From Bacillus sp. MM2020_4 (lineage in GTDB: Bacteria > Bacillota > Bacilli > Bacillales > Cytobacillaceae), in the NCBI RefSeq assembly GCF_011250555.1, contig NZ_JAANMZ010000011.1, positions 1 to 64,000 on the forward strand: a stretch of DNA of 64,000 bases. Reading direction: 5' to 3'. Below the pieces are notes generated by a model. The model was given only the letters and a program-made list of their open reading frames with translations, searched no databases and was not told the DNA's origin. Position numbers and translations under genes: made by a program. Below, in pieces: positions 1-64,000 of the stretch (position 1 is its first letter; every line of letters starts with the position of its first letter).

Positions 1-94
1 TATTTTTAGAGACTAATCCATTTGAAATCATTTTCTTCACTTCATCATAAAATTGAATCAAAAAATCACTTGGTAATTTTCCATACAAAGACAT
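1..94 (-). CDS. partial hypothetical protein, N-terminus only
   Basis: An open frame on the minus strand starts at an ATG (94-92) and runs off the window edge without a stop. The visible 31 residues begin MSLYGKLPSDFLIQFYDEV and look like an amphipathic soluble N-terminus. A weak AGTAGGTG lies about 11 bases upstream. I do not recognise the family and the fragment is short. The plus-strand frame over the same bases looks like random low-complexity translation, so I prefer this one. Confidence 0.35.
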   Translation of the reverse strand, partial: MSLYGKLPSDFLIQFYDEVKKMISNGLVSKN

Positions 95-273
95 TTTTTA
101 AAACACCTACTATTCCAACTGTTCTAATAGGAATAATATCAATTAAAACTAAATTTGAAAAGAGTTTTTCGTTAAGATTTATCATATTATTATTTTATTA
201 CAGATATGTTTGGCAATACTGCATTAATCTTGTTGAACTAAAAGGTAGGATTGTGGGAGAACTTTAGAATTAA

Positions 274-305
274 GCAAAAAGAGTTGCTTTCAATAGCAAC
301 TCTTT
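274..305 (-). terminator. intrinsic terminator of the isochorismatase-like gene
   Basis: An 11-bp perfect stem (AAAGAGTTGCT with AGCAACTCTTT) is followed on the minus strand by a T-rich run. It lies about 30 bases past the stop of the upstream minus-strand gene. Confidence 0.75.
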
Positions 306-334
306 AGGTCAACTCTTGGACAATCTATTCATTC

Positions 335-955
335 TTATAATTGAGATATCGCCTGTTGAGTTGACCATGTTGCACTGCTGAATGCTTGATAATTTGTAAC
401 AGCTGCTTGAAAATCCTTCTCACTTATAGTGGCAGTTGCATCATAAACAACTGCGGTTTGGAATCCGTTCTCGATTAAGTCTCTCATATGTGATTCCACA
501 CAAATGTTTGACATAACACCTGCCAAAATCACCTTTTCCTTCCTATGCTGACGTAATTGGTAAACAAGGTCATTTGTCTGCGGACTAGCAATTTTATGGG
601 CGGTCGCAATGACAGTTTGGTTAGCTAAGATGTATGGCTTAAGTGAAGGAACCCAGTCGGCTCCTACAGAAGTGTAGTCATTTTGTTTTTGATAGACTCG
701 AAGCTTTAATAACATTTCTTGTTCAGCCCCAGTAAATTGCCAACTATAATCATGGGGGGATATAAAATGGGGGGAAATAAAAAGTTGATACCCTTTACTC
801 ATTGCTGAACTTAATAACATTTCAAGGTTACCTAGTGTGTTGTATTGTTCAATAATTTTTTTTGTTAAATGGTATCCCTTACCTCCGGGAGACAGAAAGT
901 CATTTTGTGGGTCCGTTATGACAATGGCTGTGTTAGCGGGATTAGGTATAAACAT
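335..955 (-). CDS. isochorismatase-family cysteine hydrolase
   Basis: Predicted cytosolic 206-residue hydrolase of the isochorismatase/nicotinamidase superfamily. It opens with the characteristic TDPQNDF motif (Asp15 region) and carries the nucleophile Cys152 in SNICVESHMRD, with an alternating beta/alpha pattern throughout. The frame is open for 46 more codons upstream, but the ATG at 955 has GGAGGA at 961-966 and starts the conserved domain, so I use it. It is a single-gene unit between two terminators. The substrate cannot be deduced; amide or biaryl-ether-type substrates are usual for the family. Confidence 0.85.
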   Translation of the reverse strand: MFIPNPANTAIVITDPQNDFLSPGGKGYHLTKKIIEQYNTLGNLEMLLSSAMSKGYQLFISPHFISPHDYSWQFTGAEQEMLLKLRVYQKQNDYTSVGADWVPSLKPYILANQTVIATAHKIASPQTNDLVYQLRQHRKEKVILAGVMSNICVESHMRDLIENGFQTAVVYDATATISEKDFQAAVTNYQAFSSATWSTQQAISQL

Positions 956-1062
956 TTTTTTCCTCCAATTCACACAAATAAGTATCTTATCTTCTAATTC
1001 AACTTTTGTTCTTTGATGAATATATATTGATGGGGGCTTGGATAAATTCTGTTTTTGAGAAC

Positions 1063-1090
1063 AAAACAAAAAACACCGCAGATTGCGGTG
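1063..1090 (-). terminator. intrinsic terminator after the potassium channel gene
   Basis: The stem CACCGCA/TGCGGTG (1074-1090) with a T-rich tail on the minus strand ends the transcript of the channel gene. Confidence 0.75.
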
Positions 1091-1181
1091 CAATTGATAC
1101 CCATTTTACTTAACCTTATTAACTGTCAATTAACGTCCTGTGATAGGAAAGGGGACCCATTAACCAGCTAGTGCATCCTCT

Positions 1182-2228
1182 TCATTGCGATTTTAATTGA
1201 TCAAGCGTGTCTTTGTCACAAATTACAAATAGTTGTGCATCAGCTGGAATGTGATCATCGAGTTTTTGGTTAATGTAAAAGTCACCGCGGTCCGCAACAA
1301 GTGTTGCACCGTTGTTCAGCAAATCCTCAAAAGCATCCCGATAGGTTTGCCACTCCGCTTTTTTCGGAATTTCAAACATCGCTTCCCCATACTGTGTGCT
1401 CATCAATTCTGAAAACATATGTGTGACACCTGGAGAAAATAACGACCTTACTGCCGCATGAGAGATCATTTCCTGTGTGGGAATAAATTCATCCACCTTA
1501 ACGTTTTGGAATAAAGGGATATGGCACTGATTAATTACCTCTGCCGTCACATGAATATCCTTTTTATATTTTTCCTCAACCGTTGTGATGGCAGCAGCAA
1601 TTAATAATGTTTTTCCATCAACAAGCAGCGGGTCTTTTGTTGCAAAATTGTCCTGTGTTATTTGGTCGGCAAAAATAATTACACCCATCGCCTTTGGTAA
1701 ATTTGCGTTTAGGAGAATATCTTCATTCGTTGCATCCCCGCGAACATAATGCAGCCGCTCGTCGAGCAGTGGGGCTTTTTCTAATACATCAATGATCACA
1801 ATATCAATCTTTTTATCGGATTTTAAAATTTCATCAATGGCTAATCTGGACTTCGGACTCCATCCAATTAAAATAATATGATTTTTACCCGAATATTTCA
1901 TTTTTCCTCCGACTTTCAGTTTATCTATATAATAGACAGAATCAATAATTTTTCCAATAAATACGCTGACCAAAGCAATCCCTGTTATATAAAGAATGAT
2001 CGTATATATTTTTCCGGCAAAGGTTACCGGTGCATAGTCTCCAAACCCCACGGTGGCAAGTGTGGTGAGCACCCAATAAAGAGAAGTAGTAAAAGATTTA
2101 AACGTGTGCGGCTCAAGCCAATAAATGATAAACGCAGCTAAAATAATGTATAAAATAAAAAAGGGAAAGAAGATTCGGTTCCGCAATTTTACCAAGTAAT
2201 AAAGCCATTTTTTTATTGCCATGTCCAC
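1182..2228 (-). CDS. 2TM potassium channel with C-terminal RCK/TrkA-N domain
   Basis: Ion channel of 348 residues. A first membrane helix spans about residues 19-37, then a pore loop with the potassium selectivity filter TVGFGD (residues 59-64), and a second helix at about 73-95. A cytosolic TrkA-N/RCK domain follows, beginning NHIILIGWSPKS near residue 114, a Rossmann-type nucleotide site. The architecture is that of MthK and B. subtilis YugO. The GTG start (2228) is preceded by AGGCAGGA; an ATG two codons downstream is an alternative. It is monocistronic with its own terminator. The ligand gating it is unknown. Confidence 0.9.
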   Translation of the reverse strand: MDMAIKKWLYYLVKLRNRIFFPFFILYIILAAFIIYWLEPHTFKSFTTSLYWVLTTLATVGFGDYAPVTFAGKIYTIILYITGIALVSVFIGKIIDSVYYIDKLKVGGKMKYSGKNHIILIGWSPKSRLAIDEILKSDKKIDIVIIDVLEKAPLLDERLHYVRGDATNEDILLNANLPKAMGVIIFADQITQDNFATKDPLLVDGKTLLIAAAITTVEEKYKKDIHVTAEVINQCHIPLFQNVKVDEFIPTQEMISHAAVRSLFSPGVTHMFSELMSTQYGEAMFEIPKKAEWQTYRDAFEDLLNNGATLVADRGDFYINQKLDDHIPADAQLFVICDKDTLDQLKSQ

Positions 2229-2334
2229 TGATGATTGTTCCTGCCTTTCAGATTTTTAATAACCTTATATTTCCCAAATGTATCCAAAAAATCAATACAT
2301 TATCACTATATAGGAAAAATCCATTCGACAAATG

Positions 2335-2374
2335 GAAAAAATAAAATAGGAGACTTCTAGTGAATGAAGTCCCC
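2335..2374 (-). terminator. terminator of the GerP-like triplet
   Basis: A GGAGACTTC/GAAGTCCCC stem (2349-2374, one G-U pair) is followed on the minus strand by a T-rich stretch, directly after the last of the three germination-type genes. Confidence 0.7.
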
Positions 2375-2380
2375 TGTATC

Positions 2381-2614
2381 TTAAAGTATGCTATTTTTCG
2401 CTGTCCAACTGTCACTAATATCAGAATCATATATGGCTGAAATAGGGATAATTATGGGGACAAAATCACCATTTTGTTCACCATACCCCTGATTTCTCTT
2501 ATAGGAAACGAATTGGTCGATAAACTGGTTCGGTCCCATGTTCATAACGGATCCATGATCGAATACATTGATTTTTAGGTTACCAAGATTGACTATCATC
2601 GGTGCAAAAATCAA
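2381..2614 (-). CDS. GerPA/GerPF-like spore germination protein, third of a tandem triplet
   Basis: A 77-residue protein of the GerPA/GerPF type: a short beta-rich chain with the sequence FDHGSVMNMGPNQF followed by a Gly/Asn-rich stretch, as in proteins that help germinants cross the spore coat. It is clearly paralogous to the gene just upstream; both share GPNQF, DQFVSYKRNQG, GEQNGD and a C-terminal TAKNSI. I choose the TTG at 2614 because AGGGGTGA sits six bases before it and this makes the protein exactly as long as its paralogue. No ATG start fits the alignment. Confidence 0.8.
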   Translation of the reverse strand: MIFAPMIVNLGNLKINVFDHGSVMNMGPNQFIDQFVSYKRNQGYGEQNGDFVPIIIPISAIYDSDISDSWTAKNSIL

Positions 2615-2635
2615 CAATCTCACCCCTAGCAAAGG

Positions 2636-2869
2636 TTAAATAATGCTATTTTTAGCGGTATTGCTATCTGTTACATCCGGGTCCACTACCCATGATATAG
2701 GGATATTGACGGGTGATAAATCACCATTTTGTTCACCCACGCCTTGGTTTCGTTTATAGGAAACGAACTGATCAACAAATTGGTTGGGTCCCAAATTGAC
2801 GAAGGAGGAATTATCAATTGCATTGACTTTAAATCCTAAAAAGTTAATCGCCATTGGTGCGATATTCAA
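2636..2869 (-). CDS. GerPA/GerPF-like spore germination protein, second of a tandem triplet
   Basis: A 77-residue GerPA/GerPF-like protein, duplicate of the downstream gene (22-base gap) and more distant from the upstream one. Core motif NSSFVNLGPNQFVDQF. A TTG at 2869 preceded by AGGGAGTGA aligns with the paralogue; GTG (2878) and ATG (2875) just upstream are possible but sit on top of the ribosome binding site. Expected to be made in the mother cell and act in the coat or inner spore layers, by family analogy. No cysteines or signal peptide. Confidence 0.8.
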   Translation of the reverse strand: MNIAPMAINFLGFKVNAIDNSSFVNLGPNQFVDQFVSYKRNQGVGEQNGDLSPVNIPISWVVDPDVTDSNTAKNSII

Positions 2870-2888
2870 CTCCATCACTCCCTGTTCA

Positions 2889-3116
2889 TTATTTATTTAT
2901 TTTAATCGACGGCATATCAATGATTTCATCATCAAAAATAATGTAGATGGGAACAGATGTAATCGAGAAATCCCCCATTTGTTGGCCAAATCCTTGGTTT
3001 TTTTTCCCGGTTACATTAATTCCTTTAAAAAAAGTAGGTCCCACAGAAACCGCACTTTTGTGGTCGGGACTGTTTATTTTCATACTGCCAATCGTTACTT
3101 TCGTTGGAATAAACAA
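2889..3116 (-). CDS. GerPA/GerPF-like spore germination protein, first of a tandem triplet
   Basis: A 75-residue protein with the same fold signature (SPDHKSAVSVGPTFF, then KKNQGFGQQMGDFS) but diverged from its two neighbours. It begins with TTG at 3116 behind a good AAAGGAGAA. It is the promoter-proximal member of the three-gene minus-strand unit. A mother-cell sigma factor promoter is likely, but I could not place one with confidence. Confidence 0.78.
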   Translation of the reverse strand: MFIPTKVTIGSMKINSPDHKSAVSVGPTFFKGINVTGKKNQGFGQQMGDFSITSVPIYIIFDDEIIDMPSIKINK

Positions 3117-3214
3117 AATCTATTCTCCTTTCAATGTCCGAAGAAAAGGGCATTACCATCTATTTAACAAATATATTCAAAGGGTTCCATATTAGACCAG
3201 GGGGTGAATTAGCC

Positions 3215-3243
3215 AAAAAAAAGAAAGTGGTGGAAGCCACTTT
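3215..3243 (-). terminator. terminator after yoqW
   Basis: A 7-bp stem AAAGTGG/CCACTTT (3224-3243) is followed on the minus strand by eight T residues. Confidence 0.8.
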
Positions 3244-3345
3244 CGAAAGAAGGAAAACTTTTATGGGTTAGTACAGCATATGTTCTAGCTTGTACGGGCA
3301 TGTAGTGAACATGTCCATTTTGAAAATTTTTTTTAAAAAAGGGCG

Positions 3346-4023
3346 CTAACAAATTTTCTGTATAAGCTCAGGTCGATTATTTTTAGGTGAGTTAACTAAT
3401 GGAGAGACTTCATATGACTCCATTAAATGGTCATCGAAGGGGACAAGCAGTGATTCTAATTTATCGTAATCAGAAAGGGATGGATCGAGCCACATTTTTT
3501 CATCTTCTCGTTTTACTATTACGGGCATGCGATCGTGAATCGATTTCATTAATTCATTGGGACCGGTAGTGATAACGGAACAGGTATATAGCGCTTTACC
3601 ATCCTGGGATTTCCAGCACTCCCAGATACCGGCCATGGCAAATAATTCGTCTGATTTGAGTTTGATCCGCATCGGAGTTTTGCTTTGATCCTCCTGTCGT
3701 TTCCATTCAAAGAAGCTGTCTGCAATCACGAGACAACGTTTCTTCTTAAAGGCATTTCGAAAGCTCGGCTTTTCTGTGATTGTTTCAGCTCTGGCATTGA
3801 TCATTTTGTGACCAATGGACATATCCTTTGCCCATGGAGGGACTAGACCCCATTTCAAAAATCCCATTCGATTCCGTGTCCCATCGTTTATTACTGCTAT
3901 GACAGCCTGAGACGGGGCAATATTAAAGCTTGGAGAATATAGCTCTTCCTCTAGGAATGATTGAATATCGAATCGGTCCATGATTTCCTCAATTGTTGCA
4001 GTAAGTGTGAATCGCCCGCACAT
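3346..4023 (-). CDS. yoqW: SRAP/HMCES-family DNA-protein crosslink protein (YedK/YoqW)
   Basis: SOS-response-associated peptidase family protein, 225 residues, which shields abasic sites in single-stranded DNA by forming a thiazolidine link through Cys2. The start was set at the ATG at 4023 because this puts the invariant MCGRF at the N-terminus with GAGGTGAT upstream; three extra codons further up would bury the catalytic cysteine. Other family landmarks are FNIAPSQ (about residue 37), the INARAET motif with its Glu, FFEWK and the HDRMPVI histidine. It lies downstream of treR but has its own terminator. Confidence 0.92.
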   Translation of the reverse strand: MCGRFTLTATIEEIMDRFDIQSFLEEELYSPSFNIAPSQAVIAVINDGTRNRMGFLKWGLVPPWAKDMSIGHKMINARAETITEKPSFRNAFKKKRCLVIADSFFEWKRQEDQSKTPMRIKLKSDELFAMAGIWECWKSQDGKALYTCSVITTGPNELMKSIHDRMPVIVKREDEKMWLDPSLSDYDKLESLLVPFDDHLMESYEVSPLVNSPKNNRPELIQKIC

Positions 4024-4040
4024 ACCCATCACCTCAGTTT

Positions 4041-4754
4041 TTAGTGTACTCTTCTCGCAAAGTCGACGAAACGAAATTTATCGGGCCTATGACGTGATTC
4101 TGTGTATTGGAAGAGAGTGGCGTCATCTAAATAAACATAATTTTTGATGACAACCACATTATGAAAGCCTTCAAGATCCAACAAGGCACGATCTTCCGAA
4201 GTAGGCTCGTCCACAATAATTTCCTTTTTTGCAAAGCTTATCGTTAGGTTTAATTCATTTTCAAGAAAGTGATAAATGGAGTCGGCGCAGATTTCTTCGG
4301 TTAACGAAGGGACGTATTTGTGACTTAAAAAATCTTTATCCAAAATAATTTTTTCACCGCCCATTTCACGCGTGCGTACAACCTTCCAGACCAGATCCTT
4401 GCTCCCTAACTGAAGCTGCTGCCTGATATAGCCATCTGGCTTGATTAGCGATAATTCATTGACCATCGTTTTCGGCTTCTTGCCCATTTTACTCGCCAGT
4501 TCTTTGAAGCTGACTAAGCCGGAAACAGGAAAATCAAATTTACTGATGTCGATGACAATCGAACCTTTTCCTCTAACTTTTTGTATATAGCCATTTTGAG
4601 AGAGCAGATTTAACGCTTTTCGAATTGTTTCCCTTGAGGTATCGTATTGGTCTTTTAATTCGTTCTCAGAGGGGAGGAGCGTCTGCGGCGGGATCTCGCC
4701 GCTTTTAATTTGCTCGACTATAGAGTTATAAATAGTAAGGTATTTGTTTGTCAT
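4041..4754 (-). CDS. treR: GntR/HutC-family trehalose operon repressor TreR
   Basis: A 237-residue transcription factor: an N-terminal winged helix (residues about 1-70, with LLPSENELKDQYDTSRETIR typical of GntR) and a C-terminal UTRA effector domain that in TreR binds trehalose-6-phosphate. The ATG at 4754 has CGGAG eight bases upstream; the frame extends six codons further into treA. It is the last gene of treP-treA-treR, as in B. subtilis. The TATATA-centred palindromes upstream of treP fit its known operator. Confidence 0.93.
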   Translation of the reverse strand: MTNKYLTIYNSIVEQIKSGEIPPQTLLPSENELKDQYDTSRETIRKALNLLSQNGYIQKVRGKGSIVIDISKFDFPVSGLVSFKELASKMGKKPKTMVNELSLIKPDGYIRQQLQLGSKDLVWKVVRTREMGGEKIILDKDFLSHKYVPSLTEEICADSIYHFLENELNLTISFAKKEIIVDEPTSEDRALLDLEGFHNVVVIKNYVYLDDATLFQYTESRHRPDKFRFVDFARRVH

Positions 4755-4768
4755 AGAGACATCTCCGT

Positions 4769-6436
4769 TCATTTTTTCAAGTGGTACACAATGGACTCAT
4801 ACGGCCGCAGCAGAATTTCGCTTCCAAGCGGGGCCGAATCCTTATAGTTAGAGAGTAACATCTCACTCGTATAGCCAGCAAGGTTTAAATGAGCAGGGAG
4901 GGTAAATGGCGTCTCCTTGCCATAAAAATTATTGATGACTAGTAATTTTTCCGATTCGGTTGTTCTCATAAAGGCAAAGATTTCTTTATCCTGTTCTAAA
5001 ATACGCTCGAAATCACCATCAGTCACAACAGGAACACTTTTTCTTAAGTGAATTAACTTTTGGTAATGATAGAAAATAGAATTCTGATCTTGTATGGCTT
5101 TGTCCGCATTAATCACTTTATAGTTTTCTGCCGTTTGAATCCAAGGGGTTCCGGCCGTGAAACCCGCGTTTTTACTAGCATTCCACTGTACAGGTGTTCT
5201 TGAATTGTCCCGCGATTTTTGCTTAAGAATGTCAATAATCGCTTGTTCCTCCAGACCTTCCTGTTGTTTGATTTTATAAACATTCAAGGACTCAACATCA
5301 CGATACTCATCAATGGAGGTAAATTTCGGATTGGTCATGCCGAATTCTTCTCCTTGATAAATAAATGGGGTACCCTGCATCATATGGAGGGCTGTTGCGA
5401 GCATTTTTGCCGATTCCATATGATACTTTCCATCATCACCAAAACGAGATACCACTCGCGGCTGGTCATGATTACACCAAAAAAGGGCGTTCCAGCCGCC
5501 GCCTTGAATCATTTCAACCTGCCAGTTTGACAGTATGTCTTTCAATGCCTGGAAATCAAAATTCGCTATTGTCCATTTATCACCATTTGGATAATCAACC
5601 TTCAAGTGATGAAAACTGAACGTCATATTTAATTCTTCTTGCTCCGGGTTGGTATAGCGAATGCAATTATCAATGGAGGTAGAGGACATTTCACCAACCG
5701 TCATAATGTCATAGTGTGCGAAGACCTTTTCATTCATTTCATGTAAAAATTCATGGATTCTCGGGCCGTCTGTATAAAATTTGCGTCCATCACTTTCATC
5801 CTGAAGGAACTGCTGGTCTTTTGAAATTAAATTAATGACGTCTAACCGGAAACCATCAACACCTTTTTTAAGCCAAAAGTGCATCATTGCATATAAAGCC
5901 GCGCGGACCTTTTCATTTTCCCAATTTAAATCGGCCTGCGTCACATCGAACAAATGCAGATAATATTGCTCTGTTGTTTCATCGTACTCCCATGCAGAGC
6001 CGCCAAATTTGGATGTCCAATTTGTTGGTGCTTCGCCGTTTTTCCCATCTTTCCAAATATAAAAGTCACGATAGGGGTTATCCTTAGAAGACTTCGCTTG
6101 TTTGAACCATTCATGCTCGGTAGAGGTATGGTTAATCACGATATCCATAATGATTTTTATTCCACGTTTGTGTGCTTCATCTAAAAGCTGATCGAAGTCT
6201 TCCATTGTTCCATAATCTTCATGAATCGTATAATAATTGCTTATATCATAGCCATTATCACGTTGTGGAGATTGATAAATCGGAGTGAGCCAAAGGACAT
6301 CCACGCCTAGTTCGTTTAAATAGTCTAGTTTTTCAATAATTCCTTGGAGATCACCAATACCGTTTCCAGTTGTATCATTGAAGCTCTTTGGATAGATTTG
6401 ATAAACGATTGCTTTTTTCCACCAAGTTGTTGACAT
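4769..6436 (-). CDS. treA: alpha,alpha-phosphotrehalase (trehalose-6-phosphate hydrolase)
   Basis: Glycoside hydrolase family 13 enzyme of 555 residues that splits imported trehalose-6-phosphate into glucose and glucose-6-phosphate in the cytosol. Visible signatures are the N-terminal WWKKAIVYQIYPKSF, nucleophile Asp199 in GVDGFRLDV, acid/base Glu249 in TVGEM, and the NHDQPR motif near 322. The start is the ATG at 6436 with GGCAGGTG upstream; a GTG three codons earlier overlaps that site. It lies between treP and treR and is transcribed with them. Confidence 0.95.
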   Translation of the reverse strand: MSTTWWKKAIVYQIYPKSFNDTTGNGIGDLQGIIEKLDYLNELGVDVLWLTPIYQSPQRDNGYDISNYYTIHEDYGTMEDFDQLLDEAHKRGIKIIMDIVINHTSTEHEWFKQAKSSKDNPYRDFYIWKDGKNGEAPTNWTSKFGGSAWEYDETTEQYYLHLFDVTQADLNWENEKVRAALYAMMHFWLKKGVDGFRLDVINLISKDQQFLQDESDGRKFYTDGPRIHEFLHEMNEKVFAHYDIMTVGEMSSTSIDNCIRYTNPEQEELNMTFSFHHLKVDYPNGDKWTIANFDFQALKDILSNWQVEMIQGGGWNALFWCNHDQPRVVSRFGDDGKYHMESAKMLATALHMMQGTPFIYQGEEFGMTNPKFTSIDEYRDVESLNVYKIKQQEGLEEQAIIDILKQKSRDNSRTPVQWNASKNAGFTAGTPWIQTAENYKVINADKAIQDQNSIFYHYQKLIHLRKSVPVVTDGDFERILEQDKEIFAFMRTTESEKLLVINNFYGKETPFTLPAHLNLAGYTSEMLLSNYKDSAPLGSEILLRPYESIVYHLKK

Positions 6437-6517
6437 ATCAAACACCTGCCTAAATAGTATGAGTTCTCTAAAGTGGAAAAAGAGGGAGTTGGTCTCCCTC
6501 CTTTATGGAGTGTAACG

Positions 6518-7942
6518 TTATTTTTTAAAAGTTACCTTTTTTACACCAGTTTTTGCAAAGATATTCGTTAATATGAATGGAACCACAATCGCAATCAACA
6601 TGCAGATGGCAAACATCACCATATATTTAGGCTGAATCGAAAGAATCCCAGGAAGACCACCGACACCAATCGAGTTAGCCATGACACCACTTGCTACAGA
6701 TACAACGCCTGCAATCATGGATCCGATCATCGCGGCTAAGAAAGGGAAGCCATATTTTAAGTTAATCCCGAACATCGCCGGCTCTGTTACACCTAAGTAA
6801 CAAGAGATGGCTGCAGGGATCGAAACCTGCTTTTCTTCTTCGTCCTTCCGGTTGATAAAAATCATCGCAAGGACGGCCGAACCTTGGGCAATATTCGATA
6901 AAGCAATCATCGGCCAGAGGTTTGTTCCACCGAGCTCACTCATCAATTGAAGGTCAATCGCATTTGTCATATGGTGTAATCCCGTAATAACAAGCGGAGC
7001 ATAGGCAAAGCCAAAGATGGCAGCAAATAACCAACCAAATGCAGAAGTTAAGCTAGAATAAACGACATGAGAAATTCCGGAACCAATCGACCAGCCAATC
7101 GGGCCCAAAATAGTGTGGGCAATTAATACAGTTGGAACTAACGCTAAAAACGGAACAACAATCATCGAAATAGAATTTGGCACAATTTTACGTAATCTGG
7201 TTTCCAGGAACCCTAATACCAGTCCTGCTAAAATAGCGGGGATAACTTGTGCTTGATAACCAATCATCTTAATGTGGGCAAAGCCAAAATCCCAGGTCGG
7301 AATTTCTTTTGCGTTTGCTACACCGTATGCGTTTAATAATTGCGGTGAAACCAAGGTAATACCAAGAACAATACCTAGAATTTGCGATGCGCCCATTTTC
7401 TTGGCAACAGACCAGGTGATCCCGACAGGAAGGAAGTGGAATATCGCTTCACCAATCAGCCATAGAAATGAATGGACACCGGCCCAGAACTGAGAAACTT
7501 CAATGATCGTCTTTGTTCCATCATCCAATAATTTAATGTCACCGATTACATTTCGGAAACCAAGGATTAACCCCCCGACAACAAGAGCAGGAATTAACGG
7601 GGTGAAAATTTCCGCTAGATGCCCCATCATTCGCTGGATCCAGTTCTGATTTTGCTTGGCTGCCACTTTTGCTTCTTCTTTTGAAGTGCCGTCTACACCG
7701 GCAATTTTAACAAATTCATTGTAAAAGCTGGAGACTTCGTTTCCGATAATGACTTGGAATTGACCAGCTTGGGTAAATGTACCTTTTACAAGTTTAATGG
7801 ATTCGATTTCTTTCATATTGGCTTTGGATGGATCGTTTAAAACAAACCGCATTCTGGTTACACAATGCGTAACAGCTGCGATATTTTCTTTACCGCCAAT
7901 GTGCTCTAGGAGCTGTTTTGATGGATCAGTGTACTTGGTCAT
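6518..7942 (-). CDS. treP: PTS trehalose-specific EIIBC component
   Basis: Membrane permease of 474 residues that imports and phosphorylates trehalose. The N-terminal IIB domain has the phosphorylated cysteine in THCVTRMRF (about residue 27). From about residue 105 a IIC domain of roughly ten membrane segments follows, with LITGLHHM near the substrate site. No IIA domain is present, so phosphate must come from a shared glucose-type IIA, as in B. subtilis. AGGGGGAAAG precedes the ATG. First gene of the treP-treA-treR operon. Confidence 0.95.
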   Translation of the reverse strand: MTKYTDPSKQLLEHIGGKENIAAVTHCVTRMRFVLNDPSKANMKEIESIKLVKGTFTQAGQFQVIIGNEVSSFYNEFVKIAGVDGTSKEEAKVAAKQNQNWIQRMMGHLAEIFTPLIPALVVGGLILGFRNVIGDIKLLDDGTKTIIEVSQFWAGVHSFLWLIGEAIFHFLPVGITWSVAKKMGASQILGIVLGITLVSPQLLNAYGVANAKEIPTWDFGFAHIKMIGYQAQVIPAILAGLVLGFLETRLRKIVPNSISMIVVPFLALVPTVLIAHTILGPIGWSIGSGISHVVYSSLTSAFGWLFAAIFGFAYAPLVITGLHHMTNAIDLQLMSELGGTNLWPMIALSNIAQGSAVLAMIFINRKDEEEKQVSIPAAISCYLGVTEPAMFGINLKYGFPFLAAMIGSMIAGVVSVASGVMANSIGVGGLPGILSIQPKYMVMFAICMLIAIVVPFILTNIFAKTGVKKVTFKK

Positions 7943-7994
7943 TTTTCTTTCCCCCTGTAAGATAGGATCACTCCCGGTTTTTTATCTACATCTT

Positions 7995-8005
7995 TATATA
8001 CAAGT
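7995..8005. promoter_or_regulatory. possible TreR half-operator
   Basis: TATATACAAGT matches the right half of the two full operators just upstream of treP. Alone it is weak evidence. Confidence 0.4.
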
Positions 8006-8033
8006 ATTGTGCGCGTTTTCATAAAATGTATTA

Positions 8034-8049
8034 GCTTGTATATACAAGT
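8034..8049. promoter_or_regulatory. TreR operator 1
   Basis: The perfect palindrome CTTGTATATACAAG lies about 95 bases upstream of treP. It agrees with the B. subtilis TreR operator (a CTTGTATATACAAG-type sequence). Confidence 0.85.
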
Positions 8050-8051
8050 TT

Positions 8052-8065
8052 TGTTTACGGTTTCA
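8052..8065 (-). promoter_or_regulatory. CcpA cre site in front of treP
   Basis: On the minus strand TGAAACCGTAAACA fits the catabolite-responsive element pattern TGWAANCGNTNWCA. It sits between the two TreR operators, predicting repression by glucose in addition to induction by trehalose. Confidence 0.7.
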
Positions 8066-8070
8066 TTTTA

Positions 8071-8086
8071 ACTTGTATATACATGT
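8071..8086. promoter_or_regulatory. TreR operator 2
   Basis: ACTTGTATATACATGT is a one-mismatch copy of operator 1, 37 bases further upstream. The pair suggests cooperative binding or looping by TreR. Confidence 0.8.
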
Positions 8087-8261
8087 AAGTCAACCAGAAA
8101 TTTTGGTTGATTCATAGATGTTTTCTTAGGTGGTAAAAATTGAAAGGAATCCTATGCCATTTGAACTACTTTTACCCTTTACAGCATTAAATTGTTGAAT
8201 GAATATTTTGATAATGGTAAACTAAACTTGTTTAAATTCTTCTGAGTTTAGACCTCCTAAT

Positions 8262-8329
8262 TTGAGGACTTAGTCTAGACCACTAAGTACTCGCTTGGAC
8301 CTTTGAATTTTATTCAAAGGTTCTTTTTT
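8262..8329 (+). terminator. orphan plus-strand hairpins ending in an intrinsic terminator
   Basis: Within the 430-base gap between treP and the peptidase there is a 7-bp hairpin ACTTAGT/ACTAAGT (8270-8288) and then ACCTTTGAA/TTCAAAGGT (8299-8321) followed by seven T residues. No plus-strand gene precedes it, so it either closes a small RNA or is a relic. The rest of the gap holds only the tre control sites. Confidence 0.5.
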
Positions 8330-8335
8330 ATCCAT

Positions 8336-8362
8336 AAGAAAAGAAGGCCTTTTTTTGGGCCT
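8336..8362 (-). terminator. terminator after the M14 peptidase gene
   Basis: The stem AGGCC/GGCCT with an A/T loop is followed on the minus strand by TTCTTTTCTT, just after the stop codon of the peptidase. Confidence 0.65.
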
Positions 8363-8376
8363 CCACTTCAAATCAT

Positions 8377-9567
8377 TCACATATATAGACCAGCCAGAAA
8401 TATTCCCAGTGTTTTTTGATAGATTTCATCAAATTGTGAGAGGGGAAGGGGATTGACACCTAGGCCAATCTCAACTGTGAATCCAGGCCGATGCCAATCC
8501 TGGATAAACCAATCTTTATAGCCTGCATAGCTTTCAATCGTTTTGACAGCTTCGTAGCTGCTGACTCTGCTGAACTCTTTGACGATCACTTCTGATTCCG
8601 GAGGTTCAGCATTTTCAAACCCCCAGTAGATCACTTCGCCTTGCGTATGAAAGGCAATTACTCGTGCAAAGTCTCGCTTTTTTGTTAATTCTGCCATGGC
8701 AATGGCTTCGGGCTCGGATAAGGGTTTTTCTCCTCCATAATCTCTAGGACCGGGCTTATCGGGATTCCTAGCCTTCTCTAATTCCCAGCGAGCAGGGAAT
8801 TGATCGTTAAGGTCAACACCCCTAATATTTGCCTTCCATCCAGAAAAATCCCTGCTGCCTTTATTGTATTCAACTACTTTCTGCTTCCATGTATCATTTG
8901 CAGGCGGTCCATGCAAAACGAGATCGACTCCATCTGGATTTACCATTGGTACAATGGATAGTGCGCTTTGTTGGTATAAACGGGAAGTGGAGACACCGCG
9001 GATGGGGTTTTGATTTGTTAGAGATAGTAAATAGTCATTTAAAAATGTCATGATCACTGGTGTGGTAATCCATTCATTGGCATGAAATGATCCGTTATAA
9101 TGGACCTTTTTCCCACCATTACCGATACGGATTTCTGGAATGTTTTTCCCCAGAACCGTATTTCCAATTGAGGGGGACTGTAAAAATGGGTAAACACCTT
9201 GTAATCTTTTAATATCATTCATCAGTAGCTTGTAATCATAGGTTTGCCCGCCATTCACTAATCTCCAGGTAATTCGTAAGGGCAGTTTGATTGTTTGGCC
9301 AACCATTAGTTGATCTGGATTTATAGTAGGGTTCACTAAAAGAAGGGCTTCGAGCGGAAGATTACGATTTTGAGCAAGTTTCCACAAGGAGTCCCCTTTA
9401 CGAATCTGGTATTCTTGGGCAACAAAACCAGGAATCCTGACTCGCTGACCAATTGAGAGATTGTTCACTTGAATATCCCGATTTGAATCATGTATTAACT
9501 GTAAATTGATTTTAAACAACTGGCTGTAATGCCATAACGAATCCCCTTTTCTAACAAAAATATCCAT
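8377..9567 (-). CDS. LysM-M14 peptidoglycan peptidase (gamma-D-glutamyl-diaminopimelate endopeptidase I type)
   Basis: A 396-residue protein: two LysM wall-binding domains (about 2-47 and 52-97, each with RKGDSLW) joined to an M14 zinc carboxypeptidase. Zinc ligands are visible as His162 and Glu165 in FHANEW and the His of AFHTQG; the general base Glu lies in FTVEIGLG. Domain order and length match endopeptidase I of Lysinibacillus sphaericus and B. subtilis YqgT. There is no signal peptide, as in those proteins, which suggests action in the sporangium or after lysis. GGAGGAG precedes the ATG. Confidence 0.9.
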   Translation of the reverse strand: MDIFVRKGDSLWHYSQLFKINLQLIHDSNRDIQVNNLSIGQRVRIPGFVAQEYQIRKGDSLWKLAQNRNLPLEALLLVNPTINPDQLMVGQTIKLPLRITWRLVNGGQTYDYKLLMNDIKRLQGVYPFLQSPSIGNTVLGKNIPEIRIGNGGKKVHYNGSFHANEWITTPVIMTFLNDYLLSLTNQNPIRGVSTSRLYQQSALSIVPMVNPDGVDLVLHGPPANDTWKQKVVEYNKGSRDFSGWKANIRGVDLNDQFPARWELEKARNPDKPGPRDYGGEKPLSEPEAIAMAELTKKRDFARVIAFHTQGEVIYWGFENAEPPESEVIVKEFSRVSSYEAVKTIESYAGYKDWFIQDWHRPGFTVEIGLGVNPLPLSQFDEIYQKTLGIFLAGLYM

Positions 9568-9657
9568 TTAGCTCCTCCTGCTGAATAAAAATAGTTGTTA
9601 GTAAAATGTATGCTAAGTAGAATAAAATAGTAGTTCTAATTCGTATTAGCGCTGTTC

Positions 9658-10050
9658 CTAATCTAGGAATCTGTTTTTCCATTTTGGGGATGGAAGTAGG
9701 CAGCTATCCTTTTTTCCAAACCATTTATAGCGGTTTTTAGCTATTACATCATATAGTTTGTCACGAATAAATGGGGGGATGACCAAGAAAATGGTTGACA
9801 TTTTCCAAATTCCGTATAATTGTTTAGATACACGAATTGCTGCGCCTGACTTTACATATACCTTTCCATTCTCAATCAACACAAAGCTACTTATGTTCGA
9901 CTTAAAACCATGCTTTTTTAACAACTCTTGACCAATCTCGCTTTGAAGCGCGGCAAATTTAAATTTTCCTTGTGGGTCTCTTTTTATAATGAATTGCACA
10001 CTTCTGTCGCAAAGATTGCATACACCATCAAATAAAATAATCCGTTCCAT
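9658..10050 (-). CDS. DCC-family thiol-disulfide oxidoreductase-like protein
   Basis: A 130-residue protein of the DCC family (B. subtilis YuxK type). The family motif FDGVCNLCDRSV near the N-terminus holds the CxxC pair, and KRDPQGKFKFAALQSE follows, as in most members. A predicted thioredoxin-like fold suggests a redox role, but the substrate is not known for this family. AGCAGGTG precedes the ATG. It is divergent from the nitronate monooxygenase-like gene, with a short shared intergenic region. Confidence 0.88.
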   Translation of the reverse strand: MERIILFDGVCNLCDRSVQFIIKRDPQGKFKFAALQSEIGQELLKKHGFKSNISSFVLIENGKVYVKSGAAIRVSKQLYGIWKMSTIFLVIPPFIRDKLYDVIAKNRYKWFGKKDSCLLPSPKWKNRFLD

Positions 10051-10147
10051 TGTATCACCTGCTTTTTAGTTAACACTCTTAGAATATGTATGGATTCAGA
10101 ATAGCATAGGATATCTTTCAATAAAAATATGAAAGGCGGAAAATCGC

Positions 10148-11221
10148 ATGTGGAGCAATAGTATAACAAGGTTGTTTAAAATCCATTATCCCATCATTCA
10201 GGCCCCAATGGCAGGAGGCCCAACCACAACAGAATTAGTGGCTGCCGTTTCCAATGAGGGGGGGCTTGGGATGATTGGGGCTGGGTATATGAGTACTGAT
10301 CAATTACGGAATCAAATACGTGATAGTAAAACCTTTACGGATAAGCCATTCGGTATCAATTTATTTGTACCCAATCCATATTATGCAGATAGTGGGAAGC
10401 TGAGTTTAGCGAGTTCTTTATTAAAACCGATTAAGGAAAAATTACAGGTCGGGGAGGGAATAGTCCTACCAACCTTCGAACAAGACCTCATAACTTTCGA
10501 GGAGCAATTAACAATAATTATTGAAGAAAGAATTCCAATCTGTTCTTTTACGTTTGGGATCCCTTCACCGGAAGTTATAAGAAAACTGAAGGAAAATTCA
10601 ATTGTTGTGATTGGAACCGCAACAACGGTAGAAGAGGCTATCATGATTGAGAAAGCTGGAATGGATGCCGTTGTCGTCCAAGGGGCAGAAGCGGGCGGTC
10701 ATCGGGGGACATTTTATGGTCAGGAAGATCAGGGCTTAATTGGGTTAATGTCACTCATTCCGCAGGCTTTTGATGCGGTTGAAATTCCACTTATTGCAGC
10801 TGGCGGAATCATGGACGGTAGGGGAATCATGGCTGCCAAATGCCTTGGAGCTATGGGGGTACAAATGGGAACTGCTTTCCTTGTTTGTAAGGAAAGTGGG
10901 GCAAATACTCTTCATAAGGAAGCCATTATGGAGGCAACAGAAGACCGGGTAGTATTAACCAAAGCGTTTTCAGGCAAAATGGCTCGAGGTTTAAAAAATA
11001 GCTTTATAGAAACCATGCGTCGAACTGAAGAAGAACTTCCAGACTATCCGCTGCAAAATGAACTGACGAAAGCAATTAGAAAGAGCGCAGCTGTAAAGTG
11101 TGACACTGAATATATGTCCCTATGGTCAGGGCAGAGCCCAAGATTAGCAAAAAAATTAACCGTTCGCGAACTAATGAATAAGATTATCCTAGAAGTAGAA
11201 ACATTGCATTCAAAACTTTAA
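10148..11221 (+). CDS. nitronate monooxygenase / 2-nitropropane dioxygenase family FMN enzyme
   Basis: TIM-barrel flavoprotein of 357 residues. Family signatures are the N-terminal PIIQAPMAGG, NEGGLGMIGAGY, the phosphate-binding GAEAGGHRG near residue 184 with the catalytic His, and AAGGIMDGRGI with GVQMGTAFL near residue 225. Such enzymes use FMN and oxygen to detoxify alkyl nitronates (propionate 3-nitronate); some relatives are enoyl reductases (FabK), which share the barrel. AAAGGCGG precedes the ATG. Likely monocistronic. Confidence 0.88.
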   Translation: MWSNSITRLFKIHYPIIQAPMAGGPTTTELVAAVSNEGGLGMIGAGYMSTDQLRNQIRDSKTFTDKPFGINLFVPNPYYADSGKLSLASSLLKPIKEKLQVGEGIVLPTFEQDLITFEEQLTIIIEERIPICSFTFGIPSPEVIRKLKENSIVVIGTATTVEEAIMIEKAGMDAVVVQGAEAGGHRGTFYGQEDQGLIGLMSLIPQAFDAVEIPLIAAGGIMDGRGIMAAKCLGAMGVQMGTAFLVCKESGANTLHKEAIMEATEDRVVLTKAFSGKMARGLKNSFIETMRRTEEELPDYPLQNELTKAIRKSAAVKCDTEYMSLWSGQSPRLAKKLTVRELMNKIILEVETLHSKL

Positions 11222-11229
11222 ACCGCGAA

Positions 11230-11276
11230 CAGTGTCCATCCGGGGCGGACACTATCCACAAATGGTGCCTGTCACC
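11230..11276. repeat. two small palindromes of dispersed-repeat type
   Basis: AGTGTCC/GGACACT (11230-11252) is followed by GGTGCCTGTCACC (11264-11276). A GGTACCCTGTCACC relative occurs near 30313. Neither has a U-tract. I recall GGTGCCTGTCACC-like elements as common in Bacillus intergenic regions. Confidence 0.45.
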
Positions 11277-11385
11277 AAATTATGTATTTTCATTGTATTT
11301 ATGTTATTATAAAGGGGATTTGAGAATTTTTTTTGTTTGGTAAGTTTATATTTTGCTAATGTACTATTTAAAGGGGAGGGGTAAA

Positions 11386-12033
11386 GTGGAAAAGGTAATC
11401 AAAAAGACTCCCTATTTACTTTTTTTGTTGGTTATTCCGCTTTTAGCAAGTGTGTATCAATTTTTAAATACCCGATCACATAAGGCGGTTGATATTTCGA
11501 CTTCGATTGATCAGGCTATTCCTTTTTTACCGATTTTTATTATTCCGTATATTCTTTGGTATGCGTATATCTTCTGTTATTTAATCTACTTTTGTTTTAA
11601 GGATACCAAGGTATATTTGAAGACGTTGTTGTTAATTGTGATTGCCGAGCTTATTTGCTTTGTGATTTATTTCTTCTTCCAAACAACAGTCCCAAGGCCG
11701 GTACTTGTCGGTGATCATATCTTAACCCAACTTGTTCAATGGATATACACAAAGGACCGCCCGTTTAATTGTTTCCCAAGTATTCACGTGCTAACGACCT
11801 TTGCGGTCATGCTTGCATCCTTACACATCAAGAATAAACATCTACTAAACACCCTTTGTATCCATTTTTTAGGTTCCTGCATCATTATTTCGACACTTTT
11901 TGTCAAACAGCATGTGATCTTCGATATGATTGGATCCATGTTCCTGGTTACATTTCTTTATGGAATTGCCTTCGAACTACTGACCTTCCGGATGAAGGAA
12001 AAGTCAGAAACCGTTTATGTAAAGAACAAATAG
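11386..12033 (+). CDS. PAP2-superfamily membrane phosphatase/phosphotransferase
   Basis: Integral membrane protein of 215 residues with about six hydrophobic helices. The two catalytic PAP2 motifs are visible: PFNCFPSIH (Ser and His) near residue 125 and KQHVIFDMIG (His and Asp) near residue 178. This is the PAP2_3 / inositol-phosphorylceramide-synthase-like subgroup, so the substrate is probably a phospholipid or undecaprenyl-type phosphate. Start set at GTG 11386, right behind AAGGGGAGGGG; the frame is open 11 codons further up. Ends at a strong hairpin. Confidence 0.85.
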   Translation: MEKVIKKTPYLLFLLVIPLLASVYQFLNTRSHKAVDISTSIDQAIPFLPIFIIPYILWYAYIFCYLIYFCFKDTKVYLKTLLLIVIAELICFVIYFFFQTTVPRPVLVGDHILTQLVQWIYTKDRPFNCFPSIHVLTTFAVMLASLHIKNKHLLNTLCIHFLGSCIIISTLFVKQHVIFDMIGSMFLVTFLYGIAFELLTFRMKEKSETVYVKNK

Positions 12034-12063
12034 CAAAGAGATTCTCGGAATCCTATCATTTAA

Positions 12064-12090
12064 AAAGAGTGTCCCCGTGAGACACTCTTT
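12064..12090 (+). terminator. terminator after the PAP2 gene
   Basis: A 10-bp perfect stem AAAGAGTGTC/GACACTCTTT, ending in a short T run. Confidence 0.7.
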
Positions 12091-12126
12091 AAGCTTGTTT
12101 AAAAATCGCCCATAAAAATGATAACA

Positions 12127-12795
12127 TTACGTCATATGGACGGTTTTGATATGCTGCAGGTTAATAAAAATGGGTTCTTCTTTTGCACCGATCAATTCAA
12201 CAAAATTATTCTTGATTCCTTGGATTTTACCGATCACATTCTCATTTTCGCCGATATTAAAGACAATCAATTCTCCCATTAACTTTTCAATTTGGACTTC
12301 ATAGGAACGGGCAAATGTAATATTACTTGGGTTCACTGGAAGGTTTGCGTTACTTAGACCGTAAGGACGCTGATTATTGGTATAAGGAATTAACCATTTT
12401 AAATGATTAAGGGAAATAAACATTGTTTTGTAAATAGGGGAGTAAAAAACAAAGTAGTTATTCATGATGCTAATAATATATCCATGCAGTGCTTGGTTAC
12501 TAGTTACATAGATCTCTGTAAAAATCCCTTTTGCTGACGTTAGGGTTTTCCTTAATGATGTTTCTTCATTATGATTATAAATCGGCGTTGGTTCATCATT
12601 AAAACTTATCTCGGCGATTTCATCCTTTTTCAAGTATTGCCAGTTTTGGCAATGAATCGTTGGTATATAGAGATAATCAGTTCCATTAAAGACCACCCAT
12701 ATATCACTGCCTATATCGACTAACAACCCACTAATGAACTTCTTACCGGATATTTCAATCTTAATGTACTTACCGATATTTTCTTTTAGCTTCAT
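12127..12795 (-). CDS. DUF2642-like hypothetical protein of the coat island
   Basis: A 222-residue beta-rich protein with repeated LSm-like modules: a strand-rich GKYIKIEISGKKFISGLLVDIG near the N-terminus, and VIGKIQGIKNNFVELIGAKE plus FINLQHIK near the end. The same pattern of binding, surface and His-Ile-Lys strand recurs in the neighbouring CotB-like proteins. I think it is a DUF2642-type spore protein, judged by pattern and context. AAAGGATGTGAG precedes the ATG. Function unknown. Confidence 0.7.
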   Translation of the reverse strand: MKLKENIGKYIKIEISGKKFISGLLVDIGSDIWVVFNGTDYLYIPTIHCQNWQYLKKDEIAEISFNDEPTPIYNHNEETSLRKTLTSAKGIFTEIYVTSNQALHGYIISIMNNYFVFYSPIYKTMFISLNHLKWLIPYTNNQRPYGLSNANLPVNPSNITFARSYEVQIEKLMGELIVFNIGENENVIGKIQGIKNNFVELIGAKEEPIFINLQHIKTVHMT

Positions 12796-12845
12796 TTACT
12801 CACATCCTTTCCTTGGTTTTTCCATTTACAAATAGAGGAGGGCTT

Positions 12846-12938
12846 ATGAGATTACTTCAATTAAGTTATCAAAGAGATAAAGCCTGCCCAGCTCTTATTT
12901 GTAAGGGAATGGGGGATGCTGCCAATAGAATTAAATAG
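12846..12938 (+). CDS. possible 30-residue small protein
   Basis: A short frame starts at ATG 12846 with a strong AGAGGAGGG eight bases upstream and ends at TAG 12938. The product begins MRLLQLSYQRDKACPALIC. It sits on the opposite strand in the gap between the DUF2642-like and CotB-like genes. The ribosome binding site is the main support; it could be chance. Confidence 0.3.
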   Translation: MRLLQLSYQRDKACPALICKGMGDAANRIK

Positions 12939-12979
12939 ATTCAAGAATATCTTCTGCATTCCAGATCGCAATACTATGG

Positions 12980-14242
12980 TTAAAATCTAAAGGTTCTTTT
13001 GTTTTTGCTAGGCCATCCAGCAAATGGGAAAGCTCTCTCTGTATCGCGTGAAACCGGCTCACCAGCAAATCGAAATGCCTTTTTCTCTTGATCTTTTTGT
13101 TTCCATACATTTTTCGTATCATTTACAAACTTTTCACTGGTTGTATTTTCTGTTTTCTTTGGTGAAGAATTATGAGAAAGAATTGGTTTTGAAGCAGTTG
13201 TTGACTCATGAGATTTTGCTGGTTTATCGTCCTTTTTTGGTGGTGGTAAGATAGCTGCAGGCTTTGTTTCAATTTTAATGGTCGCTTCTTTTACTGGTTT
13301 TATTTCTTTTACAGGTTCAATTGGTTTTGGCTTACTTGTACTTGCTTCCTCGTTCTTGTTTTCTTTTTGCTTCATTTCATTATTTGGTTTTTTCATTTCA
13401 TTGGTCGTCTTTTTCAAGTCATTTTTACCTTTGTTTGCTGTTGTTTCACTTGTAGTCTGTTGTTTTTTATGGGTAGTAATTGGGGGGGTATCCACCGGTT
13501 GTATGACTGGTGCTTCAATTTTGATTGGGTGTGACCAAACCATCGTATTATTTGGTTCAATAATTTCAACTGCTGCAGCCACCTCGAGCGGCTTTTCAAT
13601 CATTTCAGGCTGTTCACGTTTTGTGTGGGCTTTACCTTTCTTTTCCGAGGTTACACTTGTTGCTTTGATGGGTTGCTTAGATTTGTTGTCAGATTTATTT
13701 TCCGTTTTATTTTCGATTGCATGGCAAGATGTGCTTTCTTCTTCTTTTGCTTCGTCTTCATTATTTTTAGCCTCGTTTTTGTTTTCCTCCTTTCCTTCTG
13801 TGGTTTCCGATTTTGTTTCTTCTTTAATAAATCCTTTTAAGATATTTGATACATGTGTTAATTTAATTAAAATACGCTCTTCGCCATTAATTAAAGTGGC
13901 GAAATCAGTGTCAATCTCACTTAATACACCTGAAAATTGCTGTTTATTTATACTTAAGATGGTTACCCAAGTATGTTGAAAGGAGTGTAAAAGTTCCGTT
14001 AAGCTTTGTGTTTTTTGAAATTCTACTGTTGAAATATCCGGTTTGAACTGCTTTGTATTTTTGGTGATGGCTTGAATTTTATCAATGTTATAATAAAAAA
14101 TGTATTTATTTTCTGTTTCCAAGACAACATGGTCTGCTTCGACCCCAATTAGTTTTCCTTTATATATGTCTTCACCTACATAAAGATTTACATTAAATCC
14201 TTTTAATAAATCCAATGCAGTTGAAAATTTATCTAACCCCAT
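12980..14242 (-). CDS. CotB-like spore coat protein with long charged tail
   Basis: A 420-residue protein. Two CotB-type beta modules occupy about residues 1-140 (KGKLIGVEADHVVLE, FSGVLSEIDTDFATL, each followed by an Ile-rich strand ending near HVSNI or NIDKI). From about 145 to 380 comes a low-complexity Lys/Glu/Thr/Pro-rich segment, and the C-terminus has the imperfect repeat AFRFAGEPVSR ... AFPFAGWPSK ... TFRF. Outer-coat CotB has the same module-plus-disordered-tail layout, though with a Ser-rich tail. AAGGAGGATG precedes the ATG. The tail could be a substrate of the nearby CotH kinase, but it has few serines. Confidence 0.78.
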   Translation of the reverse strand: MGLDKFSTALDLLKGFNVNLYVGEDIYKGKLIGVEADHVVLETENKYIFYYNIDKIQAITKNTKQFKPDISTVEFQKTQSLTELLHSFQHTWVTILSINKQQFSGVLSEIDTDFATLINGEERILIKLTHVSNILKGFIKEETKSETTEGKEENKNEAKNNEDEAKEEESTSCHAIENKTENKSDNKSKQPIKATSVTSEKKGKAHTKREQPEMIEKPLEVAAAVEIIEPNNTMVWSHPIKIEAPVIQPVDTPPITTHKKQQTTSETTANKGKNDLKKTTNEMKKPNNEMKQKENKNEEASTSKPKPIEPVKEIKPVKEATIKIETKPAAILPPPKKDDKPAKSHESTTASKPILSHNSSPKKTENTTSEKFVNDTKNVWKQKDQEKKAFRFAGEPVSRDTERAFPFAGWPSKNKRTFRF

Positions 14243-14307
14243 GTTTCATCCTCCTTAAGAGATAATGGGTCGCTCCTCTGTTTGGAGAAGCGACGTTATG
14301 GTTACTC

Positions 14308-14817
14308 TTACTCTTCGTTTTCATCATTTTTTTGGTTATTATCGTTGGCCTCATCTTCATTTGAATTTCCAGAGTCATCATTCTTTGGCTTATCAACCAT
14401 TAAGCCGTAGCTAATGTTACGTATATGCTTCATAGAGAATCGTACCACTTCGTCTTTTACAATCAGTGAAGCAAAGTGCTTATTCGCATCACTGAGTACG
14501 CCTTCTAACGACTCTGATCCGCCGCGGTTAATTTTTACCCATTGAAATCTGATGCTTTCAAGCAGTTTATGAAAGTTATCAGCCGTCTTATAGTCTAATT
14601 TTTCCGGAACCTTTAAACCGAAGTTCAAAATGTCTTTTGAGCTTTCTGTTACACTTCTGATATGGTTCGTTTTGTAGTAAACCACACCATCAGTTTCTGT
14701 TAATAGGACAAAATAGTCCTCATAAACAGCGAGTAATTTTCCGATTCTAGATTCTGGACCTCCCCGGTCAACCCTAATTGTTTTACCCACATGTTGGTTC
14801 ATCATTTCTCTATCCAT
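14308..14817 (-). CDS. CotB-like spore coat protein, short form
   Basis: A 169-residue protein with two CotB modules. Each carries the CotB hallmark: RVDRGGPESRIGKLLAVYED (residues about 16-35) and INRGGSESLEGVLSD (about 94), followed by ITxHIRSV-like and SMKHIRNI strands. The C-terminal 25 residues are Asp/Asn/Glu-rich. B. subtilis CotB has three such modules plus a long Ser/Lys tail, so this looks like a truncated or split relative of the downstream 420-residue protein. AAAGGAGG precedes the ATG. Lies in the unit between cotH and the longer CotB-like gene. Confidence 0.85.
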   Translation of the reverse strand: MDREMMNQHVGKTIRVDRGGPESRIGKLLAVYEDYFVLLTETDGVVYYKTNHIRSVTESSKDILNFGLKVPEKLDYKTADNFHKLLESIRFQWVKINRGGSESLEGVLSDANKHFASLIVKDEVVRFSMKHIRNISYGLMVDKPKNDDSGNSNEDEANDNNQKNDENEE

Positions 14818-14931
14818 AAAAGAATTTTCCTCCTTTAATTAAATAAACATTTACACTGCATCTATATGTATCACGGGATGATGTTGTACTAATAAAGTAG
14901 CCTTTTTTTCATAGATAAGGTGAAAAATAGG

Positions 14932-14963
14932 CAAAAAAAAGTATATGATATTTAACCATATAC
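14932..14963 (-). terminator. terminator after cotH
   Basis: GTATATG/CATATAC (14941-14963) is followed on the minus strand by eight T residues, immediately past the cotH stop. It separates cotH from the CotB-like genes. Confidence 0.75.
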
Positions 14964-14971
14964 ATTTTCCT

Positions 14972-16042
14972 TCATGAAAGCTTAATTAATTCTTGCTTCA
15001 GAAAGGTTCTCCTTTTTTGAATAAAATTCAAGATAAATTCCTTTTCGCGATCAAGGCTTTCCGCATTTGTTTTTATATAGGGGTCCAGATGAAGGTAGGG
15101 CTTTAGGGTTTCAAAAAGATCATCGATACGTTCTGATTGTGTCTCAACAGTAAATTCTTTATCCAATGCGGCTGAAAGAATATCACGATATTTCTCCATA
15201 AAATCGGGGAAATGGAGCAATCTTCCAGTCAAGGTGTTATAGCCCGTAATAGGTATATAGTCATAATCGAGTTTTTTTCCATGCAAGTCTCTACCCCAGG
15301 TTCCATCATAATCCCATGGTGAAATTTCATACCTTCCCGTTTTACTATTTTGATATAGTGCGTAATTATGAATAAAACCGTCAAAATTTTGGGTACAAAC
15401 CACACCTGCCAGCCATGTCAAATACTGTTGAACATCAAGCACGTGTGAAATTTGTTGTGCAAATTGCTCGTTGTTTAGCGTGTTTGTTATGGCAATCAAG
15501 TTTTCCAGATTGGTAAAATCCTTTTTATCCCCATATTTAATGGTGTATCCTTCAATCAGCTTTGTTTTTAATTCCTTTTCAGGGTTCAACAAGGAGAAAT
15601 TAGCGTGATAATTCGTGGCGTAGATAATGGGGCCCAAGGGCAAGTTTCTTTTTTGTAAAAGGTATTGATCGAAGGATTCGAGCTCTAAATAAATCCCTTT
15701 ACAGTAGCCATTTATATATAGTAGGACATGAGTAGAGGTTGGGGAGATGACACCTATTCTGTCAAAGAAATCTAGGGAGAGCTTATTCCGGCTAAGCGAA
15801 CGATCATTGAATTCAGCATTCAGATGAATTTCATGTGCTCCATTTACCATATAGGGTTTTTCAAAAATGATATGATACGATTTTTTTTTCTTCTTTCTAA
15901 TCACATTTCCTCGATAGACCAGACCAATTGAATAGTGGTTAGTGCCAATCTTAAGTACTGCAGGGACATGCTCATTCGTCCAAATATCCTTGTCCAGTTG
16001 GTTTAATAGCTTCGGATTGATAAGAATCTCATATTTTTGCAC
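14972..16042 (-). CDS. cotH: spore coat protein kinase CotH
   Basis: Atypical protein kinase of the spore coat, 356 residues, close to the 362 of B. subtilis CotH. It begins VQKYEILINPKLL, matching CotH N-termini, then has the CotH-domain landmarks YINGYCKGIYLELESFD, NFDGFIHNYALYQ and SPWDYDGTWGRDLHG, the last two carrying the family's catalytic and metal-binding acidic residues. GTG 16042 with TAGGGG upstream was chosen over an ATG 25 codons earlier because the domain starts there. Divergent from the CotG-like gene, the arrangement known for cotH-cotG. Confidence 0.92.
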   Translation of the reverse strand: MQKYEILINPKLLNQLDKDIWTNEHVPAVLKIGTNHYSIGLVYRGNVIRKKKKKSYHIIFEKPYMVNGAHEIHLNAEFNDRSLSRNKLSLDFFDRIGVISPTSTHVLLYINGYCKGIYLELESFDQYLLQKRNLPLGPIIYATNYHANFSLLNPEKELKTKLIEGYTIKYGDKKDFTNLENLIAITNTLNNEQFAQQISHVLDVQQYLTWLAGVVCTQNFDGFIHNYALYQNSKTGRYEISPWDYDGTWGRDLHGKKLDYDYIPITGYNTLTGRLLHFPDFMEKYRDILSAALDKEFTVETQSERIDDLFETLKPYLHLDPYIKTNAESLDREKEFILNFIQKRRTFLKQELIKLS

Positions 16043-16221
16043 AGTAAATACCCCTAAACATACATATTTTTTAGAATAGTATGCTTTATACATAGGAAAG
16101 GTGCCGTATATGGGCATGAGGCTAATTATAAAAAAATAAATGTTTGTCTATAACCAATTTCACTTCTCCTCCATAAATTAACAATGAGCATAAAACTTTG
16201 GGAAAGTGGTGGAAAAGGAAA

Positions 16222-16815
16222 ATGAGTATGGTTATGGAAGAACTTCTTTTACAAGCACAGGAAAACGGGGTAATAGAATTTTTAGTCAATAATCCCGTTG
16301 AATTCAAACTAGGAAAGAAAGGCAAAAAGGGCAGTAAAGGGTCCAAAGGTAGCAAAGGATCGAAAGGCAGCAAGGGCTCTGGGGGATCGAAAGGCAGCAA
16401 AGGATCGAAAGGCGGTAGTAAAGGTTCGAAAGGTAGCAAGGGCAGCCGTGGGTCAAAGGGTTCGGAAGGGTCCAAAGGTAGCAAGGGCTCAAAAGGTTCG
16501 AAAGGTTCAAAAGGCAGTCATGGATCATCTGGCAGTAAAGGTTCTTGTGGTAGTCAAGGATCAAAAGGTTCAAAGGGTTCTAAGGGAAGTAAAGGCAGCA
16601 GCGGATCAAAGGGCAGCAAAGGGTCAAAAGGACCTCACCATGGTCCGCTAGCAAAAAAGAAAAAACATGGCCCTAAGGGATCACATGGTTCTAAAGGAAG
16701 TAAAGGATCAAAAGGATCAAAAGGATCAAAAGGATCAAAAGGTTCAAAGGGCTCGAAAGGTTCGAAGGGTTCGAAGGGCAGCAAGGGAAGTCACGGTTCA
16801 AAGGGTGACAAATAA
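16222..16815 (+). CDS. CotG-like spore coat protein built of Gly-Ser-Lys triplets
   Basis: A 197-residue protein. A 30-residue N-terminus (MSMVMEELLLQAQENG onward) is followed by about 45 Gly-Ser-Lys or near-identical triplets. The run is broken once, near residues 137-152, by a Pro/His/Lys-rich spacer (GPHHGPLAKKKKHGPKG), with single His, Arg, Glu, Cys and Gln replacements elsewhere. It is very basic and probably disordered. Divergence from cotH and closeness to CotB-like genes point to the CotG role: an outer-coat scaffold phosphorylated on serines by CotH. The triplet is formally collagen-like Gly-X-Y but has almost no proline. Start at ATG 16222 behind GGAAAAGGAA. Confidence 0.82.
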   Translation: MSMVMEELLLQAQENGVIEFLVNNPVEFKLGKKGKKGSKGSKGSKGSKGSKGSGGSKGSKGSKGGSKGSKGSKGSRGSKGSEGSKGSKGSKGSKGSKGSHGSSGSKGSCGSQGSKGSKGSKGSKGSSGSKGSKGSKGPHHGPLAKKKKHGPKGSHGSKGSKGSKGSKGSKGSKGSKGSKGSKGSKGSKGSHGSKGDK

Positions 16816-16865
16816 TTAAACTAAGCACCAAGGCAGAAATATAGTAACGTACAGAAAATATGAAT

Positions 16866-16899
16866 GCCGATACCTAACCCGTATCGGCTTTACTATTTT
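16866..16899 (+). terminator. terminator after the CotG-like gene
   Basis: An 8-bp stem GCCGATAC/GTATCGGC with a T-rich tail. The remaining 270 bases before the ArsB-like gene show no other clear feature. Confidence 0.7.
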
Positions 16900-17167
16900 G
16901 CAGAAAAAAACAATCATTCTCGTAGCAAGATAAGGGGGAAAACCAGTACATACACCCACTAATGGGACTCACTTACATTTGCCTATATCCATTTTCATAG
17001 GCAGAAATCCATTGAGAAATTTCTAGATTAATGTTGAATTTGTTGCCTTACGAGATATTCGTTTAGAACAAGCCTTGATTTTGGACGTACTATATTGCAA
17101 AGGACAAGAGGTGAGAAAGCGAAAAATAAAAAGAAGGAAACTAAATGAAGGGAGAAAATTCATTTTT

Positions 17168-18526
17168 ATGTATCATCAATCGACGGTGATCATCACCATT
17201 TTTGCTTTTGCCGTAACGATGGCACTGATCTTTATCCGTCCAAAAAACATGAATGAGGCCATACCAGCCACGGCCGGAGCCATTCTCGTTTTTCTAAGCG
17301 GGAGTGTTTCAATGGGGGATTTATTAGATATAAGTTCAAAGGTTACAGGGGCTGCAATTACCATTATTGCCACAATCGTCATGGCAATCGTACTTGAAAG
17401 CTTTGGATTTTTCAGCTGGACCGCTGCTCTAATGTTAAAATTGTCAAAAGGGTCAGGTTATCGCTTATTCTGGAATACGTTGCTACTTTGTTTTTTAATG
17501 ACGTTATTTTTTAATAATGATGGCAGTATATTAATTACCACACCTATTCTCATCTTAATACTGAATAATCTTAAGCTAAAAAACCGGCAGAAAATACCTT
17601 TTCTTTTGAGCGGTGCTTTAATCGCTACTGCATCAAGCGCACCTATTGGGGTTAGTAACATCGTAAATCTTATCGCCTTAAAAATTATTGGAATGGATCT
17701 TTATATGCAAACAGAAATGATGTTTGTGCCAGGGGTACTTGGGTTGCTATTCCTTTCGTATTTGTTATACCTCGTTTTTAAAAAGGACATTCCAAAAGAG
17801 ATTGGTTTCCATTCCTACTCGATTCCACTACAAAAAAACCGTCCATTCCATCCATTACAGAAAAACTCCGAAAACTTATTTCATCAACAAAAAAAACTAA
17901 TGATTAACATGTTAATCTTTGTTTTCCTAGTAAGAATCAGCCTATTTGTTGCCTCCTTCATTGGAATATCGGTTTCACTTGTAGCCGTTTGTGGCTCCAT
18001 TATTCTTTTGATTTGGAGATGGATCTACCTAAAGGTCAATCCAAAAGACGTAGTCGGAAAAATCCCTTGGCATATTTTGATCTTTGCCTTCAGCATGTAT
18101 GTAATCATTTTCGGTTTACACAATATTGGTCTAACGTCTATTTTAGTGGATAATCTGAAATCTTTGGTTCATGACAGCTTATTGCATGCCAGCTTAACCA
18201 TGGGGATTATTACCGCCTTTTTGTCAAACATCTTTAATAATCATCCCGCCTTAATGATCTCAACCCTGGCCTTAACCGATATGGGACTAGACCCACTCAT
18301 TATGAAAACCGTTTATTTAGCGAATATCATTGGCAGTGATATCGGTTCGCTTATCCTTCCAATTGGAACGCTGGCAACACTAATCTGGATGCATATTCTG
18401 AAGAAAAATAAAATAAAAATAACCTGGGTGGAATACATGAAAGTTACCCTTCTGGTCATTCCGCCAACATTGATCTTTACCTTAATCAGCTTGTACCTAT
18501 GGCTATTACTTGTTTTTGTACCATGA
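17168..18526 (+). CDS. ArsB/NhaD-type ion transporter
   Basis: Polytopic permease of about 452 residues with roughly eleven membrane helices, in the arsenite/citrate/sodium-proton ion-transporter superfamily. The re-entrant motif FNNDGSILITTPILIL (ArsB has ANDGAALILTPI) and the paired FLSNIFNNHPALM in the second half mark the inverted repeat of this fold. The substrate could be arsenite, an organic anion or a cation. I start at the ATG at 17168; the frame is open 31 codons further up through a very basic stretch. Followed 62 bases later by a pyruvate-kinase-like gene, possibly co-transcribed. Confidence 0.82.
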   Translation: MYHQSTVIITIFAFAVTMALIFIRPKNMNEAIPATAGAILVFLSGSVSMGDLLDISSKVTGAAITIIATIVMAIVLESFGFFSWTAALMLKLSKGSGYRLFWNTLLLCFLMTLFFNNDGSILITTPILILILNNLKLKNRQKIPFLLSGALIATASSAPIGVSNIVNLIALKIIGMDLYMQTEMMFVPGVLGLLFLSYLLYLVFKKDIPKEIGFHSYSIPLQKNRPFHPLQKNSENLFHQQKKLMINMLIFVFLVRISLFVASFIGISVSLVAVCGSIILLIWRWIYLKVNPKDVVGKIPWHILIFAFSMYVIIFGLHNIGLTSILVDNLKSLVHDSLLHASLTMGIITAFLSNIFNNHPALMISTLALTDMGLDPLIMKTVYLANIIGSDIGSLILPIGTLATLIWMHILKKNKIKITWVEYMKVTLLVIPPTLIFTLISLYLWLLLVFVP

Positions 18527-18588
18527 GGATCATATCCCCTCCTGGTACACACAAACACCAGAAATGAATACGATGATAAAAGGAGATT

Positions 18589-20109
18589 TTGAGTCGACAA
18601 GGATGTGAATCGGATGTGGTTAAGTCAACAATACACCAACAAGAATTGTCTCAACGACTTTTAGAAATCTATCATCTAATTAGTGAGGAATGTGAGCAAA
18701 TTCAACAAAACTTTCCTTTAGATAATGGGAAGGAAAACCGCGATAATTTACTTGCTTACTTGGCCCTCCGTGAAAAAAAAATGCCTGTTTTCCAACATGA
18801 ATTAGTGGATCGGGGGCTGGCAACCTTAGAACACTCCCATAAACATGTAATATTCACTTTAGAAAAGTTATTGAAAAATTTGAATGTAACGATTGCCTCC
18901 CCGTCCACACTCAATGTACCTACACCATCAGAAGCAATGACGATGGTAAATAAACGCGCGGAGGCTCTTTTTGGAAAGAAAGGCCAGTATCATCAAGCAG
19001 CAATCATGGTAACATTGGATGCAAAAATGATCAACAATCAGGTCCTTCTCGAAGAATTATTGTTAAATGGCATGACGATTGCCAGAATCAATTGTGCCCA
19101 TGATGATCAAGAGCTTTGGAAACAATTAATCGATTGTGTGCGCGAGGCGGAAAAGAAACTAAAAGCCGAAGGAAGGTACAATGACAAGGCATGTAAACTA
19201 TATATGGACCTATCAGGTCCAAAAGTGCGAGTGGGGAGACTGCAGCCAGATGTGAATATTGCCGTCAGGAAGGGCGACATCTTACGTTTATACCTACAGT
19301 CAGACATCCTAGGTCATACGGCAACGAGCGAAGGTCCTGCAGGGGTACCTGTGACGCTCGAAAAGGCCTTCCGAAACGTTCGGATCAATGATCAAATTTT
19401 TATCGATGATGGAAGAATTTACGGGATGGTTCAAGCTGTGACAAAGGAATATATCCAAATTATCATTCTCTCGCCCATTGAAAAAAAGCATAGGATCAAA
19501 GAGGGAAAGGGAATAAACTTGCCCGATTCCCTTCTTAGTTTAAATGTTCCAGCTTTAACGGAGAAAGATATACTAGATCTAACTTTTATTACAAAAAATG
19601 CTGACATAGTGGGGATTTCATTCGTCCATACCCCACTTGATTTGATAAAACTACGCGAACATTTGGAAATATACAATGCAGCCGGCATGGCGGTAGTGGC
19701 TAAAATTGAAACAAAGGATGCTGTACATCAACTTGCAAGAATTATTCTCGAGGGGCTGAATTTCAACTCTTTTGGGATTATGATCGCAAGGGGAGATTTA
19801 GCAGTAGAAGTTGGTCCCGAGAATCTATCATTTGTCCAAGAAGAGATTTTGACCATTTGTTCTGCCGCCTATATCCCCGTTATATGGGCAACCGGTGTTT
19901 TAGAGAAGCTAACTAAAAAAGGGATTCCTGCCCGTTCGGAGATCACAGATGCCTCCCAAGGAAAACGGGCAGATTGTGTCATGTTAAATAAGGGTCCCTA
20001 CATTGTTCACTCCTTAAAAATGCTGAACAAACTGTTAAAAAAAGAAGGACTCGATCCCCACAGGCATGAAAATCTGACGGTTCAATATGGTATCTTGGAT
20101 AGGAAATAA
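18589..20109 (+). CDS. pyruvate-kinase-like protein with N-terminal extension and no C-terminal domain
   Basis: A 506-residue protein. Residues 1-130 are an extra helical domain; from about 135 it follows the pyruvate kinase barrel: GMTIARINCAHDD (canonical NVARLNFSHG), YMDLSGPKVRVG, VAKIETKDAV with the catalytic Lys, MIARGDLAVEVG, and WATGVLEKL with PARSEITDAS. The regulatory C-terminal domain is absent and several signature positions differ, so it may be a divergent kinase or a non-glycolytic relative. TTG start at 18589 behind AAAAGGAG. A separate housekeeping pyruvate kinase presumably exists elsewhere. Confidence 0.75.
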   Translation: MSRQGCESDVVKSTIHQQELSQRLLEIYHLISEECEQIQQNFPLDNGKENRDNLLAYLALREKKMPVFQHELVDRGLATLEHSHKHVIFTLEKLLKNLNVTIASPSTLNVPTPSEAMTMVNKRAEALFGKKGQYHQAAIMVTLDAKMINNQVLLEELLLNGMTIARINCAHDDQELWKQLIDCVREAEKKLKAEGRYNDKACKLYMDLSGPKVRVGRLQPDVNIAVRKGDILRLYLQSDILGHTATSEGPAGVPVTLEKAFRNVRINDQIFIDDGRIYGMVQAVTKEYIQIIILSPIEKKHRIKEGKGINLPDSLLSLNVPALTEKDILDLTFITKNADIVGISFVHTPLDLIKLREHLEIYNAAGMAVVAKIETKDAVHQLARIILEGLNFNSFGIMIARGDLAVEVGPENLSFVQEEILTICSAAYIPVIWATGVLEKLTKKGIPARSEITDASQGKRADCVMLNKGPYIVHSLKMLNKLLKKEGLDPHRHENLTVQYGILDRK

Positions 20110-20208
20110 TGATCGGCCGCCTTGAAATCCTCACCTTTACTTGGATTTTTGCATCAGTTTTAGGTACAATCTAAGATATGGATATTCACTTATTGCCAAA
20201 TTAATTAG

Positions 20209-20967
<759 letters not shown>

Positions 20968-20992
20968 TTTTCTCTTTGTGGAAAATAAGAAA

Positions 20993-21062
20993 TTGGCGAA
21001 GGAGTTCGCCATAATCGACTTAGTGATAATGACTCCTACCAGTGGTAGGAGTCTGTTTTTTA
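20993..21062 (+). promoter_or_regulatory. fluoride riboswitch (crcB motif) with terminator
   Basis: The aptamer core GGCGAAGGAGTTCGCCATAA (20995-21014) is followed by ATAATGACTCCTACCAGT; this is the crcB-motif consensus with its pseudoknot sequences. The second half forms a perfect 10-bp stem GACTCCTACC/GGTAGGAGTC (21031-21053) followed by TGTTTTTT, an intrinsic terminator. This indicates a transcription-terminating ON switch: fluoride binding should expose crcB expression. Confidence 0.92.
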
Positions 21063-21088
21063 TTGAAGCGGGAGGGGTGCTTTGTAAT

Positions 21089-21469
21089 ATGAAGATTTTC
21101 GCAGTAGGAATCGGTGGTTTTTTTGGTGCTATAGTACGTTTCATGATTGGTCATGTTATTCCTCCACAGAATGGTTTTCCTTTAGGAACCTTGATCATTA
21201 ACCTTATTGGCTGTTTTTTTCTTGCCTGGTTTTTCACGAAAACGGCAAAAAGATGGAGGATGAATCCCAACCTTAAATTAGCGATAGGAACAGGATTTAC
21301 CGGGGCTTTTACCACATTTTCAACTTTTTCAGTAGAGACTATGAATTTGCTTCAAACCCATCGGTTTTTTATTGCCTTATTCTATGTTTTGGTTAGCGTA
21401 CTCGGAGGAATTGTCCTAGCCCTATTAGGTGCAAAAGTAGCTTCCCAAACGAATGGAGGAGTAGAATGA
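21089..21469 (+). CDS. crcB: fluoride channel subunit CrcB/FluC 1
   Basis: A 126-residue four-helix membrane protein of the Fluc family, which forms dual-topology fluoride channels. Visible are GFFGAIVRFMIGH near the N-terminus, GTLIINLIGCFFL, and the signature GTGFTGAFTTFSTFS with its phenylalanine box. The start is the ATG at 21089, preceded by GGGAGGGGTG. It overlaps the second crcB by four bases. Controlled by the fluoride riboswitch immediately upstream. Confidence 0.95.
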   Translation: MKIFAVGIGGFFGAIVRFMIGHVIPPQNGFPLGTLIINLIGCFFLAWFFTKTAKRWRMNPNLKLAIGTGFTGAFTTFSTFSVETMNLLQTHRFFIALFYVLVSVLGGIVLALLGAKVASQTNGGVE

Positions 21470-21828
21470 TGGTGTTTGTCGGGATTGGGGGAATATTTGG
21501 TGCCATTTCACGGTTTTTCCTAGGCTCATGGATTACAAAAAAGACTTCTAGTACATTCCCAATTGGAACATGGTTCATCAATATTTTAGGTTCATTTTTC
21601 CTTGGTCTTCTAGCCATATTCCATATAGAAAAGAGTATTCCAGAATGGGCATGGTTATTAGTTGGGACCGGGTTTCTCGGGGCATTTACCACCTTTTCCA
21701 CCTTTGGGTATGAAACGATCCAATTGTTACAACAAAAGGAAACGAAAAAAGCCCTACTGTACGTAACCACCTCCATTGTAGTAGGGGTTTTATTTGCTTG
21801 GATTGGCGGGTTTATTGGCAATTTGTAA
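21466..21828 (+). CDS. crcB: fluoride channel subunit CrcB/FluC 2
   Basis: A 120-residue paralogue with the same landmarks (GGIFGAISRFFLG, GTWFINILGSFFLG, GTGFLGAFTTFSTFG). The ATGA overlap with the first copy indicates translational coupling. Pairs like this are thought to form heterodimers of opposite membrane orientation; the charge distribution would need checking. A strong terminator follows. Confidence 0.95.
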   Translation: MMVFVGIGGIFGAISRFFLGSWITKKTSSTFPIGTWFINILGSFFLGLLAIFHIEKSIPEWAWLLVGTGFLGAFTTFSTFGYETIQLLQQKETKKALLYVTTSIVVGVLFAWIGGFIGNL

Positions 21829-21838
21829 TTGTGAAGAA

Positions 21839-21878
21839 AATGTGAAAGTCGCATTAATAGACTTTCACATTATTTTTT
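21839..21878 (+). terminator. terminator after the crcB pair
   Basis: A 12-bp perfect stem AATGTGAAAGTC/GACTTTCACATT followed by ATTTTTT. Confidence 0.9.
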
Positions 21879-21888
21879 ATGGTGTATA

Positions 21889-21904
21889 ATACCCTTATAG
21901 GTAT
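21889..21904. promoter_or_regulatory. CstR-type operator 1a, upstream of the CoA-disulfide reductase
   Basis: ATACCCTTATAGGTAT is a 16-bp ATACC-N6-GGTAT palindrome overlapping a TATAAT-like -10 element. First of eight related sites in this cluster. Confidence 0.75.
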
Positions 21905-21907
21905 TAA

Positions 21908-21921
21908 ACCCCACGGGGTAT
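21908..21921. promoter_or_regulatory. CstR-type operator 1b
   Basis: ACCCCACGGGGTAT lies three bases beyond site 1a and has the same dyad with shorter spacing. Two adjacent sites would allow two repressor tetramers. Confidence 0.6.
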
Positions 21922-21960
21922 ATGTTGAATGCATCAAATAAAAATTAGGGGGAACTAAAT

Positions 21961-23619
21961 ATGACCAAGAAAATAGTCATTATAGGTGGAGTTGCAGGCG
22001 GCGCAACCGCTGCGGCCAGATTGAGAAGAATTAGCGAAGATGTAGAAATTATTTTAGTCGAACGCGGTGAACATATTTCATTCGCTAATTGTGGGCTGCC
22101 ATATTATATTGGGGAAACCATTAAAGATAGAAGTAAATTATTGGTGCAAACGGTAAAAGGAATGTCAGAACGTTTTCATTTAGATATCCGTCATTTAAGT
22201 GAAGCAGTAAGCATTGATGCCAAAAACAAAAAAATTACCATTAAGAATTTACAAAGCGGCGAAGTATATGAAGAATCGTATGATACGTTATTATTATCGC
22301 CAGGAGCAAGACCTATTGTACCGCCGATCCCAGGTTTGACTGAAAATGAATCCCTATTTACTTTAAGAAATATCCCGGACACCGATAAAATCAAAAACCA
22401 CGTTGATACCAAAAATCCGAAAAAGGCTGTTATTATTGGTGGGGGATTTATCGGCATTGAGATGGCAGAAAACCTGGTTGATCGAGGAATGGACGTTACC
22501 ATAATCGAAATGGCTAATCAGATTATGGCGCCAATTGACTTTGAAATGGCTAGTATTTTACACACCCATTTAAAAGAAAAGGGTGTACAGTTAATTCTTG
22601 AAAATGGTGTGCAAGCATTTGCCGACAAAGGAAGAAAAATGATCCTTTCAGATGGAGCCGAAATCGAAACAGATATGACGATTTTATCCATCGGTGTTAG
22701 ACCGGAAAATGAATTAGCCAAAACAGCAGGACTTGAGTTGGGAGATCGTGGCGGAATTGTGGTTAATGAGTACCTGCAAACGTCCAATGAAGACATTTAT
22801 GCTGTGGGGGATGCAATGGAAGTTATTGATTACATTAGTGGGACAAAGACAATGATTCCACTTGCTGGACCTGCAAATCGTCAAGGACGTATGGCCGCCA
22901 ATAACATGATGGGTAAAATGGAAAAATATCAAGGCACTTTGGGTACTTCCATTGCCAAGGTATTTGATTTAGCAGTCGCTGCCACAGGAAACAACGAGAA
23001 AACATTAAAGCGTCTGGGTATTTCGTATGAAGTCGTGCATATTCATCCAAGTTCACACGCAGGGTATTATCCCGGTGCAGCACCACTAGCTTTAAAATTA
23101 ATTTTTAATAAGGAAACAGGAAAGATTTACGGTGCACAAGCGGTAGGAGCAGACGGTGCCGATAAGCGTATTGACGTGATTGCTACTGCTATTAAAGGAG
23201 GACTTTCTGTGGAGGATTTAACGCATTTAGAATTGTCTTACGCACCACCCTATTCATCGGCAAAAGATCCTGTCAATATGGCAGGTTATGTGGCAACAAA
23301 TATTATCGAAGGGGATCTGGAACAAATTCAATGGCACGAAGTAGACAAAATAGTGGCAGACGGAGGCCTCCTTATAGATGTTCGCGAGCCAATGGAACGT
23401 GAGTTTGGATTCATTGAAGGCTCAATAAATATTTCGCTAAATGACATTAGAACTACATTAGCTGAGATTCCAAAGGATCAGACCGTTTATGTGAGCTGTC
23501 AGGTTGGCTTAAGAGGCTATTTAGCCAGCCGTATTCTAAAAAACAACGGATATAACGTGAAGAATGTTGATGGCGGTTGGAAAACGTACTCCTCTGTATT
23601 TGGGAGTAATAGGGGATAA
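21961..23619 (+). CDS. cdr: CoA-disulfide reductase with C-terminal rhodanese domain
   Basis: A 552-residue flavoprotein. An N-terminal FAD-binding GGVAGGATAAARLRR and the single active-site cysteine in FANCGLPYYIGE (about Cys43) mark the CoADR / NADH oxidase group; an NAD-binding GGGFIGIEMAE lies near 160 and an FAD motif YAVGDAMEV near 280. From about residue 455 a rhodanese domain has its cysteine in YVSCQVGLRGY. The fusion (CoADR-RHD, known from B. anthracis) reduces CoA persulfides and polysulfides. It opens the sulfane-sulfur cluster behind two CstR-type sites. Confidence 0.93.
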   Translation: MTKKIVIIGGVAGGATAAARLRRISEDVEIILVERGEHISFANCGLPYYIGETIKDRSKLLVQTVKGMSERFHLDIRHLSEAVSIDAKNKKITIKNLQSGEVYEESYDTLLLSPGARPIVPPIPGLTENESLFTLRNIPDTDKIKNHVDTKNPKKAVIIGGGFIGIEMAENLVDRGMDVTIIEMANQIMAPIDFEMASILHTHLKEKGVQLILENGVQAFADKGRKMILSDGAEIETDMTILSIGVRPENELAKTAGLELGDRGGIVVNEYLQTSNEDIYAVGDAMEVIDYISGTKTMIPLAGPANRQGRMAANNMMGKMEKYQGTLGTSIAKVFDLAVAATGNNEKTLKRLGISYEVVHIHPSSHAGYYPGAAPLALKLIFNKETGKIYGAQAVGADGADKRIDVIATAIKGGLSVEDLTHLELSYAPPYSSAKDPVNMAGYVATNIIEGDLEQIQWHEVDKIVADGGLLIDVREPMEREFGFIEGSINISLNDIRTTLAEIPKDQTVYVSCQVGLRGYLASRILKNNGYNVKNVDGGWKTYSSVFGSNRG

Positions 23620-23660
23620 AATGGTGAAACTAAAACCAATGACCTCGGCGAAACTGTCCA

Positions 23661-23905
23661 AAGGATTAGTCTTTCATAAAACTAGTGATGGACTAATCTC
23701 TTATTGGAACCATAAGATTAGTCTTTCATACAGCGGATGAGGGACTAATCTCTTATTGGAACTAAAGGATTAGTCCATCATAAAGCCGGTGATGGACTAA
23801 TCTCTTAATGGAACCAAAGGATTAGTCCTTCATATAGCCGATGAGGGACTTATCTCTTAATGGAACCAATGAATACGTCCTTCATAAAGAAGATGAAGAA
23901 GCTAT
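23661..23905 (+). repeat. 52-bp tandem hairpin repeat array (about 4.5 units)
   Basis: Four imperfect copies with starts near 23661, 23712, 23764 and 23816, and a decayed fifth at 23868, give a period of 52 bases. Each unit has inverted arms GATTAGTCC and GGACTAATC around TTCATAAAGCCGATGA, then a CTCTTATTGGAACCAA linker. Arm changes in different copies are partly compensatory. No gene and no spacer diversity is present. It fills the gap between cdr and cstR. Confidence 0.9.
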
Positions 23906-23960
23906 TAAACCAATCTTATGTAACTCTTAAAATAAATGATGGAAAACATTAATTATAATA

Positions 23961-23990
23961 TTGACACACATACCCATGTGGGTATATTAT
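23961..23990 (+). promoter_or_regulatory. cstR promoter
   Basis: TTGACA (23961-23966) and TATTAT (23985-23990) are separated by 18 bases, and an operator palindrome fills the spacer. Bound repressor should therefore block RNA polymerase directly, giving autoregulation. Confidence 0.8.
23970..23985. promoter_or_regulatory. CstR-type operator 2
   Basis: ATACCCATGTGGGTAT is a perfect 16-bp palindrome in the cstR promoter spacer, the best match among the eight sites. Confidence 0.85.
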
Positions 23991-24062
23991 ATAACTTGTC
24001 AATCTAATTCCTTACTTAATAACATTGAATTAAAAGAAGTGAAAGTTAAAGGAGGTTATAAC

Positions 24063-24326
24063 ATGGACTATAACGACCAAATGAAAAATAGAGTAAAACG
24101 AATTGAAGGTCAATTAAGAGGAATATTAAAAATGATGGAAGAAAATAAGGACTGCAAAGAAGTAATTACCCAGATGTCTGCAGCGAGAACGGCCATTGAT
24201 CGTACCATTGGGGTTGTCGTAAGCTCCAATTTAGTGGAATGTGTTCAAAAAGCGAATGAACAAGGTGAAAAAAGCATGGAAGAATTGGTAAAAGAGGCCG
24301 TTAATCTTCTCGTGAAAAGCAGGTAA
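24063..24326 (+). CDS. cstR: persulfide-sensing CsoR-family repressor CstR
   Basis: An 87-residue all-helical DUF156 repressor. It has Cys31 (in NKDCKEV) and Cys60 (in NLVECV), the two cysteines of S. aureus CstR that form trisulfide bridges with sulfane sulfur. The position that is His in copper-binding CsoR is Asn56 here, so copper sensing is unlikely. Start at ATG 24063 behind GGAGGTTATAAC; an upstream frame extension is not needed. It should bind the ATACC-N6-GGTAT sites across the cluster and release them when persulfides accumulate. Confidence 0.92.
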   Translation: MDYNDQMKNRVKRIEGQLRGILKMMEENKDCKEVITQMSAARTAIDRTIGVVVSSNLVECVQKANEQGEKSMEELVKEAVNLLVKSR

Positions 24327-24333
24327 AAAAGGG

Positions 24334-24379
24334 TTGACACCCTCTTTTATTTTTAATACTATTATACCCATAGGGGTAA
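24334..24379 (+). promoter_or_regulatory. tusA promoter with CstR-type operator 3
   Basis: TTGACA (24334-24339) and TACTAT (24357-24362) with 17-base spacing are followed by ATACCCATAGGGGTAA (24364-24379), placing the operator at the start site. Confidence 0.8.
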
Positions 24380-24408
24380 TGGTAAAATGAAATTGGAGGA
24401 ATGAAAAT

Positions 24409-24636
24409 ATGAATATAGCAAAAGTATTAGATGCAAAAGGTTTAGCTTGTCCAATGCCAATTGTTAAAACAAAAAAAGCAATGAATGAACTTGAATCTGG
24501 TCAGGTATTAGAGATTCATACAACGGACAAAGGGGCAAAAAATGATCTGACAGCATGGGTAAAATCAGGCGGCCATGAGGTAATAAAACACGAAGAAGAA
24601 AATGAAGTGTTAAAATTTTGGATTAAAAAGGGATAA
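24409..24636 (+). CDS. TusA-family sulfurtransferase
   Basis: A 75-residue sulfur carrier. The conserved Cys-Pro is in KGLACPMPIVKTKKAM (Cys about 14), the site of the persulfide; the rest is the standard two-layer beta/alpha fold. GGAGGAATG precedes the ATG, and the gene has its own operator-bearing promoter. It probably relays sulfane sulfur between the rhodaneses and DsrE-like protein of this cluster rather than acting in tRNA thiolation. Confidence 0.92.
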   Translation: MNIAKVLDAKGLACPMPIVKTKKAMNELESGQVLEIHTTDKGAKNDLTAWVKSGGHEVIKHEEENEVLKFWIKKG

Positions 24637-24652
24637 TTTTTTAAATCTCATC

Positions 24653-24668
24653 ATACCTATACAGGTAT
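24653..24668. promoter_or_regulatory. CstR-type operator 4, upstream of the DsrE-like gene
   Basis: ATACCTATACAGGTAT is a 16-bp dyad 32 bases before the next start codon. Confidence 0.75.
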
Positions 24669-24699
24669 ATGTACTGCGAATTTATGGGGAGGCAACAAC

Positions 24700-25179
24700 A
24701 TGACAGAAAAGAAAAAGACAACAATTGTATTATTTAGTGGGGATTATGATAAAGCGATGGCAGCATATATCATAGCAAATGGCGCCGCTGCTTATGATCA
24801 TGAAGTAACCATTTTTCATACATTTTGGGGATTAAATGCCCTTCGTAAAGAAGAGAATATACCTGTAAAAAAAGGATTCATGGAAAAGATGTTTGGAAAA
24901 ATGATGCCTAGAGGCGCGGATAAAATGGGCCTTTCCAAAATGAACTTTGCCGGATTCGGCCCCAAAATGATTAAAGATATTATGAAAAAGCATAATGCGA
25001 TGCCCTTGCCGCAATTAATAGAAATGGCTCAAGAACAGGAGGTAAAGTTAGTAGCCTGCACAATGACAATGGATTTATTAGGGCTTAAACAAGAAGAACT
25101 ATTGGATCAAATTGAATATGCTGGAGTGGCAGCCTATTTAGGGGATGCCCAAGACGGGAATGTGAACCTATTTATTTAG
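24700..25179 (+). CDS. DsrE/F-like sulfur relay protein
   Basis: A 159-residue protein of the DsrE/DsrF/DrsH-like family. It begins with a Rossmann-like KKTTIVLFSGDYDKAMAAYI, has the Met/Lys-rich insert GKMMPRGADKMGLSKM typical of the Bacillus members, and carries a likely persulfide-bearing cysteine in VKLVACTMTMDLLG near the C-terminus. Operator 4 precedes it and a rhodanese follows 22 bases after. A role in passing sulfane sulfur with TusA is inferred from family and context. Confidence 0.88.
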   Translation: MTEKKKTTIVLFSGDYDKAMAAYIIANGAAAYDHEVTIFHTFWGLNALRKEENIPVKKGFMEKMFGKMMPRGADKMGLSKMNFAGFGPKMIKDIMKKHNAMPLPQLIEMAQEQEVKLVACTMTMDLLGLKQEELLDQIEYAGVAAYLGDAQDGNVNLFI

Positions 25180-25201
25180 GTATAAAAAGGAGGAAAAAAC
25201 G

Positions 25202-25498
25202 ATGAGAAAAATGACGGCAAAAGAAGTGGAGAAATTAGTAAATGAAGGAAAAAGGTTAAATATCATTGATGTTCGTGAAGTGGAAGAAGTCAGAGCTGGC
25301 AAAATTCCTGGCGCCATGAATATGCCATTAGGGTTAGTGGAGTTTCGCATGCATGAATTAGATAAATCAAAAGAGTATATCATGGTTTGTCGTTCAGGGG
25401 GCAGAAGCGGACGTGCAGCGCAATTTCTTGAAAGCTATGGATTTAAGGTCATCAACATGGATGGTGGAATGCTGGAATGGAAAGGGAAAGTGGAATAA
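25202..25498 (+). CDS. single-domain rhodanese
   Basis: A 98-residue rhodanese: DVREVEEVRAGKIPGAMNMP leads to the active-site loop CRSGGRSGRAA with the persulfide cysteine near residue 63. GGAGGAAAAAACG precedes the ATG. It is 22 bases after the DsrE-like gene with no operator between them, so it is probably transcribed together with it. Confidence 0.92.
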   Translation: MRKMTAKEVEKLVNEGKRLNIIDVREVEEVRAGKIPGAMNMPLGLVEFRMHELDKSKEYIMVCRSGGRSGRAAQFLESYGFKVINMDGGMLEWKGKVE

Positions 25499-25516
25499 AT
25501 TTTTTTAGTAAAAATA

Positions 25517-25532
25517 ATACCCATCTAGGTAT
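25517..25532. promoter_or_regulatory. CstR-type operator 5, upstream of the TusA-rhodanese fusion
   Basis: ATACCCATCTAGGTAT is a 16-bp dyad within the 52-base gap before the fusion gene. Confidence 0.75.
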
Positions 25533-25550
25533 AAATTCAGGAGGTATACG

Positions 25551-26120
25551 ATGAACAACTTTAAAGTAGACGAAGTTTTAGATGCAAAAGGATTAGCTTG
25601 CCCGATGCCGATTGTGAAAACAAAAAAGGCGATGAATACCCTTGAGGCTGGACGGGTGTTGGAAGTTGTAGCGACAGATAAAGGATCCAAAGCCGATATG
25701 AAAGCATGGGCTGAAAGTACCGGGCACCACTATTTAGGGACAATAGAAGAAGGGGAAATATTAAAGCATTATCTTCGAAAATCTTCTCATGATGAAACAA
25801 ATGAAAAAAAGTACCCAACTGTCACCACTAATGAAGTTCTTAAAAGTAAACTAGCCGAAAATGAAAATATCATCGTTCTGGATGTAAGAGAAGCGGCAGA
25901 ATACGCCTTTACCCATATTCCAAATGCAATCTCTATTCCTTTAGGTGAATTAGATGAGCGTTTATCTGAACTAAAGAAAGACGACGAAATTTTTGTCGTC
26001 TGTCGTACAGGAAATCGCAGTGATCTTGCGGCACAAAAGTTAGCGGAAAATGGATTTACAAAGGTAATCAATGTTGTACCAGGTATGAGTAATTGGACTG
26101 GTAATACAACTGGAATTTAA
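25551..26120 (+). CDS. TusA-rhodanese fusion sulfurtransferase (CstA-like)
   Basis: A 189-residue two-domain protein. Residues 1-75 are TusA, nearly the same as the stand-alone copy upstream (DAKGLACPMPIVKTKKAMN), so this is a recent duplication. Residues about 88-185 are a rhodanese with active-site loop CRTGNRSDLAA. S. aureus CstA combines the same domain types with one more rhodanese. The fusion would let the two persulfide cysteines exchange sulfur within one chain. GGAGGTATACG precedes the ATG. Confidence 0.92.
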   Translation: MNNFKVDEVLDAKGLACPMPIVKTKKAMNTLEAGRVLEVVATDKGSKADMKAWAESTGHHYLGTIEEGEILKHYLRKSSHDETNEKKYPTVTTNEVLKSKLAENENIIVLDVREAAEYAFTHIPNAISIPLGELDERLSELKKDDEIFVVCRTGNRSDLAAQKLAENGFTKVINVVPGMSNWTGNTTGI

Positions 26121-26142
26121 CTTTATTTTTTAAAATCTCAAA

Positions 26143-26158
26143 ATACCATAGGGGGTAA
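26143..26158. promoter_or_regulatory. CstR-type operator 6, upstream of the persulfide dioxygenase
   Basis: ATACCATAGGGGGTAA keeps the ATACC and GGTAA half-sites at the same spacing and lies eight bases before the start codon, where it may also supply the ribosome binding site. Confidence 0.65.
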
Positions 26159-26166
26159 TCAAAAAA

Positions 26167-27294
26167 ATGACGATTCACGAAATGACTTCAAAAGAGGTAA
26201 CGAAAAAAGTTTTTAATAAAGAAGAGCTATATATTCTAGATGTCCGTAATGAAGGTGATTTTCAAGATTGGAAAATCGAGGGCGCAAATTTTGATTATTT
26301 AAATGTTCCCTATTTCGATTTACTAGATGGTGTAGAAGAAATCATCGAAAAAATCCCTGCTGATAAAGAGGTATTGGTGGTTTGTGCAAAAGAAGGTTCG
26401 TCCATTATGGTGGCAGAGATGCTTTCAGAAGAAGGTTTATCCGTTTCTTACCTAAAGGGTGGAATGAAGGCCTGGAGCGAGCATTTACAACCAGTTAAAA
26501 TCGGCGACCTCCAGGATGGTGGCGAGATGTATCAGTTTGTCCGAATTGGTAAAGGTTGTTTATCCTACATGGTTGTTACCAAGGGAGAAGCGGCTTTAAT
26601 TGATGCAACGCGAATGACGGACATCTATCTTGATTTTGCCGAAAGTATTGATGCAAAAATCACTCATGTTTTTGATACACACCTACATGCGGACCATATT
26701 TCCGGTGGACGCAAAATCGCTGAAAAAACGGGTGCCACCTACTGGCTGCCTCCTAAAGATGCAACAGAAGTAACCTTTGCCTATCAGCCATTAGAGGATG
26801 GTGATGAGGTAACAATCGGCAACACTACAATCAATATCGATGCCTTATATTCACCGGGCCATACAATTGGATCAACTTCGTTTGTCGTCGATAAAAAGTA
26901 CCTACTTTCAGGAGATATCTTGTTCATTGATTCCATTGGCAGACCGGACCTCGCAGGACTGGCCGATGATTGGGTAGGAGATTTAAGAGAAACTCTTTAT
27001 AACCGTTATAAGGATTTATCTGGAGAGCTCATTGTCCTTCCGGCTCATTTTATGATCATTGACGAATTAAATGATGATGGCAGTGTGTCAGAAAAATTAG
27101 GCACATTGTTTGCTAAAAATCATGGTCTTAATATAGAAGATGAAATGGTATTTAGAAAGTTGGTAACCGAGAACCTGCCACCGCAGCCAAATGCGTATCA
27201 AGAAATCCGTGAAACGAATATGGGGAAAATTCATCCTAACTTAGATAAACAACGTGAAATGGAAATCGGACCGAATCGTTGCGCTATTAGATAA
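26167..27294 (+). CDS. rhodanese-persulfide dioxygenase fusion (ETHE1/CstB-like)
   Basis: A 375-residue protein with reversed domain order relative to S. aureus CstB. Residues 1-108 are a rhodanese (Cys73 in VVCAKEGSS). Residues about 118-360 are a metallo-beta-lactamase-fold persulfide dioxygenase with iron ligands in THLHADH (171-177), GHTIGS (His232) and SGD (Asp250). It should oxidise low-molecular-weight persulfides to sulfite, which the rhodanese may convert to thiosulfate. Central enzyme of the cluster; TauE downstream would export the sulfite. Confidence 0.92.
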
Positions 27295-27314
27295 ATAATT
27301 AGGAGGTTACATCC

Positions 27315-27677
27315 ATGCAATATTTAAACTATCTAATCATTGCACTATTTCTTTTCTTTATCATCAAACGGTACTTGCCAACAAAAGGTGTAACGACTAT
27401 TTCAACAACAGACTTAAAAACACTATTACATGATAAAAACAAGCAATTTGTTGATGTCCGGACTCCTGGAGAGTTTAAAGGAAACCATATTAAAGGCTTC
27501 AAAAATATTCCTGTTCATCAACTAACCCAGAAAGCAGTGAAGGAACTGTCAAAAGATAAGGAAGTCGTTGTTATTTGTCAAAGTGGGATGAGAAGTCAAA
27601 AGGCAAGTAAAATGTTGAAAAATTTAGGATTTACCAAAGTAACAAATATCAGGGGCGGAATGAGTGCCTGGAACTAA
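27315..27677 (+). CDS. membrane-anchored rhodanese
   Basis: A 120-residue protein with one N-terminal hydrophobic helix (residues about 5-20, LIIALFLFFII) and a rhodanese domain with loop CQSGMRSQKAS. GGAGGTTACATCC precedes the ATG. It lies 20 bases after the dioxygenase gene and its stop is followed by tauE 30 bases later, so it is in the same transcript. The anchor suggests handing sulfur species to a membrane partner such as TauE. Confidence 0.9.
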   Translation: MQYLNYLIIALFLFFIIKRYLPTKGVTTISTTDLKTLLHDKNKQFVDVRTPGEFKGNHIKGFKNIPVHQLTQKAVKELSKDKEVVVICQSGMRSQKASKMLKNLGFTKVTNIRGGMSAWN

Positions 27678-27707
27678 ATGAAGGTATCCGAAAAAGGAGG
27701 AGACAAC

Positions 27708-28484
27708 ATGGATATTAGTTTAATCATCACGATCTTCCTAATTGGTCTTGCAGGTTCTTTTATTTCAGGGATGTTAGGAATAGGCGGGGCGATTATTAAC
27801 TTCCCGATGTTGTTGTACATTCCAGTCCTACTTGGCGTAGGTCATTTTACAGCACATGAAGTTTCAGGAATTACAGCTATCCAGGTGTTTTTTTCAACTA
27901 TTGGCGGTGTGTGGGTCTACCGCAATGGTGGATTTTTAAATAAAAAACTTATTGCCTATATGGGAATTAGTATTTTGCTTGGAAGTTTTATTGGCGGATT
28001 CGGCTCAACACACATGCCGGAAACGGGAATCAATATTGTATATGGAGTTTTGGCCTTACTTGCTGTTTTCATGATGTTTATCCCAAGAAAAGGAATAGAT
28101 GATATTCCACTGGATCAAGTGAAGTTCAACATGTGGCTAGCAGCGCTATTCGCCTTCATCGTTGGAATTGGGGCAGGGATTGTCGGTGCGGGAGGAGCAT
28201 TCCTGTTAGTACCAATCATGCTTACCGTGTTAAAAATACCGACAAGAATGACGATTGCCTCGTCCTTAGCGATTACCCTAATTTCATCTATTGGAGCTGT
28301 TTCAGGTAAACTCTCAACAGGACAGGTGTCCCTCTTGCCTTCGCTTATCATGGTTGTGGCTAGTTTAATAGCTTCTCCTCTCGGAGCAAATGCCGGGAAA
28401 AGAGTGAATACAAAGGTATTGCAAATAATCATGGGGCTATTAATCCTAGCTACCGCCGTGAAAACATGGATGGAAATTCTATAA
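27708..28484 (+). CDS. TauE/SafE-family sulfite/organosulfonate exporter
   Basis: A 258-residue permease with about eight membrane helices and the two family repeats beginning [21 protein letters not shown] and [16 protein letters not shown]. The true start is ATG 27708 behind AAAGGAGGAGAC. In the staphylococcal cst operon a TauE homologue accompanies CstB, and export of sulfite made by the dioxygenase is the usual interpretation. Confidence 0.9.
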
Positions 28485-28518
28485 GCATAAAAAGGGAAAC
28501 AAGAGGAGTATTAACCTT

Positions 28519-28550
28519 CGTTTATTATACCCCTTCTGGTATAATAAACG
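28519..28550. promoter_or_regulatory. CstR-type operator 7 inside a 13-bp-arm palindrome
   Basis: The arms CGTTTATTATACC and GGTATAATAAACG are perfect inverses around CCTTCT. The core ATACCCCTTCTGGTAT (28527-28542) matches the other operators. There is no T-tract after it, so an operator/promoter function is likelier than termination of tauE. It lies 35 bases before the last gene of the cluster. Confidence 0.75.
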
Positions 28551-28585
28551 AAAAGATACTTTATTACTTTTTAATGGGGGTCCAT

Positions 28586-29653
28586 ATGCAGGTGATTCAA
28601 ATTGGTCCTTTTGCTATTTTGTTAAAGTGGTTGTTACTTGGTTTATCCATTTTGCTTGGGCTAATTATCATCAAGCTATGGCTTCGGAAAACACAAGAAG
28701 ATGGGATACATAAAAAGGTATTTGATCTATTAACGAATGGTCTATTCATTGGATTTTTCATTTGGAAGGGGAGTTTACTCATCCTTGACCTCAGATTAGT
28801 CGTGAAAAGCCCAGTCTCATTGTTGTATTTTACTGGAGGAAGGACAGGATTATTTTTAGCCATTATTGGTTCTTTCATTTTCATTTTTAAGCGAGCGCGA
28901 AAATTAACGATACCTCATTTATTCATCTTACAATCCGGATTTCTATTTAGTTTTGCTGTAATAAGCTGCTATCATATATTAGCGTTTCTTTTTCTGAATG
29001 ATGATCACAAAACGAGGCACATCATTTTAGGCTTGTTTGCTGTAATAATCTTTTTCCTTTCATTATTCAAACAGTTCATGGTGTCACAAAAGATAATCTT
29101 CTCTACCATCATTCTATTTTCTTTTTTAACTATTTTCCTATCATTTGATTTTAATACCTCACCAACCAAAGCCGAAAAGACAGTTCTAGAAAATCAAGCT
29201 GTCGATTATAAAACGGCGGAAATTGGTGTGGAAGAAGGGAAAAAAGCGCCTAATTTCCAATTGCAGACCTTATCAGGCAATGAAATGAAACTGTCAGATT
29301 TGAAAGGGAAGAAGGTCATCCTAAACCTTTGGGCTACTTGGTGCCCGCCTTGTAAAGCAGAAATGCCTAATATGCAGGAATTTTATCAGGAGCACGAAGG
29401 GAAAAATGTTGAAATCGTTGCTGTAAACTTAACGACTGCCGAGAAGGATCCAAATAGTATTGAAAAGTTTGTAAAGGATTATGGGTTAACCTTTCCGGTA
29501 TTACTTGACAATTCCGGACAAATCGGAGAAACGTATCAAGCCTTTACAATTCCAACCAGTTATATGATTGATACCAATGGGATCATTCATAAGAAAATAG
29601 TAGGGCTAATGGATAAAGATATGATGAATGAGTTGATTAATAGCATAAATTGA
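28586..29653 (+). CDS. membrane protein fused to a TlpA/ResA-type thioredoxin domain
   Basis: A 355-residue protein. The N-terminal 200 residues contain about six hydrophobic helices, and residues about 215-355 form an extracytoplasmic thioredoxin domain with NLWATWCPPCKAEMPNM. The membrane half begins like Lgt-type proteins, but I do not see the catalytic Lgt motif. Start at ATG 28586 behind GGGGG; a long upstream extension into tauE is spurious. Operator 7 places it in the CstR regulon, suggesting extracellular thiol/persulfide redox work. Confidence 0.82.
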   Translation: MQVIQIGPFAILLKWLLLGLSILLGLIIIKLWLRKTQEDGIHKKVFDLLTNGLFIGFFIWKGSLLILDLRLVVKSPVSLLYFTGGRTGLFLAIIGSFIFIFKRARKLTIPHLFILQSGFLFSFAVISCYHILAFLFLNDDHKTRHIILGLFAVIIFFLSLFKQFMVSQKIIFSTIILFSFLTIFLSFDFNTSPTKAEKTVLENQAVDYKTAEIGVEEGKKAPNFQLQTLSGNEMKLSDLKGKKVILNLWATWCPPCKAEMPNMQEFYQEHEGKNVEIVAVNLTTAEKDPNSIEKFVKDYGLTFPVLLDNSGQIGETYQAFTIPTSYMIDTNGIIHKKIVGLMDKDMMNELINSIN

Positions 29654-29819
29654 AACCATTAGGGGCCAGCTATTCTTTTATAGCGTTGGAGTTTTATACT
29701 ATAGGAGACCGATAATGAATCAATGGAATATTCTTTTTCAAGCTAAAAATTATGTTTATGGAAAAGAACCAAGCTTGCTTATTTCATTTATTTTCTACAT
29801 TTTTCCTAAATCATTTTTG

Positions 29820-30268
29820 ATAAGGGCAAAGGGCTTCATCGACTTTTTGATGTCATCCGGAAAAGCGATACAGTTGTAATGGAGAACCTCTCCCGTTTAG
29901 GACGTAAAACATTAGATATCCTCAACATTATTCAAAGTTAGAAGAGATGGGGGTACAATTCATTTCTTTAAAAGAAAATATGGATTCAAGAACCTCTATG
30001 GGCAAAGCCATGTTCCAAATGATATACGTCATTGCTAAATTAGAAAAAAACCTAATTACGGAGAGAGTTAAGGAATGCCTCGATGAAAGAAAAAGGCGTG
30101 GGAACATATTAGCTAGCCCAAGTTGGATAAAGCAAAGCTTACTGTTGCACTACGGATGTATGATAGTAAAGAATATTCTATAAAGATGATAGTCTCAGCA
30201 ATTGGAATATCCAAAGATTCCTTATATAGAGCAGTCAACAAAAGATGGCTTGAAGAAATAAAAAATAG
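29820..30268 (+). pseudogene. degraded serine recombinase (resolvase/invertase)
   Basis: Pieces of a Tn3-type resolvase can be read in order across frames: GLHRLFDVIRKSDTVVMENLSRLGR, LEEMGVQFISLKENMD, AKLEKNLITERVKECLDERKRRG and a C-terminal helix-turn-helix with SIKMIVSAIGISKDSLYRAV. A stop follows IIQS (TAG 29939-29941) and at least two frameshifts interrupt it. The N-terminal catalytic serine region is missing. It marks an old mobile-element insertion at the downstream edge of the sulfur cluster. Confidence 0.85.
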
Positions 30269-30350
30269 GGTGTGTTTTATTATTTTTCCAATTCTACTTT
30301 GCGGTCTACAGCAGGTACCCTGTCACCAAGCCTTAACGGAGTAACCAGAA

Positions 30351-30539
30351 ATTAGCGGAGATTTTCCGGTTAGACTACAGAATAGAGCTCAGTTCAGGGT
30401 AAATAGACGGAGATTTTCCGATTAAGCAAAGAAAAATTATTCATTTTTACGTTTTTCGAGTCAATAGTCGGAATTCTTCCGTCTATTTAAGCTATTTTAA
30501 GTGCTATTATCTCAATAAGAGAAATTTCTCCGCTTATTT
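30351..30539. repeat. four semi-palindromic CGGA...TCCG elements
   Basis: Related 22-25-base elements lie at 30351-30372, 30402-30424, 30463-30487 and 30516-30539, of the type AATAGACGGAGATTTTCCGA. The first two are in one orientation and the last two inverted, so AATAGACGGA can pair with TCCGTCTATT over ten bases. They sit next to the recombinase remnant; the rest of this 455-base gap shows nothing else but the terminator. Confidence 0.75.
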
Positions 30540-30608
30540 ATCAAACTCGCTTTAGCATCTAATACACTTGTACAGTTTACGGGTTGTTTCCTGAAAAAAA
30601 GAAATTTT

Positions 30609-30646
30609 AAAAAGGCTTAGAGATTATTGCATCTCTGAGCCTTTTT
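30609..30646 (-). terminator. terminator after the small exported protein gene
   Basis: A 16-bp stem (one G-U pair) AAAAAGGCTTAGAGAT/ATCTCTGAGCCTTTTT, usable in both directions. Confidence 0.8.
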
Positions 30647-30724
30647 GACTGTGATTTGTGCTTTGAAGTTTAGGTGCTTTGCTATTTGTATCGTTTTGCA
30701 CCTCACAAATAAACCAGCTACCCA

Positions 30725-31057
30725 CTAGCGGTCTTTCTTCCCGTAATCCCAATATTTGATACTGTCTGTCTTCCCTGTGGGCTCACTTTTGATGACATTC
30801 CCATCTTTGTCCTTGTAAACTTCGTACTCTTCGTACGTTTCTACGGTATAGCCATCAACTCTTTCTGTTTTCTCCAGTTTTTCCTCCAATTCCGGAACAT
30901 CACTTGACGGCTCCACTACAACGGGTTGTGCCATGACCGGCTGATCGGCAGAATACGCATAATTTTTATTCCAGAAGGAGTAGGGGGATTCCAGATAGGC
31001 CGCAATCCCTATGGTAACCAAAAGGCAAGATACACTTGTGACCGTTTTTATTCTCAT
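30725..31057 (-). CDS. small exported or membrane-anchored hypothetical protein
   Basis: A 110-residue protein with an uncleaved-looking N-terminal hydrophobic segment (residues about 6-22, SVSCLLVTIGIAAYLE), a short aromatic stretch, and a highly charged C-terminal half (EELEEKLEKTERVDGY-like, then YEEYEVYKDKDGNV). Family not recognised. AAAGGAG lies ten bases before the ATG. Tail-to-tail with the repeat region, downstream of the MFS gene but in a separate unit. Confidence 0.65.
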   Translation of the reverse strand: MRIKTVTSVSCLLVTIGIAAYLESPYSFWNKNYAYSADQPVMAQPVVVEPSSDVPELEEKLEKTERVDGYTVETYEEYEVYKDKDGNVIKSEPTGKTDSIKYWDYGKKDR

Positions 31058-31136
31058 GCAACATGGGCTCCTTTGAAAAATTCTATCTTATACCCATTTT
31101 ATGCATGTCCTGCACCGCCATATGACTTAATATTTT

Positions 31137-32303
31137 TTAATTATTATGTGCCTTCATCCCACTAAGGTGGGGGCGGAACACAAGAAATAGTAGAAAAGCA
31201 ACGATTGTAATGATAACACCTGAAATATATGGGAGTCCCACTGCCATTGAAAACAGCCAGCCACCTAATGGCGGGCCGATGATGCGGCCTAAGGAATCAA
31301 AAGATGATAGAAGTCCGGTTGAACTTCCATGGCCGGCAGTAGATTTCTTTGTCAGCAGGGATGAGACGCTCGGGCGAATAACCCCATTCCCGAGCCCGAA
31401 TATGGTTAAATAAATGGCTGCCGTCGTAAAATTATGGACCAGCAGAATTAAACCAAAGCCAATCGCAGACACAATCATCCCGCCTTGAATAACAGAACTT
31501 TCCCCGTACTTTTTGGTTAATCTGCCGACCAGTCCTCCTTGCACCATCGCACTGCCAAAGCCCATGATCATAAAAATATAGCCTAACTGAATCGCGTCCA
31601 ACCCAGCTTTTTTAGCGGCAAAATAAGCAAATGTTGCCTCTAAACCTGAAAGAGATAATGAAATTAATAATTGGACAAAAAATAGCACGGACACAGCACC
31701 GTTAAATGCTTTCCAGATAGAAGTTTTTTCCTTTGATGTATGGCTTTTTTTCTGTTTTGATTCCTTTAACAAAATAAATACCAGAATCAAGGTGATAAAG
31801 GATGATCCACTTGCAAGATAAAACGGCGTACTTAAGCTAATTTTTGAAAAAATACCGCCAATCGCCGGACCAAACACAAAGCCTAATCCTGTGGCGGCGC
31901 CAATAATTCCCATGCCTTTGCCACGATTTTCTTCTGTTGTGATATCGGCAACATAAGCCATTGCTGTAGGCATATTGGCGGATGAAAGAATTCCCCCAAG
32001 AATTCTTGCGGCAAACAGCATCCAAAGCTCAGATGACATCGCCTGGATCAAGAAAGAAAGTCCAAGACCAGCAATTCCGATCATCATCACTGGCTTACGG
32101 CCGATGCGGTCGGACACCTGGCCCCACATCGGTGCAAAAATAAGCTGCATGAGCGAATAAACGGCCATTAATAGGCCAAGTTCTGTTGGATTAGCGCCAA
32201 TTTCTTCGGCGTAAAAGGGTAAAACCGGAATGATGATCCCGAAACCTACCATAACCAAAAACATAACGACAAATAAAATCGGTAAAGCTGATTTTGTTTG
32301 CAA
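31137..32303 (-). CDS. MFS drug efflux transporter (DHA1 family)
   Basis: A 388-residue major facilitator with about twelve membrane helices. Motif A GQVSDRIGRKPVM follows helix 2, the antiporter motif C GAATGLGFVFGPAIGG is in helix 5, and a second motif-A-like VGRLTKKYGES follows helix 8, typical of drug-proton antiporters such as TetA(L)/NorA/YfmO relatives. TTG start at 32303 with a strong GGGAGGTGAG. Substrate not predictable. Monocistronic. Confidence 0.9.
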   Translation of the reverse strand: MQTKSALPILFVVMFLVMVGFGIIIPVLPFYAEEIGANPTELGLLMAVYSLMQLIFAPMWGQVSDRIGRKPVMMIGIAGLGLSFLIQAMSSELWMLFAARILGGILSSANMPTAMAYVADITTEENRGKGMGIIGAATGLGFVFGPAIGGIFSKISLSTPFYLASGSSFITLILVFILLKESKQKKSHTSKEKTSIWKAFNGAVSVLFFVQLLISLSLSGLEATFAYFAAKKAGLDAIQLGYIFMIMGFGSAMVQGGLVGRLTKKYGESSVIQGGMIVSAIGFGLILLVHNFTTAAIYLTIFGLGNGVIRPSVSSLLTKKSTAGHGSSTGLLSSFDSLGRIIGPPLGGWLFSMAVGLPYISGVIITIVAFLLFLVFRPHLSGMKAHNN

Positions 32304-32487
32304 CCGAATCTCACCTCCCTAACCATTCGAAATACGTACATTCTTATTATAGAATAATGTAAATGGCCGTTCTAATCAATTTTTTCCTCAAGTGGAAATG
32401 GTATGCAGCTTTCCATCCCTGTAACCTTACGAAAATGCAAGGGAGGAAGCATATATAAAAATTCTTAGGATTGATAGGGGAGTACTA

Positions 32488-32536
32488 ATAAAAAAAGAAC
32501 TATAACGTTGATAAATTCATCAGGCCATAGTTCTTT
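32488..32536 (-). terminator. terminator after phnE
   Basis: AAAGAACTAT/ATAGTTCTTT arms with an additional inner loop, followed on the minus strand by seven T residues. The remaining gap up to the MFS start shows no other feature. Confidence 0.75.
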
Positions 32537-32541
32537 TAAAC

Positions 32542-34170
32542 TTATCGTACTGCTTTTCTCGTACTTTCCGACGCAAAATCGGCGATGAAGACGAGAATCA
32601 TATAACATAAGAGGAGAAGCGTAATTTGAGTGTAATTGAAAAAGCTCATTGCCAGTTTAAATTCCATTCCCAAACCTCCTGCACCAACAAAGCCCACGAC
32701 AATCGTTGTTCGCATAATCACTTCCCAGCGATATAGAATATACGTGAGAAATCGCGGTAAAACAATAGGGAGGATGCCATAAAAAAGGGTTTCTATTTTT
32801 GAAGCACCTGAGGCAGCTAAATTTCGGATCGGGCGAGAATCCATATCTTCAATAACCTCTGCCCACAGCTTCCCGAGAATCCCGAAATTATGAAGGGCGA
32901 GCGCAATGGCTCCAGGTAGAAGTCCGGGTTTGAAGATAAAAATAATCATCATCGCCCATACCAGCTCTGGAACTGACCTCGAAAAGATATAAAGGATCCT
33001 GACTATGCCATAAAGGGGCCAATTATACCATCTCTTAGAGCCGGTTAAATAGCCATTAGCCATATTTCGAGCAGCAGGAACTACTGTAAGGAATGCTGCG
33101 ATGGTCGCAAATCCAATCGCCATAATACTCATTTCAAACGTTTCGAGCGTAAGTTTTAACACAGCAGCCCAGCTTCTCCCATCAAGGAAAGCAGGGTCAT
33201 CACTAGTTAATCCAATCAACCCACCAAAAAATCTTTTTGCCGCTTCGATATTTTTCTCCGATAGTAATTCAAAAAACTCCGCATTCTCCGCAATCTGGAT
33301 AAAGGCCCACGACCCAACTATTAGCAACAGTGTGAAAAATACGGATCTCCATCCAGCACTGAATCCAGATTGTTTCTTGCGATCTATCAAGGCTTTGCGG
33401 ACAAAATTACTCCAAATATCTACCAATAGGACGAGAGCGATGAGGAAAAAGACAAAGGCCCAAACCCGGTCATATTTAAGATCTTGGAGCGAAAGTTGTA
33501 TCTGATAGCCGAGACCACCAAGACCAATAAAGCTCATAATCGCAGAGGAACGAATCGCACATTCAAAGCGGTACATCGTATAGCTGATCATACCAGCCCA
33601 AATGAGTGGAAGATAACCGTAAATTAGGGTTTGTAGTTTCGATGCTCCTGCGGAATGTAAGGCCTTGATTGGTTCTTCTGACACATCGGTTAGCATATCC
33701 GCAAAAATACGTCCAAGGATGCCGCCATAGGGAATGGCCAAAGCAAAAATGGCCGCATAGGGGGAAAGTCCGATGGCTGCCACAAACAGCCATGCCCATA
33801 TTAATTCATGAATCGAGCGGGTAAACCCTAATATTCCTCTAAAGAAAACCTTAGAGACCATCCTGGAGGATTTATTGGAAGTCAATACACCTGATGCAAG
33901 AATTCCGACGATAAAGGCATAGATAATGGCTAAAGACATTCCCACAACAGCGTAAGCAAGAGTTGTCCACGCAGATTCGAACCCGAGTATTAAGACTTCA
34001 GACGATAAATCCGGATGAATCAGTCCTTCCACTATTTGCAATAAGGTTGGAATTCCGCCGGAATGAACTAAATCGGCATTCCATTCAATCGAAAAGAGGC
34101 TCCAGATAAAAATGGCAAGTAAAACCAAAGTTAGAATGAACCGATTATGCAAGCGAAAGATCAATTTCAT
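32542..34170 (-). CDS. phnE: fused double phosphonate-type ABC permease (PhnE-PhnE)
   Basis: A 542-residue inner-membrane permease made of two complete PhnE domains in one chain; a usual PhnE is about 270. Each half has its own EAA/coupling motif: ALHSAGASKLQTLIYGYLP near residue 190 and LAASGASKIETLFYGILP near 455, each followed by the GLGGLGYQ / GAGGLGME element. A fused heterodimer removes the need for two permease chains. The ATG overlaps the phnC stop (ATGA), showing tight coupling. Substrate: phosphonate, phosphite or phosphate. Confidence 0.92.
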   Translation of the reverse strand: MKLIFRLHNRFILTLVLLAIFIWSLFSIEWNADLVHSGGIPTLLQIVEGLIHPDLSSEVLILGFESAWTTLAYAVVGMSLAIIYAFIVGILASGVLTSNKSSRMVSKVFFRGILGFTRSIHELIWAWLFVAAIGLSPYAAIFALAIPYGGILGRIFADMLTDVSEEPIKALHSAGASKLQTLIYGYLPLIWAGMISYTMYRFECAIRSSAIMSFIGLGGLGYQIQLSLQDLKYDRVWAFVFFLIALVLLVDIWSNFVRKALIDRKKQSGFSAGWRSVFFTLLLIVGSWAFIQIAENAEFFELLSEKNIEAAKRFFGGLIGLTSDDPAFLDGRSWAAVLKLTLETFEMSIMAIGFATIAAFLTVVPAARNMANGYLTGSKRWYNWPLYGIVRILYIFSRSVPELVWAMMIIFIFKPGLLPGAIALALHNFGILGKLWAEVIEDMDSRPIRNLAASGASKIETLFYGILPIVLPRFLTYILYRWEVIMRTTIVVGFVGAGGLGMEFKLAMSFFNYTQITLLLLCYMILVFIADFASESTRKAVR

Positions 34171-34925
34171 GCCATTACACCACTTTTAAGCTGATACAGC
34201 TCAGCTAAAAGATCATCTGTTACTTTTTCAGTTGGCAGGTCAAAGAATATTTCACCATTTTTCATAGAAATAATCCGCGTAAAATATTTTCTGGCGTATT
34301 CAACAGAATGCAAGCTGGTAATTAACGTTTGCTTTTCTTCGGTAACGATTTTCGTTAGCATCTGAAGAATATCATCTGCACGTGCAGGGTCAAGGGAGGC
34401 TACCGGTTCATCTGCTAAAATGATTTCAGGCTTTTGCACCATTAATCTTGCCATCGCAACCCTTTGCTGCTCCCCGCCGGATAGGGTAGAGGTAATCTCA
34501 TACGCTTTTCCGTGAAGGCCAACCCGTTCTAATGCTTTTATGGCAAGATCTTTTTCCTGTGGAACAAGTAAGGAAAAAAGTGATTTTATTGTACCCCACT
34601 CCGAAAGTTTCCCCACCAACACATTATGGATGACGGCAAGCGGTCCAATTAAATCAAATTGCTGACGGATAACACCGACTTTTTTGGCGAGGGATTTCCC
34701 TTTTTTATGCGCACTGAGGGACTTACTATCTATTAAAAGATCTCCGCTGGAAAGTGGAATAAGCCCTGCAATCGAATTTAGAAGCGTCGTTTTACCGGCA
34801 CCACTTGGTCCAATCAAAGCCACTAATTCCCCTTGTTTAACCGTAAAAGAAAGGGAAGATAGGGCTATCTTCCGCTCAAAGTTTTTTGTTAAATGATTTG
34901 CTTCAATCATTATTTTTGAAGACAT
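34167..34925 (-). CDS. phnC: phosphonate-type ABC transporter ATPase PhnC
   Basis: A 252-residue ATPase with Walker A GPSGAGKTTLL (about residue 38), Q-loop VIRQQFDLIG, signature LSGGEQQRVAMARL (about 149) and Walker B IILADEPVASLDP, plus the switch His in TSLHSVEYA. The order phnD-phnC-phnE on the minus strand, with a 15-base gap to phnD and a 4-base overlap with phnE, indicates one operon for import driven from the cytosolic face. Confidence 0.94.
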   Translation of the reverse strand: MSSKIMIEANHLTKNFERKIALSSLSFTVKQGELVALIGPSGAGKTTLLNSIAGLIPLSSGDLLIDSKSLSAHKKGKSLAKKVGVIRQQFDLIGPLAVIHNVLVGKLSEWGTIKSLFSLLVPQEKDLAIKALERVGLHGKAYEITSTLSGGEQQRVAMARLMVQKPEIILADEPVASLDPARADDILQMLTKIVTEEKQTLITSLHSVEYARKYFTRIISMKNGEIFFDLPTEKVTDDLLAELYQLKSGVMA

Positions 34926-34940
34926 CTTTTTCTACACCTT

Positions 34941-35852
34941 CTACTTAATAATCTTTAGTTCCTTTGCCACTTTCTCAATCTTTTTGTAATTATCATTTTT
35001 TGTTTCAACAAAGCTGTCCGTTTGGAATAAATCAGCAATATCTTTTTGCTCACCGGTAATGGAAAGTAGGGCATTCTTCACGTTTTGCTTTGTGCCCTTC
35101 CCAAATACGTCCTCCACATTGCTATTGATTGTCCAGTTATAATCGTAATAAGCAGGGGTAGTGTAAAATACTTTTACTTTGTTGGTATCGACTTTTCCTT
35201 CTTTTACCGCAGACTCCCAAACAGCTTCGTTTAAAGCACCTGTTTTGAAAGCACCCGATTCTACTAATTTATAGGTTGCGTCATGGGAACCGGAGTAATT
35301 CGGTTTACCGTCCAAGTCTTGCTCAGGTTTGATTCCTGCTTCCGTTAGAAAATATCGAGGCATCAAATGGCCGGAGGTTGAGCTTTCGCTGCCAAATGTG
35401 AACGATTTGCCTTTCATGTCTTCGAGTTTTGTGAAGTTTTCCGATGTCTGAGTAATAAAAACAGAGTGAAACTCGGCGTCACGTGGTCGCTGAACGATGG
35501 ATTCTGCATCCGGAACTAGATTTCTAGCTTGCACACTTGTTAAGCCTCCAAACCAGGCCATATGTATTTCACCGCGTTGAAATCCCGTTACAAGCGCTGC
35601 ATAATCAACTGATGGTACAAATTCGACCTTTAATCCCGTCTTTTCACTAAGATATTTAGCGACTGCTGTCATTCCTTTATCGAGATCAGCGGCGTTCTGG
35701 TCAGGGATCGCCCCAATTTTAAATACTTCATTTGTCTTTGTTTCTTTTTTTCCTTCATTCGCATGATCATCTTTTTGGCTGCCACATGCAGCTAATGAAA
35801 ATACAAGCATTGTAAGAATAAGAATAGAAAACCACTTTTTCACTATATTCAC
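34941..35852 (-). CDS. phnD: phosphonate-type ABC transporter substrate-binding lipoprotein PhnD
   Basis: A 303-residue lipoprotein: signal peptide 1-22 ending in the lipobox SLAAC with lipidated Cys23, then the PhnD/PtxB fold. Visible signatures are FKIGAIPDQNAADLDKGM, VEFVPSVDYAALVTGFQRGE and SFTFGSESSTSGHLMPRYFL, which line the ligand pocket. Related proteins bind phosphite, methylphosphonate or 2-aminoethylphosphonate; the ligand cannot be fixed here. First gene of the operon. Confidence 0.93.
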   Translation of the reverse strand: MNIVKKWFSILILTMLVFSLAACGSQKDDHANEGKKETKTNEVFKIGAIPDQNAADLDKGMTAVAKYLSEKTGLKVEFVPSVDYAALVTGFQRGEIHMAWFGGLTSVQARNLVPDAESIVQRPRDAEFHSVFITQTSENFTKLEDMKGKSFTFGSESSTSGHLMPRYFLTEAGIKPEQDLDGKPNYSGSHDATYKLVESGAFKTGALNEAVWESAVKEGKVDTNKVKVFYTTPAYYDYNWTINSNVEDVFGKGTKQNVKNALLSITGEQKDIADLFQTDSFVETKNDNYKKIEKVAKELKIIK

Positions 35853-35987
35853 CTCATAAAAGAATTAAGTACATGGTAATTTTACAGGTTTCGACATATT
35901 ATGCAATGGATTTCACCAACTTTCCATAATTTTTTTTAATACTTGTTATAAAAATTTTTTATTTATAAGAGGTATTTTAATAAATAA

Positions 35988-36016
35988 AATCCCCTGCATC
36001 TTTTAGCAGGGGATTC
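35988..36016. terminator. orphan bidirectional hairpin
   Basis: AATCCCCTGC/GCAGGGGATT (35989-36015) stands alone between two divergently read genes and follows no recognisable gene. The rest of this 330-base gap shows nothing else clear. Confidence 0.5.
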
Positions 36017-36183
36017 ATCATATTACACTGTATGTTGTGACCCATTTCTCGTTGCTTACTATATAGCGAGTCAGCTTTGAAAATTCTTATTGAAAAATAC
36101 CATTCTTAATTGGCAATAACAACATTTCTCTGTATAGTCTACCTATCGATTTGGGTATTGTAAGGGAAAAAGGGAAATTACAT

Positions 36184-36663
36184 ATGATCGGACTACTAGT
36201 GGCTATTCTTATCTTTAATTCCATTGCTTTTATCAAAAATAAACGACTTTCGGGCAATCAAATCGTTCATATTTGGTCATTTACAATTGCTTTTCAGGTT
36301 GTCTTCGATGTATTTGTCGAGTTCAAATACCATGGATATTGGTATTTTGATAAAGAAATCGATTGGGTAGGTCTTCTGCCGCACTTATTTCTCGTACCAG
36401 CCGCTAATATCATCTTTTTAAAATGGTTTCCGTTTAATTCAAACATAGTGAAACAAATTTTGTATTTCGTTGTTTTCATCATCATTATTCTCCTTTACGA
36501 ATTGGTCACCCTATTGCCAGGACCGTGGGGGTACTTTCATTATGGTTGGTGGAAACTTTGGCACGCTGCCATGATAAATCCATTCTTATTGCTGATTTTA
36601 TTAGGGTATTATAAGTGGATTTGCAGGCTGGAGGAGAAGGCTGCTCGTAAAAACCAGGATTAA
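36184..36663 (+). CDS. CBO0543-like membrane protein
   Basis: A 159-residue protein with four to five membrane helices (LLVAILIFNSIAFI, IWSFTIAFQVVFDVFVE, ILYFVVFIIIILLYELVTLL, PFLLLILLGYYKWI) and conserved-looking aromatic loops (YWYFDKEIDW, GYFHYGWWKLWHA). This pattern is that of the CBO0543 family, frequent in spore formers; function unknown. I start at ATG 36184 with AAAGGG upstream. Confidence 0.72.
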   Translation: MIGLLVAILIFNSIAFIKNKRLSGNQIVHIWSFTIAFQVVFDVFVEFKYHGYWYFDKEIDWVGLLPHLFLVPAANIIFLKWFPFNSNIVKQILYFVVFIIIILLYELVTLLPGPWGYFHYGWWKLWHAAMINPFLLLILLGYYKWICRLEEKAARKNQD

Positions 36664-36740
36664 CGCATATTTTTTAATGCCGTTTAGACAAGCATACAAA
36701 CATGTACATATAATAAAAGAAAAATGGAAGGGGTGGATAG

Positions 36741-36950
36741 ATGGCGATTAATCGAGATGGAGTCACGATTGGTACGATTTCTGGTGGTATTGTTAACTTT
36801 GGAGGAGCTGTTTATATTTCTCCTATATCAATCACACGAACAACCACTGGTGCGGGTGAGGAAAATAAAGGGGCAGTGACAGCCACGAATTCAGCAACGC
36901 AAACCAGTATATCCAATATATTAGACGTAATCAGCCGGAGTTTACGATAA
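36741..36950 (+). CDS. GerPA/GerPF-like spore germination protein
   Basis: A 69-residue protein of the GerPF type: TIGTISGGIVNFGGAVYISP is the family core, followed by SITRTTTGAGEENKGAV and a C-terminal amphipathic helix. GGAAGGGGTGG precedes the ATG and a strong terminator follows, so it is a single-gene unit. It is closer to GerPF proper than the triplet at 2.4-3.1 kb. Confidence 0.85.
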   Translation: MAINRDGVTIGTISGGIVNFGGAVYISPISITRTTTGAGEENKGAVTATNSATQTSISNILDVISRSLR

Positions 36951-36968
36951 CTCCGGCTGATTTTTTTT
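36929..36968 (+). terminator. terminator of the GerPF-like gene
   Basis: A 12-bp perfect stem AATCAGCCGGAG/CTCCGGCTGATT with a run of eight T residues; its left arm begins in the last codons of the gene. Confidence 0.92.
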
Positions 36969-36971
36969 ATA

Positions 36972-38275
36972 TTAGGATGCCTTTAAGCCTTGAGAAGATT
37001 GGCTTTGCTTCAACGGTTTTGCCACATTAAAGACGATATTTAGAAAAATGGCGGTTAAACTGCCAGCGACTATCCCGCTATTTGTCAGGATTTTAATACT
37101 TTCCGGTAACTGGGCAAATAGATCAGGAACGGTTGTAACTCCTAACCCAACACCAACAGAGCAAGCAATGATCAAGAGATTCTCTTGAGAAGAAAAATCA
37201 ACCTTACTGAGCATCTTAATACCTGAAGCAATCACCATTCCAAACATGGCCACCATTGCACCCCCAAGAACGGAGGTGGGGATTACCGTGGTTAAGGCAG
37301 CAATTTTTGGAACAAATCCAAGAAAAATTAAGATTCCAGCAGCTGTATAAATGACTTTTTTGTCTTTCACACCTGAAAACTGGACAAGGCCGACATTTTG
37401 CGAATAGGTGGTATAGGGGAATGAATTGAATACGGCCCCGATGACACTAGCTAAACCTTCAGAACGATAGCCTTTGACCAAATCTTTCTCCGTAAGCTTC
37501 CTGCCAGTAATATCACTTAAAGCGAAATAGACACCAGATGATTCTACAAGACTCACAATCGCCACAAGAGTCATGGTAATGATCGGAGCTAATTCAAATG
37601 ATGGTGTGGCGAAATGGAAAGGGGTTACCATATGGAACCAGGAAGCCTCATCGACGGCTGAAAAGTTTACTTTCCCCATAAAGAAAGCTACAGCTGTTCC
37701 AGCCACTAATCCTAAAAGAATAGAAATAGCGCGAATAAAACCTTTAAAAAATCGGTAAAGAATAATAATAAATAGCAACGTACCAAACGCGAGAGCGATA
37801 TTGGAAATTGACCCGAAGTCAGGGCTGCCTTGACCGCCAGCCACGTTATTCATAGCAACTGGAATCAATGTTGTTCCAATGATCGTGACAACAGAACCGG
37901 TAACAACTGGCGGAAAGAAGCGGATCAGCTTTCCAAAAAAGGTCGCAATGAGCATAACAATAATACCGGACACCAATATCGATCCGTAGATAGCGGAAAG
38001 ACCATATTGTCCACCAATGGCAATAATTGGCCCCACAGCGGTAAACGTACAGCCCAGCACGATCGGCAGTCCAATACCAAAATAACGATTTTGCCATACT
38101 TGAAGCAATGTGGCGATTCCACTTGTCAGAATATCAAGTGAAACTAAATAGGCTAATTGTTTACTAGAAAGACCAAGTGCACCACCGATGATTAGAGGGA
38201 CAATCACGGCTCCAGCATACATCGCTAATACGTGCTGAATCCCTAAAGAAGCGGTTTTCAAAGGATTTTGTTTCA

Positions 38276-38276
<1 letters not shown>
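36972..38276 (-). CDS. pbuX: xanthine permease (NCS2 family)
   Basis: A 434-residue proton-coupled purine transporter with fourteen predicted membrane segments. Landmarks are HVLAMYAGAVIVPLIIGGAL near the N-terminus, the substrate-site ESSGVYFALSDITGR near 245 with its Glu, and SFPYTTYSQNVGLV with the QNVG motif. Its ATG shares bases with the xpt stop (TAATG), implying coupling. Controlled by the guanine riboswitch upstream of xpt. Confidence 0.94.
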
Positions 38277-38875
<599 letters not shown>

Positions 38876-38895
38876 TTATTTCCCCCTAATGAAAA

Positions 38896-39083
38896 GTAAA
38901 AAGCCCAAAGATCATCGCTCACTTCCATAATCGAGTGAGGCAATGACCCTTGGGCTAAATGTCCAAAAGGGCACAGAAAAGCGCACAATTAACCCATGCA
39001 TTTTTCTCATTACCCACTCATAGTCGGATTATTTACGGTAATCCGGTAGAAACTTGCAAGCCATATCCCTGCGATTATACGAG
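38896..39083 (-). promoter_or_regulatory. guanine-class purine riboswitch with terminator
   Basis: On the minus strand the aptamer spans 39083-39017: it opens CTCGTATAATCGCAGG, has loops GATATGG and CAAGTTTCTACCGG, and closes with CCGACTATGAG. The C in CCGACTATG (position 74 equivalent) specifies guanine rather than adenine. Downstream (38957-38900) AGCCCAAGG...CTTTGGGCT plus TTTTT forms the terminator. Guanine binding should stop transcription of xpt-pbuX. The remainder of the gap toward 39324 shows no other feature. Confidence 0.95.
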
Positions 39084-39324
39084 CGAAGTCTTATTCATTT
39101 ATGTTCACATTATAACACGGGGAATCTATTATTCAACCCTTAATTTCAAAAAGGCGAACAATCAATTGATTAACAGGTAAATTGTTCGCCTTTATAAAAC
39201 GCTTTCTTCATTATGCTCATGTTGCAAAACAAGGATTGAATAAGTATTCATTTTCCGTTACTATTAAGATATGTTCCTTTATTCAGAAGATTCAAAAATA
39301 TATTCTAAAATCGGGGGAATGAAA

Positions 39325-40977
39325 ATGGTAGAAAAAACTCGGCCATATTGGCCGGCCCAGTTACCGGCTGAACTATCTTATTTACAAGGTAAAAAACCAC
39401 TTTTTGCTTACCTTGAACACCATGGGAAAACGAATCCATCTGCTATAGCCTATATTTATTACGGTGCCGAAATCACATGGGGGACCCTCCTCGAAAACGT
39501 AAATCGTTTCTCCCGATATTTAGTCGCAAAGGGGGTAAAGAAAGGGAGCGGTGTGGCCCTTTATTTACAAAACTGTCCCCAGTATATTATTGCTCACTTT
39601 GCAATTCAGAAGCTTGGCGGGGTCGTGATTCCATTAAATCCGATGTTTAAAGAAAATGAGTTAGCCTATTATTTAGAAGAAGCGCCTATCGAAGGAATCA
39701 TTGCAGGTTCCGAAGGATATCCTCACGTAAAAAAAGCAATAGAGAAAACCCGCCCTTTATCATTTATTGTTACAACCACCTACGAAGCTTTTCTCCCTGA
39801 ACAAACAAACTGGAAGTTTCCTGAAGAATTTCTTTTTCCAAAACAAACATTCACTGATACTGATGATTTCCACGAGATTCTCCAAACTGAATTACCTTAT
39901 GAAAAAAATGAAGATCTGGATATTTGGAATGACGTTGGATTAATGGTTTTTACATCGGGAACCACCGGTCGTCCGAAAGGAGCCTTGCTGACTTTCGAAA
40001 ATGCCTTATTTAAAACGGCCGCGACGGTCCAGGCAAATGGCATGGGCGACAAAGAAATACTGATGGCTAGTGCTCCATTATGCCATATTGCCGGAATGGT
40101 GATGGGTTTAAACACGCCTGTTTATACTGGCAGACCCTGTGTGTTGTTCTCACGCTTTGACCCCATTGCAACTATAGCAGCAATTGAAACATATGCTGTA
40201 AGTTTTTGGTACAGCATTGCCCCGATGAATGGGGCGATTTTACAATTACCTGGGATTGCTGAGAAAAATTTATCTAGCTTGAAAACCAATTTGGCTACAA
40301 GCTTTGGTGTTCAGGTAACAAAAGAACTGGCAGAAAGATGGAGGGCTGTTACGAAGGGGTGTGATCTTTATGAGGCATCGTACGGGTTAAGTGAAACCCA
40401 TACCTGTGATACCTTCATGCCAAAGGATAAAATTAAATTCGGCTCCTGTGGAATCCCTATCTATGAAACGGCAATCCGGATTGTTGATCATGAAACAGGA
40501 AGAGAGCAGCCGGCCGGGATACATGGGGAAATTGTTGTTAAAAGCCCTGGCGTTTTTAAAGGCTATCTAAACCGGCCGGAAGCCACAGCAGAAACCTTAA
40601 AGGATGGCTGGGTTCATACCGGTGATATCGGGTACCTTGACGAGGATGGTTATTTATATTTCCTTGGCCGGGTGAAAGAAATGATTAAAAGCTCCGGTTA
40701 TAGTATTTTTCCTGAGGATGTAGAGGCGCTGTTAAATCTTCACCCGGCGATTCGGCAATCTGCTGTCATCGGTGTTCCTGACCCCATCAAAGGTGAGGCA
40801 GTTAAAGCATTTGTTGTCTTGCATGAGGGGCAAAGGGACCATTTAACAGCCGCGGGTCTTATCCAGTGGGCAAAGGATACAATGGCTGCCTATAAATATC
40901 CACGATATGTCGAAATCATTGATCAGCTTCCGACCACATCATCTGGAAAAGTGTTGAGGAAACTATTAAAAGAATAG
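39325..40977 (+). CDS. AMP-forming acyl-CoA synthetase
   Basis: A 550-residue adenylating enzyme. The ATP-binding motif FTSGTTGRPKGALL lies near residue 212, YGLSETHTC near 350, WVHTGDIGYLDEDGY near 430 and the C-terminal catalytic lysine in TTSSGKVLRK. It resembles medium/long-chain fatty acyl ligases; the exact acid is unknown. ATG 39325 has CGGGGGAATG at suitable distance. Nine bases separate it from the carboxyltransferase gene, so the two form an operon. Confidence 0.9.
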   Translation: MVEKTRPYWPAQLPAELSYLQGKKPLFAYLEHHGKTNPSAIAYIYYGAEITWGTLLENVNRFSRYLVAKGVKKGSGVALYLQNCPQYIIAHFAIQKLGGVVIPLNPMFKENELAYYLEEAPIEGIIAGSEGYPHVKKAIEKTRPLSFIVTTTYEAFLPEQTNWKFPEEFLFPKQTFTDTDDFHEILQTELPYEKNEDLDIWNDVGLMVFTSGTTGRPKGALLTFENALFKTAATVQANGMGDKEILMASAPLCHIAGMVMGLNTPVYTGRPCVLFSRFDPIATIAAIETYAVSFWYSIAPMNGAILQLPGIAEKNLSSLKTNLATSFGVQVTKELAERWRAVTKGCDLYEASYGLSETHTCDTFMPKDKIKFGSCGIPIYETAIRIVDHETGREQPAGIHGEIVVKSPGVFKGYLNRPEATAETLKDGWVHTGDIGYLDEDGYLYFLGRVKEMIKSSGYSIFPEDVEALLNLHPAIRQSAVIGVPDPIKGEAVKAFVVLHEGQRDHLTAAGLIQWAKDTMAAYKYPRYVEIIDQLPTTSSGKVLRKLLKE

Positions 40978-40986
40978 GAGCGAGAT

Positions 40987-42534
40987 ATGGAATCGTTACA
41001 AAATCTTACAAATGAGTTGCGGGCAAAGAAAGAGGCGGCCATTTTGGGTGGCGGCTCAAAAAAAATTAACGCTCAGCATGACCGCGGGCTATTAACGGCA
41101 CGGGAACGAATGGCAAAGTTAGCTGACAGCGGCACCTTTATGGAGCTTGGGATGCTAAATACATCAGATGTGAGCGGGGAAGAGGGAAAGAGCTATGGTG
41201 ATGGCTTACTAGCAGGTATTGCGAAAGTAAATGGACGCTCTGCTGTGATTCAAGCTGGGGACAAAACTGTTTTTGCCGGGACAGAAGGTAATGTCCATAT
41301 CCGAAAATCAAAAAGTATTTACGAATTAGCTGTAAAAAACGGGCTCCCCATTTTCTCACTCCATGAAGGAGGCGGCTTGCGGATGCCCGATGGAATGGGG
41401 TCTGACGGAATCAGCGATAAATTGTTTCCGCGAGAAATGCTCACATTACACCGACAAGTTCCAACGATGACAGCAATACTTGGGGATAGCTTTGGCGGTC
41501 CGACTTGGACAGCAGTTTCCTCTGATTTTGTCACACAGCTTCAGGGTACCTGTATGGCCATCGCCGGTCCCCGAATGCTTGAACTGGCAAATGGACAAAA
41601 ATTATCGCCGGAAGAATTGGGTGGAGTAGATATTCACCATAAGTTTACGGGACAAATTGATAATGATGGTGCTACAGAAGAGGAATGTATCGAACAGTTG
41701 AAGACATTTTTTACTTATATGCCACAACACGCCGGCGAACGGCCAAATTATAGAGAAACATACGACGATCCTTATCGGTTAGTGGAGGAAGTATTGATGA
41801 TTCTGCCACAGCAGAAAAATCGTGTCTATGATATGAAAAGAATCATTGAATCACTGGTGGATGAAGGTCTAATGTTTGAATATCAAAGGAAATTCGCTAA
41901 GGGAATTATTACGGTCTTTGCCCATTTAAATGGCCATGTCGTAGGTATTGTTGCCAATCAGCCAAACCAATTCGCAGGAGCGCCGGGACCGCAGGAATGT
42001 CAAAAGGCAACTGAATTTATCTGCCTGTGTGATTCCTATCATATCCCGCTCATTTTCCTCCATGATACTCCCGGATTCCGGATCAGCAGTGAAGCAGAGC
42101 GGGCGAAAATGGCAACGAAAATCATGGTGTGGAATCAGGCCTTGGCGCTATCAACGGTGCCCAAAATTTCAGTCGTTATTCGAAAAAGCATTGGTGCAGC
42201 CTATGGGAATATGTGCGGACCCGGAATGGGCGGTGATTTAGTCGTAGCCTGGCCGACAGCAGAGATTAATTTTACCGGTCCAGAGGTCGGCATTAATGTT
42301 GTGTTTGGACGGGAGCTTGCAAGGGCTGAAAATCCAAGTGAGGAAAGAAAGAAACTATTAGAATTATGGTCATTTGATAGTTCACCATACAAAGCGGCAG
42401 CTAAGCATTTAATAGATGATGTCATACAACCGAATGAAACACGAAAATTTCTTTGTCAATCATTAGAATTTCTCCTTACCTCTAAACGTGAAAAAAGTGA
42501 GCGCCTTTTAGCAGCCTGGCCGACGGGAATATAA
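40987..42534 (+). CDS. acyl-CoA carboxylase carboxyltransferase (beta) subunit
   Basis: A 515-residue carboxyltransferase of the propionyl/methylcrotonyl-CoA carboxylase beta type. Visible are the N-terminal ARERMAKLADSGTFMELG, the oxyanion-hole GGLRMPDGMG, NQPNQFAGAPGPQECQK and PLIFLHDTPGFRISSEAE, and GAAYGNMCGPGMGGDL near 400. A biotin carboxylase and carrier would be needed but are not nearby. With the acyl-CoA ligase it suggests activation and carboxylation of a carboxylic acid, though decarboxylase-type use is also possible. Confidence 0.9.
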   Translation: MESLQNLTNELRAKKEAAILGGGSKKINAQHDRGLLTARERMAKLADSGTFMELGMLNTSDVSGEEGKSYGDGLLAGIAKVNGRSAVIQAGDKTVFAGTEGNVHIRKSKSIYELAVKNGLPIFSLHEGGGLRMPDGMGSDGISDKLFPREMLTLHRQVPTMTAILGDSFGGPTWTAVSSDFVTQLQGTCMAIAGPRMLELANGQKLSPEELGGVDIHHKFTGQIDNDGATEEECIEQLKTFFTYMPQHAGERPNYRETYDDPYRLVEEVLMILPQQKNRVYDMKRIIESLVDEGLMFEYQRKFAKGIITVFAHLNGHVVGIVANQPNQFAGAPGPQECQKATEFICLCDSYHIPLIFLHDTPGFRISSEAERAKMATKIMVWNQALALSTVPKISVVIRKSIGAAYGNMCGPGMGGDLVVAWPTAEINFTGPEVGINVVFGRELARAENPSEERKKLLELWSFDSSPYKAAAKHLIDDVIQPNETRKFLCQSLEFLLTSKREKSERLLAAWPTGI

Positions 42535-42555
42535 GAGATGTAAGAAGCCATAAAT

Positions 42556-42603
42556 AACGAACAGACCAAATCGGATTGGATTTGGTCTGTTCGTTTTCTT
42601 TCC
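42556..42603 (+). terminator. terminator after the carboxyltransferase gene
   Basis: A 14-bp perfect stem GAACAGACCAAATC/GATTTGGTCTGTTC followed by GTTTTCTTT. It also faces the convergent SASP-like gene. Confidence 0.9.
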
Positions 42604-42606
42604 TAT

Positions 42607-42765
42607 TTAATCTCTAATTGCTCCAGCTTCACGGGAAGTCATCGCACCTTGCCCTTCGCTTACATCCTTCTGAATTTCTTGTTTTACTTTTTGAGCATTC
42701 GTTCCGGCAAATTCAGGAATCATAATAGAACCTACATTCCCTTTAGCTTGTTGATTCTGTTTCAT
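42607..42765 (-). CDS. gamma-type small acid-soluble spore protein-like
   Basis: A 52-residue Gln/Lys/Gly-rich protein with the FAGTNAQKVKQEIQKD stretch that resembles the repeat unit of gamma-type SASP (FASETNAQQVRKQNQQ). It is shorter than SspE and has one unit only. Start at ATG 42765 behind GGAGGAGG. Expected to be made in the forespore and degraded at germination as an amino-acid store; the assignment rests on the motif. Confidence 0.65.
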   Translation of the reverse strand: MKQNQQAKGNVGSIMIPEFAGTNAQKVKQEIQKDVSEGQGAMTSREAGAIRD

Positions 42766-43027
42766 ACAAGTCCTCCTCCATTTAGGGGTATCAATTGTAT
42801 TATTTACAAAAACTCCAAACATCTCATTAGAAAAATAAAGAAATAACCTATATTTAACCGGGGTACACTAACAAAGAATAAAAAATATTTGTCCTCCAGT
42901 AGTGAACAAATGCAAAAAAATATGATAAAGTATAAAATATAAATCCATACATACCACAGTTTAACAATCAACTCTGTGTCCTCTGGAGATGGACAAATGT
43001 GTTTTAATAACGAAGGGGGAATGAAAT

Positions 43028-44218
43028 ATGTCTAGTCACACATTAGAACAATTTTTAAATGAAAATCTCGAAGATTTAAAAGGGAAAGGATTATACAATG
43101 TCATTGACCCGTTAGAAAGCCCAAATGGACCAGTCATTACAATTAACGGCAAAGAACTGATTAACCTTTCTTCCAACAACTATTTAGGGTTAGCAACAGA
43201 TGAACGCTTAAAAAAAGCCGCAGCTGATGCCATTGAAACATATGGTGTGGGAGCTGGTGCGGTTCGTACGATCAATGGGACGTTAAAGCTTCACGTTGAA
43301 TTAGAGGAAAAATTAGCTGAATTCAAACATACAGAAGCGGCAATCGCCTACCAATCCGGTTTTAATTGTAACATGGCGGCAATTTCCGCTGTCATGGACA
43401 AAAATGATGCGATTTTATCTGATGAATTAAACCATGCCTCCATTATTGATGGCTGCAGATTATCAAAAGCAAAAATAATCCGTGTTAATCACTCAGATAT
43501 GGAAGACTTACGTACTAAGGCAAAACAGGCGAAGGAATCTGGTCTTTACAATAAGATCATGGTCATTACGGATGGTGTTTTTTCGATGGATGGAGACATT
43601 GCGTTATTACCTGAAATCGTTAAAATCGCCGAGGAATTTGACCTTATAACCTATGTTGATGATGCACATGGCTCAGGTGTCCTAGGAGATGGTGCAGGAA
43701 CGGTCAAGCATTTTGGTCTTTCTGATAAAATCGATTTCCAAATCGGCACGCTATCGAAAGCAATTGGCGTCGTTGGCGGCTATGTCGCTGGAAAGAAAAA
43801 CTTAATTGATTGGTTGAAGGTACGCAGCCGTCCATTCCTGTTCTCAACTTCTTTAACTCCTGCTGATGTCGCAGCAAGTAAGAAGTCCATTGAAATATTA
43901 ATGGAGAGTACCGAACTGAACAAAAAGTTATGGGAAAATGGCAACTACCTGAAAAAGGGCTTAAAAGAATTGGGCTTTAACATTGGAAACAGCGAAACTC
44001 CGATTACGCCATGTATTATTGGTGATGAATCACTGACACAGCAATTTAGTAAACGTCTGAATGAAGAAGGGGTTTACGCAAAAGCGATTGTGTTCCCAAC
44101 TGTTCCGGCAGGAACCGGACGTGTCCGCAATATGCCAACTGCTGCTCATACGAAGGAGATGCTTGACCAAGCCATTGCTATCTATAAAAAAGTCGGTAAA
44201 GAAATGGGCGTAATTTAA
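43028..44218 (+). CDS. kbl: glycine C-acetyltransferase (2-amino-3-ketobutyrate CoA ligase)
   Basis: A 396-residue PLP enzyme of the alpha-oxoamine synthase family, which cleaves 2-amino-3-oxobutyrate with CoA to glycine and acetyl-CoA. Landmarks: [16 protein letters not shown], the cofactor-stacking [25 protein letters not shown], and the Schiff-base Lys in [13 protein letters not shown] near 245. GAAGGGGGAATG precedes the ATG. Paired with the threonine dehydrogenase gene 88 bases downstream for threonine breakdown. Confidence 0.94.
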
Positions 44219-44306
44219 TATAGGTCATGGCACGTTCAACAAATAGGTAACGTACCTATAAGTAAAGAAATTATACAGCATAAGTGAAGAGGACGGAGAA
44301 ACAACG

Positions 44307-45251
44307 ATGAAGCGTATTTTAATCACAGGTGCATTAGGACAAATTGGTTCAGAATTAACGTTAAAGCTTCGCGAAATATATGGTGCGGATAACGTTATAG
44401 CAACAGATATCAAAAAAAATGACAGTGAGGCAGCACTTAGTGGTCCTTTTGAAACAGTAGATGTGACCGATTTGAACAAAATGGTTGAAACTGCCAAAAA
44501 ATATAACGTTGATACGGTGATGCATTTAGCAGCACTTTTATCGGCGACTGCTGAAGCAAAACCTGTTTTTGCTTGGAATTTAAATATGGGCGGGCTGATG
44601 AATAGCCTTGAAACAGCAAGAGAACTAAATGCCCAATTTTTCACTCCCAGCTCGATCGGTGCCTTTGGTCCATCGACACCAAAGGATAATACTCCTCAGG
44701 ACACCATTATGCGACCAACTACCATGTACGGTGTAAACAAGGTTGCGGGAGAGTTGCTTGCTGATTATTACCATCACAAATTTGGTGTTGATACACGCGG
44801 TTTACGTTTCCCCGGGTTGATTTCCTATGTAGCACTTCCAGGCGGCGGGACAACCGATTATGCGGTTGAGATCTATTATGAAGCTGTTAAAAGTGGGAAA
44901 TATTCTTCCTATATCGATAAGGGAACTTACATGGACATGATGTACATGCCCGATGCCCTACATGCCATTATTGATTTAATGGAAGCAGATGCATCGAAAT
45001 TAATCCATCGCAACTCTTTTAATGTAACAGCCATGAGTTTTGCACCGGAAGAAATTGCTGCAAGTATCGCCAAGTATATTCCAGGCTTTGAGATCTCTTA
45101 CGATGTGGATCCGGCTCGTCAACGTATTGCCGATAGCTGGCCAAATTCCATTGATTGCAGTGCAGCCAAAGCAGAGTGGGGCTTTAATGCTACGTATGAT
45201 TTAGATAGAATGACAAAGGAAATGATTGAAAAACTACGTCAGAAACTATAA
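44307..45251 (+). CDS. tdh: NAD-dependent L-threonine 3-dehydrogenase, short-chain (SDR) type
   Basis: A 314-residue extended short-chain dehydrogenase/epimerase-fold enzyme. It has the NAD-binding [10 protein letters not shown] at the N-terminus, the catalytic Tyr-x3-Lys as YGVNK near residue 137, and [15 protein letters not shown] with the catalytic Ser/Thr. This SDR type of TDH is found next to kbl and oxidises threonine to 2-amino-3-oxobutyrate, which Kbl then cleaves. A GAGGACGGAGA site precedes the ATG. Confidence 0.92.
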
Positions 45252-45257
45252 TTTGAG

Positions 45258-45287
45258 ATCCTGGGCCATCGCGGTTCAGGATTTTTC
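45258..45287 (+). terminator. terminator after tdh
   Basis: ATCCTG/CAGGAT arms around a GC-rich inner loop, followed by TTTTTCTT. Confidence 0.7.
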
Positions 45288-45392
45288 TTATAAAAATAGC
45301 TAGCTTCAAAAATTCCTTGGAGCCCTTATCGCTGCATATTCCCCAAAGAATGGTTTCCAATAGAGCATGATGGAACTAACTTTTTCATATTA

Positions 45393-45430
45393 ATAAAAAA
45401 AAACAGCGAAGCCCAAAAAGGCCTCGCTGT
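45393..45430 (-). terminator. terminator after selD
   Basis: ACAGCGA-GCC / GGCC-TCGCTGT with one mismatch, then nine T residues on the minus strand; it touches the selD stop codon. Confidence 0.85.
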
Positions 45431-46485
45431 CATCGTTTTACATAAATAAGTTTCTCTTTTTTCTCCGTAACTCGACCAATAGCGGCCGCCCACGAGAGCC
45501 CAGCTGATTTAAGTTTGTCAACATACTCCCGAGCATCTTCTTCACGAATTGAAACTAGGAGACCTCCTGAAGTAATCGCATCACACAGCAAGAGTTGTTC
45601 TTCTGGCAAGATATCTTCATACACCACATCAGCACTTACCCATTTATGATTGGACTTGGATCCACCAGGAACGACACCATCTCGTCCTAATTCAAGTGCC
45701 CCCTCAAGTACAGGGACTTGACTCAATGAAATCTCAAAGCTCACATCACTGCCGCGTGCCATTTCGCTGCTATGTCCAAGTAAGCCAAAACCAGTTACAT
45801 CGGTAACGGAATGTGGTTGATAATTCATCAACACCTCAGCTGCCGTTTTATTGAGCATCGCCATGGTTTCAGTTACGATTTGTTCCTGCTCACTGCTTAC
45901 CACACTTCTTTTTATCCCAGTGGTTAGGATACCAACACCAATTGGTTTTGTTAACACGAGAACATCTCCCGGTTTCGCCCCGACATTTTTCCATACCTTA
46001 TCAGGATGAACGATGCCGGTAACTGATAGGCCAAACTTGGGTTCCTGATCATCAATCGAATGACCGCCCACCGTAATTGCACCTGCTTCTTTTACTTTAT
46101 CTGCTGCACCCCGAAGGATGTCGGAAAGCATTTCAGCACCAAGTTTCTTAATGGGATAGCCAACAATATTCAAGACGGTTTTCGGCTCACCGCCCATTGC
46201 ATAGACATCACTTAATGCGTTCGCAGCTGTTATTTGCCCGAACATATAGGGATCATCGACAATCGGAGTAAAGTAGTCAACCGTCTGAATTAATGCAATG
46301 GAATCGGTTAAGCGATAAACCCCCGCATCATCAGATGTATCAAGTCCCACTAATAATTCGGGAACAGGTTCTTGTTTTGGTAATAGACGCAACACTTGCG
46401 CCAGGTCCTCAGGACCAATTTTGCAGCCTCAACCAGCTTTTGTAGATAATGAGGTTAGGCGAATTTTTTCTTGCTCACTCAACAT
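45430..46485 (-). CDS. selD: selenophosphate synthetase, itself a selenocysteine-containing protein
   Basis: Makes selenophosphate from selenide and ATP, the selenium donor for Sec synthesis. Simple ORF calling starts at 46395, but the in-frame sequence continues upstream through a TGA (46431-46429) to ATG 46485, with GGAGGTGG just before it (a TTG one codon later is possible). Read through, it gives TKAG-Sec-GCKIGPEDLAQ: Sec19, Cys21 and Lys22 correspond to E. coli Cys17, Cys19 and Lys20. Total 351 residues, a normal SelD length. The glycine-rich VGGHSIDDQEPKFG and VTDVTGFGLLGH motifs are present. Divergent from the SelW-like gene. Confidence 0.95.
46404..46416 (-). promoter_or_regulatory. 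candidate bacterial SECIS hairpin of selD
   Basis: Twelve bases after the TGA, GGTCC-TGA-GGACC forms a perfect 5-bp stem with a three-base loop whose second base is G. Position and loop fit the bacterial SECIS pattern, and the stem also encodes Gly-Pro-Glu-Asp of the protein. The U bulge of classic elements is not evident. Confidence 0.65.
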
Positions 46486-46625
46486 GTCCACCTCCATTTT
46501 ACTAGTATAACCCTTTCACTTTCATTCCGCACTTCTAGCGCAAACATTTGCGGAACATCTGGGGATGGGGTAAACTATTTTTACAATCTTGAAGTGAGAA
46601 AGCAGGGTTTTTGGGGGTGGATTCT

Positions 46626-46865
46626 TTGAAAAAATACCATATAGTTGTTGAATTCTGCATGCAATGAAACTACGCACCTAAAGCCGCGAGGTTCGCGGAA
46701 GAGATGTTTACCCATTTTAATCGAAACATTCAAAAGCTAGAACTAATTCCAAGTTCAGGCGGTGCATTCGAAGTCACAGTCAATGGGGAAAAGGTCTATT
46801 CAAAACTTGATACAGGTATTTTCCCAGATACAAAAGAATTGATTAAAATCGTGGAGTCAAAATAG
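46626..46865 (+). CDS. SelW/Rdx-family selenoprotein (CxxU)
   Basis: A 79-residue thioredoxin-like Rdx (SelT/SelW/SelH) protein interrupted by TGA at 46665-46667. The translation KKYHIVVEFCMQ-Sec-NYAPKAARFAEEM puts Sec14 at the second position of the family CxxC/CxxU motif, followed by the usual LELIPSSGGAFEVTVNGE and the FPDTKELIKIVE tail. TTG start at 46626 with GGGGGTGG; GTG 46617 is an alternative. Conventional calling misses it entirely because of the TGA. A clear terminator follows. Divergent from selD. Function of bacterial SelW is thiol redox, partner unknown. Confidence 0.88.
46684..46698 (+). promoter_or_regulatory. candidate bacterial SECIS hairpin of the SelW-like gene
   Basis: CCGCGA-GGT-TCGCGG is a perfect 6-bp stem with GG opening its loop, 16 bases after the TGA. 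A GG in the apical loop is the conserved SelB contact of bacterial SECIS elements. Confidence 0.75.
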
Positions 46866-46902
46866 AAAAACCCCTCATACCTTTGGATATGAGGGGTTTT
46901 TC
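46866..46902 (+). terminator. terminator after the SelW-like gene
   Basis: A 14-bp perfect stem AAAAACCCCTCATA/TATGAGGGGTTTTT directly after the TAG stop. It supports the gene end placed beyond the internal TGA. Confidence 0.92.
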
Positions 46903-46960
46903 TTGTCAGTAATAGTATTATGTCAACTGGGGTAGAAAAATAAATCCCTTATCCTAGTAC

Positions 46961-47359
46961 TTAAGGCAGGGTAATAAATCTGTTTTTACCTGATCCAATT
47001 TCTGTTTTTGAAATAAAAATCTCTAAAATACCATTCGAAAAAGCAGCCGATACTTCTTGTGTCGTAACTGAAAAAGGGAAATCTATTATGCGTATCTTTT
47101 TTTGATTGTTGGTAGAAGGGGGGTATCTTAAGGCAGATATCATTAATTTTTTTCCTTCTATAAATACCTTTATTTCAGATGCTTCATATTCGCTTAAAAT
47201 AGCCTCGACAATCCATTCCGTTTCTGTCTCATAAAGATCGATTTGGAATTGAGTCTGATCAAAATACGATGTAAGCGGATCTAAGAAAAAATTCTCGAGC
47301 CACTTTTCAACTAAATCAAAGTTTAAGGTCTGATGTTGAGGCTGTCTCTTTTTCTTCAT
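46961..47359 (-). CDS. cotM: CotM-like small heat shock (alpha-crystallin) spore protein
   Basis: A 132-residue Hsp20-family protein. The alpha-crystallin domain covers about 40-130, with QIDLYETETEWIVEAILSEY, FIEGKKLMISA and the terminal FSNGILEIFISK; the N-terminal arm is short and hydrophobic. Position just before sspP-sspO-citB matches B. subtilis cotM, an outer-coat protein. CAAGGGGGAG precedes the ATG. Here selA lies between cotM and sspP, which is not the B. subtilis order. Confidence 0.82.
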   Translation of the reverse strand: MKKKRQPQHQTLNFDLVEKWLENFFLDPLTSYFDQTQFQIDLYETETEWIVEAILSEYEASEIKVFIEGKKLMISALRYPPSTNNQKKIRIIDFPFSVTTQEVSAAFSNGILEIFISKTEIGSGKNRFITLP

Positions 47360-47462
47360 ATCTACTCCCCCTTGCTCGTTTCATTTTATTCAGAGTAAGG
47401 TAAAACGTGAAATTCATATGATATAATAGGGCAAAAGAACGATGAATGAAGGAGTTTTTTTC

Positions 47463-48878
47463 GTGAAAGAATGGTTACGATCAATTCCACCAGTATATGA
47501 ACTTCAAAATCATAGTAAATTTTTAGCGCTCCTTAATGAGTGTCAGCTGGATCACCCCCAGCTTACGATGCAATTAAAGCATACACTTGAGCAAATTAGG
47601 GAATCCATCCTTGAGGATAAATGGCAAGGTGCCATACCGGGAACAAATCAATTTATTGATGAATTATTTACCACCATGCAAACAAACATTAACAAACAAT
47701 TTTCCTTTACGATCGAAAAAGTGATCAATGCAACGGGTACCATTTTACATACCAATCTCGGCAGGGCAAGATTAAGCGAGAACGCCATTCGTCATGTTGT
47801 GGATACAGCACGAAACTATTCCAATTTAGAGTATAAACTAAATGAAGGGGAACGCGGCTCACGTCATAGTCATGTGGAATCGCTGCTTAAAGAAATTACT
47901 GGTGCCGAAGCAGCCATGGTCGTTAATAATAACGCTTCCGCTGTTTACCTCGTTTTAAGGGCATTGGCAAAAAATAAAGAGGTCATCGTTTCAAGGGGAC
48001 AGCTTGTCGAAATTGGCGGTTCCTTCCGCATATCTTCTATTATGGAGGAAAGTGGCGCCACCCTAAAAGAAGTGGGAACAACCAATAAAACCCATCTTTA
48101 CGATTACGAGAATGCGGTTACACCGGAAACCGCTATTGTCATGAAGGTTCATACGAGTAACTTTAAAGTTATAGGTTTTACAAAATCGGTTGAAACGGAA
48201 GAGCTCATTGAGTTTACAAACGAGTTAGATGACGTTATTTTTTATGAGGACTTAGGCAGTGGTGCACTTTATGATTTCAGGAAGCATGGAATTGGTGAAG
48301 AACCGGTCGTGAAAGAGGTCATCGAGTTAGGGGCAGATGTTGTTACCTTTAGTGGGGATAAGCTACTTGGTGGCCCACAAGCAGGAATTATTGCTGGAAA
48401 GAAGAAAATCATTGACCGTTTAAAAAAGCATCAGTTAGCAAGAGTGGTTCGTGTTGATAAAATGACATTAGCTGCACTTGAAGGAACGTTAATCGATTAT
48501 GCTCGCGGTGAAAAAGCCATGCAAACAATACCGGTCATTCGCGATTTATTAGTGTCTATTCATGAATTAGACGAAAGATCAAATGCTTTTGTTACAAAAT
48601 TGTTACAAGGGGCAAACGGTTTTCAAGCTAAAATTATTAAAAATGAAAGTCAAGTGGGCGGGGGAACGATGCCTGATGTTGTGCTTCCAACGATGGTCAT
48701 AGCCTTAAAACACGAGTCACTTTCTGCGGAACAGATAGGAAGAAAACTTCGAACAGAATCGAAGCCGGCCATTATTGCGCGTATTCAAAAAGAGGAGGTA
48801 CTTATTGACCTAAGAACAGTTACTCCTGAAGAGGAGTGCACCATAATCGACGCACTATTGAATGTGAACCCCTCTTAA
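47463..48878 (+). CDS. selA: L-seryl-tRNA(Sec) selenium transferase
   Basis: A 471-residue PLP enzyme that converts Ser-tRNA(Sec) to Sec-tRNA(Sec) using selenophosphate. Landmarks are the N-terminal WLRSIPPVYEL, INATGTILHTNLGRA, VNNNASAVYLVLRALA, and the Schiff-base Lys300 in TFSGDKLLGGPQAGI. GTG 47463 with AAGGAG eight bases upstream is preferred to the ATG seven codons earlier, which overlaps that site. With selD and three UGA genes it indicates an active selenocysteine system; selB, often directly downstream, is absent here. Confidence 0.95.
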   Translation: MKEWLRSIPPVYELQNHSKFLALLNECQLDHPQLTMQLKHTLEQIRESILEDKWQGAIPGTNQFIDELFTTMQTNINKQFSFTIEKVINATGTILHTNLGRARLSENAIRHVVDTARNYSNLEYKLNEGERGSRHSHVESLLKEITGAEAAMVVNNNASAVYLVLRALAKNKEVIVSRGQLVEIGGSFRISSIMEESGATLKEVGTTNKTHLYDYENAVTPETAIVMKVHTSNFKVIGFTKSVETEELIEFTNELDDVIFYEDLGSGALYDFRKHGIGEEPVVKEVIELGADVVTFSGDKLLGGPQAGIIAGKKKIIDRLKKHQLARVVRVDKMTLAALEGTLIDYARGEKAMQTIPVIRDLLVSIHELDERSNAFVTKLLQGANGFQAKIIKNESQVGGGTMPDVVLPTMVIALKHESLSAEQIGRKLRTESKPAIIARIQKEEVLIDLRTVTPEEECTIIDALLNVNPS

Positions 48879-48892
48879 TCCTGGAGGGGTTC
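48866..48892 (+). terminator. hairpin across the selA stop codon
   Basis: A 9-bp perfect stem GAACCCCTC/GAGGGGTTC with the stop codon in its loop; the T-tract is missing, so it may be a weak terminator or mRNA-end structure. Confidence 0.5.
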
Positions 48893-48919
48893 TCGATTGC
48901 CTTAAGCGCTTACGCTTTT

Positions 48920-49057
48920 TTACATATCATGACTTGAGTTATGTTTTTGATGGGTATGGTTGCGATTCTTTACTTTGTGCGAACCGCTTAATGGTTCTGG
49001 CTGCCCTGATTGCTTTGGTGCATTTTTACGCATATCTTTTCCATCATTTTTGTTCAT
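48920..49057 (-). CDS. sspP: small acid-soluble spore protein P
   Basis: A 45-residue protein reading [14 protein letters not shown] and then [19 protein letters not shown], nearly the sequence of B. subtilis SspP (former CotL), including the C-terminal SSHDM. GAGGAGGGA precedes the ATG at 49057. Minor forespore SASP; synteny with sspO and citB supports it. Confidence 0.93.
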
Positions 49058-49171
49058 TTTTTATCCCTCCTCACCCTAATAGGATGCAATCATAAAAACA
49101 TTTTATCCCGAATATTTTTTTCTGATCTGCGCAATTTAATGGGTAAACAAAATGAAGGAGTGAGATAAATT

Positions 49172-49441
49172 ATGCAGAAATATCCTTACAACAAGGACAA
49201 GCAAGAGGCTTTTCAAGCGGCACAACAAGGATACGAGGAAGCCCAAGGTCTTTTTGAGACAATTGTCAGTGATAGTGCCAGTTATGGGCATCAACTCAAG
49301 CATTTAAAGAATGAAGTCAATGAAGCGTATCAACAAATAGAAAGCGCATTAGAAGTCGCTTCTGAACACCAAAAAGCCCAACTGGAACAATTCCAGCTGG
49401 ATCTGCAAAATATGGTCTATGAAGTAAATCAGACAGAATAA
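49172..49441 (+). CDS. hypothetical coiled-coil protein
   Basis: An 89-residue, Gln/Glu/Ala-rich helical protein (EAFQAAQQGYEEAQGLFE, VNEAYQQIESALEVASEHQ) with heptad-like spacing and no cysteine. AAGGAGTGAG precedes the ATG and a strong hairpin follows. It sits between sspP and sspO on the opposite strand, a spot where B. subtilis has no gene. Family not recognised; a spore-related role is only suggested by context. Confidence 0.7.
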   Translation: MQKYPYNKDKQEAFQAAQQGYEEAQGLFETIVSDSASYGHQLKHLKNEVNEAYQQIESALEVASEHQKAQLEQFQLDLQNMVYEVNQTE

Positions 49442-49490
49442 AAATAAGCAGGGGGCCCCGCCAATAGGGGATCCCTGCTTATTTTTATTT
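49441..49490. terminator. bidirectional terminator between the coiled-coil gene and sspO
   Basis: AAAATAAGCAGGG/CCCTGCTTATTTT arms with T-runs on both strands serve the convergent genes. Confidence 0.9.
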
Positions 49491-49643
49491 TTATTGATTT
49501 TTCTTTCGTTTTTTATTGTTCAGTCTTTCCATTGCCGTTTTTTCTGGCTCGCTTGCAAATTCCTCGTTGAAACCAGCCCCTTTTCCTTGACCCTTAGCGG
49601 CATTCATTCCTGGAATGACATGATTAGACTTTCGTTTTACCAT
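49491..49643 (-). CDS. sspO: small acid-soluble spore protein O
   Basis: A 50-residue protein beginning [20 protein letters not shown] and ending NNKKRKKNQ, with [15 protein letters not shown] in the middle: SspO (former CotK) of B. subtilis. GGAGGTGAAGG precedes the ATG at 49643. Divergent from the aconitase gene, as in B. subtilis, although here an extra gene separates it from sspP. Confidence 0.94.
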
Positions 49644-49809
49644 TTCCTTCACCTCCTGTATATTGTTACTATTTCCTTTCTGTCTTTAATAATGACAAGA
49701 AAATAGTTTTTTGAGATAATAATAAAGAAAATGAGAATTCACACTGATCCCAAATCATGCTATTATTAATGCGATTTTCAAAATACTCCGAACAAATTAC
49801 ATAAAAAGC

Positions 49810-49848
49810 ATAAGAAAAACTTATCAAGCACAATAACTTTCTTGTTAT
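49810..49848. promoter_or_regulatory. candidate CcpC operators upstream of aconitase
   Basis: ATAA-GAAAAAC-TTAT (49810-49824) matches the CcpC dyad ATAA-N7-TTAT, and a second ATAA-N8-TTAT (49833-49848) follows. CcpC represses citB in B. subtilis and releases on citrate. The rest of this 330-base gap shows nothing else clear. Confidence 0.6.
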
Positions 49849-49973
49849 TTACTTATGTAGAAGGTTGTATTAAGATTAGAATTGTGAGAAAAGTGAAGTG
49901 GGATGGGAAAATTCAAACTTTTCGACTTTTCGTTAATTTTGTTCTATTATGACGAATGAGGGGGTTTTTACAC

Positions 49974-52679
49974 ATGGGTAAAAACGATGTATTTAACGCA
50001 CGCGCTTCTTTTGAAGCCAACGGTAAACGCTACCACTATTACCGTTTAAATGCACTTGAAGAGGCAGGGATTGGTAAGGTATCAAAATTGCCATATTCCG
50101 TGAAAGTCTTACTTGAATCTGTACTTCGCCAATATGATGGCCGTGTAATCACAAAAGAGCATGTTGAAAACTTAGCAAAATGGGGAACTGACGAGTTAAA
50201 AGAAGTAGATGTTCCATTCAAACCAGCTCGTGTAATCTTACAAGATTTTACTGGTGTTCCAGCAGTGGTTGACCTTGCTTCTTTACGAAAAGCAATGGCT
50301 GATCTCGGCGGTGACGCAGACAAAATCAATCCAGAGAAAACAGTTGATTTAGTTATCGACCACTCCGTACAAGTTGATGCGTATGGATCTGCAGATGCTT
50401 TAAGAATTAATATGGATTATGAATTTGAACGAAATGCAGAACGCTACCAATTCTTAAGCTGGGCACAAAAATCATTCAACAACTATCGTGCTGTTCCACC
50501 GGCAACAGGTATCGTTCACCAAGTAAACCTTGAGTATTTGGCAGATGTTGTCCATGTTGCTGAAACAAACGGGGAACTAGAAACATATCCAGATACATTA
50601 GTGGGTACTGATTCGCACACTACCATGATCAATGGTCTTGGTGTTCTCGGCTGGGGTGTAGGCGGTATTGAAGCAGAAGCAGGTATGCTTGGTCAGCCTT
50701 CTTATTTCCCAGTTCCAGAAGTAGTTGGGGTTAAATTAAATGGTGTGCTTCCAAACGGCGCTACAGCAACTGACCTTGCCCTTAAAGTAACACAAGTTCT
50801 TCGTAAACATGGTGTGGTTGGTAAATTTGTTGAATATTTCGGACCTGGGGTATCATCATTACCACTTGCAGACCGTGCAACGATTGCCAACATGGCTCCT
50901 GAATATGGTGCAACATGTGGATTCTTCCCCATTGATGATGAATCACTTGCCTATATGCGCTTAACTGGCCGTGAAGAAGAGCAAGTAAAGGTTGTTGAAG
51001 AATATTGCAAAGCAAACGGACTATTCTTTGATCCATCATTTGAACCAGTATATACAGATGTAATCGAAATTGACCTTTCTGAAATTGAAGCAAATCTTTC
51101 CGGTCCTAAGCGTCCGCAAGATTTAATTCCACTTTCAAAAATGAAACAAGAATTCGTTAAAGCTGTTTCTGCACCACAAGGAAACCAAGGCTTCGGTTTC
51201 CAAACTGCTGAGCTTGATAAATCAGCAACGGTTACATTTAGCAATGGTGACGAAGCGGAAATTAAAACAGGTGCGGTTGCGATTGCTTCCATCACTAGCT
51301 GTACAAACACTTCTAACCCATATGTTCTAGTGGGTGCAGGCCTCGTTGCGAAAAGAGCTGTTGAATTAGGAATGGAAGTTCCTAAGTTCGTAAAAACTTC
51401 TTTAGCACCAGGTTCAAAAGTGGTAACAGGATACCTTCGTGATTCCGGCTTACTTCCATACCTTGAGCAAATCGGTTTCAACCTTGTTGGTTACGGCTGT
51501 ACAACATGTATCGGTAACTCCGGTCCATTAAAGGAAGAAATTGAAAAAACCATTGCGGAAAACGATCTATTAGTGACATCTGTTCTTTCAGGTAACCGTA
51601 ACTTTGAAGGACGTATTCACCCGCTTGTAAAAGCTAACTATCTTGCTTCACCACCGCTTGTTGTAGCTTATGCTCTTGCTGGGACAGTGAACATCGACTT
51701 TGCTACGGAAGCAATCGGTAAAGATAAAGACGGCAACGATGTTTTCTTCCATGATATCTGGCCATCTACTGCTGAAATAAATGATGTCGTGAAACGCACC
51801 GTTACTCCTGAATTATTCCGCAATGAATATGCGAACGTGTTCGGTGACAATGAGCGTTGGAACGAAATCAAAACAAGCAATGAACCATTATACACTTGGG
51901 ATGAAGATTCAACTTATATTGCAAACCCGCCTTTCTTTGAAGGTCTATCACCAGAACCAGGAACTGTTGAACCTTTAACAGGACTTCGTGTAGTTGGTAA
52001 ATTCGGTGACTCTGTTACAACCGACCATATTTCACCTGCAGGAGCCATTGGTAAAAACACTCCAGCCGGAAAATATTTGCTTGAAAAAGGCGTTCAACCA
52101 CGTGACTTCAACTCTTACGGTTCACGCCGTGGTAACCACGAAGTCATGATGCGCGGAACATTTGCGAACATCCGAATTCGTAACCAAATTGCACCAGGAA
52201 CAGAAGGCGGAGTAACAACTTACTGGCCAACTGGTGAAGTTACTTCTATCTATGATGCATGCATGAAGTACAAAGAAAACGGCACTGGTCTAATGGTAAT
52301 TGCCGGTAAGGATTACGGAATGGGCTCATCCCGTGACTGGGCAGCAAAAGGTACTAACCTTCTTGGGATTAAAACGGTTATTGCCGAAAGCTATGAGCGT
52401 ATCCACCGTTCTAACCTTGTTATGATGGGTGTTCTACCTCTTCAATTCAAAGAGGGCGAAAACGCTGAAACACTAGGTTTATCTGGTAATGAAACATTTA
52501 ATGTACAAGTGGATGAAAAAGTAAGACCACACGATTTATTAAAAGTAACTGCTACTGATGAAGCAGGCAGCGAGAAAGAATTTGAAGTAATCGTTCGCTT
52601 TGATTCTGAAGTTGAAATTGACTACTACCGTCACGGTGGAATTTTACAAATGGTTCTACGTGAAAAGTTACAAGCATAA
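49974..52679 (+). CDS. acnA: aconitate hydratase (bifunctional aconitase/RNA-binding)
   Basis: A 901-residue TCA-cycle iron-sulfur enzyme (citB of B. subtilis) interconverting citrate and isocitrate. Cluster ligands are the Cys of [10 protein letters not shown] (near 450) and the two of [13 protein letters not shown] (near 515). The C-terminal swivel domain begins after about 650 with [13 protein letters not shown] and includes [13 protein letters not shown] 49974 follows GAGGGGG; six upstream codons are open but lack a site. B. subtilis aconitase also binds iron-responsive-like RNA when apo. Confidence 0.97.
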
Positions 52680-52689
52680 TTAGATGGAG

Positions 52690-52719
52690 GCACCATGCTA
52701 GGGCATGGTGCTTTTTTTA
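52690..52719 (+). terminator. terminator after aconitase
   Basis: A 9-bp perfect stem GCACCATGC/GCATGGTGC followed by seven T residues. Confidence 0.93.
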
Positions 52720-52727
52720 TGCAATGA

Positions 52728-52757
52728 TTGACAATAGTAAAGAATATTTACTATAAT
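52728..52757 (+). promoter_or_regulatory. strong sigma-A promoter of the ABC-F gene
   Basis: A consensus TTGACA (52728-52733) and TATAAT (52752-52757) with 18-base spacing. A leader of more than 200 bases follows before the start codon. Confidence 0.85.
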
Positions 52758-52791
52758 AAAATTATCAAACGAAAAGGAATGGTAAAGAGGC

Positions 52792-52973
52792 ATGAAGTTT
52801 TAATCTTATTTTTCAATTCATTATTCGAATAAACGAAAATGAAGACCTGAAGAATTGGATTAGACTGTCCTTTTTATGTCCTGATCGTATCATACCAAAC
52901 CTTTTTAGGTTTATTTGTTGTCATTCTTTTATGACGGCAACGATACTGTTTATGACATAAACTTTCTTCAGGT
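52792..52973 (+). promoter_or_regulatory. attenuator-like leader with mini-ORF upstream of the ABC-F gene
   Basis: A three-codon frame ATG-AAG-TTT-TAA (52792-52803) follows AAAGAGG. Downstream, ACCTGAAGAA (52845-52854) pairs perfectly with TTCTTCAGGT (52964-52973), and AAACC/GGTTT plus ATTTGTT (52898-52917) can form a weak terminator inside. Antibiotic-resistance ABC-F genes such as vmlR are commonly controlled by ribosome-mediated attenuation of this kind. Confidence 0.5.
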
Positions 52974-52994
52974 TCGCATGAAGGAGGTTTTTTT

Positions 52995-54698
52995 ATGTTT
53001 AAAAATCAAAATTCAGTTATGATAAATGTTAAAGGTTTAGAAAAAAGCTTTCATTTGCAAAAAATCTTCGACAATATTCAATTTGAAATTAAAAATGGCG
53101 AAAAGATTGGCCTCGTGGGGCTAAACGGCACGGGAAAAACTACATTAGCCAATCTTATTTTGGGCAAAATTTTACCAGACAAAGGTGTAATCGAAAAACC
53201 AAATGATGTAAAAATAGGGTACCTTACACAGTCGATTGACTACGAGGGAAATGATTTTTATCAATTTCTTTCAAATGAAGCTGAATATGATCTATTCCAT
53301 CGTACAAGTGAACTAGGACTTCGAAAGGTGTCAAATTGGGAAGAGAGCAGACTATCCCATTTAAGTGGCGGGGAAAAGCTAAAGCTTGCTTTATCCATGG
53401 TCTGGGCCTCGAAACCAGATGTATTAATCTTGGATGAACCAACCAACCATTTGGATTTTACAGGAATTAAGTGGCTTGTTTCGGAATTAGAAAAGTTCCA
53501 TGGTCCAGTTTTACTTATTTCTCATGACCGTCATTTTTTAGATCAAACAGTCAATCGAATATTTGAATTAGAAAATGGCAAGATTGGTTTTTACAATGGA
53601 AATTACAGTGATTATCGGAAGGAAAAACAGCAACGATTAGAAACACAGAGACACCAATATAATGTCCAGCAGCGCCAAACAGAATTAGTTGAGACACAAA
53701 TGGTGCAATTAAAATCTTGGTCAGAAAAAGCTCACCGAAATTCAAGAAAAGAAGAGGGCACAAAAGAATATCATCGAGTAAAAGCCAAAAAGCGAGACAA
53801 TCAAGTGAAATCGAAAATGAAGCGCCTGCAAAATGAGCTAAATAAAAATAAGGTAGAGAAACCCATTGATGAGGCAAAAGTTCGGTTCGAGTTTGATCAG
53901 CATGGAAAAAGAGGCAAACGGATACTAGAGGCAAAAAGGCTGTCTAAATCCTTTGATGACAGAACCCTCTTTCAAGATTCCCAATTCTATATTAATCAAG
54001 GTGAGCGGATAGGATTGTTAGGGGAAAATGGCTGCGGGAAAACCACATTAATTAAGATGATCAATGGTATGATGCAGCCTTCAGAAGGTGAGCTTTGGAA
54101 AAGTGACACCATTAACATTGCCTATTTAAGCCAAGACGTTGCTGATTTACCAGCTGATCTATCGGCAATGGAAGCATTAGGCTATTCCGACCGCGAATCC
54201 ATTTTGAAGGCAAGAACGTTACTTGCTAATTTGGGTTTAAAAGAGGGTCATATAACAAAACCAATTGGAACGTTAAGCCTTGGGCAAAGGACACGGGTGA
54301 AGCTTGTCGACATACTTATGAAGGAATATGATGTTCTCATTTTAGATGAACCGACGAACCATCTCGATTTACCAAGCAGGGAGCAGCTCGAAAAAACGCT
54401 AAAAGAGTATACCGGCACGATTTTGACTGTTTCCCATGATTTCTATTTTTTAAATAACCTTTGTGATCGGCTGCTGGTGTTTGACAATCAACAAATTAAA
54501 CGAGTTGAAATGAAGCCGGAGGAATATTTTAAAACAAAGACCATCGATAACAGGAATGAAAAACTATTAGTTATTGAAAATAAGATCGCTGCTATTCTAG
54601 GTGAATTGTCGCTTATTAATCAAAAGGATCCAAAATATCACGAATTAGACAAAGAATTTAATGATCTCGTTAAGCAAAAACGAGCATTAATGGGGTAA
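52995..54698 (+). CDS. ABC-F ATPase, probable ribosome-protection protein
   Basis: A 567-residue soluble protein with two ABC domains and no membrane segments. Walker A motifs GLNGTGKTTLA (about 44) and GENGCGKTTLI (about 340), signatures LSGGEKLKLALS and LSLGQRTRVKL, and two LDEPTNHLD Walker B motifs. Between them is a Lys/Arg/Gln-rich helical linker (about 205-300), the ABC-F interdomain arm that reaches the peptidyl transferase centre. Linker length and upstream leader resemble VmlR/Vga/Msr resistance factors more than housekeeping EttA types. AAGGAGG precedes the ATG. Antibiotic class unknown. Confidence 0.85.
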   Translation: MFKNQNSVMINVKGLEKSFHLQKIFDNIQFEIKNGEKIGLVGLNGTGKTTLANLILGKILPDKGVIEKPNDVKIGYLTQSIDYEGNDFYQFLSNEAEYDLFHRTSELGLRKVSNWEESRLSHLSGGEKLKLALSMVWASKPDVLILDEPTNHLDFTGIKWLVSELEKFHGPVLLISHDRHFLDQTVNRIFELENGKIGFYNGNYSDYRKEKQQRLETQRHQYNVQQRQTELVETQMVQLKSWSEKAHRNSRKEEGTKEYHRVKAKKRDNQVKSKMKRLQNELNKNKVEKPIDEAKVRFEFDQHGKRGKRILEAKRLSKSFDDRTLFQDSQFYINQGERIGLLGENGCGKTTLIKMINGMMQPSEGELWKSDTINIAYLSQDVADLPADLSAMEALGYSDRESILKARTLLANLGLKEGHITKPIGTLSLGQRTRVKLVDILMKEYDVLILDEPTNHLDLPSREQLEKTLKEYTGTILTVSHDFYFLNNLCDRLLVFDNQQIKRVEMKPEEYFKTKTIDNRNEKLLVIENKIAAILGELSLINQKDPKYHELDKEFNDLVKQKRALMG

Positions 54699-54704
54699 AT
54701 TGAT

Positions 54705-54733
54705 AGAGGGCAGGAATTTCCTGCTCTTTTTCC
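54705..54733 (+). terminator. terminator after the ABC-F gene
   Basis: GAGGGCAGG/CCTGCTC arms with TTTTT tail. Confidence 0.8.
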
Positions 54734-54832
54734 CATATGTATTGCATCCTTTACGAATATTGTTAAAATAACAATGGAAGAAATATACGCTTTTGTAAGC
54801 GGCTTATACATATAAGAGAGGAGATGATTTTA

Positions 54833-55879
54833 GTGACAGAAGCCTTTTTACAATCTGTTTACTATGATAATGGTGTATTAAAAATACTCGATCAAACGAA
54901 AATTCCAAATGTGACGGAATTTCTTGAAATCTCCCAAATTGAAGATGCCTGGGATGCCATTAAGCAATTAAAAGTCCGTGGTGCGCCAGCAATTGGCATT
55001 GCTGCAGCCTATGGATTATTATTAGGTGTCAAAGATGCTCCCGAAAGTTCATTTGAGGATTTTTATCAAGAATTTAAAAAACAATCAGACTATCTGGCAA
55101 CCTCTCGGCCCACTGCCGTTAACTTATTTTGGGCCTTGAAACGGATGGATGAGCGGGCACAAAAAGAAAAAGACCGTACAGTTGCAAAAATTAAAGAAGC
55201 ACTAGTAGACGAAGCACATTCCATTCGTAATGAAGATGAAGAAGTGTGCCGAACCATCGGCGAACACGCCTTAACGCTTTTGCAAGACGGAATAGGCATT
55301 CTTACCCATTGTAATGCAGGTGGTATCGCTACGGCAAGATATGGGACAGCGCTTGCACCGCTCTACTTAGCCAAGGAAAAAGGCTGGGACATTAAGGTGT
55401 TTGCTGATGAAACAAGACCGCTCTTGCAAGGAGCCCGCTTGACTGCCTGGGAGCTTATGCAGGCAGGGATTGATGTAACCCTTATTACTGACAACATGGC
55501 GGCAATGGTGATGCAAAAAGGCTGGGTTCAAGCCGTTATAGTCGGTTGTGACAGAGTCGCGGCCAACGGGGACGTAGCAAATAAAATTGGCACCTACGGA
55601 GTGGCTATACTGGCAAAGGCCCATAAAATTCCCTTCTATGTGGCCGCACCGATCTCTACCATTGACCTAGAAACCAAAACCGGTGCAGATATTCCTATAG
55701 AGGAAAGAGAGGCATCGGAGATCACTGAAGGATTTGGAAAAAGGACGGCTCCTGAAGGTGTAAAGGTGTTTAATCCCGCGTTTGATGTTACCCCACATGA
55801 ACTGGTTACGGCTATTATTACCGAAAAGGGAATACTAACAGGAAATTATCAAGGAGAGCTGCCAAAATTATTTCAATGA
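54833..55879 (+). CDS. mtnA: methylthioribose-1-phosphate isomerase (MtnA/DrdI family)
   Basis: A 348-residue aldose-1-phosphate to ketose-1-phosphate isomerase. Family signatures are [33 protein letters not shown] with the catalytic Cys, and [18 protein letters not shown] with the catalytic Asp. GTG 54833 has GAGGAG at good spacing. No SAM riboswitch is seen upstream, unlike the methionine-salvage mtnK. Directly followed by a class II aldolase, the pairing of the DHAP shunt or the 5-deoxyribose (drd) pathway, so the true substrate may be 5-deoxyribose-1-phosphate. Confidence 0.9.
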
Positions 55880-55901
55880 CTATATCAAAGGCGGGTAACG
55901 T

Positions 55902-56696
55902 ATGATTACGGAAATTAAATTTAAGAAACAAATTTGTGATATTGGAAAGAGGATCTACGAAAAAGGTTTTGTGGCAGCCAATGATGGGAATATTTCCATA
56001 CGAATCAGTGACGATCAATTTCTAATTACGCCAACAGGTGTCAGTAAGGGCTCTTTGACACCAGAAATGATTATCAAGGTTGATATGCACGGCAATGTTC
56101 TCGATGGGGATTACCGTCCAACCTCTGAAATGAAAATGCATCTGCTGGTCTATAAAGAACGGCCGGACATCCAAGCTGTCGTTCATGTTCATCCGCCATA
56201 TGCAACAGCCTTTGCTATAGCAGGCATCCCGTTGGACCAGGCGCTCATGCCAGAGTCGGTTGTCTATCTCGGAACGATACCTATTGCCGAATATGGCACC
56301 CCCTCTACAGAAGAAGTGCCCAATGCCGTAAAAAAGCATGTTCGTGAGCACCAAGGGGTGTTATTAGAAAACCACGGGGCATTAACTTGGGGCAAGGATT
56401 TGGACCATGCCTATTATTTAATGGAATCCTTAGAGTTTACGGCAAAAATTAATTGGATAGCTAAGCAGCTTAATGGGGATAGGGAGCTTTCAAAAACGCA
56501 TGTTCACACACTGGTGGAAATGAAAACCAAAATGGGGATAGCAGGGAAGACCCCGCAAGGTGTGGAAACTTTGGAAGGCATCCATGCGAAAAAAGTAACC
56601 ACAACAGCTGGTCCAGCACTGTCTGAACAAGATCTAAACTATATCATCGAAGGAGTTTCCCGAAAAGTAGTAAACGAATTGAAAAAACATCTTTAG
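55902..56696 (+). CDS. class II (zinc) sugar-phosphate aldolase, DrdA/FucA-like
   Basis: A 264-residue metal aldolase. Catalytic Glu76 in RPTSEMKMH, zinc ligands His95 and His97 in VVHVHPPYATA, and His158 in ENHGALTWG are in the positions of fuculose-1-phosphate aldolase. A C-terminal 60-residue extension follows. Coupled 22 bases behind mtnA, it would cleave 5-methylthioribulose-1-phosphate or 5-deoxyribulose-1-phosphate to DHAP and a 2-carbon aldehyde. AGGCGGGTAACG precedes the ATG. Confidence 0.88.
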   Translation: MITEIKFKKQICDIGKRIYEKGFVAANDGNISIRISDDQFLITPTGVSKGSLTPEMIIKVDMHGNVLDGDYRPTSEMKMHLLVYKERPDIQAVVHVHPPYATAFAIAGIPLDQALMPESVVYLGTIPIAEYGTPSTEEVPNAVKKHVREHQGVLLENHGALTWGKDLDHAYYLMESLEFTAKINWIAKQLNGDRELSKTHVHTLVEMKTKMGIAGKTPQGVETLEGIHAKKVTTTAGPALSEQDLNYIIEGVSRKVVNELKKHL

Positions 56697-56727
56697 AAAG
56701 CAAGCGGATATGGCTTGCTTTTTCCGT
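56695..56727 (+). terminator. terminator after the aldolase gene
   Basis: AAAGCAAGC/GCTTGCTTT stem with TTTTT tail. Confidence 0.88.
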
Positions 56728-56852
56728 TTATTGTTTTTCAATATAAAAATTCCCCAAATTGTCACAGTTTCGGCATATACACATTTTGTTTCACCTAGGT
56801 TTATAGTGTAAAATCAATGTAGCAGATACGAAGTAAAGGAGGATTTTCGGGG

Positions 56853-57389
56853 ATGATGAAAAAAGTAATTGCTGCTGTTGTTTTAGTTACCTTACTCAGT
56901 GTAGCGATTGTTCAAGCTATGGATAAAAAGACAGATACACCCGAAACGACAAGTCAGGGAACAGCCAATAAAGAAGGACTTTCTATCGGAGCGAAGGCAC
57001 CTGATTTTGAACTAAAAACATTGACAGGCGAGACAGCCAAGCTTTCTGATTATAAAGGGAAAAAAGTGATGTTAAACTTTTGGGCAACTTGGTGCGGACC
57101 ATGTAAAGCAGAAATGCCGGAAATGGAGCAATTCTCCAAAGAAATCGGTGATGATACCGTCATTTTGGCCGTAAATATTGACCCACAATTAGATGTCCAA
57201 GGATTCGTTGATGAATATAAAATTACCTTTCCGATCCTTCTTGACGCAGAAGACAAGGTAAATGATACCTATCAAATCATCTCAATCCCAACCACCTATT
57301 TTATTGATAGCAAAGGGATCATAAAAAATAGATTTATCGGCACCATGAAGCTCGATAACATGAAAGACTTTACCAATAAATTGCACTAA
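56853..57389 (+). CDS. yneN: membrane-anchored TlpA/ResA-type thiol-disulfide oxidoreductase (YneN)
   Basis: A 178-residue extracytoplasmic thioredoxin-like protein. An N-terminal anchor (residues about 4-22) and a Thr/Lys-rich linker lead to a thioredoxin domain from about 45 with active site NFWATWCGPCKAEMPEM and the cis-Pro in SIPTTYFID. The position between citB and sspN is that of B. subtilis yneN. Start: the ATG at 56853 follows AAAGGAGG. Substrate unknown; a second, closely similar domain sits in the sulfur cluster fusion protein. Confidence 0.92.
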   Translation: MMKKVIAAVVLVTLLSVAIVQAMDKKTDTPETTSQGTANKEGLSIGAKAPDFELKTLTGETAKLSDYKGKKVMLNFWATWCGPCKAEMPEMEQFSKEIGDDTVILAVNIDPQLDVQGFVDEYKITFPILLDAEDKVNDTYQIISIPTTYFIDSKGIIKNRFIGTMKLDNMKDFTNKLH

Positions 57390-57393
57390 ACAT

Positions 57394-57427
57394 GAGACAT
57401 TGGTTCAAGCCAATGCCTCTTTTTTTT
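57394..57427 (+). terminator. terminator after yneN
   Basis: GAG-CATTGG/CCAATG-CTC stem followed by eight T residues. Confidence 0.88.
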
Positions 57428-57527
57428 ACAAAAAATATAAACAATCAAATTTTCAAAAAGTTGTAATAATTGCAACCGTTTCCGGGCATAATAACTGTTA
57501 CAATAGTTGATAAGGAAGGTGATACCA

Positions 57528-57659
57528 ATGAGAAAACCTAGAAAACGTTCTTTTGCAGAACTAGTTTCTGAAAATAAATCACAACTTTTAAAAGATCGTG
57601 CAGCGATGGAAAAGATTGAACAACGTTTAGAAGAAAAACGCCTCGGCAAAGCCGAGTAA
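57528..57659 (+). CDS. FbpB-type Fur-regulated basic protein
   Basis: A 43-residue basic protein beginning MRKPRKRSFAELVSENKSQL, the pattern of the FbpB/FbpC small proteins that assist the FsrA sRNA in iron sparing. TAAGGAAGGTGATACC precedes ATG 57528. Upstream, GTTGTAATAATTGCAAC (near 57460) is a near-palindrome, but it is not a clear Fur box. Assignment is by motif; no such gene is in the B. subtilis yneN-sspN gap. Confidence 0.75.
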   Translation: MRKPRKRSFAELVSENKSQLLKDRAAMEKIEQRLEEKRLGKAE

Positions 57660-57727
57660 TCTAAAAAAGATTTCCAATCATCGTTTCCTTTCCTTTGGGC
57701 AAACTGTACATAAGGAGGGATAATGAC

Positions 57728-57874
57728 ATGAGTAATGAATCAGGTTATAAAACAAAACAATTTAGACCCGCACATGTGGGGACGCAGCCAAGAAAATCGG
57801 ATGCGAATAAAGGAAAACAAATGCAGGATACATCTGGGGAACATGCCCAGGTAATGCAGACTAAAGGTGAATAA
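57728..57874 (+). CDS. sspN: small acid-soluble spore protein N
   Basis: A 48-residue protein MSNESGYKTKQFRPAHVGTQ, then PRKSDANKGKQMQDTSGEHA, ending QTKGE: SspN of B. subtilis. AAGGAGGGATAATGAC precedes the ATG. It forms the sspN-tlp pair with the gene downstream. Confidence 0.94.
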   Translation: MSNESGYKTKQFRPAHVGTQPRKSDANKGKQMQDTSGEHAQVMQTKGE

Positions 57875-57883
57875 TTTTGGATA

Positions 57884-57914
57884 TAAGACCCATTGGCATT
57901 GCCTGCGGGTCTTT
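57884..57914 (+). terminator. terminator between sspN and tlp
   Basis: AAGACCC/GGGTCTT stem with TTTTTTG tail. In B. subtilis tlp is partly read through from sspN. Confidence 0.75.
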
Positions 57915-58004
57915 TTTGTTTTTTTACAGAATTTTTTGTGATATTTTTTCGTCCATGTTACAAACTATATTTGTACCGAATACAACCTGAGGAGGACTTT
58001 TACC

Positions 58005-58220
58005 ATGGCCTATAACAACCAACCGAAACCGGATGATCGCAGCGATAATGCAGAAAAAATTCAATCCATGATCAAGGATACAACCGAAAATATTCAAAAA
58101 GCAGAAGAATCGATGCAATTTACCGATAGTGAACAGCAACGTCAGCAAATTGAAGCAAAGAATCAGCGAAGAAGAGAAAGTATTGAATCCTTCCAAGCAG
58201 AACTTCAAGATGAAACCTGA
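58005..58220 (+). CDS. tlp: thioredoxin-like small acid-soluble spore protein Tlp
   Basis: A 71-residue helical protein, MAYNNQPKPDDRSDNAEKIQ onward with QMFTDSEQQRQQIEAKN-like heptads, the Tlp family of minor SASPs (no CxxC despite its name). AGGAGGACTTTTACC precedes the ATG. Downstream of sspN as in B. subtilis. Confidence 0.93.
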   Translation: MAYNNQPKPDDRSDNAEKIQSMIKDTTENIQKAEESMQFTDSEQQRQQIEAKNQRRRESIESFQAELQDET

Positions 58221-58228
58221 TCCGCTCA

Positions 58229-58252
58229 ACAAAAAGGCCCATAGGGTCTTTT
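58229..58252 (+). terminator. terminator after tlp
   Basis: AAAGGCCC/GGGTCTTTTTT stem-loop with T tail. Confidence 0.7.
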
Positions 58253-58324
58253 TTATTTTCAAAGTAATTAGTTCGTTTAAAGACAGCCGTTGTGGTAATA
58301 TAAAAAGGAATTTTCGAAAAAGAA

Positions 58325-60655
58325 GTGATGACATTGATTCAACAAGGGAACCAGCGTCCAAAAAACGCTGAGCAAATAAAACAGTGGGAAAAGGAACTAA
58401 ACGAAACCGGCATTATCCTAAATGAAAGTCAATTAATAGCAGAGATCAGCCAGGAGTCAAATCCCATTATATTATCTAAGCTGTTAACACTAGCCGCATT
58501 TTCGCGGCTTGGAAGGAACCAAGAGGATTCATTAGCAGCAGTTTGGCTTGAAAAGGCATTAAAGCTTTATCCCGAAAACCAAAAAGCCAAGGAATATCGG
58601 ATTCTAGCCGAATGGAGTAAAATGGAGAATCTGCTTTCTCTGCTTACTTTTCCACCCATTCGAGAAACAGACAATCGGACTGCGAAAAAGAAAACAGCGG
58701 AGCAATTCATCGAGGTTTGCCAAACATTCTTGGTCGATGCAGAATTCCAGTTAAGCCATTTACAGTCCTCTATAGAATTGACTTCATCAATGGTAAATAA
58801 TGATCTTTTCAAAAAATATCAAAAGCTGTCAGATTTACTTTTTTCAGCCATAGAGGAAACAAGGAGCCTGTTAAAGGCAGCGGAAGAATATGATCAATCG
58901 ATTACTGGTGTTTTTCATACCTCTACCTATTATGACGACTTGAAATTACATATGGCGAACGTAGAAGAAATCAAACAAACCTGGCAGCAGCAATTCAATG
59001 ATGTGGAAAAGGTAACCCATACTGCCGAAAATGCGTTGGATCAATTAAATACTATGATTGGCATGGATGTAGTAAAAAAACGGGTCAATGATTTTTACCG
59101 GTTTTTAAAATATCAAAAGCATCGCAAGGAACTTGGTTTTCAAATTAAAGATGAATTAAGTCTTAATATGATCTTAACCGGAAATCCTGGCACAGGAAAA
59201 ACGACACTCGCTAGGTTGTTAGCAAAGATTTATCATGAACTGGGCGTCTTGCCGCGTGAGGAAGTCATTGAAACAGATCGATCTCAATTAGTTGGGGCCT
59301 TTGTCGGGCAAACAGAGGAAAACGTCCGAAGGATTGTGGAACGCTCCATTGGCGGTGTGTTGTTTATTGATGAAGCCTATAGTTTAAAACGTGAGGGCCA
59401 AACAGGAAATGATTATGGCCAGACAGCGATCGATACACTTGTTTCATTAATGACTGGGAATGAATTTGGCGGGAAATTCGCCGTTTTTTTAGCAGGCTAT
59501 CCGGAAGAAATGCGTACCTTCTTGGATGCTAATCCAGGTTTAAGAAGTCGTTTTCCTCAATCGAATTTGATTCATTTGCCAAATTATTCGAATGAGGAGT
59601 TAATCCAGATTGCTGAACTGGTGGCAGCAGAGAATGATTATTTCCTCACAGAAGAAGCCAAAATCGAAATTAACCATCGACTGGATCAGGAACGAGTCGA
59701 TGACACCTTTGGAAATGCAAGGACTGTCCGCAATATCGTGTTGGATGCCATATTTAAAAAAGGGGCAGACACCCTAGCATCAAACGATGACATTTTAGAT
59801 TATATGCTCTTGAATAAAGAGGATTTTCAAGTAGAGACGGAGAATAGTGCAGAGTCTCCACAAGAGAAACTCAACCGTCTAATTGGTCTAGATTCGTTAA
59901 AAGAGGAAATGAAAACCCTCATTTCATTTGTGAAAATACAGCAGTTTAGGAGAAAAAAAGGACTTCCAACAGTACCTATTCAGCTTCATTCGGTGTTTAC
60001 CGGTAATCCGGGGACGGGAAAAACAACTGTCGCAAAAATCTACGCGGAATTTTTAAAAGAATGCGGAATGTTAAAAAGGGGTCACCTCATTGTGGCGAGC
60101 AGGGCTGATTTTGTAGCGGGATATGTTGGACAAACAGCCGGAAAAACAAAGAAAAAAATTAAGGAAGCACTTGGCGGGGTTTTGTTTATTGATGAGGCTT
60201 ATTCATTGCTCAGCCAAACAGCCGGGGATTTTGGCAAAGAGGTCATTGATACGCTTGTTGATGAAATGACCAAACAAAATGAAAATCTGGTGGTCGTGCT
60301 TGCCGGTTATCCAAATGAAATGGATCAATTGCTGGAAAGCAATCCTGGGCTTCGCTCTCGGTTTAAAAAGTTCTTTCTCTTCCCGGATTACTCAACAGCA
60401 GAATTGCTCGAAATTATGTTAACCTACGCGGAAAGCTTCCAATACCAATTAACGGAAGAGGCGAAGAATCTATTACTCCTATCCATGGGAGCAGATGTGT
60501 TCAAGGGAAACGGCCGCTTTGCTACGAACATGGTAGATGAGATGATTCAAGCGCAAGCCTTACGTTTAATGGAATGGGAAGAGGACGAAAGCCTTTTTGA
60601 AAAATCTATGTTCCTTGAGGTAGACGATGTGAAAAAAGCCTTAACTAAACTGTAA
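58325..60655 (+). CDS. two-domain CbxX/CfqX-type AAA ATPase (SpoVK-like)
   Basis: A 776-residue protein. About 240 helical residues lead to AAA domain 1 (Walker A GNPGTGKTTLARL near 285, Walker B GGVLFIDEAYSL) and domain 2 (GNPGTGKTTVAKI near 560, GGVLFIDEAYSL, arginine-finger SRF in NPGLRSRF, present in both). The CbxX type includes RuBisCO activase CbbX and sporulation protein SpoVK, which has one AAA domain; this doubled form lies among SASP genes between tlp and yneP, where B. subtilis has none. The start is uncertain: GTG 58325, ATG 58328 or TTG 58334. Confidence 0.88.
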   Translation: MMTLIQQGNQRPKNAEQIKQWEKELNETGIILNESQLIAEISQESNPIILSKLLTLAAFSRLGRNQEDSLAAVWLEKALKLYPENQKAKEYRILAEWSKMENLLSLLTFPPIRETDNRTAKKKTAEQFIEVCQTFLVDAEFQLSHLQSSIELTSSMVNNDLFKKYQKLSDLLFSAIEETRSLLKAAEEYDQSITGVFHTSTYYDDLKLHMANVEEIKQTWQQQFNDVEKVTHTAENALDQLNTMIGMDVVKKRVNDFYRFLKYQKHRKELGFQIKDELSLNMILTGNPGTGKTTLARLLAKIYHELGVLPREEVIETDRSQLVGAFVGQTEENVRRIVERSIGGVLFIDEAYSLKREGQTGNDYGQTAIDTLVSLMTGNEFGGKFAVFLAGYPEEMRTFLDANPGLRSRFPQSNLIHLPNYSNEELIQIAELVAAENDYFLTEEAKIEINHRLDQERVDDTFGNARTVRNIVLDAIFKKGADTLASNDDILDYMLLNKEDFQVETENSAESPQEKLNRLIGLDSLKEEMKTLISFVKIQQFRRKKGLPTVPIQLHSVFTGNPGTGKTTVAKIYAEFLKECGMLKRGHLIVASRADFVAGYVGQTAGKTKKKIKEALGGVLFIDEAYSLLSQTAGDFGKEVIDTLVDEMTKQNENLVVVLAGYPNEMDQLLESNPGLRSRFKKFFLFPDYSTAELLEIMLTYAESFQYQLTEEAKNLLLLSMGADVFKGNGRFATNMVDEMIQAQALRLMEWEEDESLFEKSMFLEVDDVKKALTKL

Positions 60656-60683
60656 TCAAAAAGGGATGGAAAGGAACGTGGAT

Positions 60684-61112
60684 ATGGAACCATATTTTGT
60701 TTCAACAAGAGAAATTCAGCTTTATTATGCAGATACCGATATGATGGGTGTCATTTATCATGCCAATTATTTAAAGTTTTTCGAGCTTGGTAGAACCGGG
60801 TTTATTGAGGACCTCGGCTACAGTTATCTCTCCATGGAAGAATCCGGATACTATGCGCCAGTCTATGATATTCAGATTACATACAAAAAACCATTACGAT
60901 ATGGCGATCAAGCATTTGTAAAGACTTGGGTCGAATTAAATGACGGAATAAAAACCATTTATGGCTACACCATTGTAAACGGTGAGGATGACGTGTGTGC
61001 CGTAGGGACATCCACTCACATTATTGTAAAAAAAGATAATTTCAGACCGACATCATTTAAAAAGGCTTTTCCAGAATGGTACGTAAAATACGAAGAAATC
61101 AAGAAAAAATGA
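60684..61112 (+). CDS. yneP: hotdog-fold acyl-CoA thioesterase YneP
   Basis: A 142-residue 4-hydroxybenzoyl-CoA-thioesterase-type hotdog protein. The catalytic Asp is in YYADTDMMGVIYHANYLKFF, followed by GRTGFIEDLGYSYL and the typical ITYKKPLRYGDQ strand. ATG 60684 has GGAAAGGAACG upstream, while an in-frame ATG six codons earlier lacks a site. Syntenic with B. subtilis yneP. Acyl substrate not predictable. Confidence 0.92.
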   Translation: MEPYFVSTREIQLYYADTDMMGVIYHANYLKFFELGRTGFIEDLGYSYLSMEESGYYAPVYDIQITYKKPLRYGDQAFVKTWVELNDGIKTIYGYTIVNGEDDVCAVGTSTHIIVKKDNFRPTSFKKAFPEWYVKYEEIKKK

Positions 61113-61155
61113 ACACTCGGAATGCCTCCATATAAACAATGGTGAGGTGAATAGA

Positions 61156-61473
61156 ATGGCCTTTGGCATAAAACGAGATGAAATTAGGGAATGGAAAGGA
61201 AAAATTGATCACGGTGAGATCGCCTTTTTAACCCATTATTGGCTTGATGACCGCTTTCCAGGCAGTAAGACAGTAACCAAGGTGGGTTGTGGTGACCTTG
61301 AAAAATTAGCCGCTTGGGGCAAAAAACATGGTTTAAAAAAGGAATGGATTCATCATCGAATCGATGGCTATTCCCATTTTGACTTAATCGGTGATAGACA
61401 AAAAGAAATTTTGATAAAAGAAGGTCTGCAAGAACATATTTGGAAAAACAAAACAGGCTCACTTGAGAAGTAA
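61156..61473 (+). CDS. yneQ: conserved hypothetical protein YneQ
   Basis: A 105-residue soluble protein with conserved aromatic and charged patches (IAFLTHYWLDDRFPGSKTVT, WIHHRIDGYSHFDL). Located between yneP and the HesB-like gene, exactly as in B. subtilis. GAGGTGAATAG precedes the ATG at 61156; a GTG three codons earlier overlaps it. Function unknown. Confidence 0.9.
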   Translation: MAFGIKRDEIREWKGKIDHGEIAFLTHYWLDDRFPGSKTVTKVGCGDLEKLAAWGKKHGLKKEWIHHRIDGYSHFDLIGDRQKEILIKEGLQEHIWKNKTGSLEK

Positions 61474-61489
61474 TTTTATCAAGTGAGCC
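61457..61489. terminator. bidirectional terminator between yneQ and capA
   Basis: An 11-bp perfect stem GGCTCACTTGA/TCAAGTGAGCC serving the convergent genes; its left arm lies within the yneQ end. Confidence 0.75.
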
Positions 61490-61516
61490 AGTTTCTTCGG
61501 TTGTATGAACAACCCT

Positions 61517-62671
61517 TTAATGGAGCCATTGGCTCATATGTTCTTGAATTTCTTTATATGTTGCGTCGGCATTAGAAAGTCCGTATGCTCCGGCATTTTC
61601 TAAAGGTACGATACGAAATTGATGATATTTTTGACTTGTCACGAATGTTGGAGAAAACACAGGGTTTGAGAGCTCAATCGTGTTGCCTTTTTCTGAAACA
61701 TGTTTGGTAATATCTATTGTGGCTAACCCACCAATATCCTTATAATCCCCATATTGTGCAGATAGAAAATTCCCTAATGAATAAACCACAAATGATTTGC
61801 GGCCATCCGTCGTCGGAATCCATTTCATTGGCTGCAATACATGCGGATGGGAGCCAAAGATAATATCTACACCCTCATTAGCCAAGAAATTCGCCAAATC
61901 CTTTTGTTCATCAGTCGGGATTCGCTGATACTCCATCCCCCAATGAATACTCATCACCACAACATCTGCTGCCTTTTTAGCACGATGAATTTCATTCTTC
62001 ATGATTTCTCGATCGATCAGGTTGACAAGATAGTCTTTTCCAGTCGGAACAGAAATTCCATTTGTGCCATATGTGTATGAAAGAAAGGCAATTTTAATGC
62101 CATTCTTCGTAATGACACGCAAATCCTCTCGATCCTTCTCATCAATGAAACTCCCGACATGTGGTAAACCAATACTATCTAAATAGGCGGACTCTGACTG
62201 AATTCCTTTTTCCCCTTTATCCAATGAATGGTTATTGGCTGTTGAAACGATATCGACTCCGGAATGGACGAGCGCACTGGCAACCTCGTGCGGACTATTG
62301 AACATGGGATACCCGGATAAACCCAATTCTAGACCACCTAACATACTTTCTTGATTTGCCGTCAGTACATCTGGCTTCTCCAATAATGGTTTCACAGGCT
62401 CGAACATGGGATCAAAACTATATTCTGCACCATTAAAAGCGTCTACATAGACAGGACTATGGATAAGAATATCGCCAATCGCACCGAGCGTAACCTTTTC
62501 AGTCAACTCATGATTGATATTGATGGATGGGCGTGTTTTATGGTCTTTCGTTACGTATACCATGTCATCCTGTTTAGACACTTGATTTTGCTGAATAATC
62601 CAGACAGACGCCGCAGCAACAATACAAACCAAAATAATGAATGTGGAGGAAATAATAGCTTTTTTCTTCAT
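61517..62671 (-). CDS. CapA/PgsA-family metallophosphatase-like surface protein
   Basis: A 384-residue protein with an N-terminal membrane anchor (residues about 5-25) and an extracellular CapA domain: GAIGDILIHSPVYVDA near 54 supplies metal ligands, then TANNHSLDKGEKG, SIHWGMEYQR and GSHPHVLQPM follow the calcineurin-like pattern. Relatives participate in poly-gamma-glutamate capsule export or anchoring, but no capB/capC genes are here. Inserted between yneQ and the yneR-position gene. Confidence 0.88.
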   Translation of the reverse strand: MKKKAIISSTFIILVCIVAAASVWIIQQNQVSKQDDMVYVTKDHKTRPSININHELTEKVTLGAIGDILIHSPVYVDAFNGAEYSFDPMFEPVKPLLEKPDVLTANQESMLGGLELGLSGYPMFNSPHEVASALVHSGVDIVSTANNHSLDKGEKGIQSESAYLDSIGLPHVGSFIDEKDREDLRVITKNGIKIAFLSYTYGTNGISVPTGKDYLVNLIDREIMKNEIHRAKKAADVVVMSIHWGMEYQRIPTDEQKDLANFLANEGVDIIFGSHPHVLQPMKWIPTTDGRKSFVVYSLGNFLSAQYGDYKDIGGLATIDITKHVSEKGNTIELSNPVFSPTFVTSQKYHQFRIVPLENAGAYGLSNADATYKEIQEHMSQWLH

Positions 62672-62802
62672 TTAATCACCTTTACCCATCACGTTATCAT
62701 GCAAATTATTTCTATGCTCATTGTTTATACTATATTATATTTAAGAATAACATTAAATCTATTCTTGGTGGACTAATTAAAAATGATTGGATTGTGAAAA
62801 AA

Positions 62803-63093
62803 ATGTTTCGGATTACCCCGAGTGCATACGAAAAATTACTATACACCGTAAATAACGAGAAACAAACACCAGATGAAACACTGTTCTTACGTTTAAGTAT
62901 GGGGATCGGTTGAGGTGGTCCAAAATTAAATCTGTCTCTGGAAGAGCGGAAAATACAAGGGGATACTACGTTTGAGTTTGGTGAGCTCATTATCCTTATC
63001 CATGAAAAGGATTTTGTTTATTTTGACCAAACTAAGCTCGATTATATTCAGGATGTAATGGGAAATAAAACATTTAAATTGTTAAAAATGTAG
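62803..63093 (+). CDS. HesB/IscA-like selenoprotein at the yneR position
   Basis: A 96-residue HesB/IscA-fold protein interrupted by TGA at 62911-62913. Reading through gives MFRITPSAYEKLLYTV ... LRLSMGIG-Sec-GGPKLNLSLEE ... FEFGELIILIHEKDFVYFD and a stop at 63093. Sec37 falls exactly where IscA-type proteins have their first conserved Cys (GCxG). The sequence on both sides aligns as one protein, so this is not a pseudogene. HesB-like selenoproteins are a known family in selenium-using bacteria. ATG 62803 is preferred; GTG 62794 is possible. The ribosome binding site is weak. A terminator follows. Confidence 0.88.
62931..62950 (+). promoter_or_regulatory. candidate bacterial SECIS hairpin of the HesB-like gene
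   Basis: TCTG-T-CTCT-GGA-AGAG-CGGA folds into a four-pair upper stem, a single bulged U on the 5' side and a four-pair lower stem. The apical loop starts with GG, 26 bases after the TGA. A bulged U plus loop G is the defining pattern of the E. coli fdhF-type SECIS. Confidence 0.82.
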
Positions 63094-63097
63094 ATCA

Positions 63098-63127
63098 AAG
63101 GAGCCTCCACAGTGGACGCTCCTTTTT
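63098..63127 (+). terminator. terminator after the HesB-like selenoprotein gene
   Basis: AAAGGAGC/GCTCCTTT stem with an inner CCAC/GTGG pair and TTTTT tail, five bases after the TAG, confirming the gene end beyond the internal TGA. Confidence 0.9.
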
Positions 63128-63146
63128 GCTGTCAACAAAGAAAATT

Positions 63147-63320
63147 TTATTCTTCCATTTCGAAAAAAAATTCAATTAATTCATCAAAATTATTCGTTGT
63201 TTTTATCGGAAAGCTGTCAGTCATTTCTCCGTTCCTGGTAAACTCAACAATAAATTCATTTACATCTGGGTTATTCGAAACAACGGTTGAAAAAATAAGA
63301 TCCTGTTCCACCTCTTGCAT
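63147..63320 (-). CDS. small hypothetical acidic protein
   Basis: A 57-residue acidic protein (MQEVEQDLIFSTVVSNNPD ... FDELIEFFFEMEE) with no membrane segment or cysteine. GGAGGGA precedes ATG 63320. Family not recognised. It is convergent with the HesB-like gene. Confidence 0.65.
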   Translation of the reverse strand: MQEVEQDLIFSTVVSNNPDVNEFIVEFTRNGEMTDSFPIKTTNNFDELIEFFFEMEE

Positions 63321-63478
63321 CAAAATCCCTCCACTCTTGTAGTTTCCATCCATACTTATATACTACAGAAGATATAGATGAATGACCGGAGTGATTCTGA
63401 ATTTTTTATGAAAAATAAAAAAGAACCGTTTAAGGTCCATTAATAAAATAATAAAAAGTAATTAAACTTTGAGAAATG

Positions 63479-63626
63479 TCTAGCTCCAGCTCCCTAGCGG
63501 CTAGTGTCCTTCACTCTCCGCCCTACGATAAGTCAACATCGAATCGCCTTCCGGCTCTTCGTGTTTCCTTTATCTCAGTTGGATCGCTCCAGGCCATACG
63601 CCGCTGACCAGGGCGCTTGCGCTTTT
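63479..63626 (-). repeat. dispersed Bacillus-type repetitive element at the plsY 3' end
   Basis: A GC-richer, highly structured stretch beginning TCTAGCTCCAGCTCCCTAGC and ending GGGCGCTTGCGCTTTTC, with ATAAGTCAACATCGAATCGC in the middle, is unlike the surrounding AT-rich DNA. I recall near-identical elements in many intergenic spots of Bacillus/Neobacillus genomes. The terminal GGCGC/GCGCTTTTC hairpin could act as a terminator. It fills most of the gap upstream of plsY's stop. Confidence 0.6.
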
Positions 63627-63627
63627 C

Positions 63628-64000
63628 TTACAGCCATTTGATTTTGGGCTCTGTTTTGTCAATGATTCTTTTTATATTTGCCCGATGTCTGTAAATGACA
63701 AAGGATGCCAGTAAAAACACGACGATCAACAAGGGGATGTCCCATTTTTGCACAAATCCTTCCATGACTGCAAATAATATAGCGATAATTCCGGCAATCA
63801 TCGATGACAAGGAAACATATTTTGTTATGTACAAACTAATAAAGAATGCGACTAATACGGTTAAGAACAAATAGGGTGCTGCAAACAATAGAACTCCACC
63901 AGAAGTAGCGACGGCTTTCCCGCCACGAAATCCAGCGAATAGAGGGTAAGTATGTCCCAAAACAGCAAACACACCAGCCAATAATGGGTTCATATCAATC
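63628..64000 (-). CDS. plsY: glycerol-3-phosphate acyltransferase PlsY, partial (5' end outside the window)
   Basis: The C-terminal 123 residues of the acyl-phosphate-dependent acyltransferase that makes lysophosphatidic acid. The second conserved loop motif [18 protein letters not shown] (phosphate-binding) is visible, followed by three or four membrane helices and a basic tail. The frame stays open to the window edge; an internal ATG at 63993 is not the real start. Position corresponds to B. subtilis yneS. Confidence 0.94.

Follow-up and report, generated by a model that had tools for sequence, protein, structure and literature searches.

HesB-like selenoproteins and their described relatives

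HesB-like proteins are among the commoner bacterial selenoproteins, as a 2016 survey shows (PMC5029168), and in the accessible parts of a 2026 review and of a study of a methanogen member their function is not established (PMC13188914, PMC11097638). The family is described as an old one in the available portion of an earlier analysis (PMC1794560). By number of organisms it ranked sixth in the 2016 survey, 86 organisms having 90 such proteins between them (PMC5029168). Mutagenesis together with 75Se labelling served to identify the methanogen member, the function of which is not clear (PMC11097638), and the 2026 review lists the family, with its UxGP motif, among the selenoproteins found computationally (PMC13188914). 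In the available parts of a mostly open-access literature (PMC9312934, PMC13188914, PMC1794560, PMC5029168, PMC11097638) nothing was found that connects HesB-like selenoproteins with clusters of sulfane-sulfur genes, and a likewise mostly open-access search for work on selenoproteins together with IscA/Bacillaceae or with Neobacillus found none. A further relative within the superfamily, YneR of Bacillus subtilis, has been identified as PdhI, an inhibitor of the E1 component of pyruvate dehydrogenase that was modelled with Y31 in the active-site pocket, according to the accessible part of that report (PMC10090944).

The gene considered here lies in the genome of Bacillus sp. MM2020_4, which was placed near Neobacillus. 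The window analysed is the whole stretch of 64,000 nucleotides at the start of contig NZ_JAANMZ010000011.1. A sequence-only reading had proposed that a HesB/IscA-fold selenoprotein takes the place of yneR in this window. The gene represents a variant, widespread in the order, of a selenoprotein family already described and not a new kind of selenoprotein. Its subfamily is best read as a selenocysteine (Sec)-obligate, divergent relative of the NCBIfam families TIGR01911 and NF038090, distinct from YneR/PdhI.

The gene, its product and the A-type carrier fold

The coding sequence of the HesB-like selenoprotein (62803..63093, forward strand) most likely starts at ATG 62803, ends with the TAG at 63091-63093 and encodes 96 residues with Sec at position 37, an assignment based on the frame, the relatives and PF01521. 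The single internal stop of the frame 62794-63090 is the TGA at 62911-62913. In a profile alignment this codon falls on the GC of IscA-type chains, in agreement with its earlier placement at the first conserved Cys of the HesB/IscA fold, and with the start at 62803 the 59 residues that had been counted beyond it are exact. A forward-strand gene had thus been rightly recognised within 62794..63127, but both of its boundaries probably need correction. The GTG at 62794 probably lies 9 bases ahead of the true start, since the relatives begin at the equivalent of 62803 with an MF/LF codon that matches the ATG of the window gene; by eye, a Shine-Dalgarno-like sequence precedes this start in some of them. 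The former end takes in a probable intrinsic terminator, a hairpin with a U tail (63097..63125, forward strand; folding z -3.38), which was not among the results of a pattern scan. A promoter scan found no promoter-like site.

The product matches PF01521 (Fe-S_biosyn, HesB superfamily) with 28.2 bits, above the gathering cut-off of 26.3, and its predicted model has a pLDDT of 95.4. In a fold search with this model the matches at E ≤ 0.001 were nine chains of IscA, SufA, AQ_1857, HI1723 and DsrR. TM-scores were 0.74-0.80 over six IscA and SufA chains (1x0g_A/C, 1r94_A, 1s98_A, 2d2a_A/B) and 0.50 for 1x0g_B and D. The family score, the TM-score of 0.80 to IscA and the conserved in-frame TGA bear out the assignment to the HesB/IscA-fold selenoproteins. 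DsrR (2k4z) shares the HesB-like fold, with a TM-score of 0.76 to the Sec protein. DsrR is linked to sulfur oxidation and is not known to be a selenoprotein.

The window protein differs from IscA and SufA in having Sec for the first Cys and in having no C-terminal CxC, and does not have the three conserved Cys of the A-type carriers (one Cys plus the C-terminal CxC). In a 31-row alignment (A4) the Sec position is the only one conserved among the Cys sites, and 28 of the 31 rows are otherwise free of Cys. The window protein lacks the C-terminal CxC ligands of those carriers, and conventional binding of an Fe-S cluster is therefore unlikely. An Fe-S scaffold or carrier with Sec in place of a Cys ligand would be suggested by the fold, by membership of PF01521 and by TIGR00049 (iron-sulfur cluster assembly accessory protein), which matches 31/31 A4 members at E < 0.01, the window protein scoring 37 bits against a cut-off of 58.8. 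The lack of any conserved Cys besides the Sec position, and of the C-terminal CGC that is present in the IscA-type proteins of L160 and L172, makes such a carrier improbable; in one variant of it, a cluster may be bridged by Sec alone in a dimer.

Among the described selenoprotein families TIGR01911 (HesB_rel_seleno) shares with the window protein the superfamily, Sec at the same Cys and the UxGP motif, which is found in 30 of the 31 A4 rows including that of the window protein. The two differ in that the window protein, at 13.7 bits, falls below the cut-off of 66.35, shows no Cys form among the strong matches listed and has a related group in sulfur clusters. NF038090 (IscA_HesB_Se) matches all 31 A4 members at E < 0.01, the window protein reaching 30.5 bits against a cut-off of 85. 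With scores below both NCBIfam cut-offs, genes of this type could be entered in annotations as truncated.

Further members of the fold were seen beside these families. In one divergent HesB-fold group, L156 (5335-5598, reverse strand) has Sec where L158 (4873-5145) and L159 (5043-5309) have Cys at the same site, which is a usual sign of a TGA that stands for Sec; the L156 copy and selB of genome G314 are separated by about 5 kb. An in-frame TGA is also present in two more divergent genes of this fold, at L155 (5375-5665) and L157 (5304-5585, reverse strand), the latter near the classical TIGR01911 group (57.4 against 66.35 bits) and from the same order.

The locus and its relation to yneR

The window gene and its closest relatives, called subfamily A here, occupy a conserved chromosomal locus, as had been proposed. 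Across 46 A loci (two genomes being included twice, as L085/L112 and L089/L114) the order is yneP, yneQ, yneR on the opposite strand (26/46), a CapA-like gene (36/46), the Sec gene and plsY (45/46). In the window these neighbours are a yneP-like gene at 60666..61112 (forward strand; placed by synteny in the related loci), which we take to encode a thioesterase, a yneQ-like gene at 61147..61473 (forward strand), named by the earlier reading and by synteny with no family above cut-off, a divergent gene at 61517..62671 (reverse strand), the product of which is presumably CapA-like, and, cut by the window end, a reverse-strand gene at 63628..64000 that we assume to be plsY-like. Between the Sec gene and plsY lies a small convergent open reading frame of 68 codons (63147..63353, reverse strand), which has a match in 21 of the 46 loci and found no match in a family search.

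The proposal that the Sec gene replaces yneR was rejected, since both genes are present in 26 of the 46 loci and YneR is a different family by tree, profile and fold. Like 20 of the 46 A loci, the window has no local yneR match, in keeping with the earlier reading. In five genus genomes without a Sec gene at this locus (L179-L183), yneR, capA and plsY are retained there, and YneR homologues were found in at least 189 of 193 genomes of the family; the window's own genome has two YneR-like genes away from the locus, 34% and 33% identical to the YneR of L096. A sequence search with the L096 protein against PDB chains gave no match, and it was a fold search that identified it as YneR, its model superposing on YNER of the integrative entry 9a4q with a TM-score of 0.96 at 50% identity. 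For the Sec protein the corresponding values are 0.54 and 16%, as against 0.80 for IscA. In the tree the YneR group is set apart by a branch of 5.14 with support of 100/100.

The likeness between the Sec protein and YneR/PdhI thus extends to the superfamily, the neighbouring locus and an aligned loop position, whereas the two form separate families and coexist at the locus. In a profile alignment (probability 92, E 6.7e-7) Sec37 falls on YneR residue 34, at which 28 YneR sequences have C in 16, F in 6, S in 4, H in 1 and Y in 1. The comparison of Sec with Cys across YneR orthologues that had been suggested is therefore inapplicable, YneR being a separate family. These data also bear on the reading of the Sec protein as a YneR/PdhI-like plug of a 2-oxoacid dehydrogenase E1 active site, in which the selenol would make the plug redox- or lipoyl-sensitive. 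The position of Sec37 three residues after the counterpart of Y31, the inhibition of pyruvate dehydrogenase E1 by PdhI and the presence of yneR near the Sec gene in over half of the A loci are in its favour. Against it are the distance of YneR in tree and fold, the occurrence of Leu, Val or Phe, and never Tyr, at the Y31 counterpart in all 31 rows, and the sulfur-gene neighbours of related genes in 24 of 37 loci described below, and we regard such a plug as quite improbable.

Subfamily B and the sulfur gene clusters

A second group, subfamily B, is 35-43% identical to the window protein and sits elsewhere in genomes. The tree did not resolve A and B as sisters (19 of its 33 inner branches are open, with long rows inside the A fork). 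By Pfam, neighbours at B loci include TusA plus rhodanese, rhodanese plus metallo-beta-lactamase, TauE, DsrE, CsoR-family, OsmC and glutaredoxin proteins and a CoA-disulfide reductase that carries a rhodanese domain. A locus was counted as positive if at least one of nine sulfur-gene queries matched. On this basis sulfur genes are present at 28 of 38 B loci, at 24 of 34 once the four query-source loci are left out, and at 22 of 34 when rhodanese-only loci are also discounted. Three divergent B-like loci (L168-L170) add 0/3, giving 24/37 among loci that did not supply queries and 28/41 overall, so that sulfur clusters are absent from 13 of 41 B-type loci, among them these three most divergent ones. 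No such cluster was found at the 46 A loci or in 32 control stretches. The controls comprise nine stretches, eight with a yneR-like gene (six of those being the same locus without a Sec gene) and one with selB, plus a further 23 (105 kb). The loci were drawn from match lists and not at random, and their sulfur-cluster rate is compared with the control stretches only; L184-L203 were typed as B by score band and a B-type match. Two broken copies of the Sec gene (L153, L154) still lie in sulfur clusters (2/2), and selB and tRNA-Sec were not found in their two genomes. At L106 (5436-10102), in one genus genome, subfamily B copies are themselves clustered, two unbroken and one partial copy that starts past the Sec part.

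The sulfur clusters of subfamily B, together with the missing ligand Cys, suggest sulfane-sulfur or persulfide chemistry at the selenol rather than Fe-S scaffolding. It could also be supposed that the protein is a metal or metalloid ligand, or a detoxification protein, in which Sec would bind Hg, As or Cu. A gene of the CsoR family (PF02583, metal-sensitive repressor; assigned at the family level and not as CstR) is present at 16 of 38 B loci, and the available part of the 2026 review proposes metal-binding Sec in other families (PMC13188914). The remaining identified B neighbours are rhodanese, TusA, DsrE, TauE, CoA-disulfide-reductase and OsmC genes, and a metal-binding role appears very doubtful.

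Conservation of the TGA

In a search of 61 genomes of the genus all 62 matches listed above 50 bits hold the TGA, three of them with a TAA as well. The 35 matches listed above 106 bits are of type A and come from 35 separate genomes; the 27 of type B score 50-68 bits. In a sample of 397 genomes of the order, each of the 57 matches listed above 78 bits holds one TGA, the matches listed at 71 and 64 bits are two broken copies, and those listed at about 50 bits or less are mostly without a TGA. Two of these low-scoring TGA-less matches were examined (L160 and L172) and are IscA-type proteins with a C-terminal CGC. These TGA counts are of matches in which the search reported a TGA inside the match. 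By contrast, the 62 sequences aligned at the TGA position were selected by a pattern that contains TGA, and in that alignment the column is there by construction. In the family at least 148 of 193 genomes have a match at E 1e-8 or better, and the one match listed without a TGA (G128:C130) is a contig-edge fragment that starts past the Sec position. An unrelated residue in orthologues had been named as evidence against a selenoprotein; it is the TGA that was found, in 62/62 and 57/57 of the matches listed, and no Cys form of the window's subfamily appeared among the strong matches listed in the genus, family and order searches. Among the genomes that carry relatives, the named ones are of Neobacillus and Bacillus sp., with a small number of metagenome bins. 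An A match is missing from 26 of the 61 genus genomes, and 11 of the 61 have selB yet no A or B match above 50 bits, from which it follows that the Sec gene is dispensable.

The SECIS hairpin

The bacterial SECIS at 62931-62950 (forward strand), 17 nt after the TGA, folds as it had been drawn, with pairs U-A, C-G, U-G and G-C, a bulged U (62935), pairs C-G, U-A, C-G and U-A, and a GGA loop in which the GG occupies 62940-62941. Folding energy alone is weak evidence for a SECIS. Over 26 nt around the hairpin z is -2.28, but over 54 nt it is -0.65 and 53 of 200 shuffles fold equally well.

The comparative evidence, which is drawn from the aligned relatives, is strong. Among 50 distinct sequences 98.8% of 400 cells are paired, with U-A replaced by G-C in 8 and U-G by U-A in 16. 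None of 500 shuffles reached the observed value for cells paired, for double-change cells or for covariation, and 11 of 500 did so for the other two measures. When the hairpin was slid along the alignment 45.5-66.5% of cells were paired; the double-change count does not discriminate by itself, because one slid version gave 10 such cells against the 9 observed. Over all pairs of 47 sequences, with relatedness uncorrected, pS falls from 0.764 ahead of the TGA to 0.100 in the codons of the hairpin and returns to 0.765 further downstream, and pN/pS after the TGA is 0.324 at a pS of 0.77. The protein past the TGA is thus under selection, and the hairpin under a separate constraint at the level of RNA. 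The hairpin codons are near invariant (CTG 50/51, TCT 51/51, CTG 52/52, GAA in 46 or GAG in 6 of 52, GAG 52/52, and CGG in 36/36 Arg rows). The hairpin of subfamily B is paired in 97.1% of 70 cells, with covariation no higher than in shuffles; it has a paired A/G-U where that of subfamily A has the bulged U, and its register is slightly shifted.

The Sec decoding machinery

The window's genome contains SelB (346 bits against a cut-off of 242) and a tRNA-Sec over the gathering score with the anticodon TCA. Among the open reading frames beside selB and tRNA-Sec no selA was seen by eye, which does not imply its absence from the genome. Near the tRNA-Sec of this genome (L204, 5531-13625) there are, by eye, genes like those of a PQQ-type dehydrogenase and of pqq biosynthesis. 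In the genus selB was found in 59 and tRNA-Sec in 60 of 61 genomes. G009 is without both and also without a TGA match, and G045, a 720-contig assembly, is without selB and has tRNA-Sec. Two or three tRNA-Sec matches per genome were seen in G053, G001, G025, G040, G055 and G060.

The gene tracks selB in the order: among the matches listed, selB is present in 47 of the 50 genomes with a match above 78 bits and in 132 of the 347 others (Fisher 1e-14, with genomes taken as independent). In this search the best 3 selB candidates per genome were scored and the exceptions were searched again. The three order genomes with the gene and no selB match are G389, which has tRNA-Sec (480 contigs), and G452 and G523, in which neither selB nor tRNA-Sec was found on the renewed search. 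G452 carries an unbroken copy beside a broken one, G523 a single unbroken copy, and both unbroken copies keep the TGA and the hairpin. In G454, without selB and tRNA-Sec, there is a broken copy only. Our reading is that these three genomes (G452, G523 and G454) have recently lost Sec decoding, the unbroken copies being counter-examples to the association. That translation ends at the TGA, leaving the remainder as a relic, is hardly credible, for although the unbroken copies of G452 and G523 would fit it, the TGA, the SECIS and the downstream protein are conserved across the order sample, and broken copies occur where selB is gone.

A proposed role for the selenol

Binding of SelB to the hairpin would deliver Sec-tRNA-Sec to the UGA 17 nt upstream, giving a 96-residue protein of the A-type-carrier fold with one selenol, that of Sec37, held in the strand-turn-strand loop that in IscA carries the first ligand Cys. 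That Sec is inserted in this SelB- and hairpin-dependent way, at this position of the predicted protein, is almost certain from the sequence evidence. The selenol would then accept or reduce sulfane sulfur, as a persulfide or an Se-S adduct, or another soft electrophile. For subfamily A such a role is argued by its resemblance to subfamily B only, and is put forward tentatively, as plausible but somewhat short of likely. As a whole, the data are probably best explained by a Sec-obligate branch of the HesB-like proteins that is engaged in selenol and sulfane-sulfur chemistry rather than in Fe-S scaffolding. A more speculative possibility, in which we place less confidence, is that the Sec-obligate HesB-fold proteins of the order are selenol-based persulfide carriers or reductases, those of subfamily B acting in the rhodanese/TusA/DsrE/TauE clusters and those of subfamily A as their stand-alone housekeeping counterpart.

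With no Cys form among the strong matches listed, no Fe-S ligand Cys and sulfur-linked relatives, the role of Sec in this fold becomes directly testable. If the proposal is true, it would give a role in sulfur trafficking to the HesB-like selenoproteins, a family so far without a known function.
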